This document shows positions 1-64,000 of a DNA stretch of 64,000 bases, piece by piece. Position 1 is the stretch's first letter. Every line of letters starts with the position of its first letter. The notes under the pieces were generated by a model, which was not told where the DNA came from, ran no database searches, and saw nothing but the letters and a program-made list of their open reading frames with translations. The position numbers and the translations under genes are program-made. This DNA comes from Terriglobus sp. TAA 43. Its GTDB lineage: Bacteria; Acidobacteriota; Terriglobia; Terriglobales; Acidobacteriaceae. Location: positions 2,542,001-2,606,000 of the forward strand of contig NZ_JUGR01000001.1 of assembly GCF_000800015.1 (NCBI RefSeq), in the 5' to 3' direction.

Positions 1-807
1 TATGAAGCGATTCTCTATCCACCGGCGCAGCGCAACCGCAATTGGAGCGCAACCGCCAGCGTGCCAGATGTGAGCCAGGCGGAAACGCAGCTGTGGTTCT
101 ACTTCCTTGCGAAGTCATACATCGACCTGGGATTTGAGGGGATTCACTGGGGGCAGATGGAGATCATGAACTATAACGATCCTCATCTGGATCACTATGC
201 TCGCGTCTTCGCATTGGTGCGCGCTTACGCCGCAAAGCATGCTCGCCGGGGCATGGTGCTGTGCAATGCGCATACACCGGGTGGCGGCCTGGTGCGGAAC
301 GGCGAACTTCTGCTGGACTTCCACGCGATGCCTCTGCGTCTCAAGGAGAATCCTGACAAAGCTCAGGATGCGACCCTGGAGGTGGGCTTCGCCGAGAGCA
401 TTTATCTGCATAGCAAAGGAGGACGCACGTACAGCGGCTGGACGTGCGAGCACCTGCCTTACCTGGTTGAGCTCGACAATTGGGGCGTTTCTAAGTATCC
501 GGGACAGCCTCGACAGACGGCTGGCAGGGCGGTCAAGGGAGCCTCGTGGCTTTGGGGATACGACGAGATCTCGTGGTTTGCGAACCAGAGCGATGCTTAC
601 CGCGCACAGTGGCTGCGTTATGCCTACAACTGGGTGAGGAAAACAGATCCCAGTGGTTTCGTGGAGATGCCAGGATCACGAGGGGTGGTGCTGCCGCTCG
701 GCCATCGGACATGGTACTTCGCGAACAACCCCAGCCCGGCTGTCCCTGAGGGATCGGGGGACGAAAACGTCATCTACTCCATCTGGCAAGCAGATAAAGG
801 TGCTTAG
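1..807 (+). CDS. Unrecognised protein, C-terminal part (cut by window start)
   Basis: The reading frame is open from base 1, so the true start lies upstream and only about 268 residues are visible. I do not recognise a family with certainty. The visible part has aromatic-rich stretches such as DLGFEGIHWGQME and YDEISWFANQ, and ends in a short beta-rich region. The pattern of acidic residues after strand-like segments resembles a TIM-barrel glycoside hydrolase-like protein, and many neighbours act on carbohydrates, but this is inference. A hairpin terminator follows 43 bases after the stop. Alternative: a conserved hypothetical protein with no enzymatic role. Confidence 0.6.
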   Translation, partial: YEAILYPPAQRNRNWSATASVPDVSQAETQLWFYFLAKSYIDLGFEGIHWGQMEIMNYNDPHLDHYARVFALVRAYAAKHARRGMVLCNAHTPGGGLVRNGELLLDFHAMPLRLKENPDKAQDATLEVGFAESIYLHSKGGRTYSGWTCEHLPYLVELDNWGVSKYPGQPRQTAGRAVKGASWLWGYDEISWFANQSDAYRAQWLRYAYNWVRKTDPSGFVEMPGSRGVVLPLGHRTWYFANNPSPAVPEGSGDENVIYSIWQADKGA

Positions 808-850
808 CCTGAAGGTCTAAATTTCCCGAGCGACAAGGAAATAAACAAAA

Positions 851-880
851 AAGCCCTTCCACGGCTGGTGGGAGGGCTTT
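851..880. terminator. Bidirectional hairpin terminator
   Basis: AAGCCCTTCCAC and GTGGGAGGGCTT pair over 12 positions with one G-T wobble. The stem is flanked by an A-run on the left and TTT on the right, so it can serve both the plus-strand gene ending at 807 and the minus-strand gene ending at 911. Confidence 0.75.
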
Positions 881-910
881 GTCGTATTGGCGGTTGAGAC
901 GGGCAGGCGA

Positions 911-1099
911 TTAGCCTTCCTTCTGCTCGCCTTCGCCTTCGTCCTTATGGATGAAATCCTTGAGCGCGCCAGTGCCTTCATAGCCGGCAACTGCAGCCGC
1001 AGCTTCGGTGAGGAAGGATGGGTCAGAGTCCACTTTTTTCAGTCCTTCGACAGCGACCACTGCGCCTGCGATCTTTTCCACTTCGTCCAACAGTCCCAT
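911..1099 (-). CDS. Small acidic hypothetical protein, 62 aa
   Basis: A 62-residue protein beginning MGLLDEVEKIAG, with a good ribosome binding site (AAGGAG, 7 bases before the ATG). It is rich in Ala, Gly, Glu and Lys, with a helical N-terminal half and a charged, repetitive tail (KDEGEGEQKEG). There is no signal peptide or membrane segment, so it is probably cytoplasmic. I do not recognise a named family. It stands alone, convergent with the gene ending at 807 and divergent from the giant NHL/Ig protein. The strong start signal and clean terminator make it a real gene rather than a chance frame. Confidence 0.65.
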   Translation of the reverse strand: MGLLDEVEKIAGAVVAVEGLKKVDSDPSFLTEAAAAVAGYEGTGALKDFIHKDEGEGEQKEG

Positions 1100-1495
1100 G
1101 GGGTTTCTCCTTTTGATTCCTGTGCGTGGTGGGCTCTATCGGGTACCCGCAACAGAGCAACTCAGCATACACCCGCCCCGGTTGGACACGTCTTTTTAAC
1201 TCTGTTAAAAATCTGCGGCTGGGTGTTCACACCCTCCAGTTGCAGCAGTGTCGCCTCTACGAGAGATAACGCTAAGAGGGCTTGATACCCCTGACAGGGT
1301 GAATGAGTCCTTCCACGTGTGGGTGATTTTCATATCTAGATACCGATGGAAGAATTATTCATAGAAATAACAGCAGACGTTGCTAGGCTAACGGCGTAGT
1401 CGATCTGGAATCTGTATCACTCCCGTCCTCTATCGGACGACTTTTGGTTCTCTCTCTCACTTCTCCAGGAACCCTTGTAAGGAAGTTACAAACCC
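1100..1495. other. Intergenic region with AT-rich inverted repeat
   Basis: This 396-base divergent gap must hold promoters for the 62-residue protein and for the giant NHL/Ig protein. The only clear structure is an exact inverted repeat, TTTTTAAC-TCT-GTTAAAAA at 1193-1211, a possible operator. AAGGAAG at 1479-1485 is the ribosome binding site of the gene at 1496. I see no credible -35/-10 pair and no RNA gene. Confidence 0.4.
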
Positions 1496-4400
1496 ATGTT
1501 TTCAGGTTCGTCGAAGACTTCGCGGCCTCGCGTGGCCACGCGTCTGCGCTCCGTTCTGCTGCCCGTTATGGGAGCCTTGTTTTCCTGCTTAAGCATCGCA
1601 GGAATTTCTGCCGCTCAAACTGTTCAACACATTCCCGGTACCACGCCGTTGACTGGAAGCGCGAACCTTGCGGTGACGCTGCATCCTGCAGCGGGTACTG
1701 TCACAGGTGTTCTTGTCCTGACGCAGGGCATTCCCAGTAAAGACTTCACCGATGGGGGCGGCAGCACCTGCGTTGCAGGACCAGCCGCGGCTTGTACGGT
1801 GAATGTTCTCTTCAAGCCAACGGCACCGGGACGTCGTCCGGGCGCTGTGGTGCTGGTGGGCAGCGGCAACCAGGTACTGGCGGAGCAGTTGATCGACGGC
1901 GTGGGCACGGGCTCACTTGCTGTCATCCAACCGGGGCAGGCGCAATTGATCGCTGGTAATAGCCTGCAGCCGGAATACACGAGCGGCGAAGAAGGCGGTC
2001 CTGCGACGGCTGGCCATGTCAATTTGCCACGCGGCGTTCTTGGTACGCCCGCGGGCGATTCCTACATTGCCGATACTTTGAACAACCGCATTCGGTATGT
2101 GGATACCATTGGCAGGATCCACACCTATGCCGGCATTGGTTACGCGTCGAGCGAACACGATGGTGCTTTGGCCACGACGGCTGGCATCAGTTCGCCTGCA
2201 CAGCTCGCGATGGATGGCGCGGGCAATCTGTATTTTGCAGACACGGGCAACCAGGCGATTCGTCGCGTGGATGCGGTGACAAAGATCATCACAACTGTGG
2301 CAGGCACGCTGGCTACATCGGGATCGTCGCCAGACAACGTCCTGGCTACGACCGGACTCCTGACGGCTCCGTACGGCGTGGCACTCGATGCTGACGGCAA
2401 CATCTACATTGCAGACACGGGTAACAACCTGGTGCGCCGCGTGGACGCGTCCACGGGCATGATGACGATTGTCGCGGGCACCGGTGTTGCCGGATATGCC
2501 AACGACGGCCAGCCCGCCACCACCGCGCAGTTGAATCAACCCTTCGGGCTGGCATTTGATCGCGATGGCGCTCTTTACATTGCTGACAAGTTCAACCAGG
2601 CCATTCGTAAGCTGGGATCCAACGGCAATCTGACCACCGTGGCGGGCGTCCTGAATGGAGCGCCCGGTTACACCGGCGATGGCGGTTCGGCGCTGACAGC
2701 TACGCTGAATTCTCCCACCGCAGTGGCCGTGGATGCCGTTGGCAATATCTATATTGCCGACTCGCAGAACAACCGCATCCGCCGTGCCAATGTGACGACG
2801 GGCAAGATGGAAACCGTCGTCGCCTACAACGCGCCTATTGCCAACAATGCCCTGCAGAACGCTGATACGGTTAATCTCTCCACGCCCTATGCGATTGCAC
2901 TGGATGAACAGAACAATCTCTACGTTACCGACGACTTCAACAAGCGCGTATTCCTGATTCACAGCAACAAAGCGCAGCTGAAGTTCCCGGACATGAAGGT
3001 GGGCAAAAAGTCAGCCACGCCACAGATACTGCAAATGGAGAATGACGGCACCGATACGCTGACTCCGTCGCAGATTGTGCTCGATCAGAGTGCTCTGGAT
3101 GTTGCCACGACCACTTGCAGCACCACCACGACAGTGGCTGCGGGTACGAATTGCGCGCTGGGAGTGCTCTTTGCGCCGACAACCATCACGGATGTGAACA
3201 ATGTGAATCCGGTGGGTACGCTCACGGTGAAGTCGGACGCTTCCAACTCTCCCGATGTCATCTCGCTCACCGGCAGGGTGCTCTCAGTGGAACCCACGAA
3301 GGTGGTTCTGTCCTCGAGCAAGAACCCGTCCGGTCTGGGCGAATCGGTGACCTTCACTGCAATCGTCAGCGAGACGCAGGCATCCGGTTTGCCCACTGGA
3401 ACGGTGACCTTCTATGACGGCACAACCGCTCTCGGCGGCGATGTCACGCTGGATAGCAACGGCATTGCCACCTTCACCACGACATCGTTGACGCTGGGAT
3501 CGCACACGATCAACGCAACCTATAACGGTGATAACAACAACGCGTCGAGCACGGATTCTGTAACGCAGAGTGTTCTGCAAAACACGTCGACCGTTGTGGT
3601 GTCCTCATCGATTACCGCGGCTGTAAATCAGCCAGTGACGTTTACGGCGACCGTCAGTGCTACTACGGCGGTTACCAGCGGCACCGTGACCTTCTACGAT
3701 GGCGCGACTGCCATCGGCGCAGGCACTGTGGGATCGAACAGCAAGGCCAGTTACACCATCTCCACGCTTACCGGCGGAACGCACAGCATTACGGCGAAGT
3801 TCGTGGGGGATGCCAACAATAGCGCCAGCACGTCTCCGGCGATACAGCAGATCACTACCAAGGCCGATGCCACGATTTCAGCGGGAGCAAATCCCACGAC
3901 GATCACCGTGGGCCAGAGCACAACGCTGACGGCGACAGTCGCCAGTCCCAATGGCCCCGCGCCAACCGGCACCATCACGTTTGGGAATGGCGTCACGATT
4001 CTTGGCAGTGGTTCGATCGACGGCAGCGGTACGTTCTCGCTGCCAGTGGCCACTCTGCCCCCGGGAACCGATACCATCACGGCGACATACAGCGGCGACG
4101 ATTACACCGCCGGCGGCAGGACTACCACCGTGGTTACAGTCAATCAGTTGACCACCGTCACGACACTGGGCAGCGATGGCAGCCCGTCTAACGGTGGTTC
4201 TGCCGTGACGCTGACGGCAAACGTATCGATGACGCCCGGCCAGACAGCAGTGGGCGCGATCACTGGCACCGTGACCTTCTATGACGGCGGAAGCCCGTTG
4301 CAGACAGTGCCACTGACAAACGGTGTTGCAACGCTTTCCACCACAGCACTCACCGTGGCTACACATTCGCTGACCGCGAAATACAACGGCAACACGAACT

Positions 4401-6967
4401 ATGACGTGAGCACATCGTCTGTCTTCACGCAGGTGGTGCAGGCTACCAGTTCCAGTGTGGCTTTGCAGGTCAGTGCGAACAATATCCTCGCCGGCAAGTC
4501 TGTGACATTGACGGGAACAGTCACTGCCACCGGTGTGGTCAAGCCAACCGGTCAGATCACTTTCCTGGACGGTGCGACGACTCTGAACGTCGTCTCGATT
4601 GATGGGCAGGGTGTAGCGGCTATTTCGCTGAGCACCCTGGCAGTGGGCATCCACAGCATTACTGCAACCTACAGTGGTGACGGAAACTACGCCGGCTTCA
4701 CTTCTGCGCCTGCTTCTGTCACGGTGACACTGGGTACGCCCACGCTGACACTGAACAGCTCCACTCTGCACACCACTTACAGCACGCCGATCACGTTGAG
4801 TATGAATCTGACCAGCAACGGCGTTCTTCAATCGAACCCGCAAGTGAAGTTGCTCGACAATGGTGGGCTTCTGAATACCACGACGGTGAACGGAGCTGGC
4901 AATGCGAGCTTCACAACGTCAGCACTTGTGGTGGGAACGCACACCATCACGGCGGAGTTCGCGGGTGACCAGAACAATTCTGCCGCGCAACAGAGCGTGA
5001 CCATCGTCATTGATGGCGCGACAACCAACACCGTTCTGACCACGACCAATGCGTCTGCCGGTTATGGCGATACGGTGACGCTGCGTGCAGCTGTGAATAG
5101 CGGTGTGGCCAACCCGACTGGTAATGTCACCTTCCAGGAAGGCGCAAACGTTCTTGGCGTCGCTTCTGTGAGTTCCGGTGTGGCCTCGTTCAACACCAAT
5201 ACGCTGTCCGTAGGCCAGCACAACATTGTGGCGGTTTACTCAGGCGATGCAACGCATGCGGGTAGCACATCTGCTGTGCTGACGGAGTCGGTATTCGTGC
5301 AGACGCGCGTTTCCATCGCGTCCAGCGCGAACCCGGGCATTGGAGGAGCCTCACTGACGCTGACGGCCGGAGTTTCTGCTGCGGTATCAGTCAATGGTCT
5401 TGCAGCGCGACCTTCCGGCATCGTTACGTTCCTGGACGGTGCCACCAATATCGGAACAGGCACGCTGAACGCGGATGGCACAGCTACGCTGACGTTCTCA
5501 ACGCTTGCCGTGGGAACGCATAGCCTGACTGCGGTGTATCGCGGCGACAGCACGTTCCAGGGCAGCACATCTAGTGCGCTGTCGCAGGTGATTCGCAATG
5601 CGGCGACGCAGACCGTGTTGTCCACCAGCGGTTCGCCCAGCCACTATGGCAACCCGGTCACCTTCACCGCCAACGTGACGGGTGAAAGCGTAATTCCCAC
5701 TGGCAATGTGAAGTTCATGGACGGAACGGCTGCGCTGGGACAGGTTGCTCTGAACCATGGCACGGCGACGCTCACACTGACCACGTTGACGCCGGGCATG
5801 CATACCATCACCGCGTCGTACGCAGGGGATAGCAACAACTCTCCCTCTGTCTCAAGCGCTGTGACACAGCAGGTAACGCAGATACCGCAGTTCACGCTGG
5901 TGAGCAGCATTAACCCGGCTCTCACGCTGGATACACCTGTGCTGACCGCGACCATCAAGACGGGCGTCGCGCCAGTGCCCACCGGTAGCATCCGCTTCCT
6001 GGAAGGGACAACACTGCTCGGCACTGGCGTTCTGGATGCGAACGGCAATGCGTCCATCACGGCAGCCGCGTTTGCAGCAGGAACCCACGTGATCACCGCG
6101 CAATATGCAGGTGATGTGGCCACGGATGCCTCTACTTCAGCGGCACTGACGGAGGTGGTGAACCTGCGGGCTACGCAGACCTTGCTCACTTCCACGGCTG
6201 CCTCTGTGGCCACGAACGGAGTTCAGTCGCTGGTTGCGGTGGTGAAGGGGACCGGTCCTGTCGCACCGACGGGCATCGTTACCTTCTACTCCGGTGGCAA
6301 GTCAATCGGCTCCGGTCGCCTGGACGCAACGGGTGTGGCAACACTGAACGTGCAGAACACGGTTGTGGATGGAGCTTCGCTGACGGCAGGCTACAGTGGT
6401 GATTCGAACTACGCCCCCTCCACTTCTGCGCAGGTTCAGCTTCCCCCAACCAACGCCACAAACTTCACGCTGAGCCTGACACCTTCCACGCTCAACGTGC
6501 AGTCGAAAAAGTATGCAGAGACGTACCTGGTGATCAAGTCGCTGGGCGGATTCAGCGACACGCTGTCGCTGGGCTGCCTTGGCCTGCCCTGGGCGGCGAC
6601 CTGCACCTTTGAGAAGCAAAGTGTGGGTCTACCCGCGGATGGTCAGGTAAAGATCAAGATCGTGGTGGACACCGGATCACCCCTGACTTCCGGCGGTGAA
6701 AGCGCAAGCAGCAGCATGCCCATGAGCAAAGGTCCGCTACTGGCCCTGCTGCCCGCAGGCGCACTGTTTGTGTGGTTGCTGCGTGGCAAGCGCCGTGTGC
6801 CGGCTCTGCTGATGCTGGTTCTGCTGACCATGCTGATCCCGGTAACGGGCTGCGGAACGCTGAATCAGAGCAGCACGCCTGCGGGTTCGTACACCTTCAG
6901 TGTGAGCGCATCCAGCAAGTCGGGCGTAACCCTGTCGCTGCCTGTCAGCCTGACGGTCACTCAGTGA
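1496..6967 (+). CDS. Giant secreted NHL beta-propeller / Ig-repeat protein, 1823 aa
   Basis: Domains in order: an N-terminal signal peptide (about residues 1-40); six NHL repeats (about 178-490) with recurring 'YIADTGNN.IRRVD' patterns, forming a six-bladed propeller; a HYDIN/ASPM-like beta domain (about 491-597); eleven bacterial Ig-like (Big_3 type) repeats of roughly 90-100 residues (about 597-1651), each ending in a pattern like GTHTITA.Y.GD; and a last Ig-like domain (from about 1654) interrupted by two hydrophobic segments around the basic turn RGKRR (about 1746-1785). The second segment ends PVTGCG, a lipobox-like motif with Cys1786, and the tail supplies the remaining beta strands. 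Propellers and Ig arrays of this kind usually bind other molecules, so a surface adhesin or matrix role is likely. The beta-barrel gene starts 8 bases later and is probably co-transcribed. The ATG has AAGGAAG upstream. Confidence 0.85.
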   Translation: MFSGSSKTSRPRVATRLRSVLLPVMGALFSCLSIAGISAAQTVQHIPGTTPLTGSANLAVTLHPAAGTVTGVLVLTQGIPSKDFTDGGGSTCVAGPAAACTVNVLFKPTAPGRRPGAVVLVGSGNQVLAEQLIDGVGTGSLAVIQPGQAQLIAGNSLQPEYTSGEEGGPATAGHVNLPRGVLGTPAGDSYIADTLNNRIRYVDTIGRIHTYAGIGYASSEHDGALATTAGISSPAQLAMDGAGNLYFADTGNQAIRRVDAVTKIITTVAGTLATSGSSPDNVLATTGLLTAPYGVALDADGNIYIADTGNNLVRRVDASTGMMTIVAGTGVAGYANDGQPATTAQLNQPFGLAFDRDGALYIADKFNQAIRKLGSNGNLTTVAGVLNGAPGYTGDGGSALTATLNSPTAVAVDAVGNIYIADSQNNRIRRANVTTGKMETVVAYNAPIANNALQNADTVNLSTPYAIALDEQNNLYVTDDFNKRVFLIHSNKAQLKFPDMKVGKKSATPQILQMENDGTDTLTPSQIVLDQSALDVATTTCSTTTTVAAGTNCALGVLFAPTTITDVNNVNPVGTLTVKSDASNSPDVISLTGRVLSVEPTKVVLSSSKNPSGLGESVTFTAIVSETQASGLPTGTVTFYDGTTALGGDVTLDSNGIATFTTTSLTLGSHTINATYNGDNNNASSTDSVTQSVLQNTSTVVVSSSITAAVNQPVTFTATVSATTAVTSGTVTFYDGATAIGAGTVGSNSKASYTISTLTGGTHSITAKFVGDANNSASTSPAIQQITTKADATISAGANPTTITVGQSTTLTATVASPNGPAPTGTITFGNGVTILGSGSIDGSGTFSLPVATLPPGTDTITATYSGDDYTAGGRTTTVVTVNQLTTVTTLGSDGSPSNGGSAVTLTANVSMTPGQTAVGAITGTVTFYDGGSPLQTVPLTNGVATLSTTALTVATHSLTAKYNGNTNYDVSTSSVFTQVVQATSSSVALQVSANNILAGKSVTLTGTVTATGVVKPTGQITFLDGATTLNVVSIDGQGVAAISLSTLAVGIHSITATYSGDGNYAGFTSAPASVTVTLGTPTLTLNSSTLHTTYSTPITLSMNLTSNGVLQSNPQVKLLDNGGLLNTTTVNGAGNASFTTSALVVGTHTITAEFAGDQNNSAAQQSVTIVIDGATTNTVLTTTNASAGYGDTVTLRAAVNSGVANPTGNVTFQEGANVLGVASVSSGVASFNTNTLSVGQHNIVAVYSGDATHAGSTSAVLTESVFVQTRVSIASSANPGIGGASLTLTAGVSAAVSVNGLAARPSGIVTFLDGATNIGTGTLNADGTATLTFSTLAVGTHSLTAVYRGDSTFQGSTSSALSQVIRNAATQTVLSTSGSPSHYGNPVTFTANVTGESVIPTGNVKFMDGTAALGQVALNHGTATLTLTTLTPGMHTITASYAGDSNNSPSVSSAVTQQVTQIPQFTLVSSINPALTLDTPVLTATIKTGVAPVPTGSIRFLEGTTLLGTGVLDANGNASITAAAFAAGTHVITAQYAGDVATDASTSAALTEVVNLRATQTLLTSTAASVATNGVQSLVAVVKGTGPVAPTGIVTFYSGGKSIGSGRLDATGVATLNVQNTVVDGASLTAGYSGDSNYAPSTSAQVQLPPTNATNFTLSLTPSTLNVQSKKYAETYLVIKSLGGFSDTLSLGCLGLPWAATCTFEKQSVGLPADGQVKIKIVVDTGSPLTSGGESASSSMPMSKGPLLALLPAGALFVWLLRGKRRVPALLMLVLLTMLIPVTGCGTLNQSSTPAGSYTFSVSASSKSGVTLSLPVSLTVTQ
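3284..6450 (+). repeat. Eleven in-frame Ig-like domain repeats
   Basis: The giant protein carries eleven tandem Ig-like units, counted by the recurring motif (G/A)THxITAxYxGD. The protein motif is conserved while the DNA has diverged, so these are old domain duplications and not a recent DNA-level tandem repeat. Confidence 0.8.
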
Positions 6968-6975
6968 GGAGAACG

Positions 6976-7512
6976 ATGAAGAAAAGCATCCTCACTCTGC
7001 TGGGGCTGCTGCTGTACGCAGCAGCAGTTCCAGCTCAGGCGACCAAGGCCACTGCCTCTGGTCCGGGCATGTACACGACGGTGGGCGTTGCCGGCTCCTG
7101 GTACAGGAGCGACTACGGCAACTCGAATCTGTACGGTCCCACCGTCTACGTGGACGCTCACTTCCACCGTTATGTAGGCCTGGAAGCGGAAGCACGCTTT
7201 CTACGCTGGGGTGGCAAACAGGGCATACAACAAAACACCTATCTCGTTGGCCCGCGCGTCAGCTTCAGGCCGCAGGGATGGGTGCCTTATGTGAAGATGC
7301 CTGTCGGGCTGGGCACCATGCGTTTCCCCTACGGCTACGGCAACGGGCAATACTTTGCGATGGCACCGGGCGCGGGGTTGGAAAAGTGGATCTCCAATGA
7401 CAACATCCACATCCGCGTGGTGGACGTGGAATACCAGGTGTGGCCACAGTTCACCTTCGGCACCATGAAGCCTTACGGCATCAGCACCGGCATCAGCTTC
7501 CGCGTCTGGTAA
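6976..7512 (+). CDS. Outer-membrane beta-barrel protein, 178 aa
   Basis: Starts at the ATG at 6976, preceded by GAGGAGAAC and only 8 bases after the stop of the giant NHL/Ig gene, so the two are almost certainly one operon. Residues 1-23 (MKKSILTLLGLLLYAAAVPA) are a signal peptide. The rest alternates polar and hydrophobic residues in strands (VGVAGSWYR, TVYVDAHFHRYVGLEAEARF, GISTGISFRVW) and ends in a C-terminal Trp, as usual for 8-stranded OmpX/OmpA-type barrels. It may anchor or help export the large partner, but this is inferred only from position. It could equally be an independent porin-like protein. Confidence 0.8.
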   Translation: MKKSILTLLGLLLYAAAVPAQATKATASGPGMYTTVGVAGSWYRSDYGNSNLYGPTVYVDAHFHRYVGLEAEARFLRWGGKQGIQQNTYLVGPRVSFRPQGWVPYVKMPVGLGTMRFPYGYGNGQYFAMAPGAGLEKWISNDNIHIRVVDVEYQVWPQFTFGTMKPYGISTGISFRVW

Positions 7513-7678
7513 CGCGAAGCTGTTGCCGGGGTGGGTTCCCTTTCGCATCGCGTATGTGCCGCATGAAGCAACAGTGGACGAAAACAAATATGTTGCAAAA
7601 ATCGTGCAACGGAAGTAAAGAGTTCACACTCCCATCACACAGAGCGCGCAACACTGCTGTGCAGGGAGGGAACACTCA

Positions 7679-7879
7679 ATGGTTTCGATCCGGGCAATGC
7701 GCTATGACGAAGTAAGCCAGGTGCTGACGGTGGATTTCCGCAACTGGGGCGGCACCAAGCGGTATTTCGACGTGCCTCCCAAAGAATGGGCGCAACTGCA
7801 GGCGGTCTTTGCAAAGGCTGCATACCTGCAGAATGTGATTGCACATAAACATCGTTCCGAAGCTCTGCTGGCTGCCTGA
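7679..7879 (+). CDS. KTSC-domain protein, 66 aa
   Basis: A 66-residue cytoplasmic protein whose sequence (MVSIRAMRYDEVSQVLTVDF, then YFDVPPKEWAQL) fits the KTSC domain: two or three strands followed by a helix that begins after 'DVP'. The domain is named for a lysyl-tRNA-synthetase-associated context, and its biochemical role is not established. GGGAGGG lies about 8 bases before the ATG. The small secreted protein follows after 49 bases on the same strand and may be co-transcribed. Confidence 0.7.
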   Translation: MVSIRAMRYDEVSQVLTVDFRNWGGTKRYFDVPPKEWAQLQAVFAKAAYLQNVIAHKHRSEALLAA

Positions 7880-7928
7880 AAAACGCTCGGGCAGCGCACG
7901 GCACCTGCGCTTTGATAGGCTTGCGTGC

Positions 7929-8309
7929 GTGAAGCTGCGCTCTCTGTTCATCGTCGGGATTCTGCTGGCAGTCACGCTTGTCGCGAGTGCAGAGACGTTG
8001 CGTTATCGCGGCTCCATTGGACAGCGTACCGCTATGATCACGCTCAACGTGAGCGGCGATGATGTAACCGACGCCAGCTATCGCTACGACCGCGAGACGG
8101 CTACGACTACCTTCTCGCAGTCACATTTGATGGGTACAACTCTCGTGTTGGCTGATGAAGATGGCAACATCTTCCATCTGCATCTTCAGGATGCTGCGGG
8201 TGATGGAGTGAAAGACTTTCCTCACACTCAGCAGTTACAGGGCAACATGACGCGTGATGAGTTGGATCTGCCTGTGTTGCTGAAGCGCGTCGATACCACG
8301 GTTCCCTAA
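7929..8309 (+). CDS. Small secreted hypothetical protein, 126 aa
   Basis: The GTG at 7929 was chosen because it gives a compact signal peptide (VKLRSLFIVGILLAVTLVASA, cleavage about residue 22). The earlier in-frame ATG at 7839 would overlap the KTSC gene and add an unlikely leader. The mature part is a beta-rich domain (RYRGSIGQRTAMITLNVSG; DDVTDASYRYDRET) that resembles single-domain periplasmic proteins of unknown function. No catalytic motif is visible. It ends 5 bases before the convergent SGNH hydrolase. Confidence 0.6.
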   Translation: MKLRSLFIVGILLAVTLVASAETLRYRGSIGQRTAMITLNVSGDDVTDASYRYDRETATTTFSQSHLMGTTLVLADEDGNIFHLHLQDAAGDGVKDFPHTQQLQGNMTRDELDLPVLLKRVDTTVP

Positions 8310-8314
8310 CTAAC

Positions 8315-9532
8315 TCACTTCGCAAACAACGACAGCGGAATGCTTTCTGCGATGGCGTGGTACGCCGCTTGATTCGGATGGAGGTGATCGCCGGAATCGA
8401 ACTTGGGCAATAGACGCGCGGGGTTTGTAGGATCAGCGACGATTTTGTCGAAGTCGAGGACCGCATCGAAGTGTCCGGGTGTTCGTATCCATGCGTTGAT
8501 CTTCTGGCGATCCGCTTCATTCGTCGCGGTTGGGTGATAGAAGGTGAATCCTTGATAAGGCGTGATCGTAGCTCCGTAAATTTTTAAGCCTGCCGAATGT
8601 GCGCGGTCGATCATCTGTTGATATGCACCGATGATGTGTGTCACCAGCGCGGCGTGTTCTTCCGGAGAAATCTCCGAATCCTTTGTGGACATGCCGAGAT
8701 CGTTCACGCCTTCAAAGACGATGACGTACTTCACGCCGGGTTGTGCGAGAACATCGCGGCTGAAGCGTGCCAGCGCGTTTGGCCCTTGTCCGTCGAGCAG
8801 CACGCGATTGCCGCCGAGTCCATGATTCAACACACCGCGCGAACGCGTTTTGGCATCGGCCAGCAAACGTGCTGCGAGATCATCAGGCCAGCGATCGTTG
8901 CCGTTGTCTGTAGCTCCGTGACCGTCGGTAATGGAATCGCCCAGGGTGACGACCGTTGCGGTGTCTTTCGAAGCAGGAACATCCACGCCGTTGATCTGGA
9001 ACCAGTGTTCAAACTTCTTCGCATCCGGCATCGTTGCCGCGTCGACCGCTGCGGTGTGTGAAAGATACGACGTTGCGCGCGATCCGGGATGGCTGGTCTG
9101 AACATCCGGCGCATCGGTGTAGCGAATCGTGATGGCCAGATCGGACGATGTTGTTGCGTGAAATGCAATCGGATCAGATAGGTATTCCGCGCCTGCTGGA
9201 ATGACGACATCTGGCTTGCCGTCAAAACTCAAAGCGCGATCTGTTGCAGGATCAATCGCCGCATCAGCTGCAGATTTCGGCTTGGCGATGTGTACTGCGA
9301 CGAGATGCAGCGGTACGGTGCCAAACGTATTGGCGATGCGGATCCGAAGCTGCTCGCCGCCCAACGAAAGATGCACGATCTGCCGTAGCGTGGCGGCCTG
9401 TAACTCAGTCGCTGCCAATGCGTTGGCACCAGTGGGAATCTGTTGCGACGCGGCCCAACTGCCAACCCATGTCTGCGCGGGAAGAGACAGACAGACGCCG
9501 AGGAGAAGGGGCAGGAGACGGAGGCTTTTCAT
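8315..9532 (-). CDS. Secreted SGNH/GDSL hydrolase, 405 aa
   Basis: The ATG at 9532 gives a signal peptide (MKSLRLLPLLLGVCLSLPAQ). An upstream TTG reading is rejected because that TTGACA is the -35 box. An N-terminal beta domain (about 25-190) precedes the SGNH fold. Block I GDSITDG carries Ser200; GGNRVL and GVND supply the oxyanion Gly and Asn; Asp382 and His385 in GDHLHPNQ complete the triad. The arrangement matches esterases of the XynE-like GDSL group that deacetylate plant polysaccharides, but the substrate is not shown. No ribosome binding site is visible, and the predicted leader is only about 12 bases. Confidence 0.85.
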   Translation of the reverse strand: MKSLRLLPLLLGVCLSLPAQTWVGSWAASQQIPTGANALAATELQAATLRQIVHLSLGGEQLRIRIANTFGTVPLHLVAVHIAKPKSAADAAIDPATDRALSFDGKPDVVIPAGAEYLSDPIAFHATTSSDLAITIRYTDAPDVQTSHPGSRATSYLSHTAAVDAATMPDAKKFEHWFQINGVDVPASKDTATVVTLGDSITDGHGATDNGNDRWPDDLAARLLADAKTRSRGVLNHGLGGNRVLLDGQGPNALARFSRDVLAQPGVKYVIVFEGVNDLGMSTKDSEISPEEHAALVTHIIGAYQQMIDRAHSAGLKIYGATITPYQGFTFYHPTATNEADRQKINAWIRTPGHFDAVLDFDKIVADPTNPARLLPKFDSGDHLHPNQAAYHAIAESIPLSLFAK

Positions 9533-9533
9533 A

Positions 9534-9580
9534 TATAGTTTGTGACCCGAACTATACGAACGCCTCGACTGCGCTGTCAA
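9534..9580 (-). promoter_or_regulatory. Promoter and candidate operator of the SGNH hydrolase
   Basis: On the minus strand a consensus TTGACA (9575-9580) is followed after 18 bases by TATAGT (9551-9556). An exact inverted repeat TATAGTT-N9-AACTATA (9534-9540 and 9550-9556) covers the -10 and start region, a natural place for a repressor to sit. Confidence 0.6.
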
Positions 9581-9658
9581 CGGATTTGCTTACCGGCATG
9601 TATCTTGGCTTGGATTGACTTGCGGCGTGAACATGCCACCTTGAGATGAGGAAACAGA

Positions 9659-10417
9659 ATGGACCTGAACGGACGCACAGCGGTTGTGATTGGCGGAACA
9701 TCCGGCATCGGCAAGGCTATCGCGCTTGGTTTTGCGAAGGCGGGTGCGGATGTTGTCGCGTCTTCGCGTTCTGTCGAAGGTGTCGCGCAAACGGCAGCGG
9801 AGATTCGCGCGCTTGGCCGCAAGACCATTGAAGCAACTTCCGATGTGCAGTCTCGCGTGTCGCTGGAAGACCTTTGCATTCGCGTGCTGGCGGACTTCCC
9901 TTCCGTGGACATTCTTGTGAATGCCGCTGGAATTACGAAACGCGAGCCCACGCTGGATGTTGTGGACGATACGTGGAACAACATCCTGGACGTGAATCTC
10001 ACAGGAACGCTGCGTAGTTGTCAGGTTTTTGGTCGTCACATGATTCAGCAGAAGCGCGGCCGCATTATCAACATTGCGTCGCTCTCAAGCTTTGTGGCGT
10101 TCATGGAAGTCTCTGCGTACTGCGCGAGTAAAGCTGCTGTGGCGTCGCTTACACGCTCGCTTGCGGTGGAATGGTCGCGGCATGGCGTGCTGGTGAATGC
10201 GATTGCACCCGGCATCTTTCCCACTGCGCTGAACAGCAAGATCATTGATAGCCCGCGCGGCCAGGAACTGAAGATGCGCACGCCGATGGATCGCTTCGGC
10301 ACGACAGATGAACTGGTGAGCACCGCGATTTATCTTGCAAGCGATGCCACCAGCTTCACTACAGGACAGATCATTGCGGTGGATGGCGGCTTCCTTGCGA
10401 GTGGCGTGAATCAGTAA
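9659..10417 (+). CDS. Short-chain dehydrogenase/reductase, 252 aa
   Basis: A complete classical SDR. The nucleotide-binding motif GGTSGIG is at residues 12-18 and NAAG at 88-91; the tetrad is Asn113, Ser141 or Ser143, Tyr154 and Lys158 (YCASK). The length is standard and GAGGAAAC precedes the ATG. It resembles gluconate 5-dehydrogenase / 2-deoxy-D-gluconate 3-dehydrogenase (KduD-like) enzymes, which act on sugar acids, but substrates in this family cannot be read from motifs. It is cytoplasmic. It diverges from the SGNH hydrolase and may share its regulatory region. Confidence 0.85.
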   Translation: MDLNGRTAVVIGGTSGIGKAIALGFAKAGADVVASSRSVEGVAQTAAEIRALGRKTIEATSDVQSRVSLEDLCIRVLADFPSVDILVNAAGITKREPTLDVVDDTWNNILDVNLTGTLRSCQVFGRHMIQQKRGRIINIASLSSFVAFMEVSAYCASKAAVASLTRSLAVEWSRHGVLVNAIAPGIFPTALNSKIIDSPRGQELKMRTPMDRFGTTDELVSTAIYLASDATSFTTGQIIAVDGGFLASGVNQ

Positions 10418-10504
10418 AGCACGGAGGCCTCCACGCGGATGGAGGTGACTCCTTCTATACGTTTTCTGCGAAGGATGGCTTGGTCCACCTAGAATAGAGA
10501 TTGC

Positions 10505-12118
10505 TTGGCGGACACGACCTCATCTCAGAACACACGCGGGCGCGCTTCTTCTGCGTTCTCCGCTTCGCTGCTGCTCATGGTCTCCGCGCTGTTGAGCGGT
10601 GTGCTTGGGCTGGTGCGCGGCAAACTCATCGCACACTTCTTTGGTGTGAGCGGTGCGGTGGATGCGTACACGGGCGCATTTCAGCTTCCGGACACCATCT
10701 CATATTTGCTGATTGGCGGCGTTGCTTCCACAACTTTTGTAAAGCTGCTGACGCAATATGAAAACGAAGGGCGACAGACAGAAGGCGATCTTGCGCTTTC
10801 CAATGTGCTCAACGTGATGACGGTCGTGTTGAGTGCAGGGCTGGTCCTTGCCGGTATCTTTGCACCACAGTACGTTCGCTACGTTTTGGAATTGCGCAAT
10901 CCGGAGACGGCGCAACTCTGCGTGCAACTCACGCGCATTCTTCTGGTGAATCAGTTACTGGGATTTGCCGGCGGCATCTTCGGTTCGCGTCTGCTGGTGC
11001 GAAAGATCTTCATCTATCAGGCTGTGCAACCGCTGCTGTACAACGGCGGCATCATCGCGGGAGCCATCCTGCTGCATGCGCGGTTCGGAGTTCATTCGCT
11101 TGCGTACGGTGCAGTGGTGGGAGCGTTCTTTGGCTTCTTTCTCACGTACGTTATTGGTGCCTATTCCATTGGAATGCGTTGGTCGCCGATATTCAATCTA
11201 CGTGATCCGGCGTTGCGCGAGTGGGTGAAGCTGAGCCTGCCGCTGATGCTGGGGCAATCGCTGGTGACGCTTGATCCTTGGATACGAAACCATTTTGCGG
11301 GCCACACAGAGGGCGCGATTTCGCTGATGAGTTATTCGCGCCAGCTGTTCAATGCGCCTATGAACATCATTGGACCTGCAGCGGGCGCGGCTTCCCTGCC
11401 ATTCTTTGCGTCGCTTTGGTTGAAGGATAAGTCTGCGTTCAACTCTGCAGTAAACCGATCTGTTTCGCGACTTCTGGCTGTGAGTCTGTTGCTTACATCT
11501 GTGATGATTGCGCTGGCGCAGCCCATCATTGATGTTGCATTGCGTGGCGGAAAGTTCCACGGCGGCGATGCTTCGGCGGCGGCATCACTGTTTGTTTTGT
11601 TTTGCTATTCGCTAGTCTTCTGGGCATCGCAGAACCTGTATGCGCGTGCGTTTTACGCTGTTGGCAACACGCTTACGCCTATGATCTCTGGCACCGTTGT
11701 TACGGTGCTTTCGCTGCCGGTGTATGCATTGCTTTTCCGCACACATGGAATTGCGGGATTGGTCATTGCGTCAGACATTGGCATTGCTGCGCACATGATT
11801 GCGCTGGCTGTCCTGCTGAATCGTAAGGGCATGGTGCGTGTTGCCGACCTGGAATGGAGTGAGCTTGGCAAGTCTTCGCTGGCCGCCATTCTTGGTGGAT
11901 GCGCCGCTGCATTCTCGCTGCGTTATCTGCCGCAGGGAACGACATTTGTTACGGCTCTGCTGCGACTGGCCACGGGGACAGCGGCGTGGCTTGTTGTAGT
12001 GGTTGTCATGCTGTTGCTTACACGTTCTGCACTGCCTGCAGTTGTTCTGCGTAGAAAGAGGAAGCCGGCTTCTGCTGCTGCGCCGTTGGTTGAGGCATCC
12101 GATGCACCCGACCGATAG
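10505..12118 (+). CDS. murJ: MurJ/MviN-family lipid II flippase-like protein, 537 aa
   Basis: An inner-membrane protein with about 14 hydrophobic segments, the normal length for MurJ. The N-terminal part (SASLLLMVSALLSGVLGLVRGKLIAHFFG...DAYTGAFQLPD) matches the MviN/MurJ pattern, including the conserved Arg and 'DAF/DAY..AF..P' region. MurJ moves lipid II across the membrane for peptidoglycan synthesis. The start is TTG at 10505; no better in-frame start gives the full first helix, and the ribosome binding site is weak. The C-terminus is basic then acidic (RRKRKPASAAAP). A GNAT gene overlaps its 3' end by 17 bases. Related MATE/polysaccharide flippases are an alternative. Confidence 0.75.
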   Translation: MADTTSSQNTRGRASSAFSASLLLMVSALLSGVLGLVRGKLIAHFFGVSGAVDAYTGAFQLPDTISYLLIGGVASTTFVKLLTQYENEGRQTEGDLALSNVLNVMTVVLSAGLVLAGIFAPQYVRYVLELRNPETAQLCVQLTRILLVNQLLGFAGGIFGSRLLVRKIFIYQAVQPLLYNGGIIAGAILLHARFGVHSLAYGAVVGAFFGFFLTYVIGAYSIGMRWSPIFNLRDPALREWVKLSLPLMLGQSLVTLDPWIRNHFAGHTEGAISLMSYSRQLFNAPMNIIGPAAGAASLPFFASLWLKDKSAFNSAVNRSVSRLLAVSLLLTSVMIALAQPIIDVALRGGKFHGGDASAAASLFVLFCYSLVFWASQNLYARAFYAVGNTLTPMISGTVVTVLSLPVYALLFRTHGIAGLVIASDIGIAAHMIALAVLLNRKGMVRVADLEWSELGKSSLAAILGGCAAAFSLRYLPQGTTFVTALLRLATGTAAWLVVVVVMLLLTRSALPAVVLRRKRKPASAAAPLVEASDAPDR

Positions 12119-12611
12119 CGCGCGTCTGCGTTTTCGTACATGGCGCGACGAGGACCTTCCGCTGGCCATTGCTCTCTGGACGGACGACGATGTGATGCGG
12201 CACATGGGCGGCGCTCGTTCCGTTGCGCAGGCTGAAGAGCGTTTCCATGAAGAGTGCGCTAACCAGCAGAGGTATGACTTTCAATACTGGCCAATATTTT
12301 CGTTGGAGACAGGCGAGCATGCTGGATGTGCGGGGCTTCGTCCGTTTCACTGCTCACTGGATGAACTTGAAATCGGTGTGCACGTTGCACGGCCATTCTG
12401 GAGCGGACGCTATGGCGAAGAAGCCGCACGCGCAGTGATGACGCATGCGTGGGCCCACACAGCGGCTTCGGCGATTGTTGCAGGGCATGGTCCGGATAAC
12501 GCAAACTCGCAGGCACTGATTGAGCGGCTAGGGTTCGTGTATACCCACCACGAACCCTGGGGACCGCATCAACGCATGCATCCGTACTATCGGTCGGACC
12601 GGCCTCTGTAG
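12102..12611 (+). CDS. GNAT-family N-acetyltransferase, 169 aa
   Basis: The ATG at 12102 lies inside the end of the flippase gene (17-base overlap), suggesting translational coupling. The protein begins with the 'SARLRFRTWRDEDLPLAIALW' pattern of the RimJ/RimL group, has a beta-bulge region (LDELEIGVHVARPFWSGRYGEEAARAVM) corresponding to the acetyl-CoA-binding loop, and ends with the NSQALIERLGF signature. It should acetylate an amine or alpha-amino group using acetyl-CoA; the acceptor is unknown. It is cytoplasmic and ends 4 bases before the convergent tannase-like gene. Confidence 0.85.
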   Translation: MHPTDSARLRFRTWRDEDLPLAIALWTDDDVMRHMGGARSVAQAEERFHEECANQQRYDFQYWPIFSLETGEHAGCAGLRPFHCSLDELEIGVHVARPFWSGRYGEEAARAVMTHAWAHTAASAIVAGHGPDNANSQALIERLGFVYTHHEPWGPHQRMHPYYRSDRPL

Positions 12612-12615
12612 CTGC

Positions 12616-14175
12616 TCAATCTGCTTTGCAGGTGAAACTGTCGGGCTGATTCGGATCGCCTTTGCCGTTGTACACAGCGCGTTTCGGATAAGCGCATAGC
12701 GGACGCACGATCTGCGGCACTCGCGGATCTTTCGGCGTGGTGGCGAGGATCATCTCAGGGGCTGTGCCCTTCTCTGCCCACACCTGCAGCAGATCCATCG
12801 CGCCGGAGCCTTTGCCGTTTGCTGCGGGAAATCCAAGCTGACCAAAGAGGCTTGGCCCAGGGCCACCGAGGCAATGTTCCACTCCGGGCGCCATGAACAG
12901 TCGCACCGTTTGCCCAGCTTTCGCTTCGCCCATGGTCTTCTTCACAGCGTTGAAGTAGTTCACCGTGTTCCATGGCGAGATGCCAGGGTCGTTCCAGCCG
13001 TGATACAGAATCAGCTTGCCGCCATGCGCTGCGAATGCGGAAAGATCAGCGTTGGTGGCATCAACTTCTTTGGCTGCGCCTTCCATGCCACGTCGCAAAG
13101 CATCTTCCGTATTGGCCGCGAGCGGGTTCCACTTGGGGTCGTTGTAGACCATGTAGCGGAAGTAGTTGGTTACATACGCGCCGCCGCTGCCGGTGGTGGG
13201 TGCCGTGCCGAGAATCCAGCTCTTCCATCCCGCGCCTTCATCGCCTGGAACGTAACCGGGAAAGATGGTCTGTCCCTTTGCATCTTTGCTGCCGGTATAC
13301 AGCGCGCGAAGTGTCTGCACCTGTTTTGGCGTCAGGCAACTGGTGTCTTCAGCGCCTTTGCAGGTGAGCACTGCAGGATCAAACCGGCAGTGTTCTGGAT
13401 CGCTGAGGATGCCGTCCTTCACGCCGTCCTGTGCATCACATGCGGCGAGCGAGGCTGCATGAATTGCCGGCAGCTTCATGCTGGAGAAGAACGCTGTTGG
13501 GTCATCGCCCATGGCCTGCGCCATTGCAAGACCGTTGGTCAGCATGTGCGTCCAGTTGTTGGCGGGAGCGCCAGCGAGAATGCCGTCATAGTCTTGCGGG
13601 AAACGCTGTGCTTCCATCAGCGCTTCACGCCCACCGTCGCTGCATGAGTCGAAGTATGCCTTCTCCTGCGGCTTGCCGTAGTAAGCCTTCACCATGGTCT
13701 TCGTCACGCCTGCGGTGAGATGAACCGCGCGCCAGGCGAAGTCTTTGATCTTCTCGGGATGTCCGAAGGCCCAGCTTGCATCCTCAGAATCGGCCTGATG
13801 GCCTGCGTCAGAATCGCCACTGGCGTAACCCGCCAACACATTCGCACCCATCTGCTGATAGCCGATGGAACCGGCGAAGCCGCCGTTGCCCACGTCTACG
13901 ATCTTGCCGTTCCATCCCGTCTGCGGCAGCCATACTTCAAAACGGATCTTGGAATCGGTCGTAGGGTGCAGGATGCCTTTCACCACACACAACGGAGGCA
14001 GCATCAGCCCCGGCGTGGATATGGGTGCGGCAAAGGGCTGCGAAGGCACTTCGGTGGCGGAAAGTATGGTGGCGTCCGGCACCGCTAGCTTCTTCAGCGA
14101 TGCGCAATCCTGGGCGGCAAAGGCGGAGGCGGGAAGGGAAATGAGACTCAGCGCAAGTAAAGAAGAGCGAATCAT
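12616..14175 (-). CDS. Tannase/feruloyl esterase-family hydrolase, 519 aa
   Basis: A secreted alpha/beta hydrolase with a signal peptide (residues 1-21, ending AFA). The nucleophile elbow reads Cys178-Ser179-Asp180-Gly181-Gly182, the CSxGG motif typical of tannases, feruloyl esterases and MHETases in which Cys is disulfide-linked to the Cys following the catalytic His. The partner PGVEHCLGG is present near the C-terminus. The family hydrolyses ester bonds of phenolic acids such as gallic or ferulic acid attached to sugars. The length matches the family (about 520). It is divergent from the first TonB-type receptor and could share substrates with it. Confidence 0.88.
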   Translation of the reverse strand: MIRSSLLALSLISLPASAFAAQDCASLKKLAVPDATILSATEVPSQPFAAPISTPGLMLPPLCVVKGILHPTTDSKIRFEVWLPQTGWNGKIVDVGNGGFAGSIGYQQMGANVLAGYASGDSDAGHQADSEDASWAFGHPEKIKDFAWRAVHLTAGVTKTMVKAYYGKPQEKAYFDSCSDGGREALMEAQRFPQDYDGILAGAPANNWTHMLTNGLAMAQAMGDDPTAFFSSMKLPAIHAASLAACDAQDGVKDGILSDPEHCRFDPAVLTCKGAEDTSCLTPKQVQTLRALYTGSKDAKGQTIFPGYVPGDEGAGWKSWILGTAPTTGSGGAYVTNYFRYMVYNDPKWNPLAANTEDALRRGMEGAAKEVDATNADLSAFAAHGGKLILYHGWNDPGISPWNTVNYFNAVKKTMGEAKAGQTVRLFMAPGVEHCLGGPGPSLFGQLGFPAANGKGSGAMDLLQVWAEKGTAPEMILATTPKDPRVPQIVRPLCAYPKRAVYNGKGDPNQPDSFTCKAD

Positions 14176-14529
14176 AACGCGACCACTCTATACCCGTCCT
14201 GACCGGAAGCCCGTGAAATTTCTGCCGGCCGGGGCTGTAGCGTTTTGCAATTTCATACGCTTGAAGCGATAATCGCACTATGGCGTTCCGCTCCTTCGCA
14301 ACTCGTTCCTGTTGTTGCCGCTAAGTTTTGAGCGTTCGCCCCTCCACGTTTCCCTTCTTTTCTGAACTCCTTCCAGCCTGATCCCCTTCAGGCAGCGAGC
14401 TTGCCACCCGTGTATTCCGGTTTCGCGAATCCGTGTTGTTGTTGTCGCTGACACCCCGCTCGTAGTTGCGGCACATCGCCGCGCATTTCTTCCTACACAG
14501 ATCGACATACACAAAAGGATTCCTCGCGC
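14176..14529. promoter_or_regulatory. Divergent intergenic region with receptor promoter and long leader
   Basis: TTGCAA (14245-14250), 17 bases and GATAAT (14268-14273) form a good plus-strand promoter, implying a leader of about 250 bases before the receptor ATG at 14530. The leader is pyrimidine-rich. I found no obvious riboswitch fold or leader peptide. The tannase promoter must also lie here but is not clear. Confidence 0.5.
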
Positions 14530-17500
14530 ATGTTTTCGCGTCGCTATCGTCTTGCATCCGTTGCACTCGCTCTTATCGCTACCTCCGCTCAACCGTCGCT
14601 CGTAGCCCAGGTTGTTGGTAGCACCATTCATGGTGTCGTAACGGACTCGTCTGGTGCTGCCGTTTCTGGCGCCGCCGTCGTTGTACGCGACGAAGATACT
14701 GGTACGGAGCGCCGCCTGGTCACCGATGCAGCAGGACGATACGCCGCGCCATCTGTGGCTGTTGGCACCTACAGCATCTCCGTGCAGGCCGCGGGCTTTG
14801 CGTCGGAAAAGCACAGCGGCATCAGCCTCACTGTGGGACAGGCCGTTGCGTTTGATCTGCATCTGCGTGTTGCTTCGGAGGCGCAGCAGGTCAGCGTGAC
14901 CGACAGTGCACCTACCGTGAATCTTTCGAACGAACAGGTCTCCGGTCTGGTGAACGAACGACAGGTGAAGGACCTGCCGCTGAACGGCCGAAGCTACGAC
15001 CAGCTCATCACCTTGAATCCCGCGACGGTGAATTACACCTCGCAGCGGTCGGGTTCGGTGGGTACATCAAACTCGTCGGTGGGCAATATGTTTTCTGTCT
15101 CAGGGCGACGTCCTCAGGACAATCTTTACCTGCTGAACGGTGTGGAATACACCGGCGCGTCGTTGATCAATGTAACGCCCGGCGGTACCAGCGGGCAGTT
15201 GCTGGGTGTGGAGGCTGTACGCGAATTCAATGTGGTGTCTGACACGTATGGCGCCAGCTATGGCAAGAGGCAGGGTGCACAGATCAGCATCGTTACGGCG
15301 TCAGGAACGAACCGCGTGCATGGTTCGGCGTATGAGTTTTTGCGGAACTCCGCGCTGGATGCGCGCAACTACTTCGATCAGGCAAAGAAGCCGAACTTCC
15401 AACGCAATAATTTTGGTGCTGCGTTGGGCGGGCCTATTCGTAAAGACAAGGTGTTTCTCTTCGGCAACTACGAAGGCTATCGCCAGAACCTTGGTTTGAG
15501 TGACGTTACGCTGGTGCCGAATGCGGCATCGCGCGCATCAGCAGTGGCATCGGTAAAGCCGCTACTCAACCTGTGGCCTATTGCAAATGGACCGGATCTT
15601 GGTTCGGGTATCGCGATTGCCTATTCGACGCCGACGCAGCACATTCGTGAAGACTTTGGCACGGCACGCGCCGATGTGAATCTCACCGCGAATGATCTGT
15701 TGTTTGGTGTGTATACCGTGGATGATTCGACGGCGCACACGCCCACGCAGAATCCGCTTTCGTTGATTGACGAAGCGTTGCGCGAGCAGGTGTTCAGCGT
15801 GCAGGAGCAGCATGTGTTTTCGCCACGTGTGTTGAACACAGCCCGTTTCGGCTTTTCGCGCGCCAGCTTTTACTTCCTCGGCTCGGTACCTGCGGATGTT
15901 GCTGCTGTCGCTGGCACATTTGTTCCGGGTAAGCCGGTAGGCGCGATTGTGATCGCGGGATCGACGGCCTCTAATGGTTCTTCGCAAATCACCGGTGCGG
16001 GTGCGAACGTTGGGTCGAACAATGCGATCACGCGCAACCTGTTCACTTTCGACGACCACGTTTACATCACGCTGGGCAATCACACGCTGGAAGCAGGTGG
16101 ATGGTTGCAGCGTCTGCAATCGAATGACAACCTGGCGCAGAACCAGTACGGACAGGCCAGCTTTGCATCGCTATCGACGTTTCTCGCAGGCAATATCAAA
16201 ACGTTCACCGTTGTGCCTTCGCCAACGGAACTGGCATGGCGAAGCTGGTTTGGTGCGGCCTATGTGGAAGACACGTGGAAGGCACATCGCAATCTGGAAC
16301 TGAGCTATGGTCTGCGCTTTGAAAGCAGCAATGGTTTCAATGAAGCGCGGGGCCGCGCTGGTGTGTACACGCTGACCAACGGCGTCATCAGCACCAATCC
16401 CACCGTGGGCAGCAATGGCCTGTTGAACAATCGCGCGAAGTTCCTGCCACAGCCCCGAGTTGGGCTTGCATGGAATGTGAGTGGCGATGGCAAAACCGCA
16501 GTGCGCGCCAGCTTCGGTCTGCATCATTCGCTGCTGGACAACCTGGATTATCGATTCGATCAGGCTGCGCCGTTTAATACGACGCTTTCATACAGCGGTA
16601 CTACTGTTGCGAATCCAACGTCTGGCGCGGCAGGTTTGATCTCACCTTCGAATGTGCAGACGGATATTGCGACGCCAACGGTTGCGTCCTATACGTTGCG
16701 TATTGAACGCCAGCTTGCACCGAATCTCTCGTTGACTGCGGGCTACATTGGATCGCATGGCTATCACCAGATTTTGAGCGAGAACCAGAACGAACCGGCA
16801 TCGATCACCTGCAACAACAATTGCCCCACCGGTGTGCCCAACGGCACGCTGTATTACCCGAACACCACGCGCGCGAATCCTGCCGTGGCGAACACCACAT
16901 CGTGGGTGTCGCAGGGCGTCAGCAATTACAACGGCCTGTTGTTGGACTTGAAGCGGAACTTAGCCAGCGGTCTGCAGTTCCGCGCGGTTTATACCTTCAG
17001 CAAGAATCTGGATAACGGATCGGCGTGGAACACGAGCGTCTCTGCGAATACACCTGCGTTCGTTTCTTATCCGAAGAACCCCGCGCTGGATTACGGTACT
17101 GCTTCCACGGATGTTCGTCATCTTGCAGCGTTCAACGGAACGTACAATCTGCCGTTCGGTCACGGCCATGCACTCGCTTCGAACAGCGGTGCGTTCACCA
17201 ATGAACTGGTGAGCGGATGGATGGTGAGCACGATCCTTACGCTGCAGAGTGGTCTGCCGTTCTCACCGCAGCTTGGCTATAACCCCACAGGTTCCGGCGA
17301 TACGCGTAACCCAGTTCGCCCGAATGTAAACCCCGGCTTCAACGGCAAGCTAGTCAATAAAGGCACGACAGCTCAGCGTGTGGCACAGTACTTCAATCCT
17401 GCGGCATTCAGTGCGCCCGCATATGGTACGGTAGGCAATCTGGGACGCGACACGCTGAATGCTCCGGGTTACGCGAACTGGGATCTGTCACTACAAAAGA

Positions 17501-17727
17501 CCACTTCGATTGGCGAACGTGTGCTGGCGCAGTTCCGTGTGGAGAGTTTCAATCTTTTGAATCACACGAATCTGCTGAGCCCGAATGCGGTGATCTATTC
17601 TTCCGGCCCATCGCAAGGCACCACAGCAAATCAAACTGCAGCGATTGTCGCAAGCCCTACTGCGGGTGTCATCACAGCGGCTGCGACTTCGCGACAATTG
17701 CAATTGAGTCTGAAATTGAGCTTCTAA
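14530..17727 (+). CDS. TonB-dependent receptor-like protein with CarboxypepD_reg domain, 1065 aa
   Basis: Signal peptide (residues 1-27), then a carboxypeptidase-regulatory Ig-like domain (STIHGVVTDSSGAAVSGAAV...GFASEKHSG, about 30-115), a plug-like region with NDLPLNGR-type motif (VKDLPLNGRSYDQL, about 150-163) and a long C-terminal beta-barrel ending QLQLSLKLSF. This is the standard layout of the expanded acidobacterial Oar-like TonB receptors that bring oligosaccharides or other large ligands across the outer membrane. AAAGGA lies upstream of the ATG. The ligand is unknown. Its position beside a tannase-like esterase and a sugar O-acetyltransferase suggests a plant-derived, acylated carbohydrate. 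Confidence 0.88.
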   Translation: MFSRRYRLASVALALIATSAQPSLVAQVVGSTIHGVVTDSSGAAVSGAAVVVRDEDTGTERRLVTDAAGRYAAPSVAVGTYSISVQAAGFASEKHSGISLTVGQAVAFDLHLRVASEAQQVSVTDSAPTVNLSNEQVSGLVNERQVKDLPLNGRSYDQLITLNPATVNYTSQRSGSVGTSNSSVGNMFSVSGRRPQDNLYLLNGVEYTGASLINVTPGGTSGQLLGVEAVREFNVVSDTYGASYGKRQGAQISIVTASGTNRVHGSAYEFLRNSALDARNYFDQAKKPNFQRNNFGAALGGPIRKDKVFLFGNYEGYRQNLGLSDVTLVPNAASRASAVASVKPLLNLWPIANGPDLGSGIAIAYSTPTQHIREDFGTARADVNLTANDLLFGVYTVDDSTAHTPTQNPLSLIDEALREQVFSVQEQHVFSPRVLNTARFGFSRASFYFLGSVPADVAAVAGTFVPGKPVGAIVIAGSTASNGSSQITGAGANVGSNNAITRNLFTFDDHVYITLGNHTLEAGGWLQRLQSNDNLAQNQYGQASFASLSTFLAGNIKTFTVVPSPTELAWRSWFGAAYVEDTWKAHRNLELSYGLRFESSNGFNEARGRAGVYTLTNGVISTNPTVGSNGLLNNRAKFLPQPRVGLAWNVSGDGKTAVRASFGLHHSLLDNLDYRFDQAAPFNTTLSYSGTTVANPTSGAAGLISPSNVQTDIATPTVASYTLRIERQLAPNLSLTAGYIGSHGYHQILSENQNEPASITCNNNCPTGVPNGTLYYPNTTRANPAVANTTSWVSQGVSNYNGLLLDLKRNLASGLQFRAVYTFSKNLDNGSAWNTSVSANTPAFVSYPKNPALDYGTASTDVRHLAAFNGTYNLPFGHGHALASNSGAFTNELVSGWMVSTILTLQSGLPFSPQLGYNPTGSGDTRNPVRPNVNPGFNGKLVNKGTTAQRVAQYFNPAAFSAPAYGTVGNLGRDTLNAPGYANWDLSLQKTTSIGERVLAQFRVESFNLLNHTNLLSPNAVIYSSGPSQGTTANQTAAIVASPTAGVITAAATSRQLQLSLKLSF

Positions 17728-17750
17728 ATAAAGCGCCGTTCTACTTCTTG

Positions 17751-17790
17751 ATTTCCCGCTGTTGCTCAGGTGGCAGCGGGAAATTTCTTT
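17751..17790 (+). terminator. Rho-independent terminator of the first TonB-type receptor
   Basis: ATTTCCCGCTG (17751-17761) pairs exactly with CAGCGGGAAAT (17774-17784), followed by TTCTTTT. Confidence 0.85.
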
Positions 17791-17851
17791 TGCGAGTGGA
17801 GCGACGCCAAGCGTAAACAACGCGCATCCTCTTAACCCAATCCAAACAAAG

Positions 17852-18439
17852 ATGGCGAACCGCACCGAACGCGAAAAGATGCTCGCAGGCGAGCTCTACG
17901 ATCCCTTTGACCCGGAACTGATGGAAGGCAGGGAACGCGCACGCGACCTTTGCCATTCGTTAAACAACACGCGCGACCGCGATGCGGATGAACGCCGCTC
18001 GCTGATGCGTCTGCTGTTTGGCAAAGGTGGCGACACCGTGTGGATGCAGCCACCTTTCTTTTGCGACTATGGCGCAAACATTGAGTTGGGTGAACGCGTG
18101 TTCTTCAACTTCAACTGCATTGTGCTGGATGTATGCCGCGTCATCATTGGCGATTACACGCAGATTGGCAGCGGTGTGCAGATTCTTACACCGCTGCATC
18201 CGTTGGAGGCATCGCTGCGTCGTCAGCAGGAATACGGCGCACCGGTCACCATTGGCAACGACGTATGGATTGGTGCAGGTGCGCTGATTCTTCCTGGCGT
18301 CGCCATTGGAGATCGCACGGTGATTGGTGCGGGCAGTGTGGTCACACGCGACATTCCTTCGGATGTGCTGGCCGTTGGCAATCCATGCCGCGTGCTCCGG
18401 CCCATCACATCAGAAGATCGCGCGAGGACTAAGCCATGA
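17852..18439 (+). CDS. Maltose/galactoside O-acetyltransferase-like protein, 195 aa
   Basis: A left-handed beta-helix acetyltransferase. The N-terminal maltose-acetyltransferase region (EKMLAGELYDPFDPELMEGRERAR) is followed by hexapeptide repeats (IELGERVFFNFNCIVLDVC through IGNDVWIGAGALILPGV) and the typical end VVTRDIPSDVLAVGNPCRVLR. The likely catalytic His is in LTPLHPLEA. The family transfers acetyl from acetyl-CoA to the 6-OH of glucose, maltose or galactosides. The ATG at 17852 was chosen because the family's N-terminus starts there. The 3' end overlaps the convergent mutarotase-like gene by 11 bases. Confidence 0.9.
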   Translation: MANRTEREKMLAGELYDPFDPELMEGRERARDLCHSLNNTRDRDADERRSLMRLLFGKGGDTVWMQPPFFCDYGANIELGERVFFNFNCIVLDVCRVIIGDYTQIGSGVQILTPLHPLEASLRRQQEYGAPVTIGNDVWIGAGALILPGVAIGDRTVIGAGSVVTRDIPSDVLAVGNPCRVLRPITSEDRARTKP

Positions 18440-19466
18440 CATCCACCGGCGGCTCGTTCGTAACAAACGTGCGAATGAAGTACGTCGCGCTCAACTTGCC
18501 ATTTGCGGGCAGCCACTTGAATCCCGGTGTATTCAGTGTGTGTCCGCGCTCCACCATGGACTGACGCGACTCGGGGAACGGACTCACGCCAAACTCCATA
18601 CCGCGTGTTACACCAGCGTTCTTCCACGGAGCATGGCTGCGGCTGCGGTTCTCTTCCCAGATACCAAGCCAGGGGAAGTCGGCGCCGTCCCAGACATACG
18701 CAATGGCGAAGCGATACTTCGGCGACCACGCACTAAAGTATGCCTGCGGCTTCATCAGAACAGCGATGTAGCTGCTGGCTGGTGCGTCAGGCTTCATGTC
18801 TGTGACGTTGACCACGCCACTGCCGTTCACAGCCGGCGCATTGGGCCATCCGAATGGCGTGCCCTGCTTCAGATAAGCAGCCTCGCCCAGGCTCTCTGGA
18901 TGTGTCATTGAAGGGCCCGCAGCGCTCATTCGAAATTCTGTTGTTGCCGGATCAAGGAACGGCGGCGACAGCGTTACATGCTGCGTCCATGCAATGGGGC
19001 GATCGAACCCGACCTTATTCGTAACCCGCTCTTCAATGCGAACGCCTTCACCTTCAAGAGTGAGCGTGCGAACGAAATCAATCTGCGCTAACGGGAAGTG
19101 TGCTGTGCAAGTGAGCGTGTTGCCCGACTCCTCAATCGTGTACGGCAAGATGGAACTCTCGCCATGCACAGTGAGTCCTAGAGCCGCTTCCGCTTCGCTG
19201 GGTCCGCCGAAGATGTCCAGGCAAAGGTTGTGTCCCAGGATACCGGATAGCAGCTTGGCCTCTGCATCGCCACCGTAAAGCACTTCCTGCTCCGGCTTCA
19301 ACGCACTTGGCTCCATGGTTGGCCAAGGCGGTGTCCACATCGGATTCACATCGGCCCGCTTGCTGTACACCTCGGCAATGTGGCCACCTTCTTCCGTCAC
19401 GGTGAGGCGAAGGAATTCGTTTTCAATCGAAACTGTGCGGCGTCCCAGATAGTTCGTCTTCGGCAT
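18429..19466 (-). CDS. Galactose-mutarotase-like protein, 345 aa
   Basis: The start was set at the ATG at 19466 (GGGAG about 10 bases upstream), which begins MPKTNYLGRRTVSIENEFLR. The beta-rich sequence, the opening 'SIENEFLRLTVTEEGGHIAEV', repeated short strands and a RIEERVTNK segment resemble the galactose mutarotase / aldose-epimerase superfamily, though the canonical catalytic His/Glu pair cannot be placed with confidence. No signal peptide, so cytoplasmic. It is the last gene of the five-gene 3-keto-sugar operon, 80 bases after the DUF1080 gene, where it could interconvert anomers or bind the sugar. It could also be a carbohydrate-binding protein without activity. Confidence 0.7.
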   Translation of the reverse strand: MPKTNYLGRRTVSIENEFLRLTVTEEGGHIAEVYSKRADVNPMWTPPWPTMEPSALKPEQEVLYGGDAEAKLLSGILGHNLCLDIFGGPSEAEAALGLTVHGESSILPYTIEESGNTLTCTAHFPLAQIDFVRTLTLEGEGVRIEERVTNKVGFDRPIAWTQHVTLSPPFLDPATTEFRMSAAGPSMTHPESLGEAAYLKQGTPFGWPNAPAVNGSGVVNVTDMKPDAPASSYIAVLMKPQAYFSAWSPKYRFAIAYVWDGADFPWLGIWEENRSRSHAPWKNAGVTRGMEFGVSPFPESRQSMVERGHTLNTPGFKWLPANGKLSATYFIRTFVTNEPPVDVMA

Positions 19467-19493
19467 GCCGTTATTTTCTCCCGAAACAGAACA

Positions 19494-19525
19494 CAGCGGT
19501 CGCTGCATTTTCGCGGCGACCGCTG
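19494..19525 (-). promoter_or_regulatory. Intercistronic stem-loop upstream of the mutarotase-like gene
   Basis: CAGCGGTCGC and GCGACCGCTG form an exact 10-bp stem with a 12-base loop. On the minus strand a moderately T-rich stretch follows, so it could be a leaky terminator or an mRNA-stabilising element. Confidence 0.6.
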
Positions 19526-19546
19526 CATTGGTTTCTTAATCTGTAG

Positions 19547-20452
19547 TTACAGCTTCTTAATGGAAATGTTACGCACCCAAAGGTCGCCGGTGGATTCCGA
19601 TTCCACACCAATCTTGCCGCTGGGGCGGAAGTAAGTGGGATCGGTATCTACAAACTGCGTAATCAGGTGACCGTTCATGTAAATCGATGTGGAGTGACCA
19701 ATCGCCACTACGATGAACTGGTTCCAGTCATCCTTGTGGAACCACTCGTCGTGCTGTGCCTTGTCCACGATCTTTGCCATGGCATAGCTGCCGCTGGCAT
19801 CGCCATACATGGAGAAACCAGGTGTGGCGATAACGGCGCGACCGCTCTGTTCATAGAACATGCCGCTGTACTTGTTGCCTTCGTCAAAGTCGGCCTGCGG
19901 ACCAGCCAGATCCCACTTGGACTCGTACTCGCGCGTCGGCGGTGTGCCGGGATTGGCGCATGCAGCCGGGCGCGGAGGACGTGCCGGTGCATTCGCTCCT
20001 GCCGGACGCGGCTGTTGCGCGGGGCGCACTACCGGTGGGAACTTCGTGCCGGTGGAAGATGGATCGCCCGTAATGTAGCTACGGAATTGCATGCCGCCGT
20101 TGATGTTGCCGGTGCCCTTCATTTCATACTTCAGCACGAAGTCGCCGAACTCCCCCGCGGTGGAAACGGCATACACCGTGCCGGTGGGCTTCTCGCAAGT
20201 GGCGACGATATGAATCGAACCATCCTTGATGTCCCACAGGTTTGGGTCGTAACTCCAACCCTTCAGCGTTCCATCAAAGAGCGACGTAAAGCCGGTGTTG
20301 TCGGCAAAGTCCACCATTGGTGGCGGCTGCTGAATGCGCTGGAAACCGGCGCGCAGCGGATTGGCAGGCGGCGCGCCCGCTGGGGCCTGCGCCATGAGTG
20401 TCGCGGAGAGGGTAAGTGCTCCCGCAGCGGCGATTAAGTTGCGATACTTCAT
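19547..20452 (-). CDS. DUF1080 (3-keto-disaccharide hydrolase-type) protein, 301 aa
   Basis: Signal peptide (residues 1-21, ending LMA), then the DUF1080 concanavalin-like beta-sandwich: FTSLFDGTLKGWSYDPNLWDIKDGSI, later GGMQFRS and a final SESTGDLWVRNISIKKL strand. Some DUF1080 proteins cleave glycosidic bonds of sugars already oxidised at C3, by an elimination-type mechanism. The neighbouring Gfo/Idh/MocA dehydrogenase, TIM-barrel epimerase and cupin fit that route. A Pro/Ala/Arg-rich low-complexity insert (about residues 139-172) interrupts the sandwich and is unusual. Probably periplasmic. Non-catalytic sugar binding is the alternative. Confidence 0.88.
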   Translation of the reverse strand: MKYRNLIAAAGALTLSATLMAQAPAGAPPANPLRAGFQRIQQPPPMVDFADNTGFTSLFDGTLKGWSYDPNLWDIKDGSIHIVATCEKPTGTVYAVSTAGEFGDFVLKYEMKGTGNINGGMQFRSYITGDPSSTGTKFPPVVRPAQQPRPAGANAPARPPRPAACANPGTPPTREYESKWDLAGPQADFDEGNKYSGMFYEQSGRAVIATPGFSMYGDASGSYAMAKIVDKAQHDEWFHKDDWNQFIVVAIGHSTSIYMNGHLITQFVDTDPTYFRPSGKIGVESESTGDLWVRNISIKKL

Positions 20453-20500
20453 CGGATACAGCCTCCGGTAATTCAGTTACAAAATTTCTGGACCTACTTA

Positions 20501-20515
20501 GCCGCAACCTGCGGC
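20501..20515 (-). promoter_or_regulatory. Intercistronic stem-loop upstream of the DUF1080 gene
   Basis: GCCGCA-N3-TGCGGC gives a compact 6-bp stem. A second one, AGTAAG-N5-CTTACT, overlaps the stop codon of the upstream dehydrogenase gene at 20548-20564. Confidence 0.5.
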
Positions 20516-20559
20516 ATGAAGAAATATCAACGCGACGGCGGATGAGAAGTAAGCTCGAC

Positions 20560-21705
20560 TTACTCCGTCTCCACCGTCTCCCACTTCTTTGTCTGTGCGG
20601 ACTTCAATACCGCGTCCGTCACATATTCCGTCATCAAGCCATCGCGGAAGGTTGGTCCCACTGGCTTGCCACTATCCAGCGAAGCTACGAAGTCAGCTAC
20701 CTGGTGCGTGAAGGTATGTTCGTAACCGATCTGCAGTCCGGGCACCCACCAGTTCTTCATGTACGGGTGATCGCCATCGGTGATGTGAATGTCTGTCCAG
20801 CCGCGCAGCTTGCCGTCGTTCTTGTAGTCGAAGTACTGCAGATGATGAAGGTCATGCAGATCCCACGAGGCAGAAGCCTTTTCACCATTGATCTCAAGCG
20901 TGAACAGCGCCTTGTGGCCGCGTGCATAGCGGGTCGCTTCAAACAGCGCGAGTGATCCGTTTTCGAAGCGCGCGATGAATGCGGAAGCGTCATCAATCTT
21001 CACTGGAACGACTTCACCTGTGAGCGTGTTCTTGCGTTCCTTGATGAAGGTTTCTGTGGCTGCGCTGACTTCTTTAATGGGGCCATTGAGCCACATGGCC
21101 ATATCGATGTTGTGCGCAAGCAGGTCGCCCGTTACGCCGCTGCCAGAGACAGAGGCATCCAGACGCCACAGACCTTCGCCGCCCATTGGCAAGTCTTGTG
21201 AGATGGTCCAGTCCTGCAGGAACTGCGTGCGGTAATGAAAGATGCGACCGAAGCGGCCTTCATCCAGCAGGTCCTTCAACATCACGACGGCGGGTACGCG
21301 GCGATAGTTGTACCAGACCATGTTTGCCACGCCTGCATCTTCCACGGCTTTGACCATGGTCTTCGCTTCTTCTGCGGTGCGGCCCAGTGGCTTCTCGCAC
21401 ATAACGATCTTGCCTGCCTTTGCGGCTGCAATGGCAATCTCTGCATGTGTGTCGTTCGGGCTGGCGATATCGATCAGGTCGATGTCGTCGCGCTCGACGA
21501 GCTTCTTCCAATCGCTTTCAACGGACTGCCATCCCCAGTTATCCGCAAACTTTTTCACGCGATCCGGATTGCGCGCGGACACCGCTTTGAGCACCGGCTC
21601 ATACGGCAGATCGAAAAACTTCGGCGCCTGGCGAAACGCGTTGGAGTGCGTGCGGCCCATAAAGCCATAACCCACCAGGCCAATGTTGAGTGTCTTCTTG
21701 CTCAC
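20560..21705 (-). CDS. Gfo/Idh/MocA-family oxidoreductase, 381 aa
   Basis: A GTG at 21705 with GGAGAA 6 bases upstream sets the start; it begins [20 protein letters not shown], the NAD(P)-binding Rossmann motif. [11 protein letters not shown] carries the conserved catalytic-site Lys, and the C-terminal alpha/beta domain (about 135-370) has the expected length. Family members oxidise or reduce sugars and inositols at a ring hydroxyl, including C3 of glucosides. Here it most likely makes the 3-keto sugar that the DUF1080 protein cleaves, or reduces the product afterwards. No export signal is visible, so the exact division of labour with the secreted DUF1080 partner is unresolved. Confidence 0.9.
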
Positions 21706-21722
21706 TGTCTTCTCCGAAAATG

Positions 21723-21750
21723 AAAGCGCCCCATGCACATGAGGCGCTTT
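21723..21750 (-). promoter_or_regulatory. Intercistronic stem-loop upstream of the dehydrogenase gene
   Basis: AAAGCGCC and GGCGCTTT form an exact 8-bp stem with a 12-base loop that itself contains CATG-N2-CATG. On the minus strand CATTTT follows, resembling a weak terminator. Confidence 0.6.
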
Positions 21751-21756
21751 GAATCG

Positions 21757-22800
21757 TTAGTTCCAACCATGCGCATCGCGCACGTCGATCATTACCTTCA
21801 ACACCTTGTTCCACGTCTGAGGGTCGGTCATGACATCGTTCGGGAACATGCACCCATCCCAGCAAATGTGCTCGAACGCGCGCGTAGGGACACCGTTGTC
21901 GTCGCGCATCCACAGCCCTGCCACCTTCACAATGTCCATCAATCCATTCGGATCATCTGGAGCGCAGTGGCGTCCGGTTTTGTCGTGTGAGCCCTGACCC
22001 TTCACGGTGCCGTCGTTCTGCGCAACGTGGAAGTCAAACGTCCACGGACGTAGCGCCTTCGTGACCTTCTTCAACGCAGTCATGATCTCTTCAGGAGTGG
22101 CGCAACCCTCGGCCACGATGCGGCTCTCTGGCGAGTTATAGCCAAGCGTGTACAGCATGGTGTGGGCCATGTCTGCCTGGAAGCCCACCGTCTTCGGCTT
22201 ATTTACTTTCTCAAGCAGACGCAGCATGTGATCCCAACCGTGCATGCCTGCCCAGCAGATTTCACCTTCTGCGGCCAGACGCTGACCTTCTGCTTCTGCA
22301 ATGTTTGCAGCCTCACAAAAGGTCTTGGCGATCTTGTCCGTATTGCCCTTCGGGTCCTTGTACCAATCGCCGGTCCCAGTGGCGGAATCGATACGGATGA
22401 CGCCGCTGGGACGCACGCCGAGCGCGGTCATCTTGCGGCCGATCACGCACGCCTTGCGGACCTGCTCCAGGAACTTGCGAACTTCCATCTCATTGCCCAT
22501 CGCGGAGCCGCCGCCCGTGGGCGCCCACACCGGAGCAACAAACGATCCGCAGACTAGACCGCGGGATTGCAGCTTGTTCGCGAGCACCTTCAGGTCGTCA
22601 TCGGTAGAGTCAATCGACGTGTGCGGTGCGGACATGAACAGGTCCACACCATCAAATTTCTGGCCGTTCACTTCAGCTTGCGCGGTCAGGTCCAGCATAG
22701 TGTCAAGATCAATAAATGGCTCGGTGGAATCTGGTCCTTTACCAACGATTCCGGGCCACATGGCGTTGTGCAGGCGCGGTTTGCTGTGTGTTGCTGACAT
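21757..22800 (-). CDS. Sugar phosphate isomerase/epimerase-type TIM-barrel protein, 347 aa
   Basis: The ATG at 22800 is preceded by GAGGGA at a good distance, giving MSATHSKPRLHNAMWPG. The order of elements (DGVDLFMSAPHTS, GRKMTALGVRPSGVIRID, GEICWAGMHGWDHMLRL, VGFQADMAHTMLYTLG, TFDFHVAQNDG) matches the AP endonuclease 2-like xylose-isomerase barrel, with acidic and His residues for a divalent metal at strand ends. Proteins of this type isomerise or epimerise keto sugars in inositol and 3-keto-sugar pathways. It has no signal peptide and is co-directional with the dehydrogenase (51-base gap). Confidence 0.88.
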   Translation of the reverse strand: MSATHSKPRLHNAMWPGIVGKGPDSTEPFIDLDTMLDLTAQAEVNGQKFDGVDLFMSAPHTSIDSTDDDLKVLANKLQSRGLVCGSFVAPVWAPTGGGSAMGNEMEVRKFLEQVRKACVIGRKMTALGVRPSGVIRIDSATGTGDWYKDPKGNTDKIAKTFCEAANIAEAEGQRLAAEGEICWAGMHGWDHMLRLLEKVNKPKTVGFQADMAHTMLYTLGYNSPESRIVAEGCATPEEIMTALKKVTKALRPWTFDFHVAQNDGTVKGQGSHDKTGRHCAPDDPNGLMDIVKVAGLWMRDDNGVPTRAFEHICWDGCMFPNDVMTDPQTWNKVLKVMIDVRDAHGWN

Positions 22801-22836
22801 GACAGTCCCTCGTTCGAGCATTTTGCGGCGTAAAGA

Positions 22837-22861
22837 TGGGCCGCTTGATTTAGCCGGCCCA
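22837..22861 (-). promoter_or_regulatory. Intercistronic stem-loop upstream of the epimerase gene
   Basis: TGGGCCG-N11-CGGCCCA is an exact 7-bp stem in the 78-base gap; TCTTT follows on the minus strand. Confidence 0.55.
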
Positions 22862-22878
22862 CTCTACGCGAAATGTAC

Positions 22879-24111
22879 TTACTTCTTCCAGCTTGACGGC
22901 CCGAAGTCGCGGATCAAGTCCGCAGCATCGGGGTTGCCCGGTCCGAAGTGCTTCAAGATCACCAGCGGATCGGTGCCGCTTGCATTTGTGATGGTCACGC
23001 CCTTGCGCGCGGCCGGAGCGGTGACGAAGAGTTCGTCTTCTGTCAGATCGCCAAAGCGAATCTGCGACGGCGTGCTGACCGGCGTACCGCCAAAGTCGCC
23101 GTAGCCCTGCGTCACGATGAGACCATACGCCTCCGGATCGGTGATCGTCACGGTCGCACCCGGCAGAATGGTCAATTCCTTTGCCGAGTAGAACTTGGTG
23201 CCGTACACCACCCACTTCTCCACAAACTTGCCTGCTTCCTCGCGTTGCACCTTGGGGAAGACCTTCTTGTTCGCGCCGAAGTTGGGGTCGGTGTTGGCGT
23301 CCCAATCCAGCATGCTGATGATGTATTCGATGTCCTGCTTCTTGTCTTCAGGAACATCCTTCACGAGCAGATCCCACGGAACGATGCGGCCTTCCACTTC
23401 GCTCTGGAACATGCCGAAGACGTCGGAGTTCACCTGCGGCTCGTAGGTGCAGAGCGAACCCGGAGCGTGCAGAATGCCCGGATCAATCTGCCATCCGGCA
23501 CCCGGCTCCAGACGATAGGCGCGCGATAGGAATGTGATGCCGTTGTCGCCCTGCTGCCACTTCTTCAGGCAGTCGCGGATCTGGTCCTTCGTGGTGCCCG
23601 GTTCCAGGCCCATGAAGGTGAAAGGGAAATTGTTAAAGGTCTGGTTGTACTGTGGCGGGAAGTAATACGCCTCAGGCTTTCCCTTAAAGCCAACCGCGCT
23701 GGCATGCTCCTCATTCTGGTGCATGTGGTGCGGAATGGGGCCCTCGTTATCGAAGAACTTGCAGAGCAGGTTCCATCCGCCTTCGCGCTTGAAAACGTCG
23801 TCGCCCAGCAGCAGTCCGCCTGCAACTTCTACGGCGTCCTTCAACAGGAACTTGCTGCCGTCCTTGGTCACCACAAAGGAAAGTCCTTCAAACTCTGTGG
23901 TGTCCGGGCCGTTGGCGGCCTTGGTGGTGGAAGAGAACCAACGCTCATTAATGCCGCCGCGATGGCCGCCGAATGCGTAAATGTCATCAGGATGGAGCTT
24001 CAGCCGTCGTCCGGGAATCATGAACGAGCGGGGAACCCACGAAGGGGCAAGCTTCAAAATACCTTTGCCAGCTTCTACTGCCTGCTGGACTGTGCTGCGT
24101 TCCACTGCCAT
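22879..24111 (-). CDS. Cupin-fold sugar isomerase-like protein, 410 aa
   Basis: The start is placed at the ATG at 24111 (MAVERSTVQQAVE), with GAGGATC upstream; a longer reading adds an unlikely leader. The centre holds a metal-binding cupin motif (GPIPHHMHQNEEHAS), and later segments (WQIDPGILHAPGSLCTYEPQ; VVTQGYGDFGG) repeat the beta-barrel pattern of type I mannose-6-phosphate isomerase homologues. It is the first gene of the five-gene operon and is probably cytoplasmic. A role in isomerising the released keto or aldose sugar is likely but not shown. It is distinct from the true ManA encoded at 27.5 kb. Confidence 0.8.
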   Translation of the reverse strand: MAVERSTVQQAVEAGKGILKLAPSWVPRSFMIPGRRLKLHPDDIYAFGGHRGGINERWFSSTTKAANGPDTTEFEGLSFVVTKDGSKFLLKDAVEVAGGLLLGDDVFKREGGWNLLCKFFDNEGPIPHHMHQNEEHASAVGFKGKPEAYYFPPQYNQTFNNFPFTFMGLEPGTTKDQIRDCLKKWQQGDNGITFLSRAYRLEPGAGWQIDPGILHAPGSLCTYEPQVNSDVFGMFQSEVEGRIVPWDLLVKDVPEDKKQDIEYIISMLDWDANTDPNFGANKKVFPKVQREEAGKFVEKWVVYGTKFYSAKELTILPGATVTITDPEAYGLIVTQGYGDFGGTPVSTPSQIRFGDLTEDELFVTAPAARKGVTITNASGTDPLVILKHFGPGNPDAADLIRDFGPSSWKK

Positions 24112-24191
24112 GGTCGATCCTCGAGGAAAAAGTGTTCTGTAGGTACAGCCTGTGCGCAAGGCGGCGCTCGTCTGCGGCGCTGCGGCGGATA

Positions 24192-24241
24192 TGAGACGTC
24201 TCAGTTCCGAGAGCGTAAGCCCCTCGACGTAACCATGTCAA
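24192..24241 (-). promoter_or_regulatory. Promoter and palindromic operator of the 3-keto-sugar operon
   Basis: On the minus strand TTGACA (24236-24241) and TACGCT (24212-24217) are 18 bases apart. The perfect 12-base palindrome TGAGACGTCTCA (24192-24203) lies just downstream, around the expected transcription start, a typical repressor position. Its CG centre is compatible with LacI-type regulators, but no regulator gene is adjacent. Confidence 0.6.
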
Positions 24242-24336
24242 CCGTGTTTCCACTGGTTGTGCGCTGTTCGATTCCCGGTGATTGCAGGTTCTCTTCTGCT
24301 CGCTTGCATGTCATGCGGGGTTGATAGGATGCCTGC

Positions 24337-24954
24337 ATGGAATTCCACCTTGACCCTGCCAGCTTCCGAGCCCTGATCTTCGATTGCGACGGAACACTGG
24401 TGGAGACGCTGCCCGCGCACATTGCCGCGCTGCGGGCCACGCTGGGCCCCATGGGCATTTTGCCCACGGCAGAATGGGCTCGGACCCTATACGGCACCAC
24501 ACCGCCGCAGGTGCTGCTCGCCATTGAAAAGACCTACGGCCCCATTCCCGCGCCACATGCGGACATTCTGAAGCAGTGGGTAGCGAATTACGCAAAAAGC
24601 CTGCATCTGCTGGAACGCATTGTTTCGGTGTGTGACGTGGCTCTGCAGTTTCAGGGCAAAGTTCCCATGGCCGTCGCTTCCAATAATCAACGCGCCAACA
24701 TTGAAGCCACCCTGCGCGCTGTGGGCATGGATGGGGTCTTTGGATGGATCGTTTCAGGTGAGGATGTGGCCAAGGGCAAACCCGCTCCGGATCTCTTTCT
24801 TGAAGCAGCCCGCCGCATGCAGGTGGAACCGCAGGACTGCCTTGTCTTCGAGGATTCCCGCGAAGGGGTAGAGGCTGCGGAAGCGGCGGGGATGCGCGTG
24901 ATCCGCATCGACGCCAGTGCGTCTCGCGTTCCTGTGACCAGCGAAACACGCTAA
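24337..24954 (+). CDS. HAD-superfamily hydrolase, beta-phosphoglucomutase-like, 205 aa
   Basis: A subfamily I HAD phosphatase. Motif I is FDCDGTLVET with Asp16 (nucleophile) and Asp18; a helical cap follows (about 25-90); motif II is ASNNQR (a Thr/Ser position read as S); motif III Lys is in EDVAKGKPAPDLFLEAAR; motif IV is VFEDSREGVEAAEAAG. Enzymes of this type dephosphorylate small sugar phosphates or isomerise beta-glucose-1-phosphate. It is cytoplasmic and stands alone, divergent from the 3-keto-sugar operon. Confidence 0.88.
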   Translation: MEFHLDPASFRALIFDCDGTLVETLPAHIAALRATLGPMGILPTAEWARTLYGTTPPQVLLAIEKTYGPIPAPHADILKQWVANYAKSLHLLERIVSVCDVALQFQGKVPMAVASNNQRANIEATLRAVGMDGVFGWIVSGEDVAKGKPAPDLFLEAARRMQVEPQDCLVFEDSREGVEAAEAAGMRVIRIDASASRVPVTSETR

Positions 24955-25050
24955 GAGCACAATCTCGCCCAGACTCGCTATCATCAACTGTGCTTCGGAT
25001 ACTCGTCCCTGGACCCACCAAAATGGTCTGGGCGGAGTCCAAATGGGGGA

Positions 25051-27042
25051 ATGTTGCGAACGCTGCAAAGACTGGCACTTGGAACGCTTGCAGGCCTGTC
25101 GTTTGCAGTCGTTTCCGTGGCTCAGACGCCTGCGCCCTCTGCCGTAGGCTGGCTGCGTTATGTGATTCCGCCCGACCCACCGCGCTATCACGACATGCCC
25201 CACGCTGTGGCGCTTCTGGGCGACGCTAATGGCCGTCCTGCACCGGAAGAAGAAGCTGCCGCGGAGGAACTGGATCGTGGTCTCGGGCACATGGTTGCCG
25301 GGACGGATGTCCTGCTGCATCGCATTGACCCGCGCAATGATGCCATCATTCTTGGCACCCCCGAAGCACTGCGTCGCTCTGGTTTGGCACGCATTGCACC
25401 CGGTTGGGTGGACAAGCCCGTGCCGGAAGAGGGTTTCCGCATCGTGCATCTGCGTAACGGCATACGGCAATGGTGGGTGTTGGAGGGCGGATCGCCACGC
25501 GCGGAGCTGTATGCAGCCTTCCGTTTCGCCGCCATGGTCACAGAAGACCGCCAGCTTCCCAACGAAATCGCTGAGTCGCCGCGCTTTCCGCTTCGAGCGA
25601 TCCAGATGGAAGGCACGATGCCAGAGGACAGCGTGCTGCGTCAGTATGGACGCCTTCTTGCCTCGGTTGGCATCAACGGCCTCGTCCTGAACTGCAATGC
25701 GCAGCAGAAGGCAGAGGCTGCGCGGATCTTTCGTCCGTACGGAATCCGCGTCTGGTCCAGCGCTGCGGACCTGGAAGCCGAACGCAACCTTCATCTTCAG
25801 GACAGCAGCTTCGCCGACGCGCCCATGAGCGGGCTTGCCCCGGAGAGCGCCGGGAAGGAACAGCGTGCGGCGCGTTTCCTTTTGCTCCCCGGAGGTGTGC
25901 GCCAACCTGTGACCCCGTTGCGTGCCTGGCAAATGACTCTGCGAACTCCGGTGGCCAACAGCCTTACCGGGGCGCTGGGGACGATTTCGCAAGGAGCTGT
26001 TCTGCCTATGCTGGACCAGCCATTGCTGCAGGCCAGCCTGTATGCCTTTGGGCGGTTTGCATGGAACCCTGAAGAATCGCGCGACAGCATCATTGATCAG
26101 TGGGCTCGTCAGACGTGGGGCGACGATGCCCGCATCTTTGATGTGGCCAAGAAGATCGTCCTCGACAGCGAAGCCAGCTATGCCGGCATTACATCGCCGT
26201 TGGGGCTGCCGCGTCTTGGTACAGAACATGGACCCGATCCCATGACGTCAGAAGCGGGGCATACGCTAGCAGACCACCACAGCATTGGCGCAGCGAGACT
26301 GCAATCTGCCGAATTCCCGGAAGCCTTCCGCAGGGAATATGAAAATCCTGCCGCAACGCCACCGGAATGGCTGCTGCTGCTGCATCGTGTGCCGCTTAGT
26401 TTCCGTGTCCGCGACGGCCAGACCGTGACGCAGGAGGTGTACGACGCCGCATTCACCGGCGCATCCGCCGCAGCCAATGCCGACGACGCGTGGGATGAAA
26501 CCCGCGAGCTTGTAGAACCGGAGCGGTGGACGCCCACGCATCTGCTATTGCAGGACAATGCCCGCCGCGCGGAGATATGGCGCGAAGCGGTTGTCGACTG
26601 GCTACTCCGCGTGACCGGCCAGCCCGACACGCTGGGCTTCGCGGGCAAGCACGCTGGCCGCATTGAAGCGGAAACGATGACATTGAAGGGCTATCACACA
26701 GTCTTCACCGAAGATAAAGAAGGCTCCTCCGGGGGTGCCTACATTGCCTGCTCCCTGTCTGACTGCTCAGCCAGCACCGAGTTTCGCGGCGAAGAGAATG
26801 TCTATCGCATTGAAGTGGGCTACTTCGACGCGCCGCAAGCGCCGCAGCGATTCGTGCTGCGCATTAACGGCGCGGTTGTGGATACATGGACATCGGCTGT
26901 GCGCGGCGCGCAACCGGGTGGTGTCTCTGCCGAACGATTTGTTCGCAACGGTGTCCGCCTGAAACTGGGCGACCGCATTGAAATTCACAGCACCGGTGCG
27001 TTGGACTTCGTGGAAATCACCCGCGATCCGCGCTGGAACTGA
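25051..27042 (+). CDS. GH67-derived alpha-glucuronidase-like protein with collapsed catalytic barrel, 663 aa
   Basis: Signal peptide (about residues 1-24). The N-terminal GH67 domain is present, and the C-terminal GH67 region is recognisable (SLYAFGRFAWNPEESRDSII, TEHGPDPMTS, LLLLHRVPLSFRVRDGQTVTQ). Between GIRVW (about residue 231) and YAFGRFAW (about 330) only about 100 residues remain, where GH67 enzymes have roughly 250. The strands carrying the catalytic Glu/Asp/Glu are absent, and the usual WDN..DGSIERGYAG segment reads IQMEGTMPEDS. A C-terminal beta domain (about 555-663, IEAETMTLKGYH...) looks like an added carbohydrate-binding module. Activity as an alpha-glucuronidase is therefore doubtful; a binding protein or a novel catalytic site is possible. 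The region just before the ATG is G-rich with no ideal ribosome binding site. Confidence 0.8.
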   Translation: MLRTLQRLALGTLAGLSFAVVSVAQTPAPSAVGWLRYVIPPDPPRYHDMPHAVALLGDANGRPAPEEEAAAEELDRGLGHMVAGTDVLLHRIDPRNDAIILGTPEALRRSGLARIAPGWVDKPVPEEGFRIVHLRNGIRQWWVLEGGSPRAELYAAFRFAAMVTEDRQLPNEIAESPRFPLRAIQMEGTMPEDSVLRQYGRLLASVGINGLVLNCNAQQKAEAARIFRPYGIRVWSSAADLEAERNLHLQDSSFADAPMSGLAPESAGKEQRAARFLLLPGGVRQPVTPLRAWQMTLRTPVANSLTGALGTISQGAVLPMLDQPLLQASLYAFGRFAWNPEESRDSIIDQWARQTWGDDARIFDVAKKIVLDSEASYAGITSPLGLPRLGTEHGPDPMTSEAGHTLADHHSIGAARLQSAEFPEAFRREYENPAATPPEWLLLLHRVPLSFRVRDGQTVTQEVYDAAFTGASAAANADDAWDETRELVEPERWTPTHLLLQDNARRAEIWREAVVDWLLRVTGQPDTLGFAGKHAGRIEAETMTLKGYHTVFTEDKEGSSGGAYIACSLSDCSASTEFRGEENVYRIEVGYFDAPQAPQRFVLRINGAVVDTWTSAVRGAQPGGVSAERFVRNGVRLKLGDRIEIHSTGALDFVEITRDPRWN

Positions 27043-27082
27043 TGACGTGCGCGAACGAAATGATAGTGTGAGCTTGAACCCG

Positions 27083-27454
27083 ATGATCGACGAGCCAACA
27101 CCCGACCTCCACGGCTTGCGCCGCCGCAAGATGCTTGCCGCCGTGTACATCATTGGCGGCGTGGCCGAGCTAACGGCGTTCAGCATCCTGGCGGTGCTGC
27201 ATCTGCTGCCGTATTTTCCGGCTGCATTCGGCATCATCCTGGGACTGCACCTACTGCCGTTGGCTGGAGTATTTCACTCGTCGCACTTCCGCACGTTTGG
27301 CTGGGCCATTGCGCTGTGGTCGGCGGGATGTCTGCTGCTCACAGAACATCTGGTGCTGATGAGCAGCGCCGGCATTCTTGTGCTGGCGACGCTGCTCCTT
27401 CTTGTATTGCTTTTCCTTGGTCGCGCTGCAGCGCCGGCAAACACGGCTTCCTGA
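27083..27454 (+). CDS. Small four-helix membrane protein, 123 aa
   Basis: Four hydrophobic segments (AAVYIIGGVAELTAFSILAVL; FPAAFGIILGLHLLPLAGVF; FGWAIALWSAGCLLLT; LVLATLLLLVLLFLG) follow a short soluble N-terminus. I recognise no named family. The ATG at 27083 was chosen; a GTG at 27068 is also possible, and neither has a good ribosome binding site. It begins 40 bases after the GH67-like gene and ends 9 bases before the convergent manA. It could be an uncharacterised inner-membrane protein. Confidence 0.65.
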   Translation: MIDEPTPDLHGLRRRKMLAAVYIIGGVAELTAFSILAVLHLLPYFPAAFGIILGLHLLPLAGVFHSSHFRTFGWAIALWSAGCLLLTEHLVLMSSAGILVLATLLLLVLLFLGRAAAPANTAS

Positions 27455-27463
27455 GCACGCGAC

Positions 27464-28426
27464 TTACGGGGTGGCGCGCACCAATTCCAGCGCACTATCA
27501 GCCCGCACCAACACGCGAGCCACATCCGCAGGCACAATCACGGAAGTGCTGGCAGGAAGCTCCGTCAGGGCTTCGCCGACCACAATCACCTGAGCGTCGC
27601 CACCGATGGCCGTCAGGCAATAGGGCTTGTCGCCGGGATTCTCAAACTCGATGGTGTCGCCAATCTTCAGCGTGAAGCTATCCACGGTGAAGTACTTTTC
27701 CTGGATCAACCGTTTGCCTTCGCGTCCTTCTACGGTGATGGGTTTCGCCTCAACCTTACCCGCACGTGTAGTCACCTTGCTCACAGCCAATCCCTTGTCG
27801 ACGTGCAGTTCGCGCGGACGACCGTAGTCGTACAGGCGATACGTGGTGTCAGAGGTCTGCTGCGTTTCGAGGATGGTCACGCCCGGTCCAATGGCGTGGA
27901 CCGTTCCCGCGTCCACAAACACCATGTCGCCAGCGGCCACAGGGATGTGTTCCAGTAACTCTTCTGCAGTGCCGTTCGCGATGGCATCGCGCAGTCCGTC
28001 CAGCGTCGTACCCTGCTTTAATCCACAGGCTACAGAGGCGCCCGGTTCGGCTTCGAGGATGTACCAGCACTCCGTTTTGCCGCGACCAATGTTTAGGGCA
28101 GCAGCCTCTTCGTCGTTTGGGTGCACCTGTACGGAAAGTTTGTCATTCGGGAACAGAAGCTTCATGAGCAGAGGAAATTCTTTTTCCTTCGCCAACGTTC
28201 CCAGCAACCTGACCGGCTCTTTCCCTGCCAGTGACGCAAGCGTTTCGCCCGCGTAATCGCCGTCATTCACGAGGGACTGCGGCCCGGTCAACCAGGCTTC
28301 ACCGATCGGATCCTTGTACTTGGCATCGCGCTCAGCCCAGTCGGGATACCAAGGCTTCAGGTCGCGGCGACCCCATGTGCGTTCGGAGAAAGACGGATGC
28401 AGGCGAAATGGATTGAGAGTGCTCAT
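27464..28426 (-). CDS. manA: Mannose-6-phosphate isomerase, class I, 320 aa
   Basis: A short (Firmicute-type) class I ManA that converts mannose-6-phosphate and fructose-6-phosphate, using zinc. Zn ligands are visible in LSVQVHPNDEEA and AIGPGVTILETQQTSDTTYRLYDYGR; GKTECWYIL and DAGTVHAIG are characteristic cupin segments. The ATG at 28426 is preferred to an upstream in-frame ATG because the family N-terminus (MSTLNPFRLHPSFSERTWG) starts there. It follows galT by 30 bases, so it is the last gene of a galK-galT-manA operon, which together with the GH27 enzyme suggests growth on galactomannan-like material. Confidence 0.93.
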   Translation of the reverse strand: MSTLNPFRLHPSFSERTWGRRDLKPWYPDWAERDAKYKDPIGEAWLTGPQSLVNDGDYAGETLASLAGKEPVRLLGTLAKEKEFPLLMKLLFPNDKLSVQVHPNDEEAAALNIGRGKTECWYILEAEPGASVACGLKQGTTLDGLRDAIANGTAEELLEHIPVAAGDMVFVDAGTVHAIGPGVTILETQQTSDTTYRLYDYGRPRELHVDKGLAVSKVTTRAGKVEAKPITVEGREGKRLIQEKYFTVDSFTLKIGDTIEFENPGDKPYCLTAIGGDAQVIVVGEALTELPASTSVIVPADVARVLVRADSALELVRATP

Positions 28427-28456
28427 GGCACTCCCATTGTCCTCCATTGCGGCGGT

Positions 28457-29479
28457 TTAGCGCATTACATTACGCAGCGTGGCTGCGGCGCTTTCCGGTG
28501 TGATGTCGCGCTGCGGCGATCCCAGCAGTTCAAATCCCACCATGAACTTGCGCACCGTGGCCGAGCGCAGCAACGGCGGATAGAAATGCGCATGCAACTG
28601 CCATTCCGGATGCTCTTCGCCATCGCATGGGGCGGGATGAAAGCCCATGGAATATGGGAACGGCGCATCGAAGACCCGGTTGTAGCCAGCGGTGAGCGTC
28701 TTGAGGATGTCCGCGAGGCCATTGCGTTGGGCCTCACTCAGCGCTCGCATGGAGGCAACAGGATCACGCGGCAACACCAGGGTTTCAAATGGCCACACTG
28801 CCCAGAATGGAATCACTACAACCCATGTGTCATTCTGCGCGACCACGCGTTCGCCTTTCTCCAGTTCCTTCTGCAGATAGGCATGCAACATGGTTTCGCC
28901 GTGCTTCGCGAAGTATTCCTTTTGCGTGCGCAGCTCCGTGGCGGGTTCGTTGGGAATATGTTCGGTGGCCCAGATCTGGCCGTGTGGATGCGGATTGCTT
29001 GCACCCATCATGGCGCCTCGATTTTCAAAGATTTGCACGTAGCGAATGCCCGGATTTGCCGCCAGTTCTGCTTCCTGCGCAGCCCACACATCCACCACGC
29101 CGCGGATCGACGGCACATCCATCGTTGCCAGCGTAAGGTCATGTCGCGGACTGAAGCACAACACGCGACAGATGCCTCGCTCCGTTTCAGCATGCAGCAG
29201 GCCATCGTCTTCCGTGATGGTCTCAGCGTCAGGCTTCAAAGCCGCGTAATCATTGGTGAAAACGTAGGTGCCGGTGTAATGCGGTGTCTGCTCGCCGCCA
29301 GCGCGCGGATTGCCGGGGCACAGATAGCACGACGGATCGTACTGCGACGCCTGCGGGATAGCAGCGTCTTCCGTCTGGCCTTGCCACGGACGCTGCGTGC
29401 GATGCGGCGATACGAGCACCCACTCCCCACGGAGCGGATTCCAACGACGATGCGGTGTGGTCAGCAACAACGAATTCAT
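28457..29479 (-). CDS. galT: Galactose-1-phosphate uridylyltransferase, 340 aa
   Basis: Second step of the Leloir pathway, exchanging UMP between UDP-glucose and galactose-1-phosphate. The active-site motif NPHPHGQIW is at residues 162-170, with His166 as the nucleophile; CYLC (51-54) and later His residues should bind zinc. The length is normal for the family. Its ATG overlaps the galK stop by one base (TAATG), which points to translational coupling. Cytoplasmic. Confidence 0.95.
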
Positions 29480-30597
29480 TACGCACGCTCCAGTTGCGCC
29501 AGCGCGCCATCCGCCGGTGTGCAGACGTAGATTTCAGCTTCGATGTTGAAGTGGCCTTTGTACGCCACGGCAAGCTGCGCCGTGAATTGGGGAACGTCGT
29601 CCGATGCGACGAGGCTCACGGTGCATCCACCAAAGCCGCCGCCGGTGAGACGTGCGCCGTAGCAGCCCGGCAGCGTGACCGCTGTGGCTGCAAGGAAATC
29701 AATCTCGGGGACGCTGTCTTCAAAGTCGTCGCGCTGGCTGGCGTGGGAGCCATTCATCAACTCGCCCAGTTTCACAGCGTCGCCTGCCTTCATGGCGACC
29801 TCCGCCTGACGCACACGCGCATTTTCTGTGATGACGTGCTTACAACGCTTGTACACGTCGTCGCTCAGGCTGGCACGTACGAACTCCAACTGCTCTGTCG
29901 TTGCGCGCCCAAGGTCTTCTGCTTCCGGGAAGCGCGCACGGATGACAGCCTGACCTTCTTCCAACTCGCGGCGTCGCACACCATAATCGCCCGTGGCGAC
30001 AGAGTGCCGCACCATGCTGTTGGCAATCACGATGCTGCACTGCGCCAGGAAACCGGTGTTCATCGGCAACAACTCGTAGGTGAGCGTGCGCGTGTTCAGC
30101 AACAGCGCGTGTCCTTCTGTTGCGGCTGTCACAACAAACTGATCCATGATGCCGCAGGGCGAACCGACAAAGTTGTTCTCTGCACGCTGGCACAGCAGAG
30201 CAATCTCCTTTGCCTCAAGCATTGCGCCTGCGTGACGCAACAGTGCCACAGCAGTAGCCACTTCAATTGACGCGGAGGAACTGAGCCCCGCACCCAGCGG
30301 CACGTTTCCATCCAGCTCCATGCGGAACGGCGGCACTTCGATGCCCAGCGCCCACAGCTCATGCAACACGCCTGCCGGATAGTCGCTCCATGCGCCGGTG
30401 GCCTTCTCATCGCGCGAACTGGCGTGCTCTCCGGGGAACGCTGTCGAAGTAAACACGTAGCCGTCTGCGGCAGCAGTCACGGTGGCCTTCGTTGCGAAGG
30501 GGATCGCCATGGGTAACACTAGCCCGCCGGTGTAATCGGTGTGTTCGCCCAGCAGATTTACACGGCCTGGTGCATACGTAAACATTGCAGATGTCAA
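29479..30597 (-). CDS. galK: Galactokinase, 372 aa
   Basis: A GHMP kinase that phosphorylates galactose at C1 with ATP. Motif [16 protein letters not shown] is at residues 11-25, the ATP-binding motif [13 protein letters not shown] around 100-112, and the third motif [14 protein letters not shown] near the C-terminus. Either a TTG at 30597, which has AGAGG 8 bases upstream, or an ATG at 30585 could start it; I kept the TTG because of the ribosome binding site. It is the first gene of galK-galT-manA and faces the alpha-galactosidase that supplies galactose. Confidence 0.95.
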
Positions 30598-30616
30598 ACG
30601 CTAAACCTCTCTCCGC

Positions 30617-30657
30617 AGCATAGCTTGGGGATTCTGTAATGCAAACCGATGTATGCT
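30617..30657. promoter_or_regulatory. galK promoter and candidate shared operator
   Basis: On the minus strand TTGCAT (30639-30644) and TATGCT (30617-30622) are 16 bases apart, giving a leader of 10-15 bases for galK. The imperfect palindrome GCAAAC-CGAT-GTATGC (30641-30656) covers the -35 and lies between galK and the alpha-galactosidase gene, so it could regulate both. Confidence 0.45.
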
Positions 30658-30704
30658 TTTCTGCGCAGTTCGACCACCTGATTCTGAGGTCTCAAAAAAA
30701 TTCT

Positions 30705-31901
30705 ATGCGACGTATTGCCTTTGCCCTGCTTGCTTCTGCACTTTCTCTGTCTGCCGTGGCGCAGACCAAACCCGCAGCACAGACCACGCTGGCGCCCACA
30801 CCGCCCATGGGATGGAACTCGTGGAACTGGTTCGCTGGAAAAGTAACGCAGGACGACGTGAAGGCCGCAGCGGATCTCATCGTCTCCAGCGGCATGCGCG
30901 ATGCGGGCTATGTGTACGTGAACATTGACGATACGTGGGAAGGCAAGCGCGACGCGAGCGGCGTGCTGCACACCAACGAGAAGTTCCCGGACATGAAGGC
31001 GCTGGCCGACTATGTACACAGCAAGGGCCTGAAGCTGGGCATCTACAGCAGCCCCGGCGACCAGACCTGCGCGAAGTACGAAGGCAGCCTGGGCCATGAG
31101 CAGCAGGACGCCGACCTGTATGCCTCGTGGGGTATCGACTACCTCAAGTACGACCTCTGCGGGTTCGGCAAGGAGATGAAAAGCAAGGCTCCGGATGACC
31201 AGCTGAAGCAGAACCAGATGATGCACGACGCCTACGAGAAAATGCACCAGGCGCTGCTGAAGACAGGACGCCCCATCGTGTACAGCCTGTGCCAATATGG
31301 CTTTGATTCCGTATGGCAGTGGGGACCGTCCGTGGGTGCAAACCTGTGGCGCACAACGGGTGACGTGCAGGCGAACTGGGCCTCCATCGCGCTCATTGGG
31401 AAGACACAGATTGGACTCGGCAAGTACGCTGGCCCCGGCCATTGGAACGATCCCGACATGCTGGAAGTGGGCAACGGCAAGCTGTCGCCGAATGAGAACC
31501 GTGCACACATGGGCATGTGGGCCATGCTGGCCGCGCCGCTGCTGGCAGGCAACAACCTGACGCAGTTGACCCCGGAAGTCACTGGCATCCTGACAAACCG
31601 CGAAGTCGTGGCCATTGATCAGGACAAGCTGGGCAAGCAGGCAGAGCGTGTCTACCAGGAAGGACCAATCGAAATCTGGTCGCGTCCGCTGGCTGACGGC
31701 GGTGTGGCTCTGGCTGTCATCAACTTCGGTGAAGATGAGAACTTTGTGCGCGGCGTTGGTCTCCACCTGAAGGAAGCAGGCGTGAAGCCAGGCATGAAGG
31801 CACACGATATCTGGAATGCAAAGGACCTTGGCGCGATCAAGGACGACTACAAGTACTCGCTGAAACGCCACCAGATGTTGCTGCTTCGGTTCTCGAAGTA
31901 G
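30705..31901 (+). CDS. Secreted GH27 alpha-galactosidase, 398 aa
   Basis: Signal peptide MRRIAFALLASALSLSAVAQ (ATG at 30705). The GH27 opening TPPMGWNSWNWF is at 33-43; the nucleophile is Asp150 in YLKYDLC and the acid/base is Asp220 in WRTTGDVQ, with HWNDPDMLEVG following. A short C-terminal beta-sandwich completes the domain. It hydrolyses terminal alpha-1,6-galactosyl residues of melibiose, raffinose or galactomannan. The divergent galK-galT-manA operon would process the released galactose. A strong terminator follows. Confidence 0.94.
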   Translation: MRRIAFALLASALSLSAVAQTKPAAQTTLAPTPPMGWNSWNWFAGKVTQDDVKAAADLIVSSGMRDAGYVYVNIDDTWEGKRDASGVLHTNEKFPDMKALADYVHSKGLKLGIYSSPGDQTCAKYEGSLGHEQQDADLYASWGIDYLKYDLCGFGKEMKSKAPDDQLKQNQMMHDAYEKMHQALLKTGRPIVYSLCQYGFDSVWQWGPSVGANLWRTTGDVQANWASIALIGKTQIGLGKYAGPGHWNDPDMLEVGNGKLSPNENRAHMGMWAMLAAPLLAGNNLTQLTPEVTGILTNREVVAIDQDKLGKQAERVYQEGPIEIWSRPLADGGVALAVINFGEDENFVRGVGLHLKEAGVKPGMKAHDIWNAKDLGAIKDDYKYSLKRHQMLLLRFSK

Positions 31902-31923
31902 TTTCAAGCTGATTCAATCGGTG

Positions 31924-31973
31924 GCCCGTCAACCTGCGTGAAGCGACATGCTTCGTTCAGGTTGACGGGCTTT
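31924..31973. terminator. Long bidirectional terminator
   Basis: GCCCGTCAACCTG (31924-31936) pairs exactly with CAGGTTGACGGGC (31958-31970); an inner GAAGC/GCTTC stem extends it, followed by TTT. It serves the alpha-galactosidase and the convergent receptor gene. Confidence 0.88.
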
Positions 31974-31985
31974 CACTATTGAGCT

Positions 31986-34900
31986 CTACCACTCAAAACG
32001 TAGGCCAGCCTGCAGACGTCGTTCGCGTGTGGGCGAGTTTGCCGACTGACTTGCCATGCCAAAGGGCTTTCCGGTCACTCCCTCTGTGGTGATCGTTGCA
32101 GCGTCTTGAAAGGTAAGCGGTACGACACCATCTGCACCTGCCGAACCTACAAGAAATGCGCGCTGTTCCACAGTGGTCACGTTCACATGATTTAGCAGGT
32201 TATAGGCCTGCATCATCAGTCGCAGGCGGACGCGATCACGCTTTATCGCAAAGGCACGCGACAGACTCACATCGACGTTCTCAGTCCAGGGGAGACGCAA
32301 CGAATTGCGCCCCACGCTGGGCAGGTAATTCGCGCCGCCGGAGTTGTTCAGACTCTCACGGCCACCCGGCAAGGACGAACCGCCGGAAAGGTTATAGCTG
32401 TAGGGTCGTCCGCTTTGAAACAGCAGTACCGGGGAAAGCGACCATCCATTGCCAACCGCGCGAAGAAAAGCATTTGCCATCTCTGCATGCGGTTGCCACA
32501 CTGCCAGCATTGTTACGCGGTGCCGGTGATCGAAATTTGATGGCGCGCGATCGTAAAGCGGACTGTACGGATCGAAGTGCGCGTTCTCGTTGCTCGCCGT
32601 GGGACCAGTGCGTACGGTGTCGAGCGATTTACTGTACGTCCACGAAGCACGAAGCGTAAGGGAGCGTGGCGTTTGATGCTCCAGTGACAACGCCATGGCG
32701 TGATACGTTCCGTTGCCATCCGAAAGGATGGCCGTCACTGGGCCAAACGCGGATGTTTTGCGTGCGGTGTACAGCGGCACATGAAATACATCGCCGCCGC
32801 TTGCGCCCGCTTCGCCGCCGTTGCGCACGATACGGAATGCGATGTTGGAAGTGGATGGCGCGATGTTGAGATCAACGGTGTCTGTCAGTTCACGACTCAT
32901 GGCAAGAACGTAGCTGCCTGAAATGTGCGTTCGAGTCGCAATCTGCTGAGAAACCGACAATTCAGCGGTCTGCGCTGTTGGCATCTGAAACGAACGTGAA
33001 AAGGCCCATGCAGCGCCTGTGGCGGCCAGCGGTCCAAACGGTGCGCAGGTGTACGTGGCGGGATAGCCAAAGTTCGTTCCGTACGAAGCGCACGCAGGAT
33101 CGATGATGGTGCGCGGTGTAATGCGAAGCTGCGTCTGGCTCGCGGTTTGTGCGGTGTTCGCAAGTGCTCGTTGAATCGTAGTACCGGGGATACTTGAGAA
33201 TTGAAAACCGTATCCCACTCGCACCACCGTCCCGCTCGTTGGTGCATACGAAATGCCCCCGAATGGCGCTAGATCATTTGTGTCTGAGGGCATTGTCTGG
33301 GTCGCTGCGAAGCCGCCAAAGACCGCGTCAATGCTGGCATTCGGATGCTGTGGTGGCGGCAGCCGATCCCACTCGTAACGTGCACCTGCGTTGATGTGAA
33401 GTCGCGGCGTCACGCGCCAGCGATCCGAAACAAACGCGCTCCATTCGGCTGTATGGAAACGAGCCTCCGGGATGCTTCCGAACGTTTGCGTGAAGCTGGA
33501 GAAGCAGAAGTAATGCGGCTGCGAGTAGATGGACGGGCACCCGCCATTCGGATAGCTGGCAGAGTTGTAGGTGTAATCCGTGAGGAAGTCCACCAACGAA
33601 CCTGCATGCCCCGCTGCGGTGGAGTTGGCATAGAGATAACGTCCATTGTTGGCTTCGCTTCCGGCAATGCGCTCGTCCGTTGCGATGAGCGATGTGCCCA
33701 CACTCACCTGGTGCGCGCGTCCGTGGAATTGCAATGTGATTCCTGCCTCGACGTTGCGTTCATCGGGAAGCCTGCGCAGCCCGGTGATAGGCGCGCTGCC
33801 GAACGAGAATGCATCGGACAGATCCACCTGCGGAGCGCTACCGCCCGGACCCGTGTGCGGCTCCTGTGGCAATGGCGTTGGTGATTCAGCGTAGGTCACG
33901 TCGCGGCTGTAGCCGATGCGTGCATCCAGGCTCCATCGCCGATGCAACATGGCCGTCGTGTGTAACAGCACGTCATCGCCTTCCGTACGAGCGCTGCCAA
34001 TGCTGCCGCGTCCGCGCGCCACCACAGGCAGAGCATTCTGCCCCGCCGCGGAGTCGAATCGCACACGATTCCATTGCGCAGAGGTGTTGCTGCGCGCCGT
34101 GTCCCAATCCAGCCGCGGAAAGAGCGACACCTCATTCGCATGGCGATCCAGCGTGCCGCTCAGGCTGTCGATGTATGCCAGCCCTTTCGCAATTGCGGTG
34201 GTGCTGACGCCGCGATTCGCCAGCAAAGCACGCTGAACTGCTTTAAGCGAGTAAAACGCACTGTCTGACGGGCTGGAGATTGCAGGAAAACTCCTACGTT
34301 GGCCATCCACCGCGACAAAGCCATATGTACTGTGCAGACCGAGTCTGCCACCAATAGAACCACCGAACTGTTCACGTTGATCGCGAGGCTTTACCAGTGT
34401 CGTCGTGGGCGATCCGTTGTTGTAACGCGTCGTCGTGCTGAAGGGATTCGTGGCGTTTCCCGCGCTGTTACGAATCAGAAAGAACGCCGAGCCGTGGACA
34501 TCTTCGCCGCCGCGACGTGTGATGGTCCGCAGAGCTCCGCCCGCGCCGTGAGGTTGCGACGAATCGGCATCGGCCACGGCTCGCACGCCAAACTCCTGCA
34601 CGGCCTCTTGCGTAATGGCAAAGGGCAGAGCGCCGCCGCCACGCGGCTGCATATCAAACTGTCGCGTATGATCCTCGCCGTCAAGCGTGAAGCGGTTCAG
34701 CGCTGGGTCCTGCGCGCGGATGGACAACCGCGCGTTATCGGTATCGCCGACAGCTTGCGGCGCGCTCTCTTCTGCGGGATTCAATACTGCATTTGCGTCT
34801 TCCGCAGCGACCAGTGGAGTAAGCACTGCAAGTGATTGGAATCTGCGCCCATCCAGCGGTAGCATCTGCAACTGCTGCGGCGACAGGTTCGCATTCAACG

Positions 34901-35378
34901 GAGAATCAAACTCCACAGTGGGAGATGCGGTGACTTCCACTTCCTGACGTACTCCGCCAATCTGCATTTGCGGCATCAGGCGTGTTGTCTTGCCAACAGC
35001 GACACTCACAGCATTCACCTGTAGAGGAGTGAAGCCTGTGGCCGTAGCGGAAAGCACGTAAGTTCCGGCTGTGAGCGATGGAAAGTAAAACTCGCCCAGA
35101 CGATCCGATTGCAACGTACGCTGTTGGCCCGTTTGCACATCACGCAGTGTCAGTGTGGCGGCCGAAAGCACAGCGCCGGAGGGATCTCGGACAACGCCAT
35201 TCAGTGCGCCAGTCGATGCATCCTGCGCCATGACAGCGGGCACAGCGGCAACACTCAGCAGCAACGCGGTGAACGTTCGGCGTGGATAGAGAAGAACGGC
35301 GATACGAGACAACCCAGGCAAGCGAAACAGCACTCCGCAACCGCACGCTGAAGCCTGCGGCTGACTTCTTCGGAACAC
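31986..35378 (-). CDS. TonB-dependent receptor-like protein with CarboxypepD_reg domain, 1130 aa
   Basis: N-terminal carboxypeptidase-regulatory domain (TGALNGVVRDPSGAVLSAATL...), plug-like region with LPLDGRRFQSL and ALNRFTLDGEDHTRQF, and a long barrel ending LQAGLRFEW. The GTG at 35378 gives an unusually long Cys- and Arg-containing leader before the hydrophobic export segment (TFTALLLSVAAVPAVMA); a TTG at 35312 would give a more normal signal peptide, so the start is uncertain. Unlike the other two receptors, its plug has an extra Ala/Glu-rich insert (LVAAEDANAVLNPAEESAPQAV). It is convergent with the alpha-galactosidase and may import galactosides; that is inference from position. Confidence 0.85.
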   Translation of the reverse strand: MFRRSQPQASACGCGVLFRLPGLSRIAVLLYPRRTFTALLLSVAAVPAVMAQDASTGALNGVVRDPSGAVLSAATLTLRDVQTGQQRTLQSDRLGEFYFPSLTAGTYVLSATATGFTPLQVNAVSVAVGKTTRLMPQMQIGGVRQEVEVTASPTVEFDSPLNANLSPQQLQMLPLDGRRFQSLAVLTPLVAAEDANAVLNPAEESAPQAVGDTDNARLSIRAQDPALNRFTLDGEDHTRQFDMQPRGGGALPFAITQEAVQEFGVRAVADADSSQPHGAGGALRTITRRGGEDVHGSAFFLIRNSAGNATNPFSTTTRYNNGSPTTTLVKPRDQREQFGGSIGGRLGLHSTYGFVAVDGQRRSFPAISSPSDSAFYSLKAVQRALLANRGVSTTAIAKGLAYIDSLSGTLDRHANEVSLFPRLDWDTARSNTSAQWNRVRFDSAAGQNALPVVARGRGSIGSARTEGDDVLLHTTAMLHRRWSLDARIGYSRDVTYAESPTPLPQEPHTGPGGSAPQVDLSDAFSFGSAPITGLRRLPDERNVEAGITLQFHGRAHQVSVGTSLIATDERIAGSEANNGRYLYANSTAAGHAGSLVDFLTDYTYNSASYPNGGCPSIYSQPHYFCFSSFTQTFGSIPEARFHTAEWSAFVSDRWRVTPRLHINAGARYEWDRLPPPQHPNASIDAVFGGFAATQTMPSDTNDLAPFGGISYAPTSGTVVRVGYGFQFSSIPGTTIQRALANTAQTASQTQLRITPRTIIDPACASYGTNFGYPATYTCAPFGPLAATGAAWAFSRSFQMPTAQTAELSVSQQIATRTHISGSYVLAMSRELTDTVDLNIAPSTSNIAFRIVRNGGEAGASGGDVFHVPLYTARKTSAFGPVTAILSDGNGTYHAMALSLEHQTPRSLTLRASWTYSKSLDTVRTGPTASNENAHFDPYSPLYDRAPSNFDHRHRVTMLAVWQPHAEMANAFLRAVGNGWSLSPVLLFQSGRPYSYNLSGGSSLPGGRESLNNSGGANYLPSVGRNSLRLPWTENVDVSLSRAFAIKRDRVRLRLMMQAYNLLNHVNVTTVEQRAFLVGSAGADGVVPLTFQDAATITTEGVTGKPFGMASQSANSPTRERRLQAGLRFEW

Positions 35379-35490
35379 ACCACTGCGAGAACAAAGGCAC
35401 TGCTGCTGAAGCCCTCCCTATGTTGTCTGGAGAACTTCTAGGCGTAACAAAATTCGGATTTCCGCAGCGTAGCGTTTCCTGCGCGAAAAC

Positions 35491-35502
35491 GCAAAATCGT
35501 CT
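35491..35502 (+). repeat. Isolated copy of the 12-mer GCAAAATCGTCT
   Basis: Exact match to the core of the three-copy array at 49.3 kb, here in the short gap between two receptor genes. The flanking sequence is not shared. Confidence 0.6.
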
Positions 35503-35503
35503 G

Positions 35504-35539
35504 CAAAGAAAAAGGGCGACGGTGAAGACCGTCGCCCTT
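35504..35539 (-). terminator. Rho-independent terminator of the third receptor
   Basis: AAGGGCGACGGT and ACCGTCGCCCTT pair over 12 bp with a 4-base loop (35512-35539). On the minus strand a T-rich tail (TTTCTTT) follows. Confidence 0.88.
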
Positions 35540-35559
35540 CGCATACAAGGATTCCAGAG

Positions 35560-38500
35560 TTAGAAGTGGAACTTCGCTCCCAACTGGATCTGACGCGGGC
35601 TGTAAGCCAGGTTGCTGTTCACCGAGGTGCGCGTGCCGAATGCCGAGCTGTAGGTCAGCGTGTTGGCCGTTGCACTGGTGGCGATGGTGTAGCCGGTCGT
35701 GGTTACGCCGGTGATGTTGTAGTGGTTCGCAATGTTGAAGCTCTCACCCAGCAGCTCCACATCCATACCTTCGCGGATCACGAAACGCTTGCTGAGGCGA
35801 AGGTCAGCCACCATGGTGCGGGGCAGCTTGTAGGTATTGCGGCCAATGTTCGCGATACGGAATGCGCCGTTGGAGCCGTTGATACCACCACCGATAGCCG
35901 ACAACGAAGCACCGTTGTCGCCCAGCGCTGTGGTCGGGGTACCGCTGCTTGCCAGCGAGTACGGCAGACCGCTCTGTGCTGCGAAGCTGGGAGAGATTTC
36001 CCATGCGTTCGTGATCAGACCAAGAGGACCGTGGACGAACTTCGGCGTTTGGTAAACGGCGTACATCACCAGACGCTGAGGCACGTTGTTATCCGAGTTG
36101 CCGTAGTCAGCCGCGGGGTTCAGCGGATCCGTGTAGGCATTGGCGCTGGTGAACGTGGTGCTGTTCACGCCGTTATCCAACGCGTGGGAGTAGGTGTAGT
36201 TCACATCGAACGACAGGCCGTTTGTGAGCTGGTGCTTCGCTTCCAGAATCACACCGTGATAGCTGGAGCTGGCATTGCTGACAATCGCCGTTACCGCGCC
36301 GAACACAGGGTTGGGACGCTGGCTGCTTGCGTAGGCATTAGGACCATTCACGCCCGCTGCCACAGTGCCCGTAGCACCCTTGGCATAGAAGCGTGTGCTG
36401 ACCTTCGTGCCGTTCGGCAGGGGCCCCTTGCCGGTGGTGTCCGCAACTGTGTAGGTCACAGTCGTTGTCGGCGTGGGCAGGTTGGCATCCACGAAGTTCG
36501 GCATCTCGCGACCAAGTGCACCAATGTAGCTGGCGCCGATGGTCGTTCTCCAACCAATGGAGCGCTGGATGGAGAGGTCAAACTGCTCCGTGTAGGGGTT
36601 CTGGAAGCCCTTTGCGAAGTACGTGGAGGCAGGAGCCGCACCCGCCGAACCTACGCTGGAGATGACTGCCGGGTAAGACGGTGCACCGCTCTGCGTGGAC
36701 GTGTAGTTGAAGGTAAGCTGCGAAACCGGCACACCATTCACCTGCGTTGCGTTGCCGGTGGAGGTCAGCGCGCTGTAGATGGTGGAGTTGATGGTGCGGC
36801 CATAGAAGAGGCCGAATCCACCGCGCACACTGGTCTTGCCATCACCGAACGGATCCCACGCAAAGCCGACGCGCGGAGCAATGTTGTTCTTATCCGACGG
36901 CATTGCACCGGTCTGGGCGATGGCGTTGGTACCGAAGCTTCCACCTGTTACAGGCAAACCTGCATAAGGCTGCGGGAAGAGCTGCAGCTCGTAACGAAGG
37001 CCATAGGTGATGCTGAGGTTCGGGGTAGCCTTCCACTCATCCTGCGCGAAGATACCGATGTCGTGCGTGACGAAGTCGAATGCCGTGGGACCGAAGGCCT
37101 GCTGGAAGGACGAGTAGTTCTTCGCCTTGTTGTAAACGGTGGGGTCGGTGCTCTGACCGTTGTACCAGTCGCCGAGGTACTGGCCCACGGTGGAGTAGCT
37201 GTAGCTGCCGAACTGGCTGCGCAGATTCTGGCTCAGGTCGTAGGTGTGCAGATAGTCCATACCGAACTTCACGTTGTGCGAACCGTGCGTCCAGTTTGCG
37301 GTGTCAGCCACCTGCCAACGGCGCTCATCGGGATAACGCTGGCGCTGCAGGAAGGTCTGCGTACCAAAGTTGAAACCGTTGGTGATGCTGACGTTCGGGG
37401 GTAGGCCAAACGGGTTGGTATAGGAGCCGCCACGAGCACGGTTGATGTAGTTCTGCTCGTAGCTGGTAGCCGGAGTCTGGGCAAACTCATACTCGAAGTC
37501 GCGGCCGTACTGGTAACGCACTTCGTTGACGAGGTTGTTGGTGATGGTGGTGTCCAGCTTGGCCACGCCAAAGGTGAGCTTCACGAAGTCATCACCGAAC
37601 GAGCGCGTGCCGTAGGTATTCGTAGCCTGCGTCTGAATGCCGGCGGGCGATGCCCAGTTCAGGCGGTTGACTTCAAAGGTGGCGTGGTTACGACCGTTGA
37701 TCTGCCAGTCAATCTTCGGGAAGAAGATGTTCTGATCGCCAGTACGGGGCACAGCGCCGAGCATGGTGTTCAGCGCCGTGAGACCGCTGTTGTACAGCGG
37801 GACTGCATTGGCGTACTGGTTGTAGTTGCCAAGGTAGTTCAACGCCAGGGTGCAATTGCTGGCATCTGCCGCGCTGGGCGCAGCCGTTCCGCTGGTGACA
37901 CCGCAGGTCTTGCCGTTGGGCAGGGTTGCGTCCGGAGCAGCAAAGAAGGTAGCCGGGCTGCTGGCAACGCCCGTTCCGGGGAAGTTGCGCTTGAACTTAT
38001 CAATGGCAAGCAGGAAGAACAGCTTGTCCTTGATGATGGGACCGCTGACCGCGCCACCAAACTGCTTGCGCCAATCCTTCGGCTTGATCACGTTCGTGAC
38101 AGGGCCAGAGGAAGTAACGGTGGTAAGCTGCGTGGTCGGCGACTTGGAACCCCAGCCTGCGTCACGATCGCGGAAGTAGAGTTCGCCGTGGAACTGGTTT
38201 GTACCGCTCTTGGTCACGGAGTTCACAACGCCACCCACTGCGCGACCGTATTCCACCGTGTAGTTCGAGGTGTTCACCTGGAACTCCTGCACTGCGCTCT
38301 GCGCCGTGGAGTATCCAGCACGTGTACGACCGCGCTCTTCTGCGAAGAAGGCCTGGTTGTCGTCTGCACCGTCAATGGTGATGTTGTTCTGCAGTACGCT
38401 CTGGCCACGGAAGCTCAACAGGCCGAAACCGTCGGAGTTCGACACGACGCCCGGCGTGAGGGCAGCGTAGCTGGACCAGCGGTAGTTGTTGACCGGCAGG

Positions 38501-38943
38501 TTCTGCAGAACGTGCTGTTCGATGACGCTGTTGAAGTCGGGCGAGGTGGTGTTGATGGCCGGAACTTCGGAGGTTACGGTGACTTCAGTGCTTGTGCCCG
38601 CAGCGGCAAGGCTTGCATCCACGTTGGTCAGCAAACCAACCTGCACAACGACGGCTGTGGACTTGTATGCGCCGAAGCCTGTGGAGGTGACTTCCACGGT
38701 GTAGGTTCCGGGCTGAAGATGGATTGCGCGGAAGTAGCCCTGATCATCGGCCTTGACAGTCTGGGCGGCTGAAGTGCCATTGTTGGTGACGGTGATCTGT
38801 GCTCCCGGCACGACTGCACCGGTCGGATCATGGATAATTCCGCCTACTGCGCCGTCGACGGCCGACTGCGCAAATGCGCCAATCGCCGTTCCAGACATAA
38901 GTACTGCCGCAAGCGCAAGGCTGCGGAGGGGATTCGTTTGCAT
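35560..38943 (-). CDS. TonB-dependent receptor-like protein with CarboxypepD_reg domain, 1127 aa
   Basis: The ATG at 38943 with AGGAGA 7 bases upstream gives a clean signal peptide (residues 1-26, ending GAFA). A carboxypeptidase-regulatory domain follows (GGIIHDPTGAVVPGAQITV...), then a plug (LQNLPVNNYRWSSYAAL; FRGQSVLQNNITIDGADD; VQEFQVNTSNYTVEYGR) and a barrel ending RQIQLGAKFHF. The layout is that of acidobacterial Oar-like receptors for large substrates. It stands as a single gene with its own strong terminator. The ligand cannot be read from the sequence. Confidence 0.9.
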   Translation of the reverse strand: MQTNPLRSLALAAVLMSGTAIGAFAQSAVDGAVGGIIHDPTGAVVPGAQITVTNNGTSAAQTVKADDQGYFRAIHLQPGTYTVEVTSTGFGAYKSTAVVVQVGLLTNVDASLAAAGTSTEVTVTSEVPAINTTSPDFNSVIEQHVLQNLPVNNYRWSSYAALTPGVVSNSDGFGLLSFRGQSVLQNNITIDGADDNQAFFAEERGRTRAGYSTAQSAVQEFQVNTSNYTVEYGRAVGGVVNSVTKSGTNQFHGELYFRDRDAGWGSKSPTTQLTTVTSSGPVTNVIKPKDWRKQFGGAVSGPIIKDKLFFLLAIDKFKRNFPGTGVASSPATFFAAPDATLPNGKTCGVTSGTAAPSAADASNCTLALNYLGNYNQYANAVPLYNSGLTALNTMLGAVPRTGDQNIFFPKIDWQINGRNHATFEVNRLNWASPAGIQTQATNTYGTRSFGDDFVKLTFGVAKLDTTITNNLVNEVRYQYGRDFEYEFAQTPATSYEQNYINRARGGSYTNPFGLPPNVSITNGFNFGTQTFLQRQRYPDERRWQVADTANWTHGSHNVKFGMDYLHTYDLSQNLRSQFGSYSYSTVGQYLGDWYNGQSTDPTVYNKAKNYSSFQQAFGPTAFDFVTHDIGIFAQDEWKATPNLSITYGLRYELQLFPQPYAGLPVTGGSFGTNAIAQTGAMPSDKNNIAPRVGFAWDPFGDGKTSVRGGFGLFYGRTINSTIYSALTSTGNATQVNGVPVSQLTFNYTSTQSGAPSYPAVISSVGSAGAAPASTYFAKGFQNPYTEQFDLSIQRSIGWRTTIGASYIGALGREMPNFVDANLPTPTTTVTYTVADTTGKGPLPNGTKVSTRFYAKGATGTVAAGVNGPNAYASSQRPNPVFGAVTAIVSNASSSYHGVILEAKHQLTNGLSFDVNYTYSHALDNGVNSTTFTSANAYTDPLNPAADYGNSDNNVPQRLVMYAVYQTPKFVHGPLGLITNAWEISPSFAAQSGLPYSLASSGTPTTALGDNGASLSAIGGGINGSNGAFRIANIGRNTYKLPRTMVADLRLSKRFVIREGMDVELLGESFNIANHYNITGVTTTGYTIATSATANTLTYSSAFGTRTSVNSNLAYSPRQIQLGAKFHF

Positions 38944-39245
38944 CGAAAAGTCTCCTGAGATTTGTTCCGTTAATGTACCCACCGAATCGGTTGCCGGCAG
39001 GGTCTTTCGGATGATTTTGCGGGGCGTAAGTGGAACTCTGAGGCCCTCTGCGAAAAGTCCCCTCTGAGTCTGGCAGATCACTGTCAACAGGACGTGAACG
39101 CGCGGGGGACGCTGTGTGTAGTCCAGCGCCTCCATTTTCTCCCATTAACAGGCACAAAAAAAGACCTTCCGTCTGCAACGGATGTGGGAAACGGGGTCCA
39201 TTTCGGCACGGAAAGCGGCTATCCACTAAACTGGTAGAAGCACAG
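38944..39245. other. Divergent intergenic region, receptor / obg
   Basis: A 302-base gap. A minus-strand TTGACA at 39082-39087 lacks a matching -10, so the receptor promoter is uncertain. No RNA gene or repeat was seen. A weak GAAG precedes the obg ATG. Confidence 0.35.
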
Positions 39246-40349
39246 ATGTTTATTGACGAGGCAAGAATCCGGATAAAGGCGGGAGACGGCGGCAATGGCT
39301 GCATGGCCTTCCGCCGGGAAAAGTTCGTTCCGCGCGGCGGTCCGTCCGGCGGCGACGGCGGCCACGGTGGCGACATCCTGATGCGTTCCAGCGAGAAGCA
39401 CAACACGCTGGTCCATTTCCGCTTCAATCCGGAACACAAAGCAGATCGCGGCACCCACGGCGAAGGCTCCAACATGAGCGGCCGCAGTGGCGAACACACC
39501 CTTCTGGCCGTGCCGGTGGGAACGCAGGTCTTCGACGAAGAGACCGGCGACCTGATTCATGATTTTCGCTACCCCGACGAACAGATTGTCGTAGCACGCG
39601 GCGGACGTGGCGGACGCGGCAACCAGCACTTTGCCACCAGCACCCATCAAGCTCCACGCGAACACGAACTGGGCCGTCCCGGCGAAGAGAAGCATCTGCG
39701 ACTGGAACTGAAGCTACTCGCCGATGTGGGCCTTGTTGGCTACCCGAATGTGGGTAAATCGACGCTGATTTCGCGCCTTTCGGCTGCTCGTCCCAAGATT
39801 GCGAATTACGCTTTCACCACGCTGGAACCGAACCTGGGCGTGGTCAAGGTGGGCGATTTCCCGCACGAACAGTCGTTCGTCATTGCAGATATGCCCGGAC
39901 TGATCGAAGGCGCGAGCCAGGGTGCGGGACTGGGTATCCAGTTTCTTCGCCACATTGAACGCACCAGCGTTCTGGCCCACCTTGTCGATGTTTCTGACGG
40001 TAGTGGACGCCCGGACCCGGTAGAAGATTTCAAGGTGATCGCCGGCGAGCTCAAGGAGTTCGGCCACCATCTGGAAGACAAGCCTGTCATCGTGGTTGCT
40101 GCCAAGATCGACGCCGCGAACCCGGATAAGCTGAAGAAACTACAGACTTACGCCAAGCGTCGCAAGCTGCCTTTCTATGCGATCTCCGCCGTTACTGGTG
40201 AAGGCCTTGAGGCGCTGAAATTCGCTCTGGGCAAGGCTGTGGAGGAACATCGCAAAGGCATTGATTTGCTCCCCCCACCCGCACCTGCGCCACGCAAACA
40301 TAAGAGCCCGTATCCGCCGCCGCTGGCCAGCAAGAAATCCGGCCGCTGA
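39246..40349 (+). CDS. obg: GTPase Obg/CgtA, 367 aa
   Basis: An essential ribosome-associated GTPase acting in 50S assembly and stress control. The glycine-rich Obg fold (1-158, with [16 protein letters not shown] and [13 protein letters not shown]) is followed by the G domain: G1 GYPNVGKST (165-173), G2 around [11 protein letters not shown]3 DMPGLIEGA, and a divergent NKxD region reading VVAAKIDA. The ATG at 39246 matches the family N-terminus [18 protein letters not shown]. The C-terminal tail is short, Pro- and Lys-rich, and lacks the OCT domain of some homologues. Confidence 0.96.
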
Positions 40350-40397
40350 AGCTGCAGTGCATGGTCTGACCACTTTTTGTTACAAAGGTGGGGTCAG

Positions 40398-41183
40398 ATG
40401 AAATGCCTTCCCTTCATTTCCGCCTCTTTGGTCCTTGGGGCTCTACTTGCCTCTTTTCCGGAAACGCTTCCGGCACAGGAAGTTCCAGTCTCCAAGGAGA
40501 ACGTCCTCAAACAGGACAATGTCATCCGCGGCCAGAAGCTGTTTGGTCAGAACTGCGCTGCCTGCCACGGTGCCAACGCCACCGGCGGCATGGGCCCGAA
40601 CCTGACCATGTCCTCGCTGGTGCGCCACGACGCGGGTGGTAAGGACATTGGCACAGTGATCCATGAAGGCCGCATGGATAAAGGCATGCCGCCGTTTCCG
40701 CAGATCACGTCGGAGCAGGCTTCGGACATTGCAGCGTTTCTTCATGCGCGTATCGATGCATTTACACGCGCGTCAGCTCTTGGCGCGAGCGCCTTTGCCG
40801 GATCGTTGAATGTGGGTGATGCCAACGCGGGTAAGGCGGTCTTTGCTGCGAAATGTGCCACTTGCCACTCCGTTACGGGGGATCTGAAAGGCATTGCGAC
40901 GAAGCGCGATCCTGCGGAGCTGGAACAGTCGATCCTGTTGCCGAAGGCGAAGCCGGAGACGGGTTCTGTGACGGCTGCCGGAAAGAAGTATGAAGGCCGT
41001 TTCCTGCATCGCGACGGCTTCACCGTGACGTTGCAGACCGCCGACGGCGTGTCACACACGTGGGAAACCGATCACGTGACTGTGAACGTACCCGATCCGT
41101 TAAAGGGACATAAGGCGCTGCTGCCCACCTACACCGATAAGGAAATTCATGATGTCTTCTCGTACCTGGAAACGCTCAAGTAG
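40398..41183 (+). CDS. Secreted diheme cytochrome c, 261 aa
   Basis: Signal peptide (residues 1-26). Two heme-binding motifs are visible: Cys53-Ala-Ala-Cys-His57 and Cys153-Ala-Thr-Cys-His157, with axial-Met candidates in GGMGPNLTM and DKGMPPFP for the first domain. The second heme domain runs into a beta-rich segment (GKKYEGRFLHRDGFTVTLQTADG) found in membrane-bound heme proteins of Planctomycetes and Acidobacteria. It should accept electrons from the PQQ dehydrogenase whose gene overlaps its 3' end by 35 bases. It is probably periplasmic. Confidence 0.9.
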   Translation: MKCLPFISASLVLGALLASFPETLPAQEVPVSKENVLKQDNVIRGQKLFGQNCAACHGANATGGMGPNLTMSSLVRHDAGGKDIGTVIHEGRMDKGMPPFPQITSEQASDIAAFLHARIDAFTRASALGASAFAGSLNVGDANAGKAVFAAKCATCHSVTGDLKGIATKRDPAELEQSILLPKAKPETGSVTAAGKKYEGRFLHRDGFTVTLQTADGVSHTWETDHVTVNVPDPLKGHKALLPTYTDKEIHDVFSYLETLK

Positions 41184-42750
41184 CGCCGTCGTTCTTGCCC
41201 TGGCGTGCCTGACCGCAGGTGCGCAGAAGAAGCCTGTTGCGTCACCCGTTGCCGCTGTGCAAAGCCTGCCCAGCGTAGGCGCCGACTGGTCGCAGTACAA
41301 CGGCGACAGCTCTGGCCGCCGCTACTCCTCTCTGACACAGATCAACAGCACCAACGTGAAGAACCTCACGCTGGCATGGACGCTGCCTACGAAGGGACTC
41401 GCGATCAAGGGAACGCCGGTCGTTGTGGACGGCGTACTGTATGTCACCTCGCCCAACCATGTATGGGCCGTGGATGCCGTCACCGGCCTGAAGCTATGGA
41501 GCTACGAGCGCAAGTCGCAGGGCAACATGATTGCCAACCGCGGTGTGGCCTACCTGAACGGCAAGGTTTACTTCGGCACGCCTGACGCGCATGTCATCGC
41601 CCTGGATGCGAAGACTGGCAAAGTTGCATGGGACAAGGAAGTGGGCGATGTCACCTTCGGTTATTACATTGCCGTCTCGCCGCTCGTGGTGAAGGACAAG
41701 CTCATTGTGGGCACCAGCGGTGACGTATCCGATGTTCCCCACTCGCTGTACGCTTTGGATCCCGCCAACGGCAAACAACTGTGGAAGCTGAACACTATTC
41801 CTGCTACAGGCGAACCCGGCGCGGATACATGGCCCAGCGAAGCCGCGCGGAAGCAAGGTGGTGGCCCGCTGTGGGTGACCGGCACGTACGATCCGGAACT
41901 GAACCTGATGTACTGGGGCACGGGTAATCCGCATCCGGTGCTGGCGGGCAATGTTCGCGAAGGCGCGAACCTGTACACCTGCACCATCCTGGCCATCGAT
42001 CCCGACACCGGCAAGATCAAGTGGTACTTTCAGCCCAGCCCGCACGACACCCGCGACTGGGACGCCGTGGAAACCAACATCCTGTTCGACGCCACCATCA
42101 ACGGCAAGCCGCGCAAACTGCTCTCGCACGCCAGCCGCAATGGCTATTACTTCCTGCTGGACCGCGTCACCGGCGAATCATTGGTGTCGACGCCGTTTGT
42201 CCCACAGAACTGGGCCAAGGGAGTCAATGCCAAGGGTGAGCCGATTCCTGATCCCGCCAAGGAAGAGACACCCGGCGGTGTTCTGCTTCACAGTGTGGCC
42301 AACGGCAGCGCCAACTGGCCTCCTCCCGCGTTCAGCCTGCAAACAGGCTTGTTCTACGTGAATGCAGAAGAGGGATGGTCGTACTGGTACTCCGCTCTGG
42401 ATGCCAGCGGCAAGCCTGAAGATCATCAAGGCGGTTCAGGTATTTCGCTGGAAGAAAACAGCATTCTGCTGGCGCTTGATCCTAAGACCGGCAAAGAAGT
42501 CTGGCGCAGAGACACTGGCCGCAACACCCGCAACTACAGCGGCCTGCTAACCACGGCTGGACATCTGCTCTTCGGCGGCGACGCGTATGGCAACATCTTC
42601 GCGCTTGATCCGGCGACAGGTAAATCACTGTGGCATGCACGTCCAGGAACGAACCTGACCAACGGCCCTATGACCTTCGAACACAACAGCCGGCAGTACG
42701 TGGTCTTCGGCGCAGCAGATACGCTATATACCTTCGCGCTGCCGCAGTAG
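41149..42750 (+). CDS. PQQ-dependent alcohol/methanol dehydrogenase-like protein, 533 aa
   Basis: Signal peptide (to about residue 25) and an eight-bladed quinoprotein propeller with repeated tryptophan-docking motifs (DAVTGLKLWSYE, DAKTGKVAWDKE, DPKTGKEVWRRD, DPATGKSLWHARP). The active site reads Asp303-Trp-Asp305; the second Asp is the residue that in XoxF-type enzymes coordinates a lanthanide, so lanthanide use is predicted. The Asn of GTGNP is present. The usual metal-binding Glu (GGxE) is replaced in SGDVSD, and there is no vicinal Cys-Cys pair. Electrons probably pass to the diheme cytochrome encoded just upstream. Start 41149 has AAGGA; 41152 is equally possible. The alcohol substrate is not known. 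Confidence 0.9.
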   Translation: MMSSRTWKRSSSAVVLALACLTAGAQKKPVASPVAAVQSLPSVGADWSQYNGDSSGRRYSSLTQINSTNVKNLTLAWTLPTKGLAIKGTPVVVDGVLYVTSPNHVWAVDAVTGLKLWSYERKSQGNMIANRGVAYLNGKVYFGTPDAHVIALDAKTGKVAWDKEVGDVTFGYYIAVSPLVVKDKLIVGTSGDVSDVPHSLYALDPANGKQLWKLNTIPATGEPGADTWPSEAARKQGGGPLWVTGTYDPELNLMYWGTGNPHPVLAGNVREGANLYTCTILAIDPDTGKIKWYFQPSPHDTRDWDAVETNILFDATINGKPRKLLSHASRNGYYFLLDRVTGESLVSTPFVPQNWAKGVNAKGEPIPDPAKEETPGGVLLHSVANGSANWPPPAFSLQTGLFYVNAEEGWSYWYSALDASGKPEDHQGGSGISLEENSILLALDPKTGKEVWRRDTGRNTRNYSGLLTTAGHLLFGGDAYGNIFALDPATGKSLWHARPGTNLTNGPMTFEHNSRQYVVFGAADTLYTFALPQ

Positions 42751-42772
42751 CAAACCAAATCAAAACATAAGG

Positions 42773-42809
42773 GGTGGATTCTCATATGAGAATCCACCTC
42801 TTTCTTTCT
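42773..42809 (+). terminator. Perfect 26-base palindrome terminator
   Basis: GGTGGATTCTCAT pairs with its exact complement ATGAGAATCCACC without a spacer (42773-42798), then TCTTTCTTTCT. It ends the cytochrome / PQQ dehydrogenase transcript. Confidence 0.85.
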
Positions 42810-42850
42810 GAGTTTTCCAAGTCTGCCAGACATGATTCTTTTTTAGATTC

Positions 42851-43693
42851 TTATGGAAACTTGACGCTCTTACCGGAGAGCGCCTTTGTTGCGGCATCAC
42901 GCACACGCGGGGATTGGGCTGGGTCTACTGCAATCGTGGAAAGGATTTGCTGGTTGTCTGTGACAACGGCATCTCCCATTCCCAAGAGTGTGCTGATCGC
43001 ATTGACATCGATAGCTTCATCAGGTCCCTGTGCCCAGGCAGCCACTGCTCTTCCAATATCGCGATTTTGACTTCCGGCAACTCGTATCGATTGCAACATG
43101 TCGCTCCGGCTCTGCGTCGTGTGATCTTTGCGCCCCATGTACCGCACAATCGCATCGATACCCGCAGCGTCATCCGGGGCAGCTTCCATCAGTATTCCTG
43201 CTATCCCTCCGCCGATGGCGGAAACCGCATCCTCTCGGGAAAGGTAGTCCTCCATACGCGGCACGAGGGGAGAGGTAGCTTCCGGGCGCAGGCTCATAAG
43301 TATGTAGCCAGTCATTCCTCGGATCCCAAAATCAGGATCAACCAGCAGCGATGCAATCGTCGCAGTCTGCGGTGCGAGCAATGCCCGACCATCAGACCGC
43401 CACGTTATCTCCATCAAGGCCGTGGCCGCAACGCGACGCACTGAGACATGAGGACTACTGGCTGCCCGCACTATGACCGGTAGAGCGGCCTCCACATTCT
43501 CTCGACTGGATTGCTTGAGTCTTTCCAGCACGGGATCAGCTTCGTCGAAAGCCTCATTTGCTCCCATGGACTGCGCTTCAACATCGTGGAAGAGACCTTC
43601 TATCTCGCTTGTCTGACCATGCGCCTGAGTAGTCGCCAGCAATGAAGCCACAAACAGAAAACCAATTAGCTGCTTCTTCAGATTCACTTGCAC
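42851..43693 (-). CDS. Secreted HEAT-like repeat protein, 280 aa
   Basis: The GTG at 43693 (AGG upstream) begins MQVNLKKQLIGFLFVASLLATTQAHGQ, a signal peptide. The rest is mainly alpha-helical with repeated paired helices (LPVIVRAASSPHVSVRRVAATALMEIT; TIASLLVDPDFGIRGMTGYILMSL; LSTIAVDPAQSPRVRDAATKAL), the pattern of HEAT/Armadillo repeats, usually a protein-binding scaffold. I recognise no named family and no catalytic motif. It sits alone between the PQQ dehydrogenase (convergent) and transaldolase, and is probably periplasmic. Confidence 0.75.
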   Translation of the reverse strand: MQVNLKKQLIGFLFVASLLATTQAHGQTSEIEGLFHDVEAQSMGANEAFDEADPVLERLKQSSRENVEAALPVIVRAASSPHVSVRRVAATALMEITWRSDGRALLAPQTATIASLLVDPDFGIRGMTGYILMSLRPEATSPLVPRMEDYLSREDAVSAIGGGIAGILMEAAPDDAAGIDAIVRYMGRKDHTTQSRSDMLQSIRVAGSQNRDIGRAVAAWAQGPDEAIDVNAISTLLGMGDAVVTDNQQILSTIAVDPAQSPRVRDAATKALSGKSVKFP

Positions 43694-43766
43694 GCTCTAC
43701 CTGCCCTGAGGAACAGCCAAAGCATACCCGATGAAACTTGCACCACAAAGCATTCTGCAAAACAGA

Positions 43767-43790
43767 AGAGGGAGCCCGAAGGCTCCCTCT
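43767..43790. terminator. Hairpin terminator of the transaldolase gene
   Basis: AGAGGGAGCC and GGCTCCCTCT form an exact 10-bp stem with a CGAA tetraloop. T-rich runs follow in both directions. Confidence 0.8.
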
Positions 43791-43815
43791 TGCATTGCTT
43801 TTTCAAACGGTGGAT

Positions 43816-44808
43816 TTACGCGCCCACTGGCTCGGCTACTTCCTTCAGACGCTTTTCCAGCAGCGCTTCCAGCTCTTCCAGAGCCTTGGAGAAGCCTTCG
43901 ATGCCTTCCTTCAGCTTGTCGTGTGCCATGCGGTCTTCTGCGTGCATCTTGTCGAAGGTCGCCTTGTCGATCGAGATCTTCTCGATGTCCATGGACTTCG
44001 CCTTGTCGGCGTCCAGCTTCTTTTCCAGCGTGCCTTCCTTGCTGTTCAACTCGTCGAGCAGCTTGGGTGCGATGGTCAGCAGATCGGAACCGGCCAGCTC
44101 TTCAATCTCGCCGATGTTGCGGAACGAAGCGCCCATCACCTGGGTCTTGTAGCCGAACTTCTTGTAGTAGTTGAATATCTTGGTGACGGAGATGACGCCG
44201 GGATCTTCCGTGCTGGTGTAGTCCTTGCCCGTGTCCTTCTTGTACCAATCCAGGATGCGGCCGACGAACGGCGAGATTAGCGTCACGTTTGCTTCAGCGC
44301 AGGCAATGGCCTGGTGTAGACCGAAGAGCAACGTCAGGTTGCAATGAATGCCTTCCTTCTCAAGCTGCTCAGCGGCCTTGATGCCTTCCCAGGTGGAGGC
44401 AATCTTGATCAGAACGCGATCCTTGCCGACACCGGCGTCTGCATACTGCTTGATGATGTCGCGAGCGACTTCAATCGTCTTCTCCGTGTCGTAGGAGAGG
44501 CGGGCATCGACTTCCGTAGAGACGCGGCCCGGAACGATCTTCAGGATCTCGCGACCAAAGGCCACAGCGAGAGTCTTGAAGGCTTCCGCGGCAACAGCCT
44601 TATCGTCAGAGTTTGCGCCGGCGTTCTGCTTGGCGGTCTTCAGCACATCGTCCACGATGTGGCTGTATTCCGGCATGTTTGCCGCAGCGGTGATCAACGA
44701 CGGGTTGGTGGTCGCGTCAGTCGGCTTAAACTTCTCCATCGACTTCATATCGCCGGTGTCAGCCACCACGGTGGTGTACTGCTTGAGCTGGTCCAAAAGC
44801 GTCGCCAT
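43816..44808 (-). CDS. tal: Transaldolase, type 1, 330 aa
   Basis: Transfers dihydroxyacetone units between sugar phosphates in the non-oxidative pentose phosphate pathway. The Schiff-base Lys135 is in [21 protein letters not shown] (30-38), CNLTLLFG, and [10 protein letters not shown] are family signatures. A Lys/Glu-rich C-terminal helix ([24 protein letters not shown]...) extends the barrel. AGGAGAACGCAA before the ATG is a good ribosome binding site. Monocistronic, cytoplasmic. Confidence 0.95.
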
Positions 44809-44933
44809 TTGCGTTCTCCTTCGATGTCCCTAAGCAAAATCGTTTCACTTATTATTTTACGCCTGTCCTGACACCTATTCCGATGCCATGCAACGGGGTA
44901 ATCGCTGCATTTTTCAGGGCGATGCGCAGTTCG

Positions 44934-45989
44934 TTAAGGGAGCGTGACAGTAACCGTCGTGCTGCGCTGCTCACCGGTGCTATTTACCGATGCGACCCAG
45001 TATTGATAGCTATGGCCATTCGCCACGGACTTGTCAGCGTAGGTGAATCCGCGCAGTGGCTCCTGAGTCAGCAACGTAGTGGTTCCAGACTCCTCCCGAT
45101 AGACGCGATATCCCGTAACCCCTGCGTCGTCCGGTGGTTGCCACACTAAATCAACTTCAGGCGTGGAAAGCGTGTTGGCCAGGGCTTCCACGCTCGTCGG
45201 CGGCAACGGCAACGGCAACTTCGCGGACGCAGCGACGATCACGTTGGCCGAATCGCTATCCATGAGGAATGACTCACCGCCAAGCGATACCGTGCTACGC
45301 CGAAAGACGGTGTAACGCTGCTCTTCGCCTACATGGCCACCCGTATCCAGCGTTCCTTCAGAAGATTGGCCTGCCTGATTGCTCGTAGAAGCCTCTGATG
45401 CTGAGAGCAATGTGGAATGAGTGGTATCTGTTCCGCGCGATACGCGCAGCATTACGCCGTTTGAGCCGGGCTCCCATTGCACCAGAATGCCCTGCGCCAC
45501 AGGTTTCGCACGCAGACCGCTAACAACCACGGGGGCCGCACCGGCCGCCGTCTTTACCTCAGTCCATCCCGCACCATTCCCAACCGAGTTCACTAGCCGT
45601 ACGCGATACGTCAACGTGCGAGCATTGCCTTCTGCAAGTGTTGCAGGCAGAACATCGTGATAACCACCGGGCGCACCGGCTGCTGCCGCAAGATGCGTAA
45701 TGGGCGTGCAGTTAACACTGGTAAATGCTTCGGCACGACAAATCTCAGCACGCATCGCGCCAGCGCCGTGCTTTGCCGTTAGCGAAACGCCATCGGTAGT
45801 ACGCACGGGGTTGGTCCACGTGAGATCAACCGTGTTCCCCACGCGCGTTGCGGCCAGACCACGCACTGCAGCAGGTAAATGCAACGATGGAGGACGCACC
45901 GGTCCCTGGCTGGCGCAACCCGCAATCAGAAGCGGCAGCACCATCAGCGGTGTGTTTTTTGGTCTGATACGCAACGCGGCGACAATCAC
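44934..45989 (-). CDS. Fibronectin type III lipoprotein, 351 aa
   Basis: The lipobox LLIAGC follows a basic n-region (LRIRPKNTPLMVLPLLIAGC), so the protein is a predicted lipoprotein. The start is uncertain: GTG at 45989 or TTG at 45974, neither with a ribosome binding site. Two or three FN3-like beta-sandwich domains are visible (VRGLAATRVGNTVDLTWTNP; GLRAKPVAQGILVQWEPGSN; DLVWQPPDDAGVTGYRVYREESGTT). FN3 modules commonly bind other proteins or carbohydrates. Longer frames upstream would run through the regulatory region and are rejected. It diverges from the XRE-cupin regulator. Confidence 0.75.
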   Translation of the reverse strand: MIVAALRIRPKNTPLMVLPLLIAGCASQGPVRPPSLHLPAAVRGLAATRVGNTVDLTWTNPVRTTDGVSLTAKHGAGAMRAEICRAEAFTSVNCTPITHLAAAAGAPGGYHDVLPATLAEGNARTLTYRVRLVNSVGNGAGWTEVKTAAGAAPVVVSGLRAKPVAQGILVQWEPGSNGVMLRVSRGTDTTHSTLLSASEASTSNQAGQSSEGTLDTGGHVGEEQRYTVFRRSTVSLGGESFLMDSDSANVIVAASAKLPLPLPPTSVEALANTLSTPEVDLVWQPPDDAGVTGYRVYREESGTTTLLTQEPLRGFTYADKSVANGHSYQYWVASVNSTGEQRSTTVTVTLP

Positions 45990-46038
45990 ATTTAAGAGCG
46001 TAAAGTCCCAAGACAACCTTTTGCAAAGTACTGATTTT

Positions 46039-46091
46039 CTTACTTCTGTAAGCACGGACATCTTTCCGGCCAAAATCGACATCTTTTGGCC
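46039..46091. promoter_or_regulatory. Candidate operators between the lipoprotein and the XRE-cupin regulator
   Basis: GGCCAAAA-N8-TTTTGGCC (46068-46091) is a perfect inverted repeat. CTTAC-N4-GTAAG lies at 46039-46052, and GACATCTTT is repeated directly at 46057 and 46078. This is a compact divergent control region, probably autoregulated by the adjacent XRE-cupin protein. Confidence 0.5.
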
Positions 46092-46125
46092 TACGTAAAG
46101 TGTCACGACAATGGGAGATAGGGCA

Positions 46126-46854
46126 ATGTCATTACCAGCGGAAACGAAGGACGCGATCACCACAGACCGTCCGTCTCCGCCTTCCAGCACAAGCGATCCT
46201 ATCGCTGGCGAAGCGGCGGAAAGCTTCATTGCAGAAAAGAAGCTCGGCGAACGTATCAAGCAGCTCCGCCTGAAGAAAGGCATGGGCTTGGTAGAGCTTG
46301 GCCGTCACACGGGTCTCAGCGCCAGCTTTCTATCGCAACTCGAAACCGGTCGCGTGGTGCCGACGCTCCGCAACCTGGCTCGCATTTCGCTGGTGTTTTC
46401 GAAGGATCTGAGCTACTTCTTCGAGCCAGAGCCTAAGACGCTTTTTCGCGTGCAGCGTGGCAAGGATCGCATCCGCCTTCCTCAGAGCGGAACGGATGAT
46501 CCCGCCTACTACTTTGAATCGTTAGGCTACCTAATTCCGGATCGTCAGCTTGACCCGTACTTCGCGGAATTTCTGCCCAACGTGATTCCGCGTCGTGCGC
46601 ATCAGCACCCAGGCTCTGAGTTTCTGTACGTTCTGGAAGGCGAAATGGACATCACGCATGGAGATGGCACGCATCGGCTCGAATCAGGCGATGCTGTCTA
46701 TTTCGACGCGAATACGCCGCACAGCTATGCCAACGCCGGACAGGCGCCCGCGAAGGCACTCATCGTCACGTTGCAAGGCAATGCAAGTGGGGGTGCGCTG
46801 CCGAATGGCAACGGAAAGACGCGCGGATCAAACGAGAGCATCGCCGCGCGTTAG
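46126..46854 (+). CDS. XRE-family transcriptional regulator with cupin domain, 242 aa
   Basis: The ATG at 46126 has GGGAG 8 bases upstream; one at 46111 is possible but lacks it. A disordered N-terminus (1-38) precedes an XRE helix-turn-helix (about 41-98; ERIKQLRLKKGMGLVELGRHTGLSASFLSQLETGRVVPT) and a C-terminal small-molecule-binding cupin (about 128-215) with putative ligands His159, His161, Glu165 and His199. Members of this group respond to small metabolites in amino acid, polyamine or sugar metabolism. The targets are unknown; the palindromes upstream suggest self-regulation. The neighbouring FN3 lipoprotein is a candidate target. Confidence 0.9.
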   Translation: MSLPAETKDAITTDRPSPPSSTSDPIAGEAAESFIAEKKLGERIKQLRLKKGMGLVELGRHTGLSASFLSQLETGRVVPTLRNLARISLVFSKDLSYFFEPEPKTLFRVQRGKDRIRLPQSGTDDPAYYFESLGYLIPDRQLDPYFAEFLPNVIPRRAHQHPGSEFLYVLEGEMDITHGDGTHRLESGDAVYFDANTPHSYANAGQAPAKALIVTLQGNASGGALPNGNGKTRGSNESIAAR

Positions 46855-46861
46855 TCCGCGA

Positions 46862-47395
46862 TCAGCCTTCTGGATAAAAGAACTTTTCGACCGCGTTCCA
46901 ATCTTCGACACGGGTCCATTCCTTTGCATGCTTGTTATGGGGTGCGGAGAAAAGTAGTCCTTTGCCGCGAAACGCGCGCAGTTGCCGTGGGTTGTCATCG
47001 ATAAGGTAATCGGCAGCGAGAATACCCTTATCGCCACAGAAGACAATGTGCGAAGGCCGAATAAAGTGGAAGTGCTGCTCCATCCATGCGAACTTCGCCG
47101 CGAAGCTCATCGGCACCTCCATGGCCGCTGATGCAATGAACACTTCATGGTCGCGATTCAATCGCTCCAATACGCGCTGCGCATCCGGCATTAATTCCAA
47201 ATGCCGAAAGAACTCAGGCTCGCTCAGATAACCTTCCAACGCTGCATGGTGTGCGTCTGGTACACACTGCCATAGCCATTTGCCATCCATGTCTTCGACG
47301 GAAAGCTCGCTGCGGAAGTCAGCGTTATAGCGGCGGATGTGTTCTGCAACGGTGTCCGCCATCACCTCATCCATATCCACACAGATTCTTGCCAT
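46862..47395 (-). CDS. 5'(3')-deoxyribonucleotidase-like HAD protein, 177 aa
   Basis: Matches the NT5C family of small HAD phosphatases that dephosphorylate deoxyribonucleotides. Motif I is VDMDEVMAD with Asp7 (nucleophile) and Asp9; IASAAMEVP supplies motif II; Lys and Asp of the later motifs are in HIVFCGDKGILAADYLIDDNPRQL. The length is typical. It ends 7 bases after the convergent XRE-cupin gene and is cytoplasmic. Phosphatase specificity is inferred from the family. Confidence 0.88.
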   Translation of the reverse strand: MARICVDMDEVMADTVAEHIRRYNADFRSELSVEDMDGKWLWQCVPDAHHAALEGYLSEPEFFRHLELMPDAQRVLERLNRDHEVFIASAAMEVPMSFAAKFAWMEQHFHFIRPSHIVFCGDKGILAADYLIDDNPRQLRAFRGKGLLFSAPHNKHAKEWTRVEDWNAVEKFFYPEG

Positions 47396-47489
47396 GAATC
47401 GACCCTAGCATGTCGCAACACTGCACCATAAACAGTGCATATGTAAACTCTCTGCATCCCGTGTCGAAATCCGCCATCTGAAATCGGGT

Positions 47490-49148
47490 ATGGCTGCAAC
47501 CACAATGGAAGAAACCGGCGAATCAGCCGAGGTAGTGCACGCGGCAGAACAGCCGTGGCGACCGAAGCATAACCCCTGGCTGATTGCCCTCACGGTAACC
47601 CTGGCTACCTTCATGGAGGTACTGGATACCTCTATTGCGAATGTGGCTTTGCCGCACATTGCGGGTGGGTTGGGTGCCTCGCAGGATGAGGCCACGTGGG
47701 TCATCACCAGTTACCTGGTGGCCAACGCCATCATCCTTCCTGCTTCGGCGTACCTGACCACGTTCATCGGGCGCAAGAAGTTCTACATGATCTGCGTGGT
47801 CATCTTTGGTATCTCGTCGGCTATGTGTGGGCTGGCGCCTACCCTGCCTATCCTGATCCTGTTCCGGTTGATCCAGGGTGCGGGTGGTGGTGGACTGGGG
47901 CCGAGTGAGCAGGCCATCCTTGCAGATACCTTTGAGCCTAAGCAGCGAGGGCAGGCGTTCGCGCTGTATGGGCTGGCGGTGGTTGCTGCTCCGGCGATTG
48001 GGCCGACATTGGGTGGATGGATCACCGACAACTATGACTGGCGATGGATATTCTTCATCAACGTCCCGGTTGCGATCCTGTCTTTGGTGCTGACGACTCG
48101 TATGGTGGAGGATCCTCCGCACATTACCAAGGAAGTGGCGGCGAACAAGCTCAAGGGTCTGAACCTGGATTACATCGGGTTTGGTCTGCTGGCGCTTGGC
48201 TTCGGGTCGCTGGAGTTTGTGCTGGATAAGGGCCAGGAAGATGACTGGTTCGGTTCGTCCGTGATCACGGCCTTTGCCATTGTGTGCGCTGTGTCGCTGA
48301 TTAGTCTGATCATCTGGTCGCTGTGGCGGTTGAAGAAGGGGGATAAAACCATCCTGAACCTGACACTGTTCAAGCAGCGTAGCTTTGCTGTGTCGTTCAC
48401 GCTGCTGTTCGTGCTGGGCTTCTCGCTGTATGCGTCGACTGTGCTGATTCCGCAGTATGTGCAGACGTTATTGGGTTATACAGCGGAGCTTGCGGGATTG
48501 GTGATCTCGCCGGGCGGAGTGACGATCATGCTGATGATGCCTGTTGTTGGCATCCTGATTACTCGTCTTGATCCGCGTGTGATGATCTCGTTCGGCTTTG
48601 CGCTGCTGACGTATTCGCTTTACCTGATGCACTCACATATGAATCTTGGGTCGTCGTTCGCAGATATTATGTGGCTGCGCATTGTGCAGGCTGCTTCGCT
48701 GGCGTTTCTGTTCATTCCGATCAACACCATTGCGTACAACAATATTCCGCGTTCACAGAACAACGATGTGAGCGGACTTTCAAATCTTGCTCGTAATGTG
48801 GGTGGGTCGGTGGGTACGGCGTTCGTGGCGACGATGTTGTCGCGGCGGTCGCAGGCGCATCAGGGTTACATGATCCGCAACCTTACACCGTCAAGCCAGG
48901 CGTTCAACGACCGGGTGAACAGCGTTGCCGGATTCCTGCAGGGCAGTCGCGGTCCGGGCGGCGGCAACCATGCCGATGCGATCTCCGCAGCGCAGGGCAA
49001 CGTCTACAACATGCTGCACAACCAGGCGTCGATGCTGGCTTACCTGGACATCATCGCGGTGCTAGCAGTGTTCACGGCCATCATGGTTCCGCTGGTGTGG
49101 ATTGTGCCCAAGCCCGGTCACATGGACGGCGACGCACCCGCACACTAA
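47490..49148 (+). CDS. DHA2-family (EmrB-type) MFS drug exporter, 552 aa
   Basis: About 14 membrane helices. The family signatures TFMEVLDTSIANVALPHIAGG (motif D1), a GRKKFY loop (motif A region), LFRLIQGAGGGGLGP (motif C-like) and IGPTLGGWI are all present. EmrB-type proteins export toxic compounds using proton flow, often with a membrane-fusion partner; none is in the window. The C-terminus is cytoplasmic. The gene ends just before a strong terminator and the low-GC island. Confidence 0.93.
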   Translation: MAATTMEETGESAEVVHAAEQPWRPKHNPWLIALTVTLATFMEVLDTSIANVALPHIAGGLGASQDEATWVITSYLVANAIILPASAYLTTFIGRKKFYMICVVIFGISSAMCGLAPTLPILILFRLIQGAGGGGLGPSEQAILADTFEPKQRGQAFALYGLAVVAAPAIGPTLGGWITDNYDWRWIFFINVPVAILSLVLTTRMVEDPPHITKEVAANKLKGLNLDYIGFGLLALGFGSLEFVLDKGQEDDWFGSSVITAFAIVCAVSLISLIIWSLWRLKKGDKTILNLTLFKQRSFAVSFTLLFVLGFSLYASTVLIPQYVQTLLGYTAELAGLVISPGGVTIMLMMPVVGILITRLDPRVMISFGFALLTYSLYLMHSHMNLGSSFADIMWLRIVQAASLAFLFIPINTIAYNNIPRSQNNDVSGLSNLARNVGGSVGTAFVATMLSRRSQAHQGYMIRNLTPSSQAFNDRVNSVAGFLQGSRGPGGGNHADAISAAQGNVYNMLHNQASMLAYLDIIAVLAVFTAIMVPLVWIVPKPGHMDGDAPAH

Positions 49149-49175
49149 ACCCTTCCGCAACACATCACTACAACG

Positions 49176-49203
49176 AATGGCCGCTCCTTCTGGAGCGGCC
49201 ATT
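49176..49203 (+). terminator. Terminator of the DHA2 exporter
   Basis: AATGGCCGCTCC-ttct-GGAGCGGCCATT, exact 12-bp stem. Confidence 0.85.
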
Positions 49204-49237
49204 TGCTCTTGCGCTGAACCTTTTCCGCAATGGGATA

Positions 49238-49266
49238 GGGAGGGGTACCCCCTCCCCCCTGTTTTT
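49238..49266 (+). terminator. Second, GC-rich terminator-like hairpin
   Basis: GGGAGGGG-TAC-CCCCTCCC, then TTTTT a few bases later. It lies in series with the exporter terminator and shields the island from read-through. Confidence 0.6.
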
Positions 49267-49364
49267 GCAAAATCGTCTTTCGAAAGGACTTAGCTGCGGG
49301 GTATCCCGCAAAATCGTCTAACCATTGGGGTTAGAGGCAAAATCGTCTTTCTATTGGACTTACG
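49267..49364 (+). repeat. Three-copy array with core GCAAAATCGTCT
   Basis: Exact 12-mers at 49267, 49308 and 49337. Each is followed by a related stretch of about 15 bases ending GGACTTA or GGGTTAG; the middle copy can fold as TCTAACC-attgg-GGTTAGA. A fourth exact core lies at 35491. The spacing (41 and 29) is too irregular for CRISPR. It looks like a dispersed repeat family. Confidence 0.65.
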
Positions 49365-49426
49365 CTTGAGTCACACGCAACCCCACAAAGGCCCTACTTC
49401 TATTGTAGCGATCTGGAGGAAATACC

Positions 49427-49549
49427 ATGCCAAGTTTATCCTTTTTATTATGTGTAGTTTATATGGATTGGGGACTTGACACTTCGCAAATGATTTCGCA
49501 GGTGTTCTTCAATAGTGGTGGCTTGCCGTCTGCTTCGGAAGTTATATAG
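49427..49549 (+). CDS. Possible 40-residue peptide upstream of the island genes
   Basis: A frame beginning MPSLSFLLCVVYMDW with an excellent ribosome binding site (TGGAGGA, 6 bases before the ATG). It is AT-rich and slightly hydrophobic at the start, and ends inside the first TATAGC site. No family is recognised. It may be a leader peptide, a small membrane peptide, or the remnant of a larger gene. Only the start signal supports it. Confidence 0.35.
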   Translation: MPSLSFLLCVVYMDWGLDTSQMISQVFFNSGGLPSASEVI

Positions 49550-49597
49550 CGTTTAAGCTATAATCAGGCGCATGTCAACAAACACGTATAAGCTATA
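49545..49597 (+). promoter_or_regulatory. Island promoter with TATAGC operator sites
   Basis: TATAAT at 49559-49564 is the -10 (the -35 TTCGGA at 49534 is poor). An exact inverted repeat TATAGC-GTTTAA-GCTATA (49545-49562) overlaps it, and AAGCTATA recurs at 49555 and 49590. The pattern is typical of autoregulation by an XRE protein, and the second island gene encodes one. Confidence 0.6.
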
Positions 49598-49637
49598 TGA
49601 GGGTGGCTCTTGTCGGCGTCAAAGCGTGAACGATTAA
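49572..49637 (+). other. Possible 21-residue leader ORF (near-leaderless)
   Basis: An ATG lies only 8 bases after TATAAT and opens a 21-codon frame (MSTNTYKLYEGGSCRRQSVN D) that overlaps the start of the first island gene. It could couple translation. Weak evidence. Confidence 0.3.
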
Positions 49638-49984
49638 ACGAGATCGTTCATCGGCTTGATGACGCTGCCCCATGCGCAGACGCTCAGTCTGCGCTTGCTT
49701 TGATTAAAGCTGTTATGCGTACGGTTGAAGATGCGATGAGCGGTATTCCGGAAAATCCTTCCGCGGCCACATCTCTACCGGATGGGCGTATGTATCCGCC
49801 ACACGAACTCTTCGAAAAGAAATCTGGTCATTCCATGGTGCAGCTCTTCAAGCAAACCGGACACTCGACTTGGATCGGACAGAACGGCGCTTTCAGAATT
49901 CAACGTTCAGATGAATTCGTCGAAATTGACAAACCAGGTAAAGACGGAAAGACGATAAGCGACCTGATGTCGGAGGAACAATGA
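49610..49984 (+). CDS. Unrecognised 124-residue protein, first gene of island module
   Basis: Starts at TTG 49610 with GAGGG 6 bases upstream; a stop codon 12 bases earlier excludes any earlier start. The N-terminal half is helical (LNEIVHRLDDAAPCADAQSALALIKAVMRTVEDAMSG). The C-terminal half has strands around WIGQNGAFRIQR and VEIDKPGKDGKTISDL. No signal peptide or membrane segment. Its stop overlaps the start of the XRE-like gene (ATGA), so the two are translated together. I cannot assign a family. As the smallest gene in a regulator plus ATPase operon it could be an effector, toxin or adaptor, but nothing in the sequence proves this. Confidence 0.7.
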   Translation: MSASKRERLNEIVHRLDDAAPCADAQSALALIKAVMRTVEDAMSGIPENPSAATSLPDGRMYPPHELFEKKSGHSMVQLFKQTGHSTWIGQNGAFRIQRSDEFVEIDKPGKDGKTISDLMSEEQ

Positions 49985-50655
49985 ACAATATCGAAAAGCT
50001 GCGCGCTTCCGTAATAAAGGATCATCCGGATGCATTAACGAAAATCGATCAACCTTCGCGAGCCGAAGGGATGTGGTCGCTCGAAATCGAGCTTCGGGAC
50101 ATTTGTCTTGTTATTGAGTGGTCGATCGCAACCGGCTTCGGCATTACAACGAAAAATATCGAAACTTTCGGAGAAACAGCGGACGAGCAAATCTCATCCC
50201 TGTCGAAAGCTACTGATCGCGTTCGAATGTTATTGGATTCCAACGAACACACCTCCCCCCCACTTCCGGTGCTCTTGGCCCGACTTAGAGAGCGACGCGG
50301 GCTCACGCAGCGAGGACTTGCCGAGATTTTAGGGGTTCGACAATCCACCATCTCAGGTATCGAACACAGGGAAGACATTCAGTTGAGCACTTTGCAGCGC
50401 ATTGCTGACGCCCTGGGAGGGAGCTTATCTATTGCGATGTCATTCTCTGATTCACGACACGAAGTCTTGCTTGCATCGGGCCATGCCTCGGTCACTGCTG
50501 TAAATGCTCGAAGGGATTCCTGTCGCAGTTCTCGCAGGGAAGTGTCAGATTCTACCGATTTCAGCAGACTCCGCGAATCTGGAACACTGGAACGTGCAAC
50601 TCAGATTGCCAGAACCATCAGTGACAGACATTGCGTGATTGAGATGCCCCAATGA
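49981..50655 (+). CDS. XRE helix-turn-helix protein with unknown N-terminal domain, 224 aa
   Basis: Residues about 1-88 form an unrecognised alpha/beta domain (MWSLEIELRDICLVIEWSIATGFGI... FGETADEQISSL). An XRE-type helix-turn-helix follows (about 93-150; LLARLRERRGLTQRGLAEILGVRQSTISGIEHREDIQLSTLQRIADALGG), then a Ser/Arg-rich tail with an amphipathic helix. XRE antitoxins and phage repressors use this fold to bind palindromes, matching the TATAGC sites at the promoter. Both ends overlap neighbours by ATGA. It probably represses the operon and may also bind a partner protein through the N-terminal domain. Confidence 0.82.
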   Translation: MNNIEKLRASVIKDHPDALTKIDQPSRAEGMWSLEIELRDICLVIEWSIATGFGITTKNIETFGETADEQISSLSKATDRVRMLLDSNEHTSPPLPVLLARLRERRGLTQRGLAEILGVRQSTISGIEHREDIQLSTLQRIADALGGSLSIAMSFSDSRHEVLLASGHASVTAVNARRDSCRSSRREVSDSTDFSRLRESGTLERATQIARTISDRHCVIEMPQ

Positions 50656-52436
50656 GAACCATAACCTTTTACTCGTACAAAGGCGGCGTGGGCCGCTCCC
50701 TTCTCGTCGCGAATGCGGCGCGATACCTCTCTTTTCTTGGAAAGAGTGTAGTAGCGCTAGATTTGGATCTGGAAGCTCCAGGTCTACATTACAAATTCGA
50801 ATTAGGTGTGGAAGGTAGCCGTATTAGGCCCTCGAAAGGAATTGTCGATATTCTTTCAGGCTTCTTAGAGGTAGGGCAGCTTCCCAAGGACCTGATGGAG
50901 TACGCCGTAGAAGTGCCGGTATCACCTAACGCAGGACGAATTTTGATCATGCGCGCAGGTGCGGCACCAGAAGGAGACTATTGGCGCAAGCTTTCAAAGA
51001 TAGATTGGTATGACCTGTTCTATGGTCCGGAACCCACCGGAACTCAATTTTTTCTTGAGCTGCAGGAGCGCGTTCGTCAAGACCTTAATCCTGATTTCTT
51101 TCTCATTGATGCGCGGACCGGTGTCACAGACATGGGAGGGGTGGCAACGACCTTGCTTCCCGATACGGTCGTCTGTCTTGCACTCGACAGTATTGAGCAC
51201 CTGGAAGGGATAAGAGCCATGATGCTGGGCGTTAAACAGACGACGTCCAAGCAAGGGACTCAAGTAAATCTTGTTCCAGTAATCTCTCGTCTCTTAGTCA
51301 GAAAAGACGACACAATGGAGGTCCAGCAACTAAAGAAAGTTCAATCGTTCTTGAATGAGCCCTTAAAGGAGGGTGGACCAGTTCTTGGATTAGCGGAAGT
51401 AATCGCACTGCACTCTGAACCTCTCCTAGATACAGAAGAGCAACTCCTTGTAGGAGGAAGCAATAGTCCCCACGATTTACCACTGCTGCGCGACTACTTG
51501 AAGCTGTTTTCAAAGATAATCCCGGCGGAAGAAGTTCGGCCTCATGTTGGGTTACTTATCCAACAGGCAATTAGCCGTCTTTTAGACGATCCAGATGGTG
51601 CGCAGAGTGATCTCGAAGCTCTCACCACTTACTGCGCCGATGAAGACGCCTATCGCGCACTCCTCAAGCTTTACCAAGTAAGAAAAGCGCCTCTGGAAAA
51701 GAGCATAGCGACCGCGGCACTGATGTGGCAGCTTCACTCTTCTGGCTCAGTTCCGGAGCCTTTGTTAGCGGACATCGTTCGAAGTGCATACTCCGAACCG
51801 CGTGCTAGTGAATTGCAAAAGAAATATGCGGACTTCGCCGCGAATGTCTGGAGATCAAACGGAATCGAAGACGTAAAAGTACTGATTAACATTGCGAACG
51901 CGTACCTGCCTGAGCGACGTGATCGGGCCGTGCGTTTGCTGGTTGAATCGATTGAGAGGGCTCGAGAGCCCCAAATGACAGCCATTGTGAGATTGGTTGA
52001 TGTCTTAAGAGGTGGGAGATTTTTCTCGCAGGCGCTAACAGTCGTCAACAAGTTCAAGATATTAGACACCTCTCCGGAATTTCAAACAGCCTGGGCGAAA
52101 CTCCTTGTGGACCAGAATAACGAGGTAGGTGCTAGAGCAGTGCTGCAAGATCCAGCATTTAATCTTGAAGCCGTACGTCTCGATGATCCCGTAGCGCTTA
52201 TCCGTTTGCTCAAATTGGCTAACGGTGAAATCGCCATAGCCTTACTTCGTGACGGGTTAGAGGTTGCACTCGCGAGGCACGACTTCTCTCAGCTACAGGA
52301 GATCGCAACCATGTATCACGAACAGGACAATTTCGATGAGTTTGTGATGAGGTCGAGGGGCCGGGTCCCGGATGATTTCATCGACGATATGACGAAGGAT
52401 CCTCGACGACGAAATCGTCGATATCGAGGGTATTAG
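50652..52436 (+). CDS. KGGVGR-type MinD/ParA-like ATPase with helical C-terminal half, 594 aa
   Basis: The deviant Walker A is Lys10-Gly-Gly-Val-Gly-Arg-Ser16; ALDLDLEAPGL supplies the second Walker A-like Asp and LIDARTGVTDMGG (about 149-161) the Walker B/switch region. This is the KGGVGR variant of SIMIBI ATPases, which recurs in regulated bacterial conflict systems. The C-terminal region (about 295-594) is mainly alpha-helical with repeat-like pairs and could be a sensor or scaffold; it ends in a very basic tail (DPRRRNRRYRGY). The gene overlaps the XRE gene by ATGA. Base and codon usage differ from the flanking chromosome. Function is unknown; a defence ATPase is the main hypothesis. Confidence 0.88.
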   Translation: MRTITFYSYKGGVGRSLLVANAARYLSFLGKSVVALDLDLEAPGLHYKFELGVEGSRIRPSKGIVDILSGFLEVGQLPKDLMEYAVEVPVSPNAGRILIMRAGAAPEGDYWRKLSKIDWYDLFYGPEPTGTQFFLELQERVRQDLNPDFFLIDARTGVTDMGGVATTLLPDTVVCLALDSIEHLEGIRAMMLGVKQTTSKQGTQVNLVPVISRLLVRKDDTMEVQQLKKVQSFLNEPLKEGGPVLGLAEVIALHSEPLLDTEEQLLVGGSNSPHDLPLLRDYLKLFSKIIPAEEVRPHVGLLIQQAISRLLDDPDGAQSDLEALTTYCADEDAYRALLKLYQVRKAPLEKSIATAALMWQLHSSGSVPEPLLADIVRSAYSEPRASELQKKYADFAANVWRSNGIEDVKVLINIANAYLPERRDRAVRLLVESIERAREPQMTAIVRLVDVLRGGRFFSQALTVVNKFKILDTSPEFQTAWAKLLVDQNNEVGARAVLQDPAFNLEAVRLDDPVALIRLLKLANGEIAIALLRDGLEVALARHDFSQLQEIATMYHEQDNFDEFVMRSRGRVPDDFIDDMTKDPRRRNRRYRGY

Positions 52437-52456
52437 AACTCATTGGAGAATGAGTT
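52437..52456 (+). terminator. Hairpin at the end of the island operon
   Basis: AACTCATT-ggag-AATGAGTT starts directly after the stop codon. The T-tail is weak. Confidence 0.6.
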
Positions 52457-52571
52457 TATAGGTTTGGTCGTCTAAGAGGTACACCTGGGGGTCTACCAGC
52501 GAAGACGTCACCCATCCACAACAATCAGCTTGTGCGTCTTCATCTGCCAGCTCTCCCAGGAACTACCACAT

Positions 52572-54371
52572 CTACTCGCCGACTTTTAGGACGGCTAGGA
52601 AGGCTTCCTGGGGGATGTCTACTTTGCCTATTCGCTTCATGCGCTTTTTGCCCTCTTTTTGCTTGTCGAGGAGTTTGCGCTTTCGGCTGATGTCGCCGCC
52701 GTAGCACTTGGCGAGTACGTCTTTCTTAATGGCACTTACTGTTTCGCGCGCTACGATCTTGCTGCCGATGGCGGCCTGGATGGCGACCTCAAACATCTGG
52801 CGGGGGATGAGCTCCTTCATCTTGTGGACGAGGGCTTTGCCGCGTTCGTAGGCGAAGTCGCGGTGGACGATGATGCTGAGTGCGTCAACGGGTTCGCCGG
52901 AGACGAGGATGTCCATCTTGACCATGGGGCTGGTCCAGGTGCCGGAGAGATGGTAGTCGAGTGAGGCGTAGCCGCGGCTGACGGACTTGAGGCGGTCGTA
53001 GAAGTCGAGCACGATCTCGTTGAGCGGGAGCTCGTAGGTGATCATGACGCGGTTGGCGGAGACGTACTCCATGTTCTGCTGCTTGCCGCGCTTTTCTTCT
53101 ACGAGCTTGAGGATGTTGCCGACGTACTCCTCGTTGGTGAGGATTTTGGCGATGATGACGGGCTCTTCGACCTCGTCGATCGTCGTGGGGTCGGGCCAGC
53201 GCGAGGGGTTTTGCACTTCAAGCGTGGTGCCGCCGGTGAGGTGGACCTTGTAACCCACGCCGGGAGCGGTGGTGATGAGGTCGAGTCCGAACTCGCGCTC
53301 GAGGCGCTCCTGGATGATTTCCATGTGGAGCAGGCCGAGGAAGCCGCAGCGGAAGCCGAAGCCGAGGGCCACGGAGGACTCGGGCTCGAAGGAGAAGGAT
53401 GCGTCGTTGAGCTTGAGCTTGCCGAGGGCTTCGCGGAGGGCTCCGTGCTCGTGGCTTTCTACGGTGTAGAGGCCGGCGAAGACCATGGACTTGATGTCTT
53501 CGAAGCCGGGGAGCATTTCGGTGGCGGGGTTGGTGGGGTCAGTGATGGTGTCGCCGACCTTGGTGTCTGCCACGTCCTTGATGGTGGCGACGAAGAAGCC
53601 GACTTCGCCTGCGGAGAGTTCGGCGATTTCGACGGGCTTGGGGGTGAGGACGCCCATGGATTCTACGTCGAAGACTTTGCCGTTGGACATGAGCTTGATG
53701 CGCTGGCCCTTGCGAAGCTTGCCGTTGATGACGCGGGCGAGCACGATGACGCCCTTGTAGGGGTCGAACCAGCTGTCGAAGATGAGTGCCTGGAGCGGCT
53801 TTTCGCTGTCGCCGGTGGGTGGCGGCATGAGCGTGACGACCGCTTCGAGGATGTCGGCGACGTTGAGGCCGGTCTTTGCGGAGACGGCGATGGCGTGATC
53901 GGCGGGGAGGCCTACGGTGGTTTCGATCATCTCCTTGGTGCGCGGGATGTCGGCACTGGGGAGGTCGATCTTGTTGATAACAGGGATGATCTCGAGGCCG
54001 TTGGAGATGGCGAGGTAGGCGTTGGCCAGGGTCTGGGCTTCTACGCCCTGGCTGGCGTCGACCACGAGGAGGGCGCCTTCGCAGGAGGCGAGGGAGCGCG
54101 AGACTTCATAACTGAAGTCGACGTGGCCGGGGGTGTCGATGAGGTTGAGCTGGTAGGTCTGGCCGTCGTGGGCCTGGTACATCATGCGGACCGAGTGGGC
54201 CTTGATGGTGATGCCGCGTTCGCGCTCGAGGTCCATGGCGTCGAGGACCTGCGCCTGCATCTCTCGCTGCGTGAGCGAGCCGGTGAGTTCGAGGAGGCGA
54301 TCAGAGAGGGTCGACTTGCCGTGGTCGATGTGCGCGATGATCGCGAAATTACGTATGTACTTGGGGTCCAT
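52572..54371 (-). CDS. lepA: Elongation factor 4 (LepA), 599 aa
   Basis: A ribosome-bound translational GTPase that can back-translocate stalled ribosomes. G1 AHIDHGKST (13-21), G2 around RGITIKAH, G3 DTPGHVDF and G4 NKIDLP are all present; EF-G-like domains II, III and V follow, and the unique C-terminal LepA domain with the conserved [22 protein letters not shown] segment completes the normal length. The ATG at 54371 has AAGGG upstream; a start 10 codons earlier is less likely. Cytoplasmic. Confidence 0.96.
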
Positions 54372-54551
54372 GCTCACCCTTGATTCTACGTGCTTCGGCA
54401 CTTCGTGCCGTGCTCGACGTCGCTCCGGGGACGTGATTCCTGGCAGAATTTCGTGGCGAGATGGCCGTTGGGCGCGCGGGGGAGGGCTTCCGAGTGCTCG
54501 GAAGCTTGGAGCGGGGTGATGGGGGGAGGGGTTTAGGGCGTTGAACCGAGG

Positions 54552-54635
54552 TTAGTAGGAGCTGTCTTCCACCTTGGCAAAACCTGCCACGATGGCGATC
54601 ACGAATCCAGCGATGAAGAGTGAACCAAGAAGCAT
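54552..54635 (-). CDS. 27-residue single-helix membrane protein
   Basis: MLLGSLFIAGFVIAIVAGFA, then KVEDSSY: one membrane helix and a short charged tail. AAAGG stands 6-7 bases before the ATG, a convincing start signal for such a short frame. The size and layout resemble subunit-type peptides such as KdpF, but no kdp genes are near; the nearest downstream gene on this strand is lepA (180 bases). Function unknown. Confidence 0.6.
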   Translation of the reverse strand: MLLGSLFIAGFVIAIVAGFAKVEDSSY

Positions 54636-54683
54636 GAGAGACCTTTCAGATCAGCGGAACAATGACACAAACAACAGACCAGG

Positions 54684-54705
54684 GAGTTCGGGGCTTTTCG
54701 AACTC
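54684..54705 (-). promoter_or_regulatory. Leader hairpin upstream of the 27-residue protein
   Basis: GAGTTCG-N8-CGAACTC, exact 7-bp stem about 50 bases before the start codon, possibly a leader structure. Confidence 0.4.
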
Positions 54706-54821
54706 TGCGGATAACCGTAACCGCCAAGGTCCAGGGTCAGGAATACCACCCTTTGCGTTATGGTCATCACACTTTTGTGGTATGCGGTGTTTGGCGTTCC
54801 GATTTGGGAATTTCGCTGGGG

Positions 54822-57254
54822 TCAGGGCTTTGGTGGGTGAACCTCTCCTACGAACGGGGCGGCTTTCTTTGTCCAGGTTGAGGTGGCGAAGTAGCGGCGC
54901 ATGAGGGCGGCGGCGTCGCGGCCGAGTTGGTCAACACTCGCGGCGGTTGGATTGTCCGCTCGGTAGACGCCAGATTGCTGACTGGGTTCGTTCTCAAGAT
55001 TGCCACCATATCGGATCATGCGAAGGATGTAGTAAAGCGCCTGCGGGGCCTGCGTGTCATGCGGGTTGGACCGGACCGTGACGATGATTTTTCTGCCGAC
55101 CTCTGCGGCGCGGATGGACTGTAGCTTTACGGCGTCTGCACGGCCGCGCTGGAGCTCCTGGGGTGTCATCCATGCGGGCGGAGCAAGAAGTGGTGTGGCG
55201 AATTCCGGCGCGTTGTACTGCCAGTTGAGTCGATAGCTCTCAACGAAGTCGTAACTGTAAGCCCGCTGTGTACCAGGATCGACATTCGGCTGGAGACCCG
55301 GGTTGCGCGCGAGTACGAGCCAGGGCGTGAGTGGAGATTTGACGGCGAGTTGCTGCTGCAAGGATTGAGGCAGGAGTGGCTGGAGGCTGGCTGCGGCTAC
55401 GGTGTCGCCGAGGAGTGTTGCGCGTGTCCAGCCCTGCATGGCGATGGATTGGCGCAAGGGTTGTGGGATCGATGAGGAGTTGGCAGCTTCTACCCACACA
55501 GAGAGTGGGGCTTGTTCGTTGAGAAAGCGTGCCGTGTTCGCATCCATTTGTTGCTGACCGGGCGTGAGGCAACGATGCCAATTGCTCCGATGCGTCATAA
55601 CTTCCTTGCATTCGTCACTGGAGCAAGAGGTTTCCGAAGCGGCGAGCAGGATGGTACGAGGCAGATGAGCGAAGGAATCCTCGCGTGTTGTGGCAGCACG
55701 CATCGCGAGGCTGCGGAGAGCATTTTGCGTGGACGGTTCCTGTTCCTTGAGAGGCGTTATGTTCTGTGCCTGTTGAAGCGTGGCTATGGTGGCGCGTGCA
55801 GCCGATAGCTGGTCAGAAGCGAGTTGAAGGCGGGCGAGGTGGTAGCGGACGGTTTGCCAGGCGGGTGAAGAAATAGGAACTTCCATGGCAGCCTGTAACA
55901 AAGCGGCATCCTGTGGTGTGTTATCAGGCGAAAGCATCAGCGCAGCCACCAACCATGGAAGTGTGCGAGTCTGCTTCCACTGTTGCAAAGCGTGCGGAGC
56001 GGCTTGCGCAGAGTATGCGCGCAACGTAATCGTCCAATCGAGAATGGGAGCTGAGGCTCGGAAAGAAGCAGAGTCTGCGAAGGCTTTATCCCAAAGAACG
56101 ACAGCTCTTGCGTGAGCTTCGGACGGGCTTAAGGTGCGATAGTCGATTTTGCCGTCGGTCGTTTTAACCTCTTCCCAATGCTCGGGCTCAGCGCGTAGGT
56201 TGTCTGGAACCTTCGCTCTCATGAGCCAGAGAACGTCCTGCACATCCTGCTGGTAGTTCCAGTCTTCGCCGGGACCGGAGAGTAACGCAGTGAGTTCATG
56301 GGTGCGGACTTCTGGTTCGAGACGGATGCGGATGAGGTTGCGCTGCATTTTTGCGGCCTCGGCCCACTGCTTCAGAGGCTCTGTGGCGAGATAACGATCA
56401 ATATGGCGTTCGGCATCCTCGAGTGAGCTTCGATTGAAGCCCGTCGGTGAATCGTTAGCCGCGTTACGGAGACGCACGCGACCGCCTACATAGCCTGCAA
56501 TGGCTTTCCATGGTGAGGCGACGTCTGCCGCGATTGCGTCGAACTCACGCGTGGCAGCTTCAAGATTCCCCACATAGAAATGTGCGGCTGCAATCTGGTA
56601 GGCGCGGTCTTGTTGGAGCAACAATGGCGAGCCAGACGGCGCCGGTTTGGGAGTGGTCCCATTGCCCCCACTGCAGTTGACGAAGACGCTGTCCTGAGCC
56701 TGTATCCAGTCCGCAAGGACAGGACTGGATTTGCCCCATGTGGCTGCACGCGACTGCAAGGTGACTACCGCTGTACGGAAAGCATCGTCAGCACAGTTGG
56801 GCACCGTGACTTCGAAGCGATATCCATCGGGGGTAGTGACCTTTTTCTGCAAGTCGGGGTCGACATTGGCAAGTGCGATGTTTGTAAAACGAGCACGAGT
56901 GGCAGCCCAGTTGGCAATTGCCGGATTGGGCTTTGGTTCTTCGTAGTGGTAACGAATTGGTGGTTCGCCGTACGTTTGCTCTGCAACAGAGTAGGACGGG
57001 GCCCATCCCTTCTGCTCATCCGCCGTGAGCGTGCCGCCGTTGAGGTAGCGGTAGGCGACGAAGAGGTCTGCTGAGGGGAAGTCGGTTTGCAGGATGCCGA
57101 GGTGGCCCTGTACGTAACGCTCGGGGAGGTCTGGGCGATTGGTGCGGACGAAGACATCGGGAAAGAAGTCGGGGCCGCAGGCTTGTGCGGTGGTGAGTGT
57201 GATGGCACAGACAGCGGTTGCGTGCAGGATGCGGGCGATGCGGCGGGGGATCAT
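54822..57254 (-). CDS. Large secreted protein of unknown function, 810 aa
   Basis: Signal peptide with cleavage close to ACGPDFFPDVFVR, a motif reminiscent of other secreted proteins with a conserved CGPDF start. The rest is mainly helical with many paired helices (e.g. YQIAAAHFYVGNLEAATREFDAIAADVASPWKAIAGYVGGRV), the pattern of TPR-like repeats. The poor lipobox (AQAC) makes a lipoprotein uncertain. It overlaps the preceding DUF3142 gene by ATGA, so the two are produced together. I cannot assign a function; a periplasmic scaffold or binding protein is plausible. Confidence 0.8.
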   Translation of the reverse strand: MIPRRIARILHATAVCAITLTTAQACGPDFFPDVFVRTNRPDLPERYVQGHLGILQTDFPSADLFVAYRYLNGGTLTADEQKGWAPSYSVAEQTYGEPPIRYHYEEPKPNPAIANWAATRARFTNIALANVDPDLQKKVTTPDGYRFEVTVPNCADDAFRTAVVTLQSRAATWGKSSPVLADWIQAQDSVFVNCSGGNGTTPKPAPSGSPLLLQQDRAYQIAAAHFYVGNLEAATREFDAIAADVASPWKAIAGYVGGRVRLRNAANDSPTGFNRSSLEDAERHIDRYLATEPLKQWAEAAKMQRNLIRIRLEPEVRTHELTALLSGPGEDWNYQQDVQDVLWLMRAKVPDNLRAEPEHWEEVKTTDGKIDYRTLSPSEAHARAVVLWDKAFADSASFRASAPILDWTITLRAYSAQAAPHALQQWKQTRTLPWLVAALMLSPDNTPQDAALLQAAMEVPISSPAWQTVRYHLARLQLASDQLSAARATIATLQQAQNITPLKEQEPSTQNALRSLAMRAATTREDSFAHLPRTILLAASETSCSSDECKEVMTHRSNWHRCLTPGQQQMDANTARFLNEQAPLSVWVEAANSSSIPQPLRQSIAMQGWTRATLLGDTVAAASLQPLLPQSLQQQLAVKSPLTPWLVLARNPGLQPNVDPGTQRAYSYDFVESYRLNWQYNAPEFATPLLAPPAWMTPQELQRGRADAVKLQSIRAAEVGRKIIVTVRSNPHDTQAPQALYYILRMIRYGGNLENEPSQQSGVYRADNPTAASVDQLGRDAAALMRRYFATSTWTKKAAPFVGEVHPPKP

Positions 57255-58054
57255 TGTGTTTGCTGCTCCAGTGCAGCGAGTTGTGGGAGGTCTTGTTTCC
57301 AGCCGCGGTCGGGGAAGATGTAGACGCGGCGATTGGCGATGCCGGAGGGCGCGGGTTCGTGTGTGGAGATGCCGACGGTGGTGTTGCAGAGCGGCTCTGG
57401 TAGTTGCGCGGATGGAATGGCGATGCGCACCATGCGTGCGCGGCCGGGTTCCATGCGGAAGAACATGGGGATGGCGGCGTTGACAGGGAGCGTGCGGAGC
57501 CAGTCGTCTTCACTGCACCAGGAGACGAGTGCCGTCATTTCCAGCGGGAGTTGCGCGGGCATTTCGCGGCGGAGTTGCTGGAGAAGATCGCTGTAGAAGG
57601 CGCGCTCGGAACGGCGAGCGTCGAAGTCGATTTGCAGGGCGGCCAGGTCGGGTTGTTGCGCCGTTTTTACCAGCGATGCGACTGCGGCTTTGAGCAATGC
57701 GCGGTCGTAATGATGTGCGCCGAATGCGGAGCCGGTTTCAATGCGGACGGTGGCGATGCGTTGAATGTTTTGCGGGAGCAGGACCGGGTTGCGACGCGGG
57801 GTGAAAACAGCCTCGTCGTTGAGGTGCAGTGTGCCTTGATAGATGGCTACGGCTTCGCGTTGCGGTGAGAGCGTGTGCAGGTCTTCCGGGCGCTCCCATA
57901 CCCATGCGACTGTCTTGTGGAGCGATGCGTCGGCGGGTGCAGCCTGGACAGTGGCCGTGGTGGCTTGTTGTTGATGGTGATGCGTGATGATGGCCGCAAT
58001 GGCACATGCGATGGCTGCGGTGATGAGGAGCAGCGGCAGGGGACGCGGGCGCAT
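57251..58054 (-). CDS. DUF3142-family protein, 267 aa
   Basis: One N-terminal membrane or signal segment (MRPRPLPLLLITAAIACAIAAII), then a TIM-barrel-like domain: VAWVWERPEDLH, LQIDFDARRSERAFYSDLL, LEMTALVSWCSEDDW and FFRMEPG are typical DUF3142 segments. The acidic pair in QIDFDA could be catalytic in a glycoside-hydrolase-like fold, but activity is unproven. The ATG at 58054 was chosen because the longer frame has no start signal. Translationally coupled to the 810-residue secreted protein, so they probably work as a pair. Confidence 0.8.
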   Translation of the reverse strand: MRPRPLPLLLITAAIACAIAAIITHHHQQQATTATVQAAPADASLHKTVAWVWERPEDLHTLSPQREAVAIYQGTLHLNDEAVFTPRRNPVLLPQNIQRIATVRIETGSAFGAHHYDRALLKAAVASLVKTAQQPDLAALQIDFDARRSERAFYSDLLQQLRREMPAQLPLEMTALVSWCSEDDWLRTLPVNAAIPMFFRMEPGRARMVRIAIPSAQLPEPLCNTTVGISTHEPAPSGIANRRVYIFPDRGWKQDLPQLAALEQQTQ

Positions 58055-58193
58055 GGTGTGCTCATCGTGAGGCTTGTTGCGTGGGAATGCAAGTGGAAAT
58101 GTTTTGTGTATATCGAAGCTCGCTGTGAGGCGCTCTGCATGCGTGTTGTTTGTCTTCCTGGCTTGGTAGGATGAACGGCAGTTGGAGACGCTC

Positions 58194-60497
58194 ATGATTA
58201 CTCGTCGTAGGTTTCTGGAATCCGCTGCTGTTGCCGCCACGCTTGCTCACATGGAATCGCGCTCGATGATGGCGCTTTCACAGAAGGCTGTTGCCAAGGA
58301 TGATGTGTTGCAGTGGGTGGACCCGCGCATTGGTACGGGTGGGCATGGGCACTGCTATCCGGGTGCGAGCATGCCTTTTGGTGCGGTGCAGCTTTCGCCG
58401 GATACGTACAACGATGGCTGGGATTGGAGCAGCGGATACCACATTACCGATGACAGCATTATGGGGTTCAGCCATACGCATTTGAGCGGTACGGGCGTTG
58501 GCGATCTGCTGGACTTCCTCGTGATGCCGGGTACAGGCAAAGCGAAGCTGGTGCCGGGCGACCGGAAGAATCCGGAAGAGGGATATCGTTCGCGCTTTAC
58601 ACACAGCACGGAGGTGACGACGCCGGGCTACTACTCCGTGATGCTGGACACATACAAGATCAAGGCGGAGTTGACCGCCACAGAGCGTGTGGGCGTGCAT
58701 CGTTACACATTCCCGAAGAGCGATGAGGCTTACCTGATTGTTGACCTGCACCATGCGCACCTGACGAAGCGTGGCACCACCGTTGTGAGCAGCGAGGTGG
58801 AGCTTGCGGGCGACACGTTGCAGGGTGGGCATGTGACGAATGGATGGGGCAATGGGCGTCATGCTTACTTCTCCATGCAGTTTTCGAAGAAGCCGAAGAA
58901 GGTGGAGATTTTCTCAGACGATCAGCCGGTGAGTGGCAAGAAGACTGAAGGTGTGAACCTGAAGGCTGTTCTGTACTTCGAGACGAAGGCCAACGAAACG
59001 ATCCTTGTGAAGACGGGCATCAGCGCGGTGGATACTGCGGGTGCTGCGAAGAATGTTGCTGCCGAGGTCAAAGGCTTTGATTTTGATGGCACGCGCATGA
59101 TGGCCGCGGCGGCGTGGCGCAAACAACTTGGCAAGGTGCGCGCTTCGTTTATTGACGATACGCATCGCACGATCTTTTACACGTCGCTGTATCACATGAG
59201 CCTGGGGCCGGTGCTGTTTGACGATGTGGATGGGCGCTATCGTGCGATGGATAACACTGTGAAGACGCTGCCCAATGGCGAGCGCAACTACACCACGTTC
59301 AGCCTGTGGGATACGTTCCGTGGTGCGCATCCGGCGTACACGATCATTGAGCCGGAACGTGTGCCGCAGTTTGTGAATACGTTGATCCGTATGGGTGAAG
59401 AATCGCCTGCGGGTGCGCCGGTGTGGCCGCTGTGGGGTCGTGAGACGGAGTGCATGACGGGCTTTCATTGTTCGTCAGTCATTGCCGAGGCGCAGAAGAA
59501 GGGCTTCAACGCGGATTACAAGCGTGCGTATGCGATGTTGCAGAAGGGCCGTGCGGATGATGTGCAGGGTATGACGTGGCACAAGGAGCATGGATATATC
59601 CCGGCTGATCTTGAGGGCGAGTCCGTGTCAAAGCATGTGGAGTTTTGCTATGACGACTGGGCGATGGCGAACATTGCTTCGCGGTTGGGTATGACGGCGG
59701 AACGCGATGAGCGGTTGAAGATGTCAAAGGGATATCTGAACAACTGGGATGCGAGTATGGGCTTCCTGCGTCCGAAACTTTCGAATGGTGAGTGGACCAC
59801 GCCGTTTGATCCGATTGAGATGCGGCACTGGGAGAAGTGGTGGGACTACACGGAGAGCAATGCGTGGCAGACGACGTTTACGGTGCAGTGTGATCCGGGC
59901 GGCATGATCAAGATGATTGGCGGCAATGCGCCGTTTGTGACGAAGCTGGATGCGTTGTTTAATCAGCCGAGCACGCTGCCGTCGTATGCGCCGCCGGATA
60001 TTGCGGGCATGGTGGGGCAGTATGCGCATGGCAATGAGCCGTCGCATCATATTGCGTATCTGTATGTGTATGCCGGTGCGCCGCACAAGACGCAGAGCCG
60101 CGTGCGTAGCCTGATTGACACGATGTACAAGGCAGAGCCGGATGGCATGCAGGGCAATGAAGATGTGGGCCAGATGTCGGCGTGGTACTTCCTGAGTGCG
60201 CTTGGTTTTTATCCGGTTGATCCGGTGAGCGGCATCTATGTGTTGGGTTCTCCGGTGACGACCGGCGCGACGCTGGATATGGGCAAGGGGCGTGTGCTGA
60301 AGATTGAAGTGCAGCGCTCGAATGCTTCGGATTGCTATGTGAAGGAGTTCCGCCTGAATGGAACGGCGCAGGACAAGGCGTGGTTCCGGCATAGCGATAT
60401 TGCAAAGGGTGGCACGCTGACGTTTGTGATGAGTGCTACGCCGAATGAATCGCTGGGCACGGATGTGAAGGTAATTCCGCCTTCGCAGGAGATTTAA
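58194..60497 (+). CDS. GH92 alpha-mannosidase with Tat signal, 767 aa
   Basis: The ATG at 58194 has GGAG upstream. The N-terminus MITRRRFLESAAVAATLA is a twin-arginine signal, so it is exported folded. GH92 marks: VDPRIGTGGHGHCYPGASMPFG, GFSHTHLSGTG, and the C-terminal NEPSHHIAYLYVYAGAPHKTQ and GNEDVGQMSAWYFLSALGFYPV, which carry the catalytic Glu/Asp and calcium ligands. GH92 enzymes are calcium-dependent inverting exo-alpha-mannosidases acting on mannans and N-glycans. Its length is typical. Together with manA it suggests use of mannose-containing glycans. Confidence 0.94.
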   Translation: MITRRRFLESAAVAATLAHMESRSMMALSQKAVAKDDVLQWVDPRIGTGGHGHCYPGASMPFGAVQLSPDTYNDGWDWSSGYHITDDSIMGFSHTHLSGTGVGDLLDFLVMPGTGKAKLVPGDRKNPEEGYRSRFTHSTEVTTPGYYSVMLDTYKIKAELTATERVGVHRYTFPKSDEAYLIVDLHHAHLTKRGTTVVSSEVELAGDTLQGGHVTNGWGNGRHAYFSMQFSKKPKKVEIFSDDQPVSGKKTEGVNLKAVLYFETKANETILVKTGISAVDTAGAAKNVAAEVKGFDFDGTRMMAAAAWRKQLGKVRASFIDDTHRTIFYTSLYHMSLGPVLFDDVDGRYRAMDNTVKTLPNGERNYTTFSLWDTFRGAHPAYTIIEPERVPQFVNTLIRMGEESPAGAPVWPLWGRETECMTGFHCSSVIAEAQKKGFNADYKRAYAMLQKGRADDVQGMTWHKEHGYIPADLEGESVSKHVEFCYDDWAMANIASRLGMTAERDERLKMSKGYLNNWDASMGFLRPKLSNGEWTTPFDPIEMRHWEKWWDYTESNAWQTTFTVQCDPGGMIKMIGGNAPFVTKLDALFNQPSTLPSYAPPDIAGMVGQYAHGNEPSHHIAYLYVYAGAPHKTQSRVRSLIDTMYKAEPDGMQGNEDVGQMSAWYFLSALGFYPVDPVSGIYVLGSPVTTGATLDMGKGRVLKIEVQRSNASDCYVKEFRLNGTAQDKAWFRHSDIAKGGTLTFVMSATPNESLGTDVKVIPPSQEI

Positions 60498-60515
60498 CGA
60501 TTTACGAGATGTTGC

Positions 60516-60557
60516 GTGGGGTCCGCGGAAGCTATTCTGTGGACCCCACAGCTTTTT
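60516..60557 (+). terminator. Terminator of the GH92 gene
   Basis: GTGGGGTCC pairs with GGACCCCAC (60541-60549), then a TTTTT run. Confidence 0.8.
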
Positions 60558-60569
60558 CTGGAGAGATGT

Positions 60570-61373
60570 ATGCGGTCTGTTGTGGCGATGGTTGCGTTGT
60601 TGTTTGCAGGATCTGTGGCGGCACAGATGATGCCGCAGGCGAAGGAGCTTCGGCGCTTTCCTGCGGAGGAGGCTAACCAGGGTGTGGCGACGGATCGCGA
60701 GTATTTCTATGCCATTGCCGACCATGACATTGGCAAATATCGCAAGACGGATGGCGTTCGCGTGGCGGAGTGGCATGGGCAGCCGCCGCAGTTCATTCAC
60801 ATCAATAGCTGCACGGTGATGGCGAAGGAGCTGGTGTGTGCGATGTCGAATTTTCCCGGCGTGCCACAGGTGTCGTCGGTGGAGCGTTTTCAGATCAGCG
60901 ATCTGAAGCACGTGGGTTCAACGCCGCTGGGTACGGGGCGCGGATCGCTGACGTGGGTGGAGTGGCACGACAACAGCTGGTATGCGTGTTTTGCAAACTA
61001 TGACGGCAGAGGTGGCGAACCGCCACGCGATCATCGCGCAACGGTACTGGTGCGTTTTGACAAACACTGGAAGAAGCAGCAGCGTTGGCTATTTCCGGAA
61101 GATGTGTTGGACAAGTTCGGACATATGAGCGCCAGCGGCGGTCGCTTTGGTGCGGATGGTTTGCTGTATGTGCAGGGACATGATCTGCCTGAGATGTATG
61201 TGTTGCGTTTGCCGGCAAAGGGAGATCGGCTGGAGCACGTCTCGACGTTTGGTGTGCCGACGAATGGGCAGGCGTTTGACTGGGATGGCGCGAATCCGCA
61301 ACGGATGTGGTCGATTGCACGCAAAGGCAGCGTGGTGGTGGAGAGTGAACTGCCCGCGGTGAATACGCGCTAG
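60570..61373 (+). CDS. Secreted protein of unknown function, 267 aa
   Basis: GGAGAG precedes the ATG at 60570; the signal peptide is MRSVVAMVALLFAGSVAAQ. The rest is a beta-rich sequence with strand-turn repeats (YFYAIADHDIGKYRKTDG; SLTWVEWHDNSWYACFANYDG; HVSTFGVPTNGQAFDWDG) compatible with a beta-propeller. No catalytic motif was recognised. It overlaps the convergent VWFA-related gene by 4 bases and is probably periplasmic. Confidence 0.75.
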   Translation: MRSVVAMVALLFAGSVAAQMMPQAKELRRFPAEEANQGVATDREYFYAIADHDIGKYRKTDGVRVAEWHGQPPQFIHINSCTVMAKELVCAMSNFPGVPQVSSVERFQISDLKHVGSTPLGTGRGSLTWVEWHDNSWYACFANYDGRGGEPPRDHRATVLVRFDKHWKKQQRWLFPEDVLDKFGHMSASGGRFGADGLLYVQGHDLPEMYVLRLPAKGDRLEHVSTFGVPTNGQAFDWDGANPQRMWSIARKGSVVVESELPAVNTR

Positions 61374-62968
61374 TTTGCGGTTTTGGTTTGTGCCTGTGTT
61401 GGCTGGTTCAGCTTGGCGTCGGCGGTGCCGATGCGGCCTGTGGCCGAGACGCGGATGACGAAGCGTGCGCGGACTGCTTTGGGATCATGATCGAGGATGA
61501 AGTGCAGATCCATGTTGTGGTGAATCTGGCCTACGGGTGGAACGTCCTGCGCGGCTACACGGACGATGCGTGAGATGCGTTTCAGTTCCTTGTTCTTCTT
61601 GTCGAAGGTGGACGCTACTACTACGACTTCCGCGCGGCGTGGGTCTGTGTCTGTTGCGTTGGACCAGATGAGTCCGTTGCCGTCGATGAAGATGTTGAAC
61701 GCGTCGGGGTTTTGCGCGTCGGGTGTGAGCGTGATGGGGACGCCGTCGTAGACCATGTTGCTGCTATCTGCGGAGAGCACTTCAAAGGCGAGGCGACGCG
61801 ATGGGTTCACGGGATTCACGCGCGCTGGTGGTAACTCGACGTAATAGCCTTCGCGGGTGATTGCTTTCATGTTGGGGTCGTCGAGTGTGACCTTGATGCG
61901 GCGAAATTTCTTGGGATCGGCTGAGGTCGTGGTGGGGCGGTAGGCGAGCGAGTAGAAGCTGCCGCCATCGCGAATGCCGTCGCCGATGACTGTGTCGACG
62001 TCGTTGCGGCCGTAGAAGCTGCGACCGCCTGTTGCCACGGCGAGTTTTGTGAACTGGTAGTTGCCGCCGAAGGGATCGTTAAAAGCTGCGTCGGGGCCGT
62101 AGCCGCCACCGGGGCTCACTGTGAGACCGGCGGGGGCCACGGGGTAGAGCGTTATGCGGGCGTCGCGCAATTCATTCACGCATTGCTGCACCGCGTTGTT
62201 CACGCGGTTCTCTGTGTCCACTGGGCCGTTGATGAAGTTGTAAGCGGGAAAGCCGCGGCCAATCCACACCATGTTCTTGTGACCGGGATGGCCGATGACG
62301 GCTTCTGCTACGCGTGTGAGTGTGCCGAAGGCGGTGGCAAAGCGTTCGGCGACCCAGCCGCCGTTGTGTACCTGCCAGGGAAATGCGACGAAGTGATGAT
62401 CGAGCGCGGCGATGAGCGCCTGTTTGTCCTGCGTGTAGTCCTGCAGGACAGTGAAGTTGTTGAGGCTGACGGCGATCAGCATGGTGGGTGTGGTGAGTTT
62501 GTCAGGCTGTTTCTGCAGTATCTTTTTCAGCGAGTAGCGGGCGAATGCCATGTCCTCAAAACGCGTGTTGAACTCGTCGAGGAGGAGGATGTTCACCGGT
62601 GCCTGCGGTGCGACGCGATCCAGCTCTGCAGTGGAATGGATAGACGCTGTGGTGGGGACGGAGTGCGCGCCGGCTTCTTCAAAGTTGAGCAGCGTCTGCG
62701 GTTGGTCGAGTTCGGTGACGTGAAAGGCTGACCTGGGCAGGCCGGTGATGATCTTGTCGTTGCGGTCTGTGACTACTACATCCAGGACGACGAGGCGTGC
62801 GCTGCGGCGCAAGGTGTAACTGCCGTCGGCTGAACGCTGTGGCTCCGTGCCGGTGGAGGCGGATGGTGCCTGCTTTTGCGTGGGCGGAGCTGTCTGCGAT
62901 GGTGCCATTGCAGTGAAGAACAGCATGAGTACGGATGCGGCTACCATCGGTGCGAGACTTCGCTTCAT
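61370..62968 (-). CDS. VWFA-related acidobacterial protein, 532 aa
   Basis: Signal peptide (about residues 1-24). A first domain reads VVLDVVVTDRNDKIITGLPRSAFHVTE, the opening of VWFA-related acidobacterial proteins. The following von Willebrand A-like Rossmann domain contains VNILLLDEFNTRF in place of the canonical DxSxS metal site, so metal binding is doubtful. A third beta-rich domain follows (about 400-532). These proteins are abundant in Acidobacteriota and presumed to bind other proteins in the periplasm; no enzymatic role is known. Confidence 0.85.
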   Translation of the reverse strand: MKRSLAPMVAASVLMLFFTAMAPSQTAPPTQKQAPSASTGTEPQRSADGSYTLRRSARLVVLDVVVTDRNDKIITGLPRSAFHVTELDQPQTLLNFEEAGAHSVPTTASIHSTAELDRVAPQAPVNILLLDEFNTRFEDMAFARYSLKKILQKQPDKLTTPTMLIAVSLNNFTVLQDYTQDKQALIAALDHHFVAFPWQVHNGGWVAERFATAFGTLTRVAEAVIGHPGHKNMVWIGRGFPAYNFINGPVDTENRVNNAVQQCVNELRDARITLYPVAPAGLTVSPGGGYGPDAAFNDPFGGNYQFTKLAVATGGRSFYGRNDVDTVIGDGIRDGGSFYSLAYRPTTTSADPKKFRRIKVTLDDPNMKAITREGYYVELPPARVNPVNPSRRLAFEVLSADSSNMVYDGVPITLTPDAQNPDAFNIFIDGNGLIWSNATDTDPRRAEVVVVASTFDKKNKELKRISRIVRVAAQDVPPVGQIHHNMDLHFILDHDPKAVRARFVIRVSATGRIGTADAKLNQPTQAQTKTAN

Positions 62969-63106
62969 CAGACCGCCTTAGCCCGGAAGCATCCGGAGCC
63001 GTAACCTGATCAGACCTGATATGGGGATGGAAGTCGCGGTAATCACCCAGAATCTGTTCCTTTGGGCCAAATTGGCCGACAGCGCTACCGTGCGAGGATG
63101 GAAGGG

Positions 63107-64000
63107 ATGACTGTAAAACGCAAAGAACGGCGCGATACCGGCGCACGCAAGAAGTTTTCCGGTGGCAGCCGACCTGTCGCCACCGAACCCCAATTGCTTG
63201 AAGCAGATGAGGCAGGGCCAGCGGTGATTCTGTCGCGGCGGGCGGCGGATAAGCTGCGCGCGGGGCACCTGTGGGTGTACCGGAGCGATGTGGAGTCGTT
63301 GATTCCGGCTCTGGGGGCGACTGCGATGGTGCCGGGTGGGTTGGTGACGCTGATGGATAGCCGGCGGATTCCGCTGGGATCGGCAATGTATTCCGAGGCT
63401 TCGCAGATTGCGCTCCGCAAGATTTCCGCAGAACCGCGTGTGGGACGTGGCGAATATGTGGAAGATATGGCGGTGCGGGTGCGCGCTGCGCTGGCCCTGC
63501 GGCAGAAGATGCTGGCGGATGGCAGCACAGATTCGGCGCGGCTGATCTTCTCAGAGGCCGACAACCTACCGGGAATCGTGGTGGATCGTTACGGCAACCT
63601 GGTAGTGCTGCAGTTGCTGGCACAAGGCACGGCGCAGGACGATGTGCGCGACGTACTGGCACGCGAGCTGGCTGTAGATGGTGTGAACCAGGTGGTGGAG
63701 CGGGCCGATCCGCGTATTCGCGAGTTGGAGAATCTTCCTGCGCCTTCTGCGGAGCCGCTCTTTGTACGTGAAGGCGTGAGTGGGCCGCCGAAGACGCTGT
63801 TCACGCTGAACGGACTTCACCTGCACTACGACGCGAATGCCGGGCAGAAGACGGGCGCGTTTCTGGATCAGCGATTGAACTACGCCGCGGCAGCCGCAGC
63901 ACATGCGGAAGCGCATGGCAGCGGCAACGGTGAGGCGCTGGACATCTGCACCTATCAGGGTGGGTTTGCACTGCACCTGGCGCGTGTGGCGGCGAAGGTT
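63107..64000 (+). CDS. RlmI-like class I SAM-dependent rRNA methyltransferase (cut by window end)
   Basis: The ATG at 63107 has GAGG 9 bases upstream; 298 codons are visible and the frame remains open. A basic N-terminus is followed by a PUA-type RNA-binding domain (VILSRRAADKLRAGHLWVYRSDV) and the methyltransferase start: FSEADNLPGIVVDRYG, GQKTGAFLDQR and DICTYQGGFALHLARVAAKV, motif I for SAM binding. The order matches RlmI/RlmK-type 23S rRNA cytosine methyltransferases. The catalytic Cys lies beyond the window edge. Start by 63098 ATG is possible. Confidence 0.9.
   Translation, partial: MTVKRKERRDTGARKKFSGGSRPVATEPQLLEADEAGPAVILSRRAADKLRAGHLWVYRSDVESLIPALGATAMVPGGLVTLMDSRRIPLGSAMYSEASQIALRKISAEPRVGRGEYVEDMAVRVRAALALRQKMLADGSTDSARLIFSEADNLPGIVVDRYGNLVVLQLLAQGTAQDDVRDVLARELAVDGVNQVVERADPRIRELENLPAPSAEPLFVREGVSGPPKTLFTLNGLHLHYDANAGQKTGAFLDQRLNYAAAAAAHAEAHGSGNGEALDICTYQGGFALHLARVAAKV

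What the first reader, a model, noticed from the sequence alone, without database searches (positions are those of the whole stretch)
49427..52456. Three-gene, ATGA-coupled module with a KGGVGR ATPase in a low-GC island
A 124-residue unknown, an XRE-type protein with an unrecognised N-terminal domain, and a KGGVGR-type ATPase with a helical C-terminal half overlap by ATGA twice, so they are made together. The region has visibly lower GC and different codon use than its neighbours, starts with a self-regulatory promoter, and ends with a hairpin. KGGVGR ATPases are known from regulated conflict systems (established for the family), but I recognise neither small partner. It may be a new defence or abortive-infection module.
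Basis: partly seen in the sequence, partly recalled or inferred. Interest (0 to 1): 0.8.

Follow-up and report, generated by a model that had tools for sequence, protein, structure and literature searches.

The report
Toxin-antitoxin trio with KGGVGR ATPase
Three overlapping bacterial genes look like a small toxin of a so far unnamed family, its self-regulating antitoxin, and an ATPase that may control them; they sit in a chromosomal slot where a close relative keeps a restriction-modification system.

Summary
In detail: three genes (49610-52436) overlap by ATGA twice, at 50% GC against 57-59% in the flanks. P1 (124 aa) matches nothing convincing in Pfam, NCBIfam or PHROGs. A scan of one genome per species gave 30 loci with relatives. 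In a few, P1 is the C-terminal domain of a larger protein, one a MuF phage head protein. In 28 of 30 a partner lies nearby that matches the N-terminal domain of the window's XRE protein; in 11 of the 28 it has no DNA-binding part, like an immunity protein. Best reading: toxin (P1) plus antitoxin/autorepressor (XRE). An 18-bp operator-like site recurs before the same operon in another genus. The KGGVGR ATPase is a variable third gene: 13 of 30 loci have a VOC gene; one (Occallatibacter) has the ATPase. The two ATPase-linked XRE proteins share an extra C-terminal tail, recalling toxin-antitoxin-chaperone systems. In a close relative the same slot holds an NgoMIV-type restriction system. Toxicity, target, phage defence and the ATPase's role are inferred.

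The parts
49545..49562 (+). Operator-like site TATAGCGTTTAAGCTATA (6-bp inverted arms), overlapping a TATAAT hexamer at 49559-49564
   Evidence: the 18-mer recurs with 1 and 2 mismatches before the homologous operon in L025. A degenerate pattern written from these three sites, at most 1 mismatch off, occurs in the two whole genomes only at them.
49590..49597 (+). Second half-site AAGCTATA next to the first gene
   Evidence: Read directly; not tested statistically.
49610..49984 (+). P1, 124 aa, TTG start: predicted toxin of an uncatalogued family (motif VED..SGIP..DGRMYPP..D)
   Evidence: model with mean pLDDT 80.4 (two helices then five strands).
49981..50655 (+). P2, 224 aa: predicted antitoxin and autorepressor (N-domain + XRE helix-turn-helix + C-terminal tail)
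49981..50250 (+). P2 N-domain (aa 1-90), homologous to the stand-alone partner of P1-family proteins
   Evidence: hhalign 96.1%, E 3.2e-9; HMM from five seeds alone finds 3 of the 11 stand-alone partners.
50551..50652 (+). P2 C-terminal tail (aa 191-224), shared by the two ATPase-linked copies
   Evidence: 17 of 33 aligned residues identical to the G208 copy, against 5 of 33 in the linker before it. Of the 15 other XRE relatives aligned, 14 have no residues in these columns and L054 has 13 unlike ones.
50652..52436 (+). P3, 594 aa KGGVGR-type MinD/ParA-like ATPase (P-loop domain about aa 1-215, then a C-terminal part without family hit)
   Evidence: NF047398 131.7 bits; KGGVGR, D.DLEAPG and LID.RTG.TD.GG conserved in 4 of 4 aligned ATPases.
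52436..52457 (+). AT-rich hairpin after the last gene
   Evidence: ViennaRNA -9.1 kcal/mol; not called by the terminator scan.
52572..54401 (-). lepA (elongation factor 4, name by recall), right border of the variable slot; its 3' end is duplicated at the insertion in relative G032
47490..49148 (+). MFS-type transporter gene (name by recall), left border of the variable slot

Best explanation
A three-gene toxin-antitoxin-ATPase operon. P1 is a small intracellular toxin from a family also used as a C-terminal domain of a phage MuF protein and of large actinobacterial proteins. P2 neutralises P1 with its N-domain (an immunity-protein-type domain) and represses the operon through its helix-turn-helix at the TATAGC..GCTATA operators. 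P3, a KGGVGR ATPase, is the controller: it engages P2 (probably its extra C-terminal tail) and, when it senses an infection-related change, lets P2 release P1, stopping growth. Shown by sequence: gene coupling, P1/N-domain partnership, the operator, the tail, the insertion slot. Inferred: toxicity, neutralisation, ATPase-tail contact, phage trigger. My rough odds: toxin-antitoxin core 0.75; defence purpose 0.5; ATPase acting through the tail 0.35.
For: P1 relatives: 30 loci in one scan of genome contigs. In L051 P1 is the very C-terminus of a protein with Phage_Mu_F (E 6.2e-18); in L055 it ends a SHOCT-domain protein; in L057 it ends a 593-aa protein near a YbaB gene (E 6.2e-14). 28 of the 30 loci have the N-domain partner within 4 kb, 17 with a helix-turn-helix and 11 without; homology of the two partner kinds: hhalign 96.1%, E 3.2e-9. 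Operator. Trio conserved in G208/Occallatibacter with 46/44/61% identity. Tail. ATPase kin behind MqsA-annotated regulators and TIR-like or HEPN-like proteins by eye. Slot: NgoMIV-type endonuclease, C5 methylase and Vsr in G032.
Confidence: 0.5

Rival explanations
1. The ATPase is itself the effector, and P1 with the XRE protein form an independent toxin-antitoxin or regulatory pair that merely shares its promoter (an addiction cassette stabilising the ATPase gene).
For: No ATPase was found within 4 kb of P1 in 29 of 30 loci (L039, L043 and L044 end within about 2 kb after P1). In MqsA-like/ATPase two-gene operons the ATPase is the only candidate effector.
Against: The trio stayed together at two unrelated places in two genera, with ATGA or abutting coupling, and the conserved tail is seen only in the two ATPase-linked XRE proteins.
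Confidence: 0.25
2. P1 is not a toxin but a binding or adaptor domain that the N-domain protein recognises, for instance a sensor or scaffold part, and the operon is a regulator of unknown purpose.
For: C-terminal half modelled as a strand meander, without known enzyme fold; P1 is internal, not C-terminal, in L056.
Against: Position at the C-terminus of MuF and other large proteins followed by a small partner gene is the usual layout of polymorphic toxins; invariant polar residues E40, D58, R60, Y62 could be an active site.
Confidence: 0.2
3. An ordinary selfish toxin-antitoxin island with no defence role.
For: Low GC, patchy occurrence; a P1/N-domain pair lies on a Bradyrhizobium plasmid typed as conjugative.
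Against: Same slot holds a restriction-modification system in G032; KGGVGR ATPases elsewhere lie behind TIR-like and HEPN-like proteins (by eye).
Confidence: 0.25

Closest known systems
Toxin-antitoxin-chaperone systems (for example CmdTAC, PMC11618068, passages read)
   Same: Toxin, antitoxin and a third gene in one operon; antitoxin with an extra C-terminal element linked to the third partner.
   Different: The third gene is a KGGVGR ATPase, not a SecB-like chaperone; toxin and antitoxin families differ; function untested here.
MuF polymorphic toxins (PMC5576092, abstract and outline read)
   Same: One P1 relative is the C-terminal domain of a MuF protein followed by a small partner gene (L051).
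   Different: The window's P1 stands alone, with an antitoxin that carries a DNA-binding domain.
Type II toxin-antitoxin operons with XRE antitoxins (HigBA-like; recalled)
   Same: Small first gene, XRE second gene, operator-like sites, ATGA coupling.
   Different: P1 and the N-domain have no convincing match in the libraries searched.
NCBIfam NF047398 KGGVGR-motif ATPases
   Same: P3 scores 131.7 bits against the cut-off of 90.
   Different: The window and Occallatibacter ATPases form their own clade (100/100) on a long branch among the 22 compared, with a partner type not seen in the other 20.
P1/N-domain/VOC operons (described here from 13 of 30 loci)
   Same: Same toxin and antitoxin families.
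   Different: The third gene is a VOC (glyoxalase-like) protein instead of the ATPase.

Membership tests
NF047398 KGGVGR-motif ATPase | Score over the curated cut-off; KGGVGR motif | tested here: met
   131.7 bits against 90; motif at aa 10-15.
Type II toxin-antitoxin system | Adjacent coupled small genes, antitoxin with DNA-binding domain and operator-like site | tested here: met
   (by sequence; DNA binding not tested).
Type II toxin-antitoxin system | Toxin arrests growth, antitoxin neutralises it | not testable with these tools
   Needs expression tests.
Toxin-antitoxin-chaperone (TAC) | Antitoxin C-terminal extension tied to the third partner | tested here: inconclusive
   A conserved tail is seen only in the two ATPase-linked antitoxins; binding not tested.
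Toxin-antitoxin-chaperone (TAC) | Third gene is a SecB-like chaperone | tested here: not met
   The third gene's matches are P-loop ATPase families (CbiA, ParA, AAA_31, NF047398 and kin); no SecB.
MuF polymorphic toxin | Toxin domain fused to a MuF domain | tested here: not met
   P1 of the window stands alone; the fusion is in L051.
PADLOC PDC-M28B | Match over the model | tested here: inconclusive
   Only aa 2-207 match model positions 129-332 of 438 (E 1.6e-26).
TriTu-like immunity protein fold (7zhm chain C, chain identity presumed) | Shared fold with the P2 N-domain | tested here: inconclusive

The most novel reading that the evidence does not exclude
A new class of tripartite antiphage system, toxin-antitoxin-ATPase, in which a MinD/ParA-like KGGVGR ATPase replaces the SecB-like chaperone as the sensor that the antitoxin depends on through a C-terminal hook, with a toxin family recruited from (or donated to) phage MuF and secreted toxins.
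Probability: 0.25. Interest if true: 0.8.

Novelty: new variant of a known kind. Interest (0 to 1): 0.6.

Why it matters
It gives a testable function to an uncatalogued protein pair that, by the record titles, spans Acidobacteriota, Planctomycetota, Pseudomonadota, Cyanobacteriota, Myxococcota, Verrucomicrobiota and Actinomycetota and appears in phage-type, secretion-type and chromosomal settings. It also proposes how the poorly understood KGGVGR ATPases may be wired to their partners: through the C-terminal end of the protein encoded just upstream.

Tried and rejected

C-terminal hook idea for KGGVGR partners in general: in the clade with MqsA-type partners 7 of 7 upstream proteins have [FW]xL[RK] in the last 20 residues, against 8 of 436 ORFs of the control set, 6 of which are those partners. 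The motif was chosen after seeing the sequences, and the one new MqsA-type pair (L108) misses the strict pattern though it ends PFLRPAS. Kept as a lead only. The window's tail ends VIEMPQ, not this motif. TIR-like and HEPN-like labels, and MqsA-like for L063, L064, L099 and L108, are by eye and recall; Pfam gave nothing for L092's HEPN-like protein. Paper searches for KGGVGR, GRMYPP, PDC-M28 and for 'ParA-like ATPase' with 'toxin-antitoxin' and 'tripartite' found 0 papers; this covers the held open-licence library only.

Full report
What is there. Three genes on the + strand, P1 (49610-49984), an XRE protein P2 (49981-50655) and a KGGVGR ATPase P3 (50652-52436), overlap by ATGA twice. Their GC is 0.503 against 0.571 to the left and 0.591 to the right. 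P2 has a helix-turn-helix at residues 99-150 and no family for its N-terminal part; P1 has no family at all; P3 is an NF047398 member (131.7 bits, cut-off 90). PADLOC gives only a partial match of P3 to a phage-defence candidate, PDC-M28B.

Conservation of the trio. In 298 genomes of the order, P1 was found in 3, of which one (G100) is a chance frame. It carries P1, P2 and P3 in the same order with 46, 44 and 61% identity and different neighbours. A phylum search (396 genomes) found P1 in the window's genome and in G525, where P1 is followed by a 95-residue N-domain protein without helix-turn-helix, and no ATPase was seen in the 3.3-kb stretch. G208, which would match, was evidently not drawn there.

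What P1 is. A scan of one genome per species with a four-sequence profile gave 30 loci; L034/L035 and L046/L053 are near-duplicates, and L032 and L033 are the G208 and Bradyrhizobium plasmid copies already seen. The 29 aligned members share invariant E40, D58, G59, R60, Y62, P64 and G93. In L051 the domain is the C-terminus of a 549-residue protein with a Phage_Mu_F domain (E 6.2e-18), the layout of MuF polymorphic toxins (PMC5576092, abstract read). In L055 it ends a SHOCT-domain protein. In L057 it ends a 593-residue protein without Pfam hit, near a YbaB gene (E 6.2e-14) and a gene with sub-threshold KdpC and WXG100 rows (E 0.0054, 0.0068). In L056 it lies inside a 3113-residue frame. A viral-contig scan found none and the phage collection none. 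Of 29 members scanned, none has a convincing Pfam or PHROGs match. The predicted fold (mean pLDDT 80.4) is two helices and five strands, with no convincing structural relative.

Autoregulation. The window's 18-mer TATAGCGTTTAAGCTATA (49545-49562) recurs in L025 before the homologous operon at two places with 1 and 2 mismatches, expected 0.00. A degenerate pattern written from these three sites has an expected 0.01 matches in the window at up to 3 mismatches, and at up to 1 mismatch it occurs in the two whole genomes (11 Mb) only at these places. No sigma-70 promoter was called there.

The third gene. Thirteen of 30 P1 loci have a VOC (glyoxalase-like) gene beside the pair: downstream in 11, upstream as partial matches in L048 and L050 (the VOC HMM was built from five of these loci). 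Within 4 kb the ATPase occurs in L032 only of the 30 (L039, L043 and L044 end within about 2 kb after P1). Of 7 P1-bearing genomes searched whole, one (Sorangium, L037) has a KGGVGR ATPase over cut-off, far from P1. KGGVGR ATPases over cut-off occur in 11 of 298 genomes of the order, 5 of 289 in the class of Bradyrhizobium, 14 of 173 in the phylum of Sorangium and 5 of 184 in that of Rhodopirellula. Their upstream partners include MqsA-annotated regulators on Rhizobium and Massilia plasmids and, by eye, MqsA-like (L063, L064, L099), TIR-like (L066, L070-L072) and HEPN-like proteins. In a tree of 22 P-loop domains the window and G208 ATPases form one clade (100/100) on a long branch; deeper placement is poorly supported and long branches were flagged. 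The closest outside relatives seen, L113 and L126 (43-45%), have other, unnamed partners. Earlier work notes MinD/ParA-like domains in regulated conflict systems and predicts those to be inactive (PMC7159879, passages read); here the motif residues are conserved in 4 of 4 aligned ATPases.

The tail. The XRE proteins of the window and G208 are 224 and 218 residues long; the 15 other aligned relatives, as cut for the alignment, 167-195. Fourteen of the 15 have no residues in the columns of the last 34 window residues, and L054 has 13 that are unlike. Identity between window and G208 is 37 of 90 in the N-domain, 34 of 56 in the helix-turn-helix, 5 of 33 in the linker and 17 of 33 in the tail. A conserved tail behind a variable linker, seen only where the ATPase is present, suggests that the tail serves the ATPase. 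[quoted passage not shown] The third gene here is not SecB-like, so this may work like, but is not, a TAC system.

The slot. In the two congeners with the most similar flanks (G037 and G032, of 18 others in the genus) the MFS and lepA genes are also about 3.4-3.6 kb apart, yet the trio is absent. G032 has an NgoMIV-type endonuclease (E 2.2e-117), a C5 methylase (3e-66) and Vsr (2.3e-29) there, plus a second copy of the lepA 3' end (138 bp, 95% identical). G037, the nearer of the two, has another cassette without convincing family hits and a weaker 111-bp, 75% match to the lepA 3' end. No second copy was seen in the window. So the place exchanges cassettes, at least one of them defence.

Verdict. 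A toxin-antitoxin core with a swappable third gene is well supported by comparative evidence. The defence role and the ATPase's function are plausible and unproven.

Noticed in passing
window 49148-52572; L103, L104: The MFS-lepA gap is a variable-cassette slot: restriction-modification in G032, an unknown 591-residue protein plus two small genes in G037, the trio here; a second copy of the lepA 3' end in G032 (and a weaker one in G037) hints at integration there.
   Followed up: partly
L033-L035, L038, L039, L041, L044-L046, L048, L050, L053, L054: A VOC (glyoxalase-like) gene recurs beside the P1/N-domain pair in 13 of 30 loci; its role there is unknown.
   Followed up: partly
L029, L030, L031, L063, L064, L090, L099: Proteins encoded just upstream of one clade of KGGVGR ATPases end in a short [FW]xL[RK] peptide although their tails otherwise look unlike; possible docking hook (post hoc; one new pair misses the strict pattern).
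   Followed up: partly
window 49267-49362: Three imperfect direct repeats of 26 nt (GCAAAATCGTCTTTC..GGACTTA) between the MFS gene and the operon.
   Followed up: no
L113 720-1492: A relative of the window's ATPase from the Sorangium phylum follows two small unnamed genes, the first by eye like a restriction-endonuclease fold (recalled); no Pfam hit.
   Followed up: no
L127, L129: KGGVGR ATPases on cyanobacterial plasmids lie near a type I restriction gene (Nostoc) and a caspase-family gene (Pseudanabaena).
   Followed up: no
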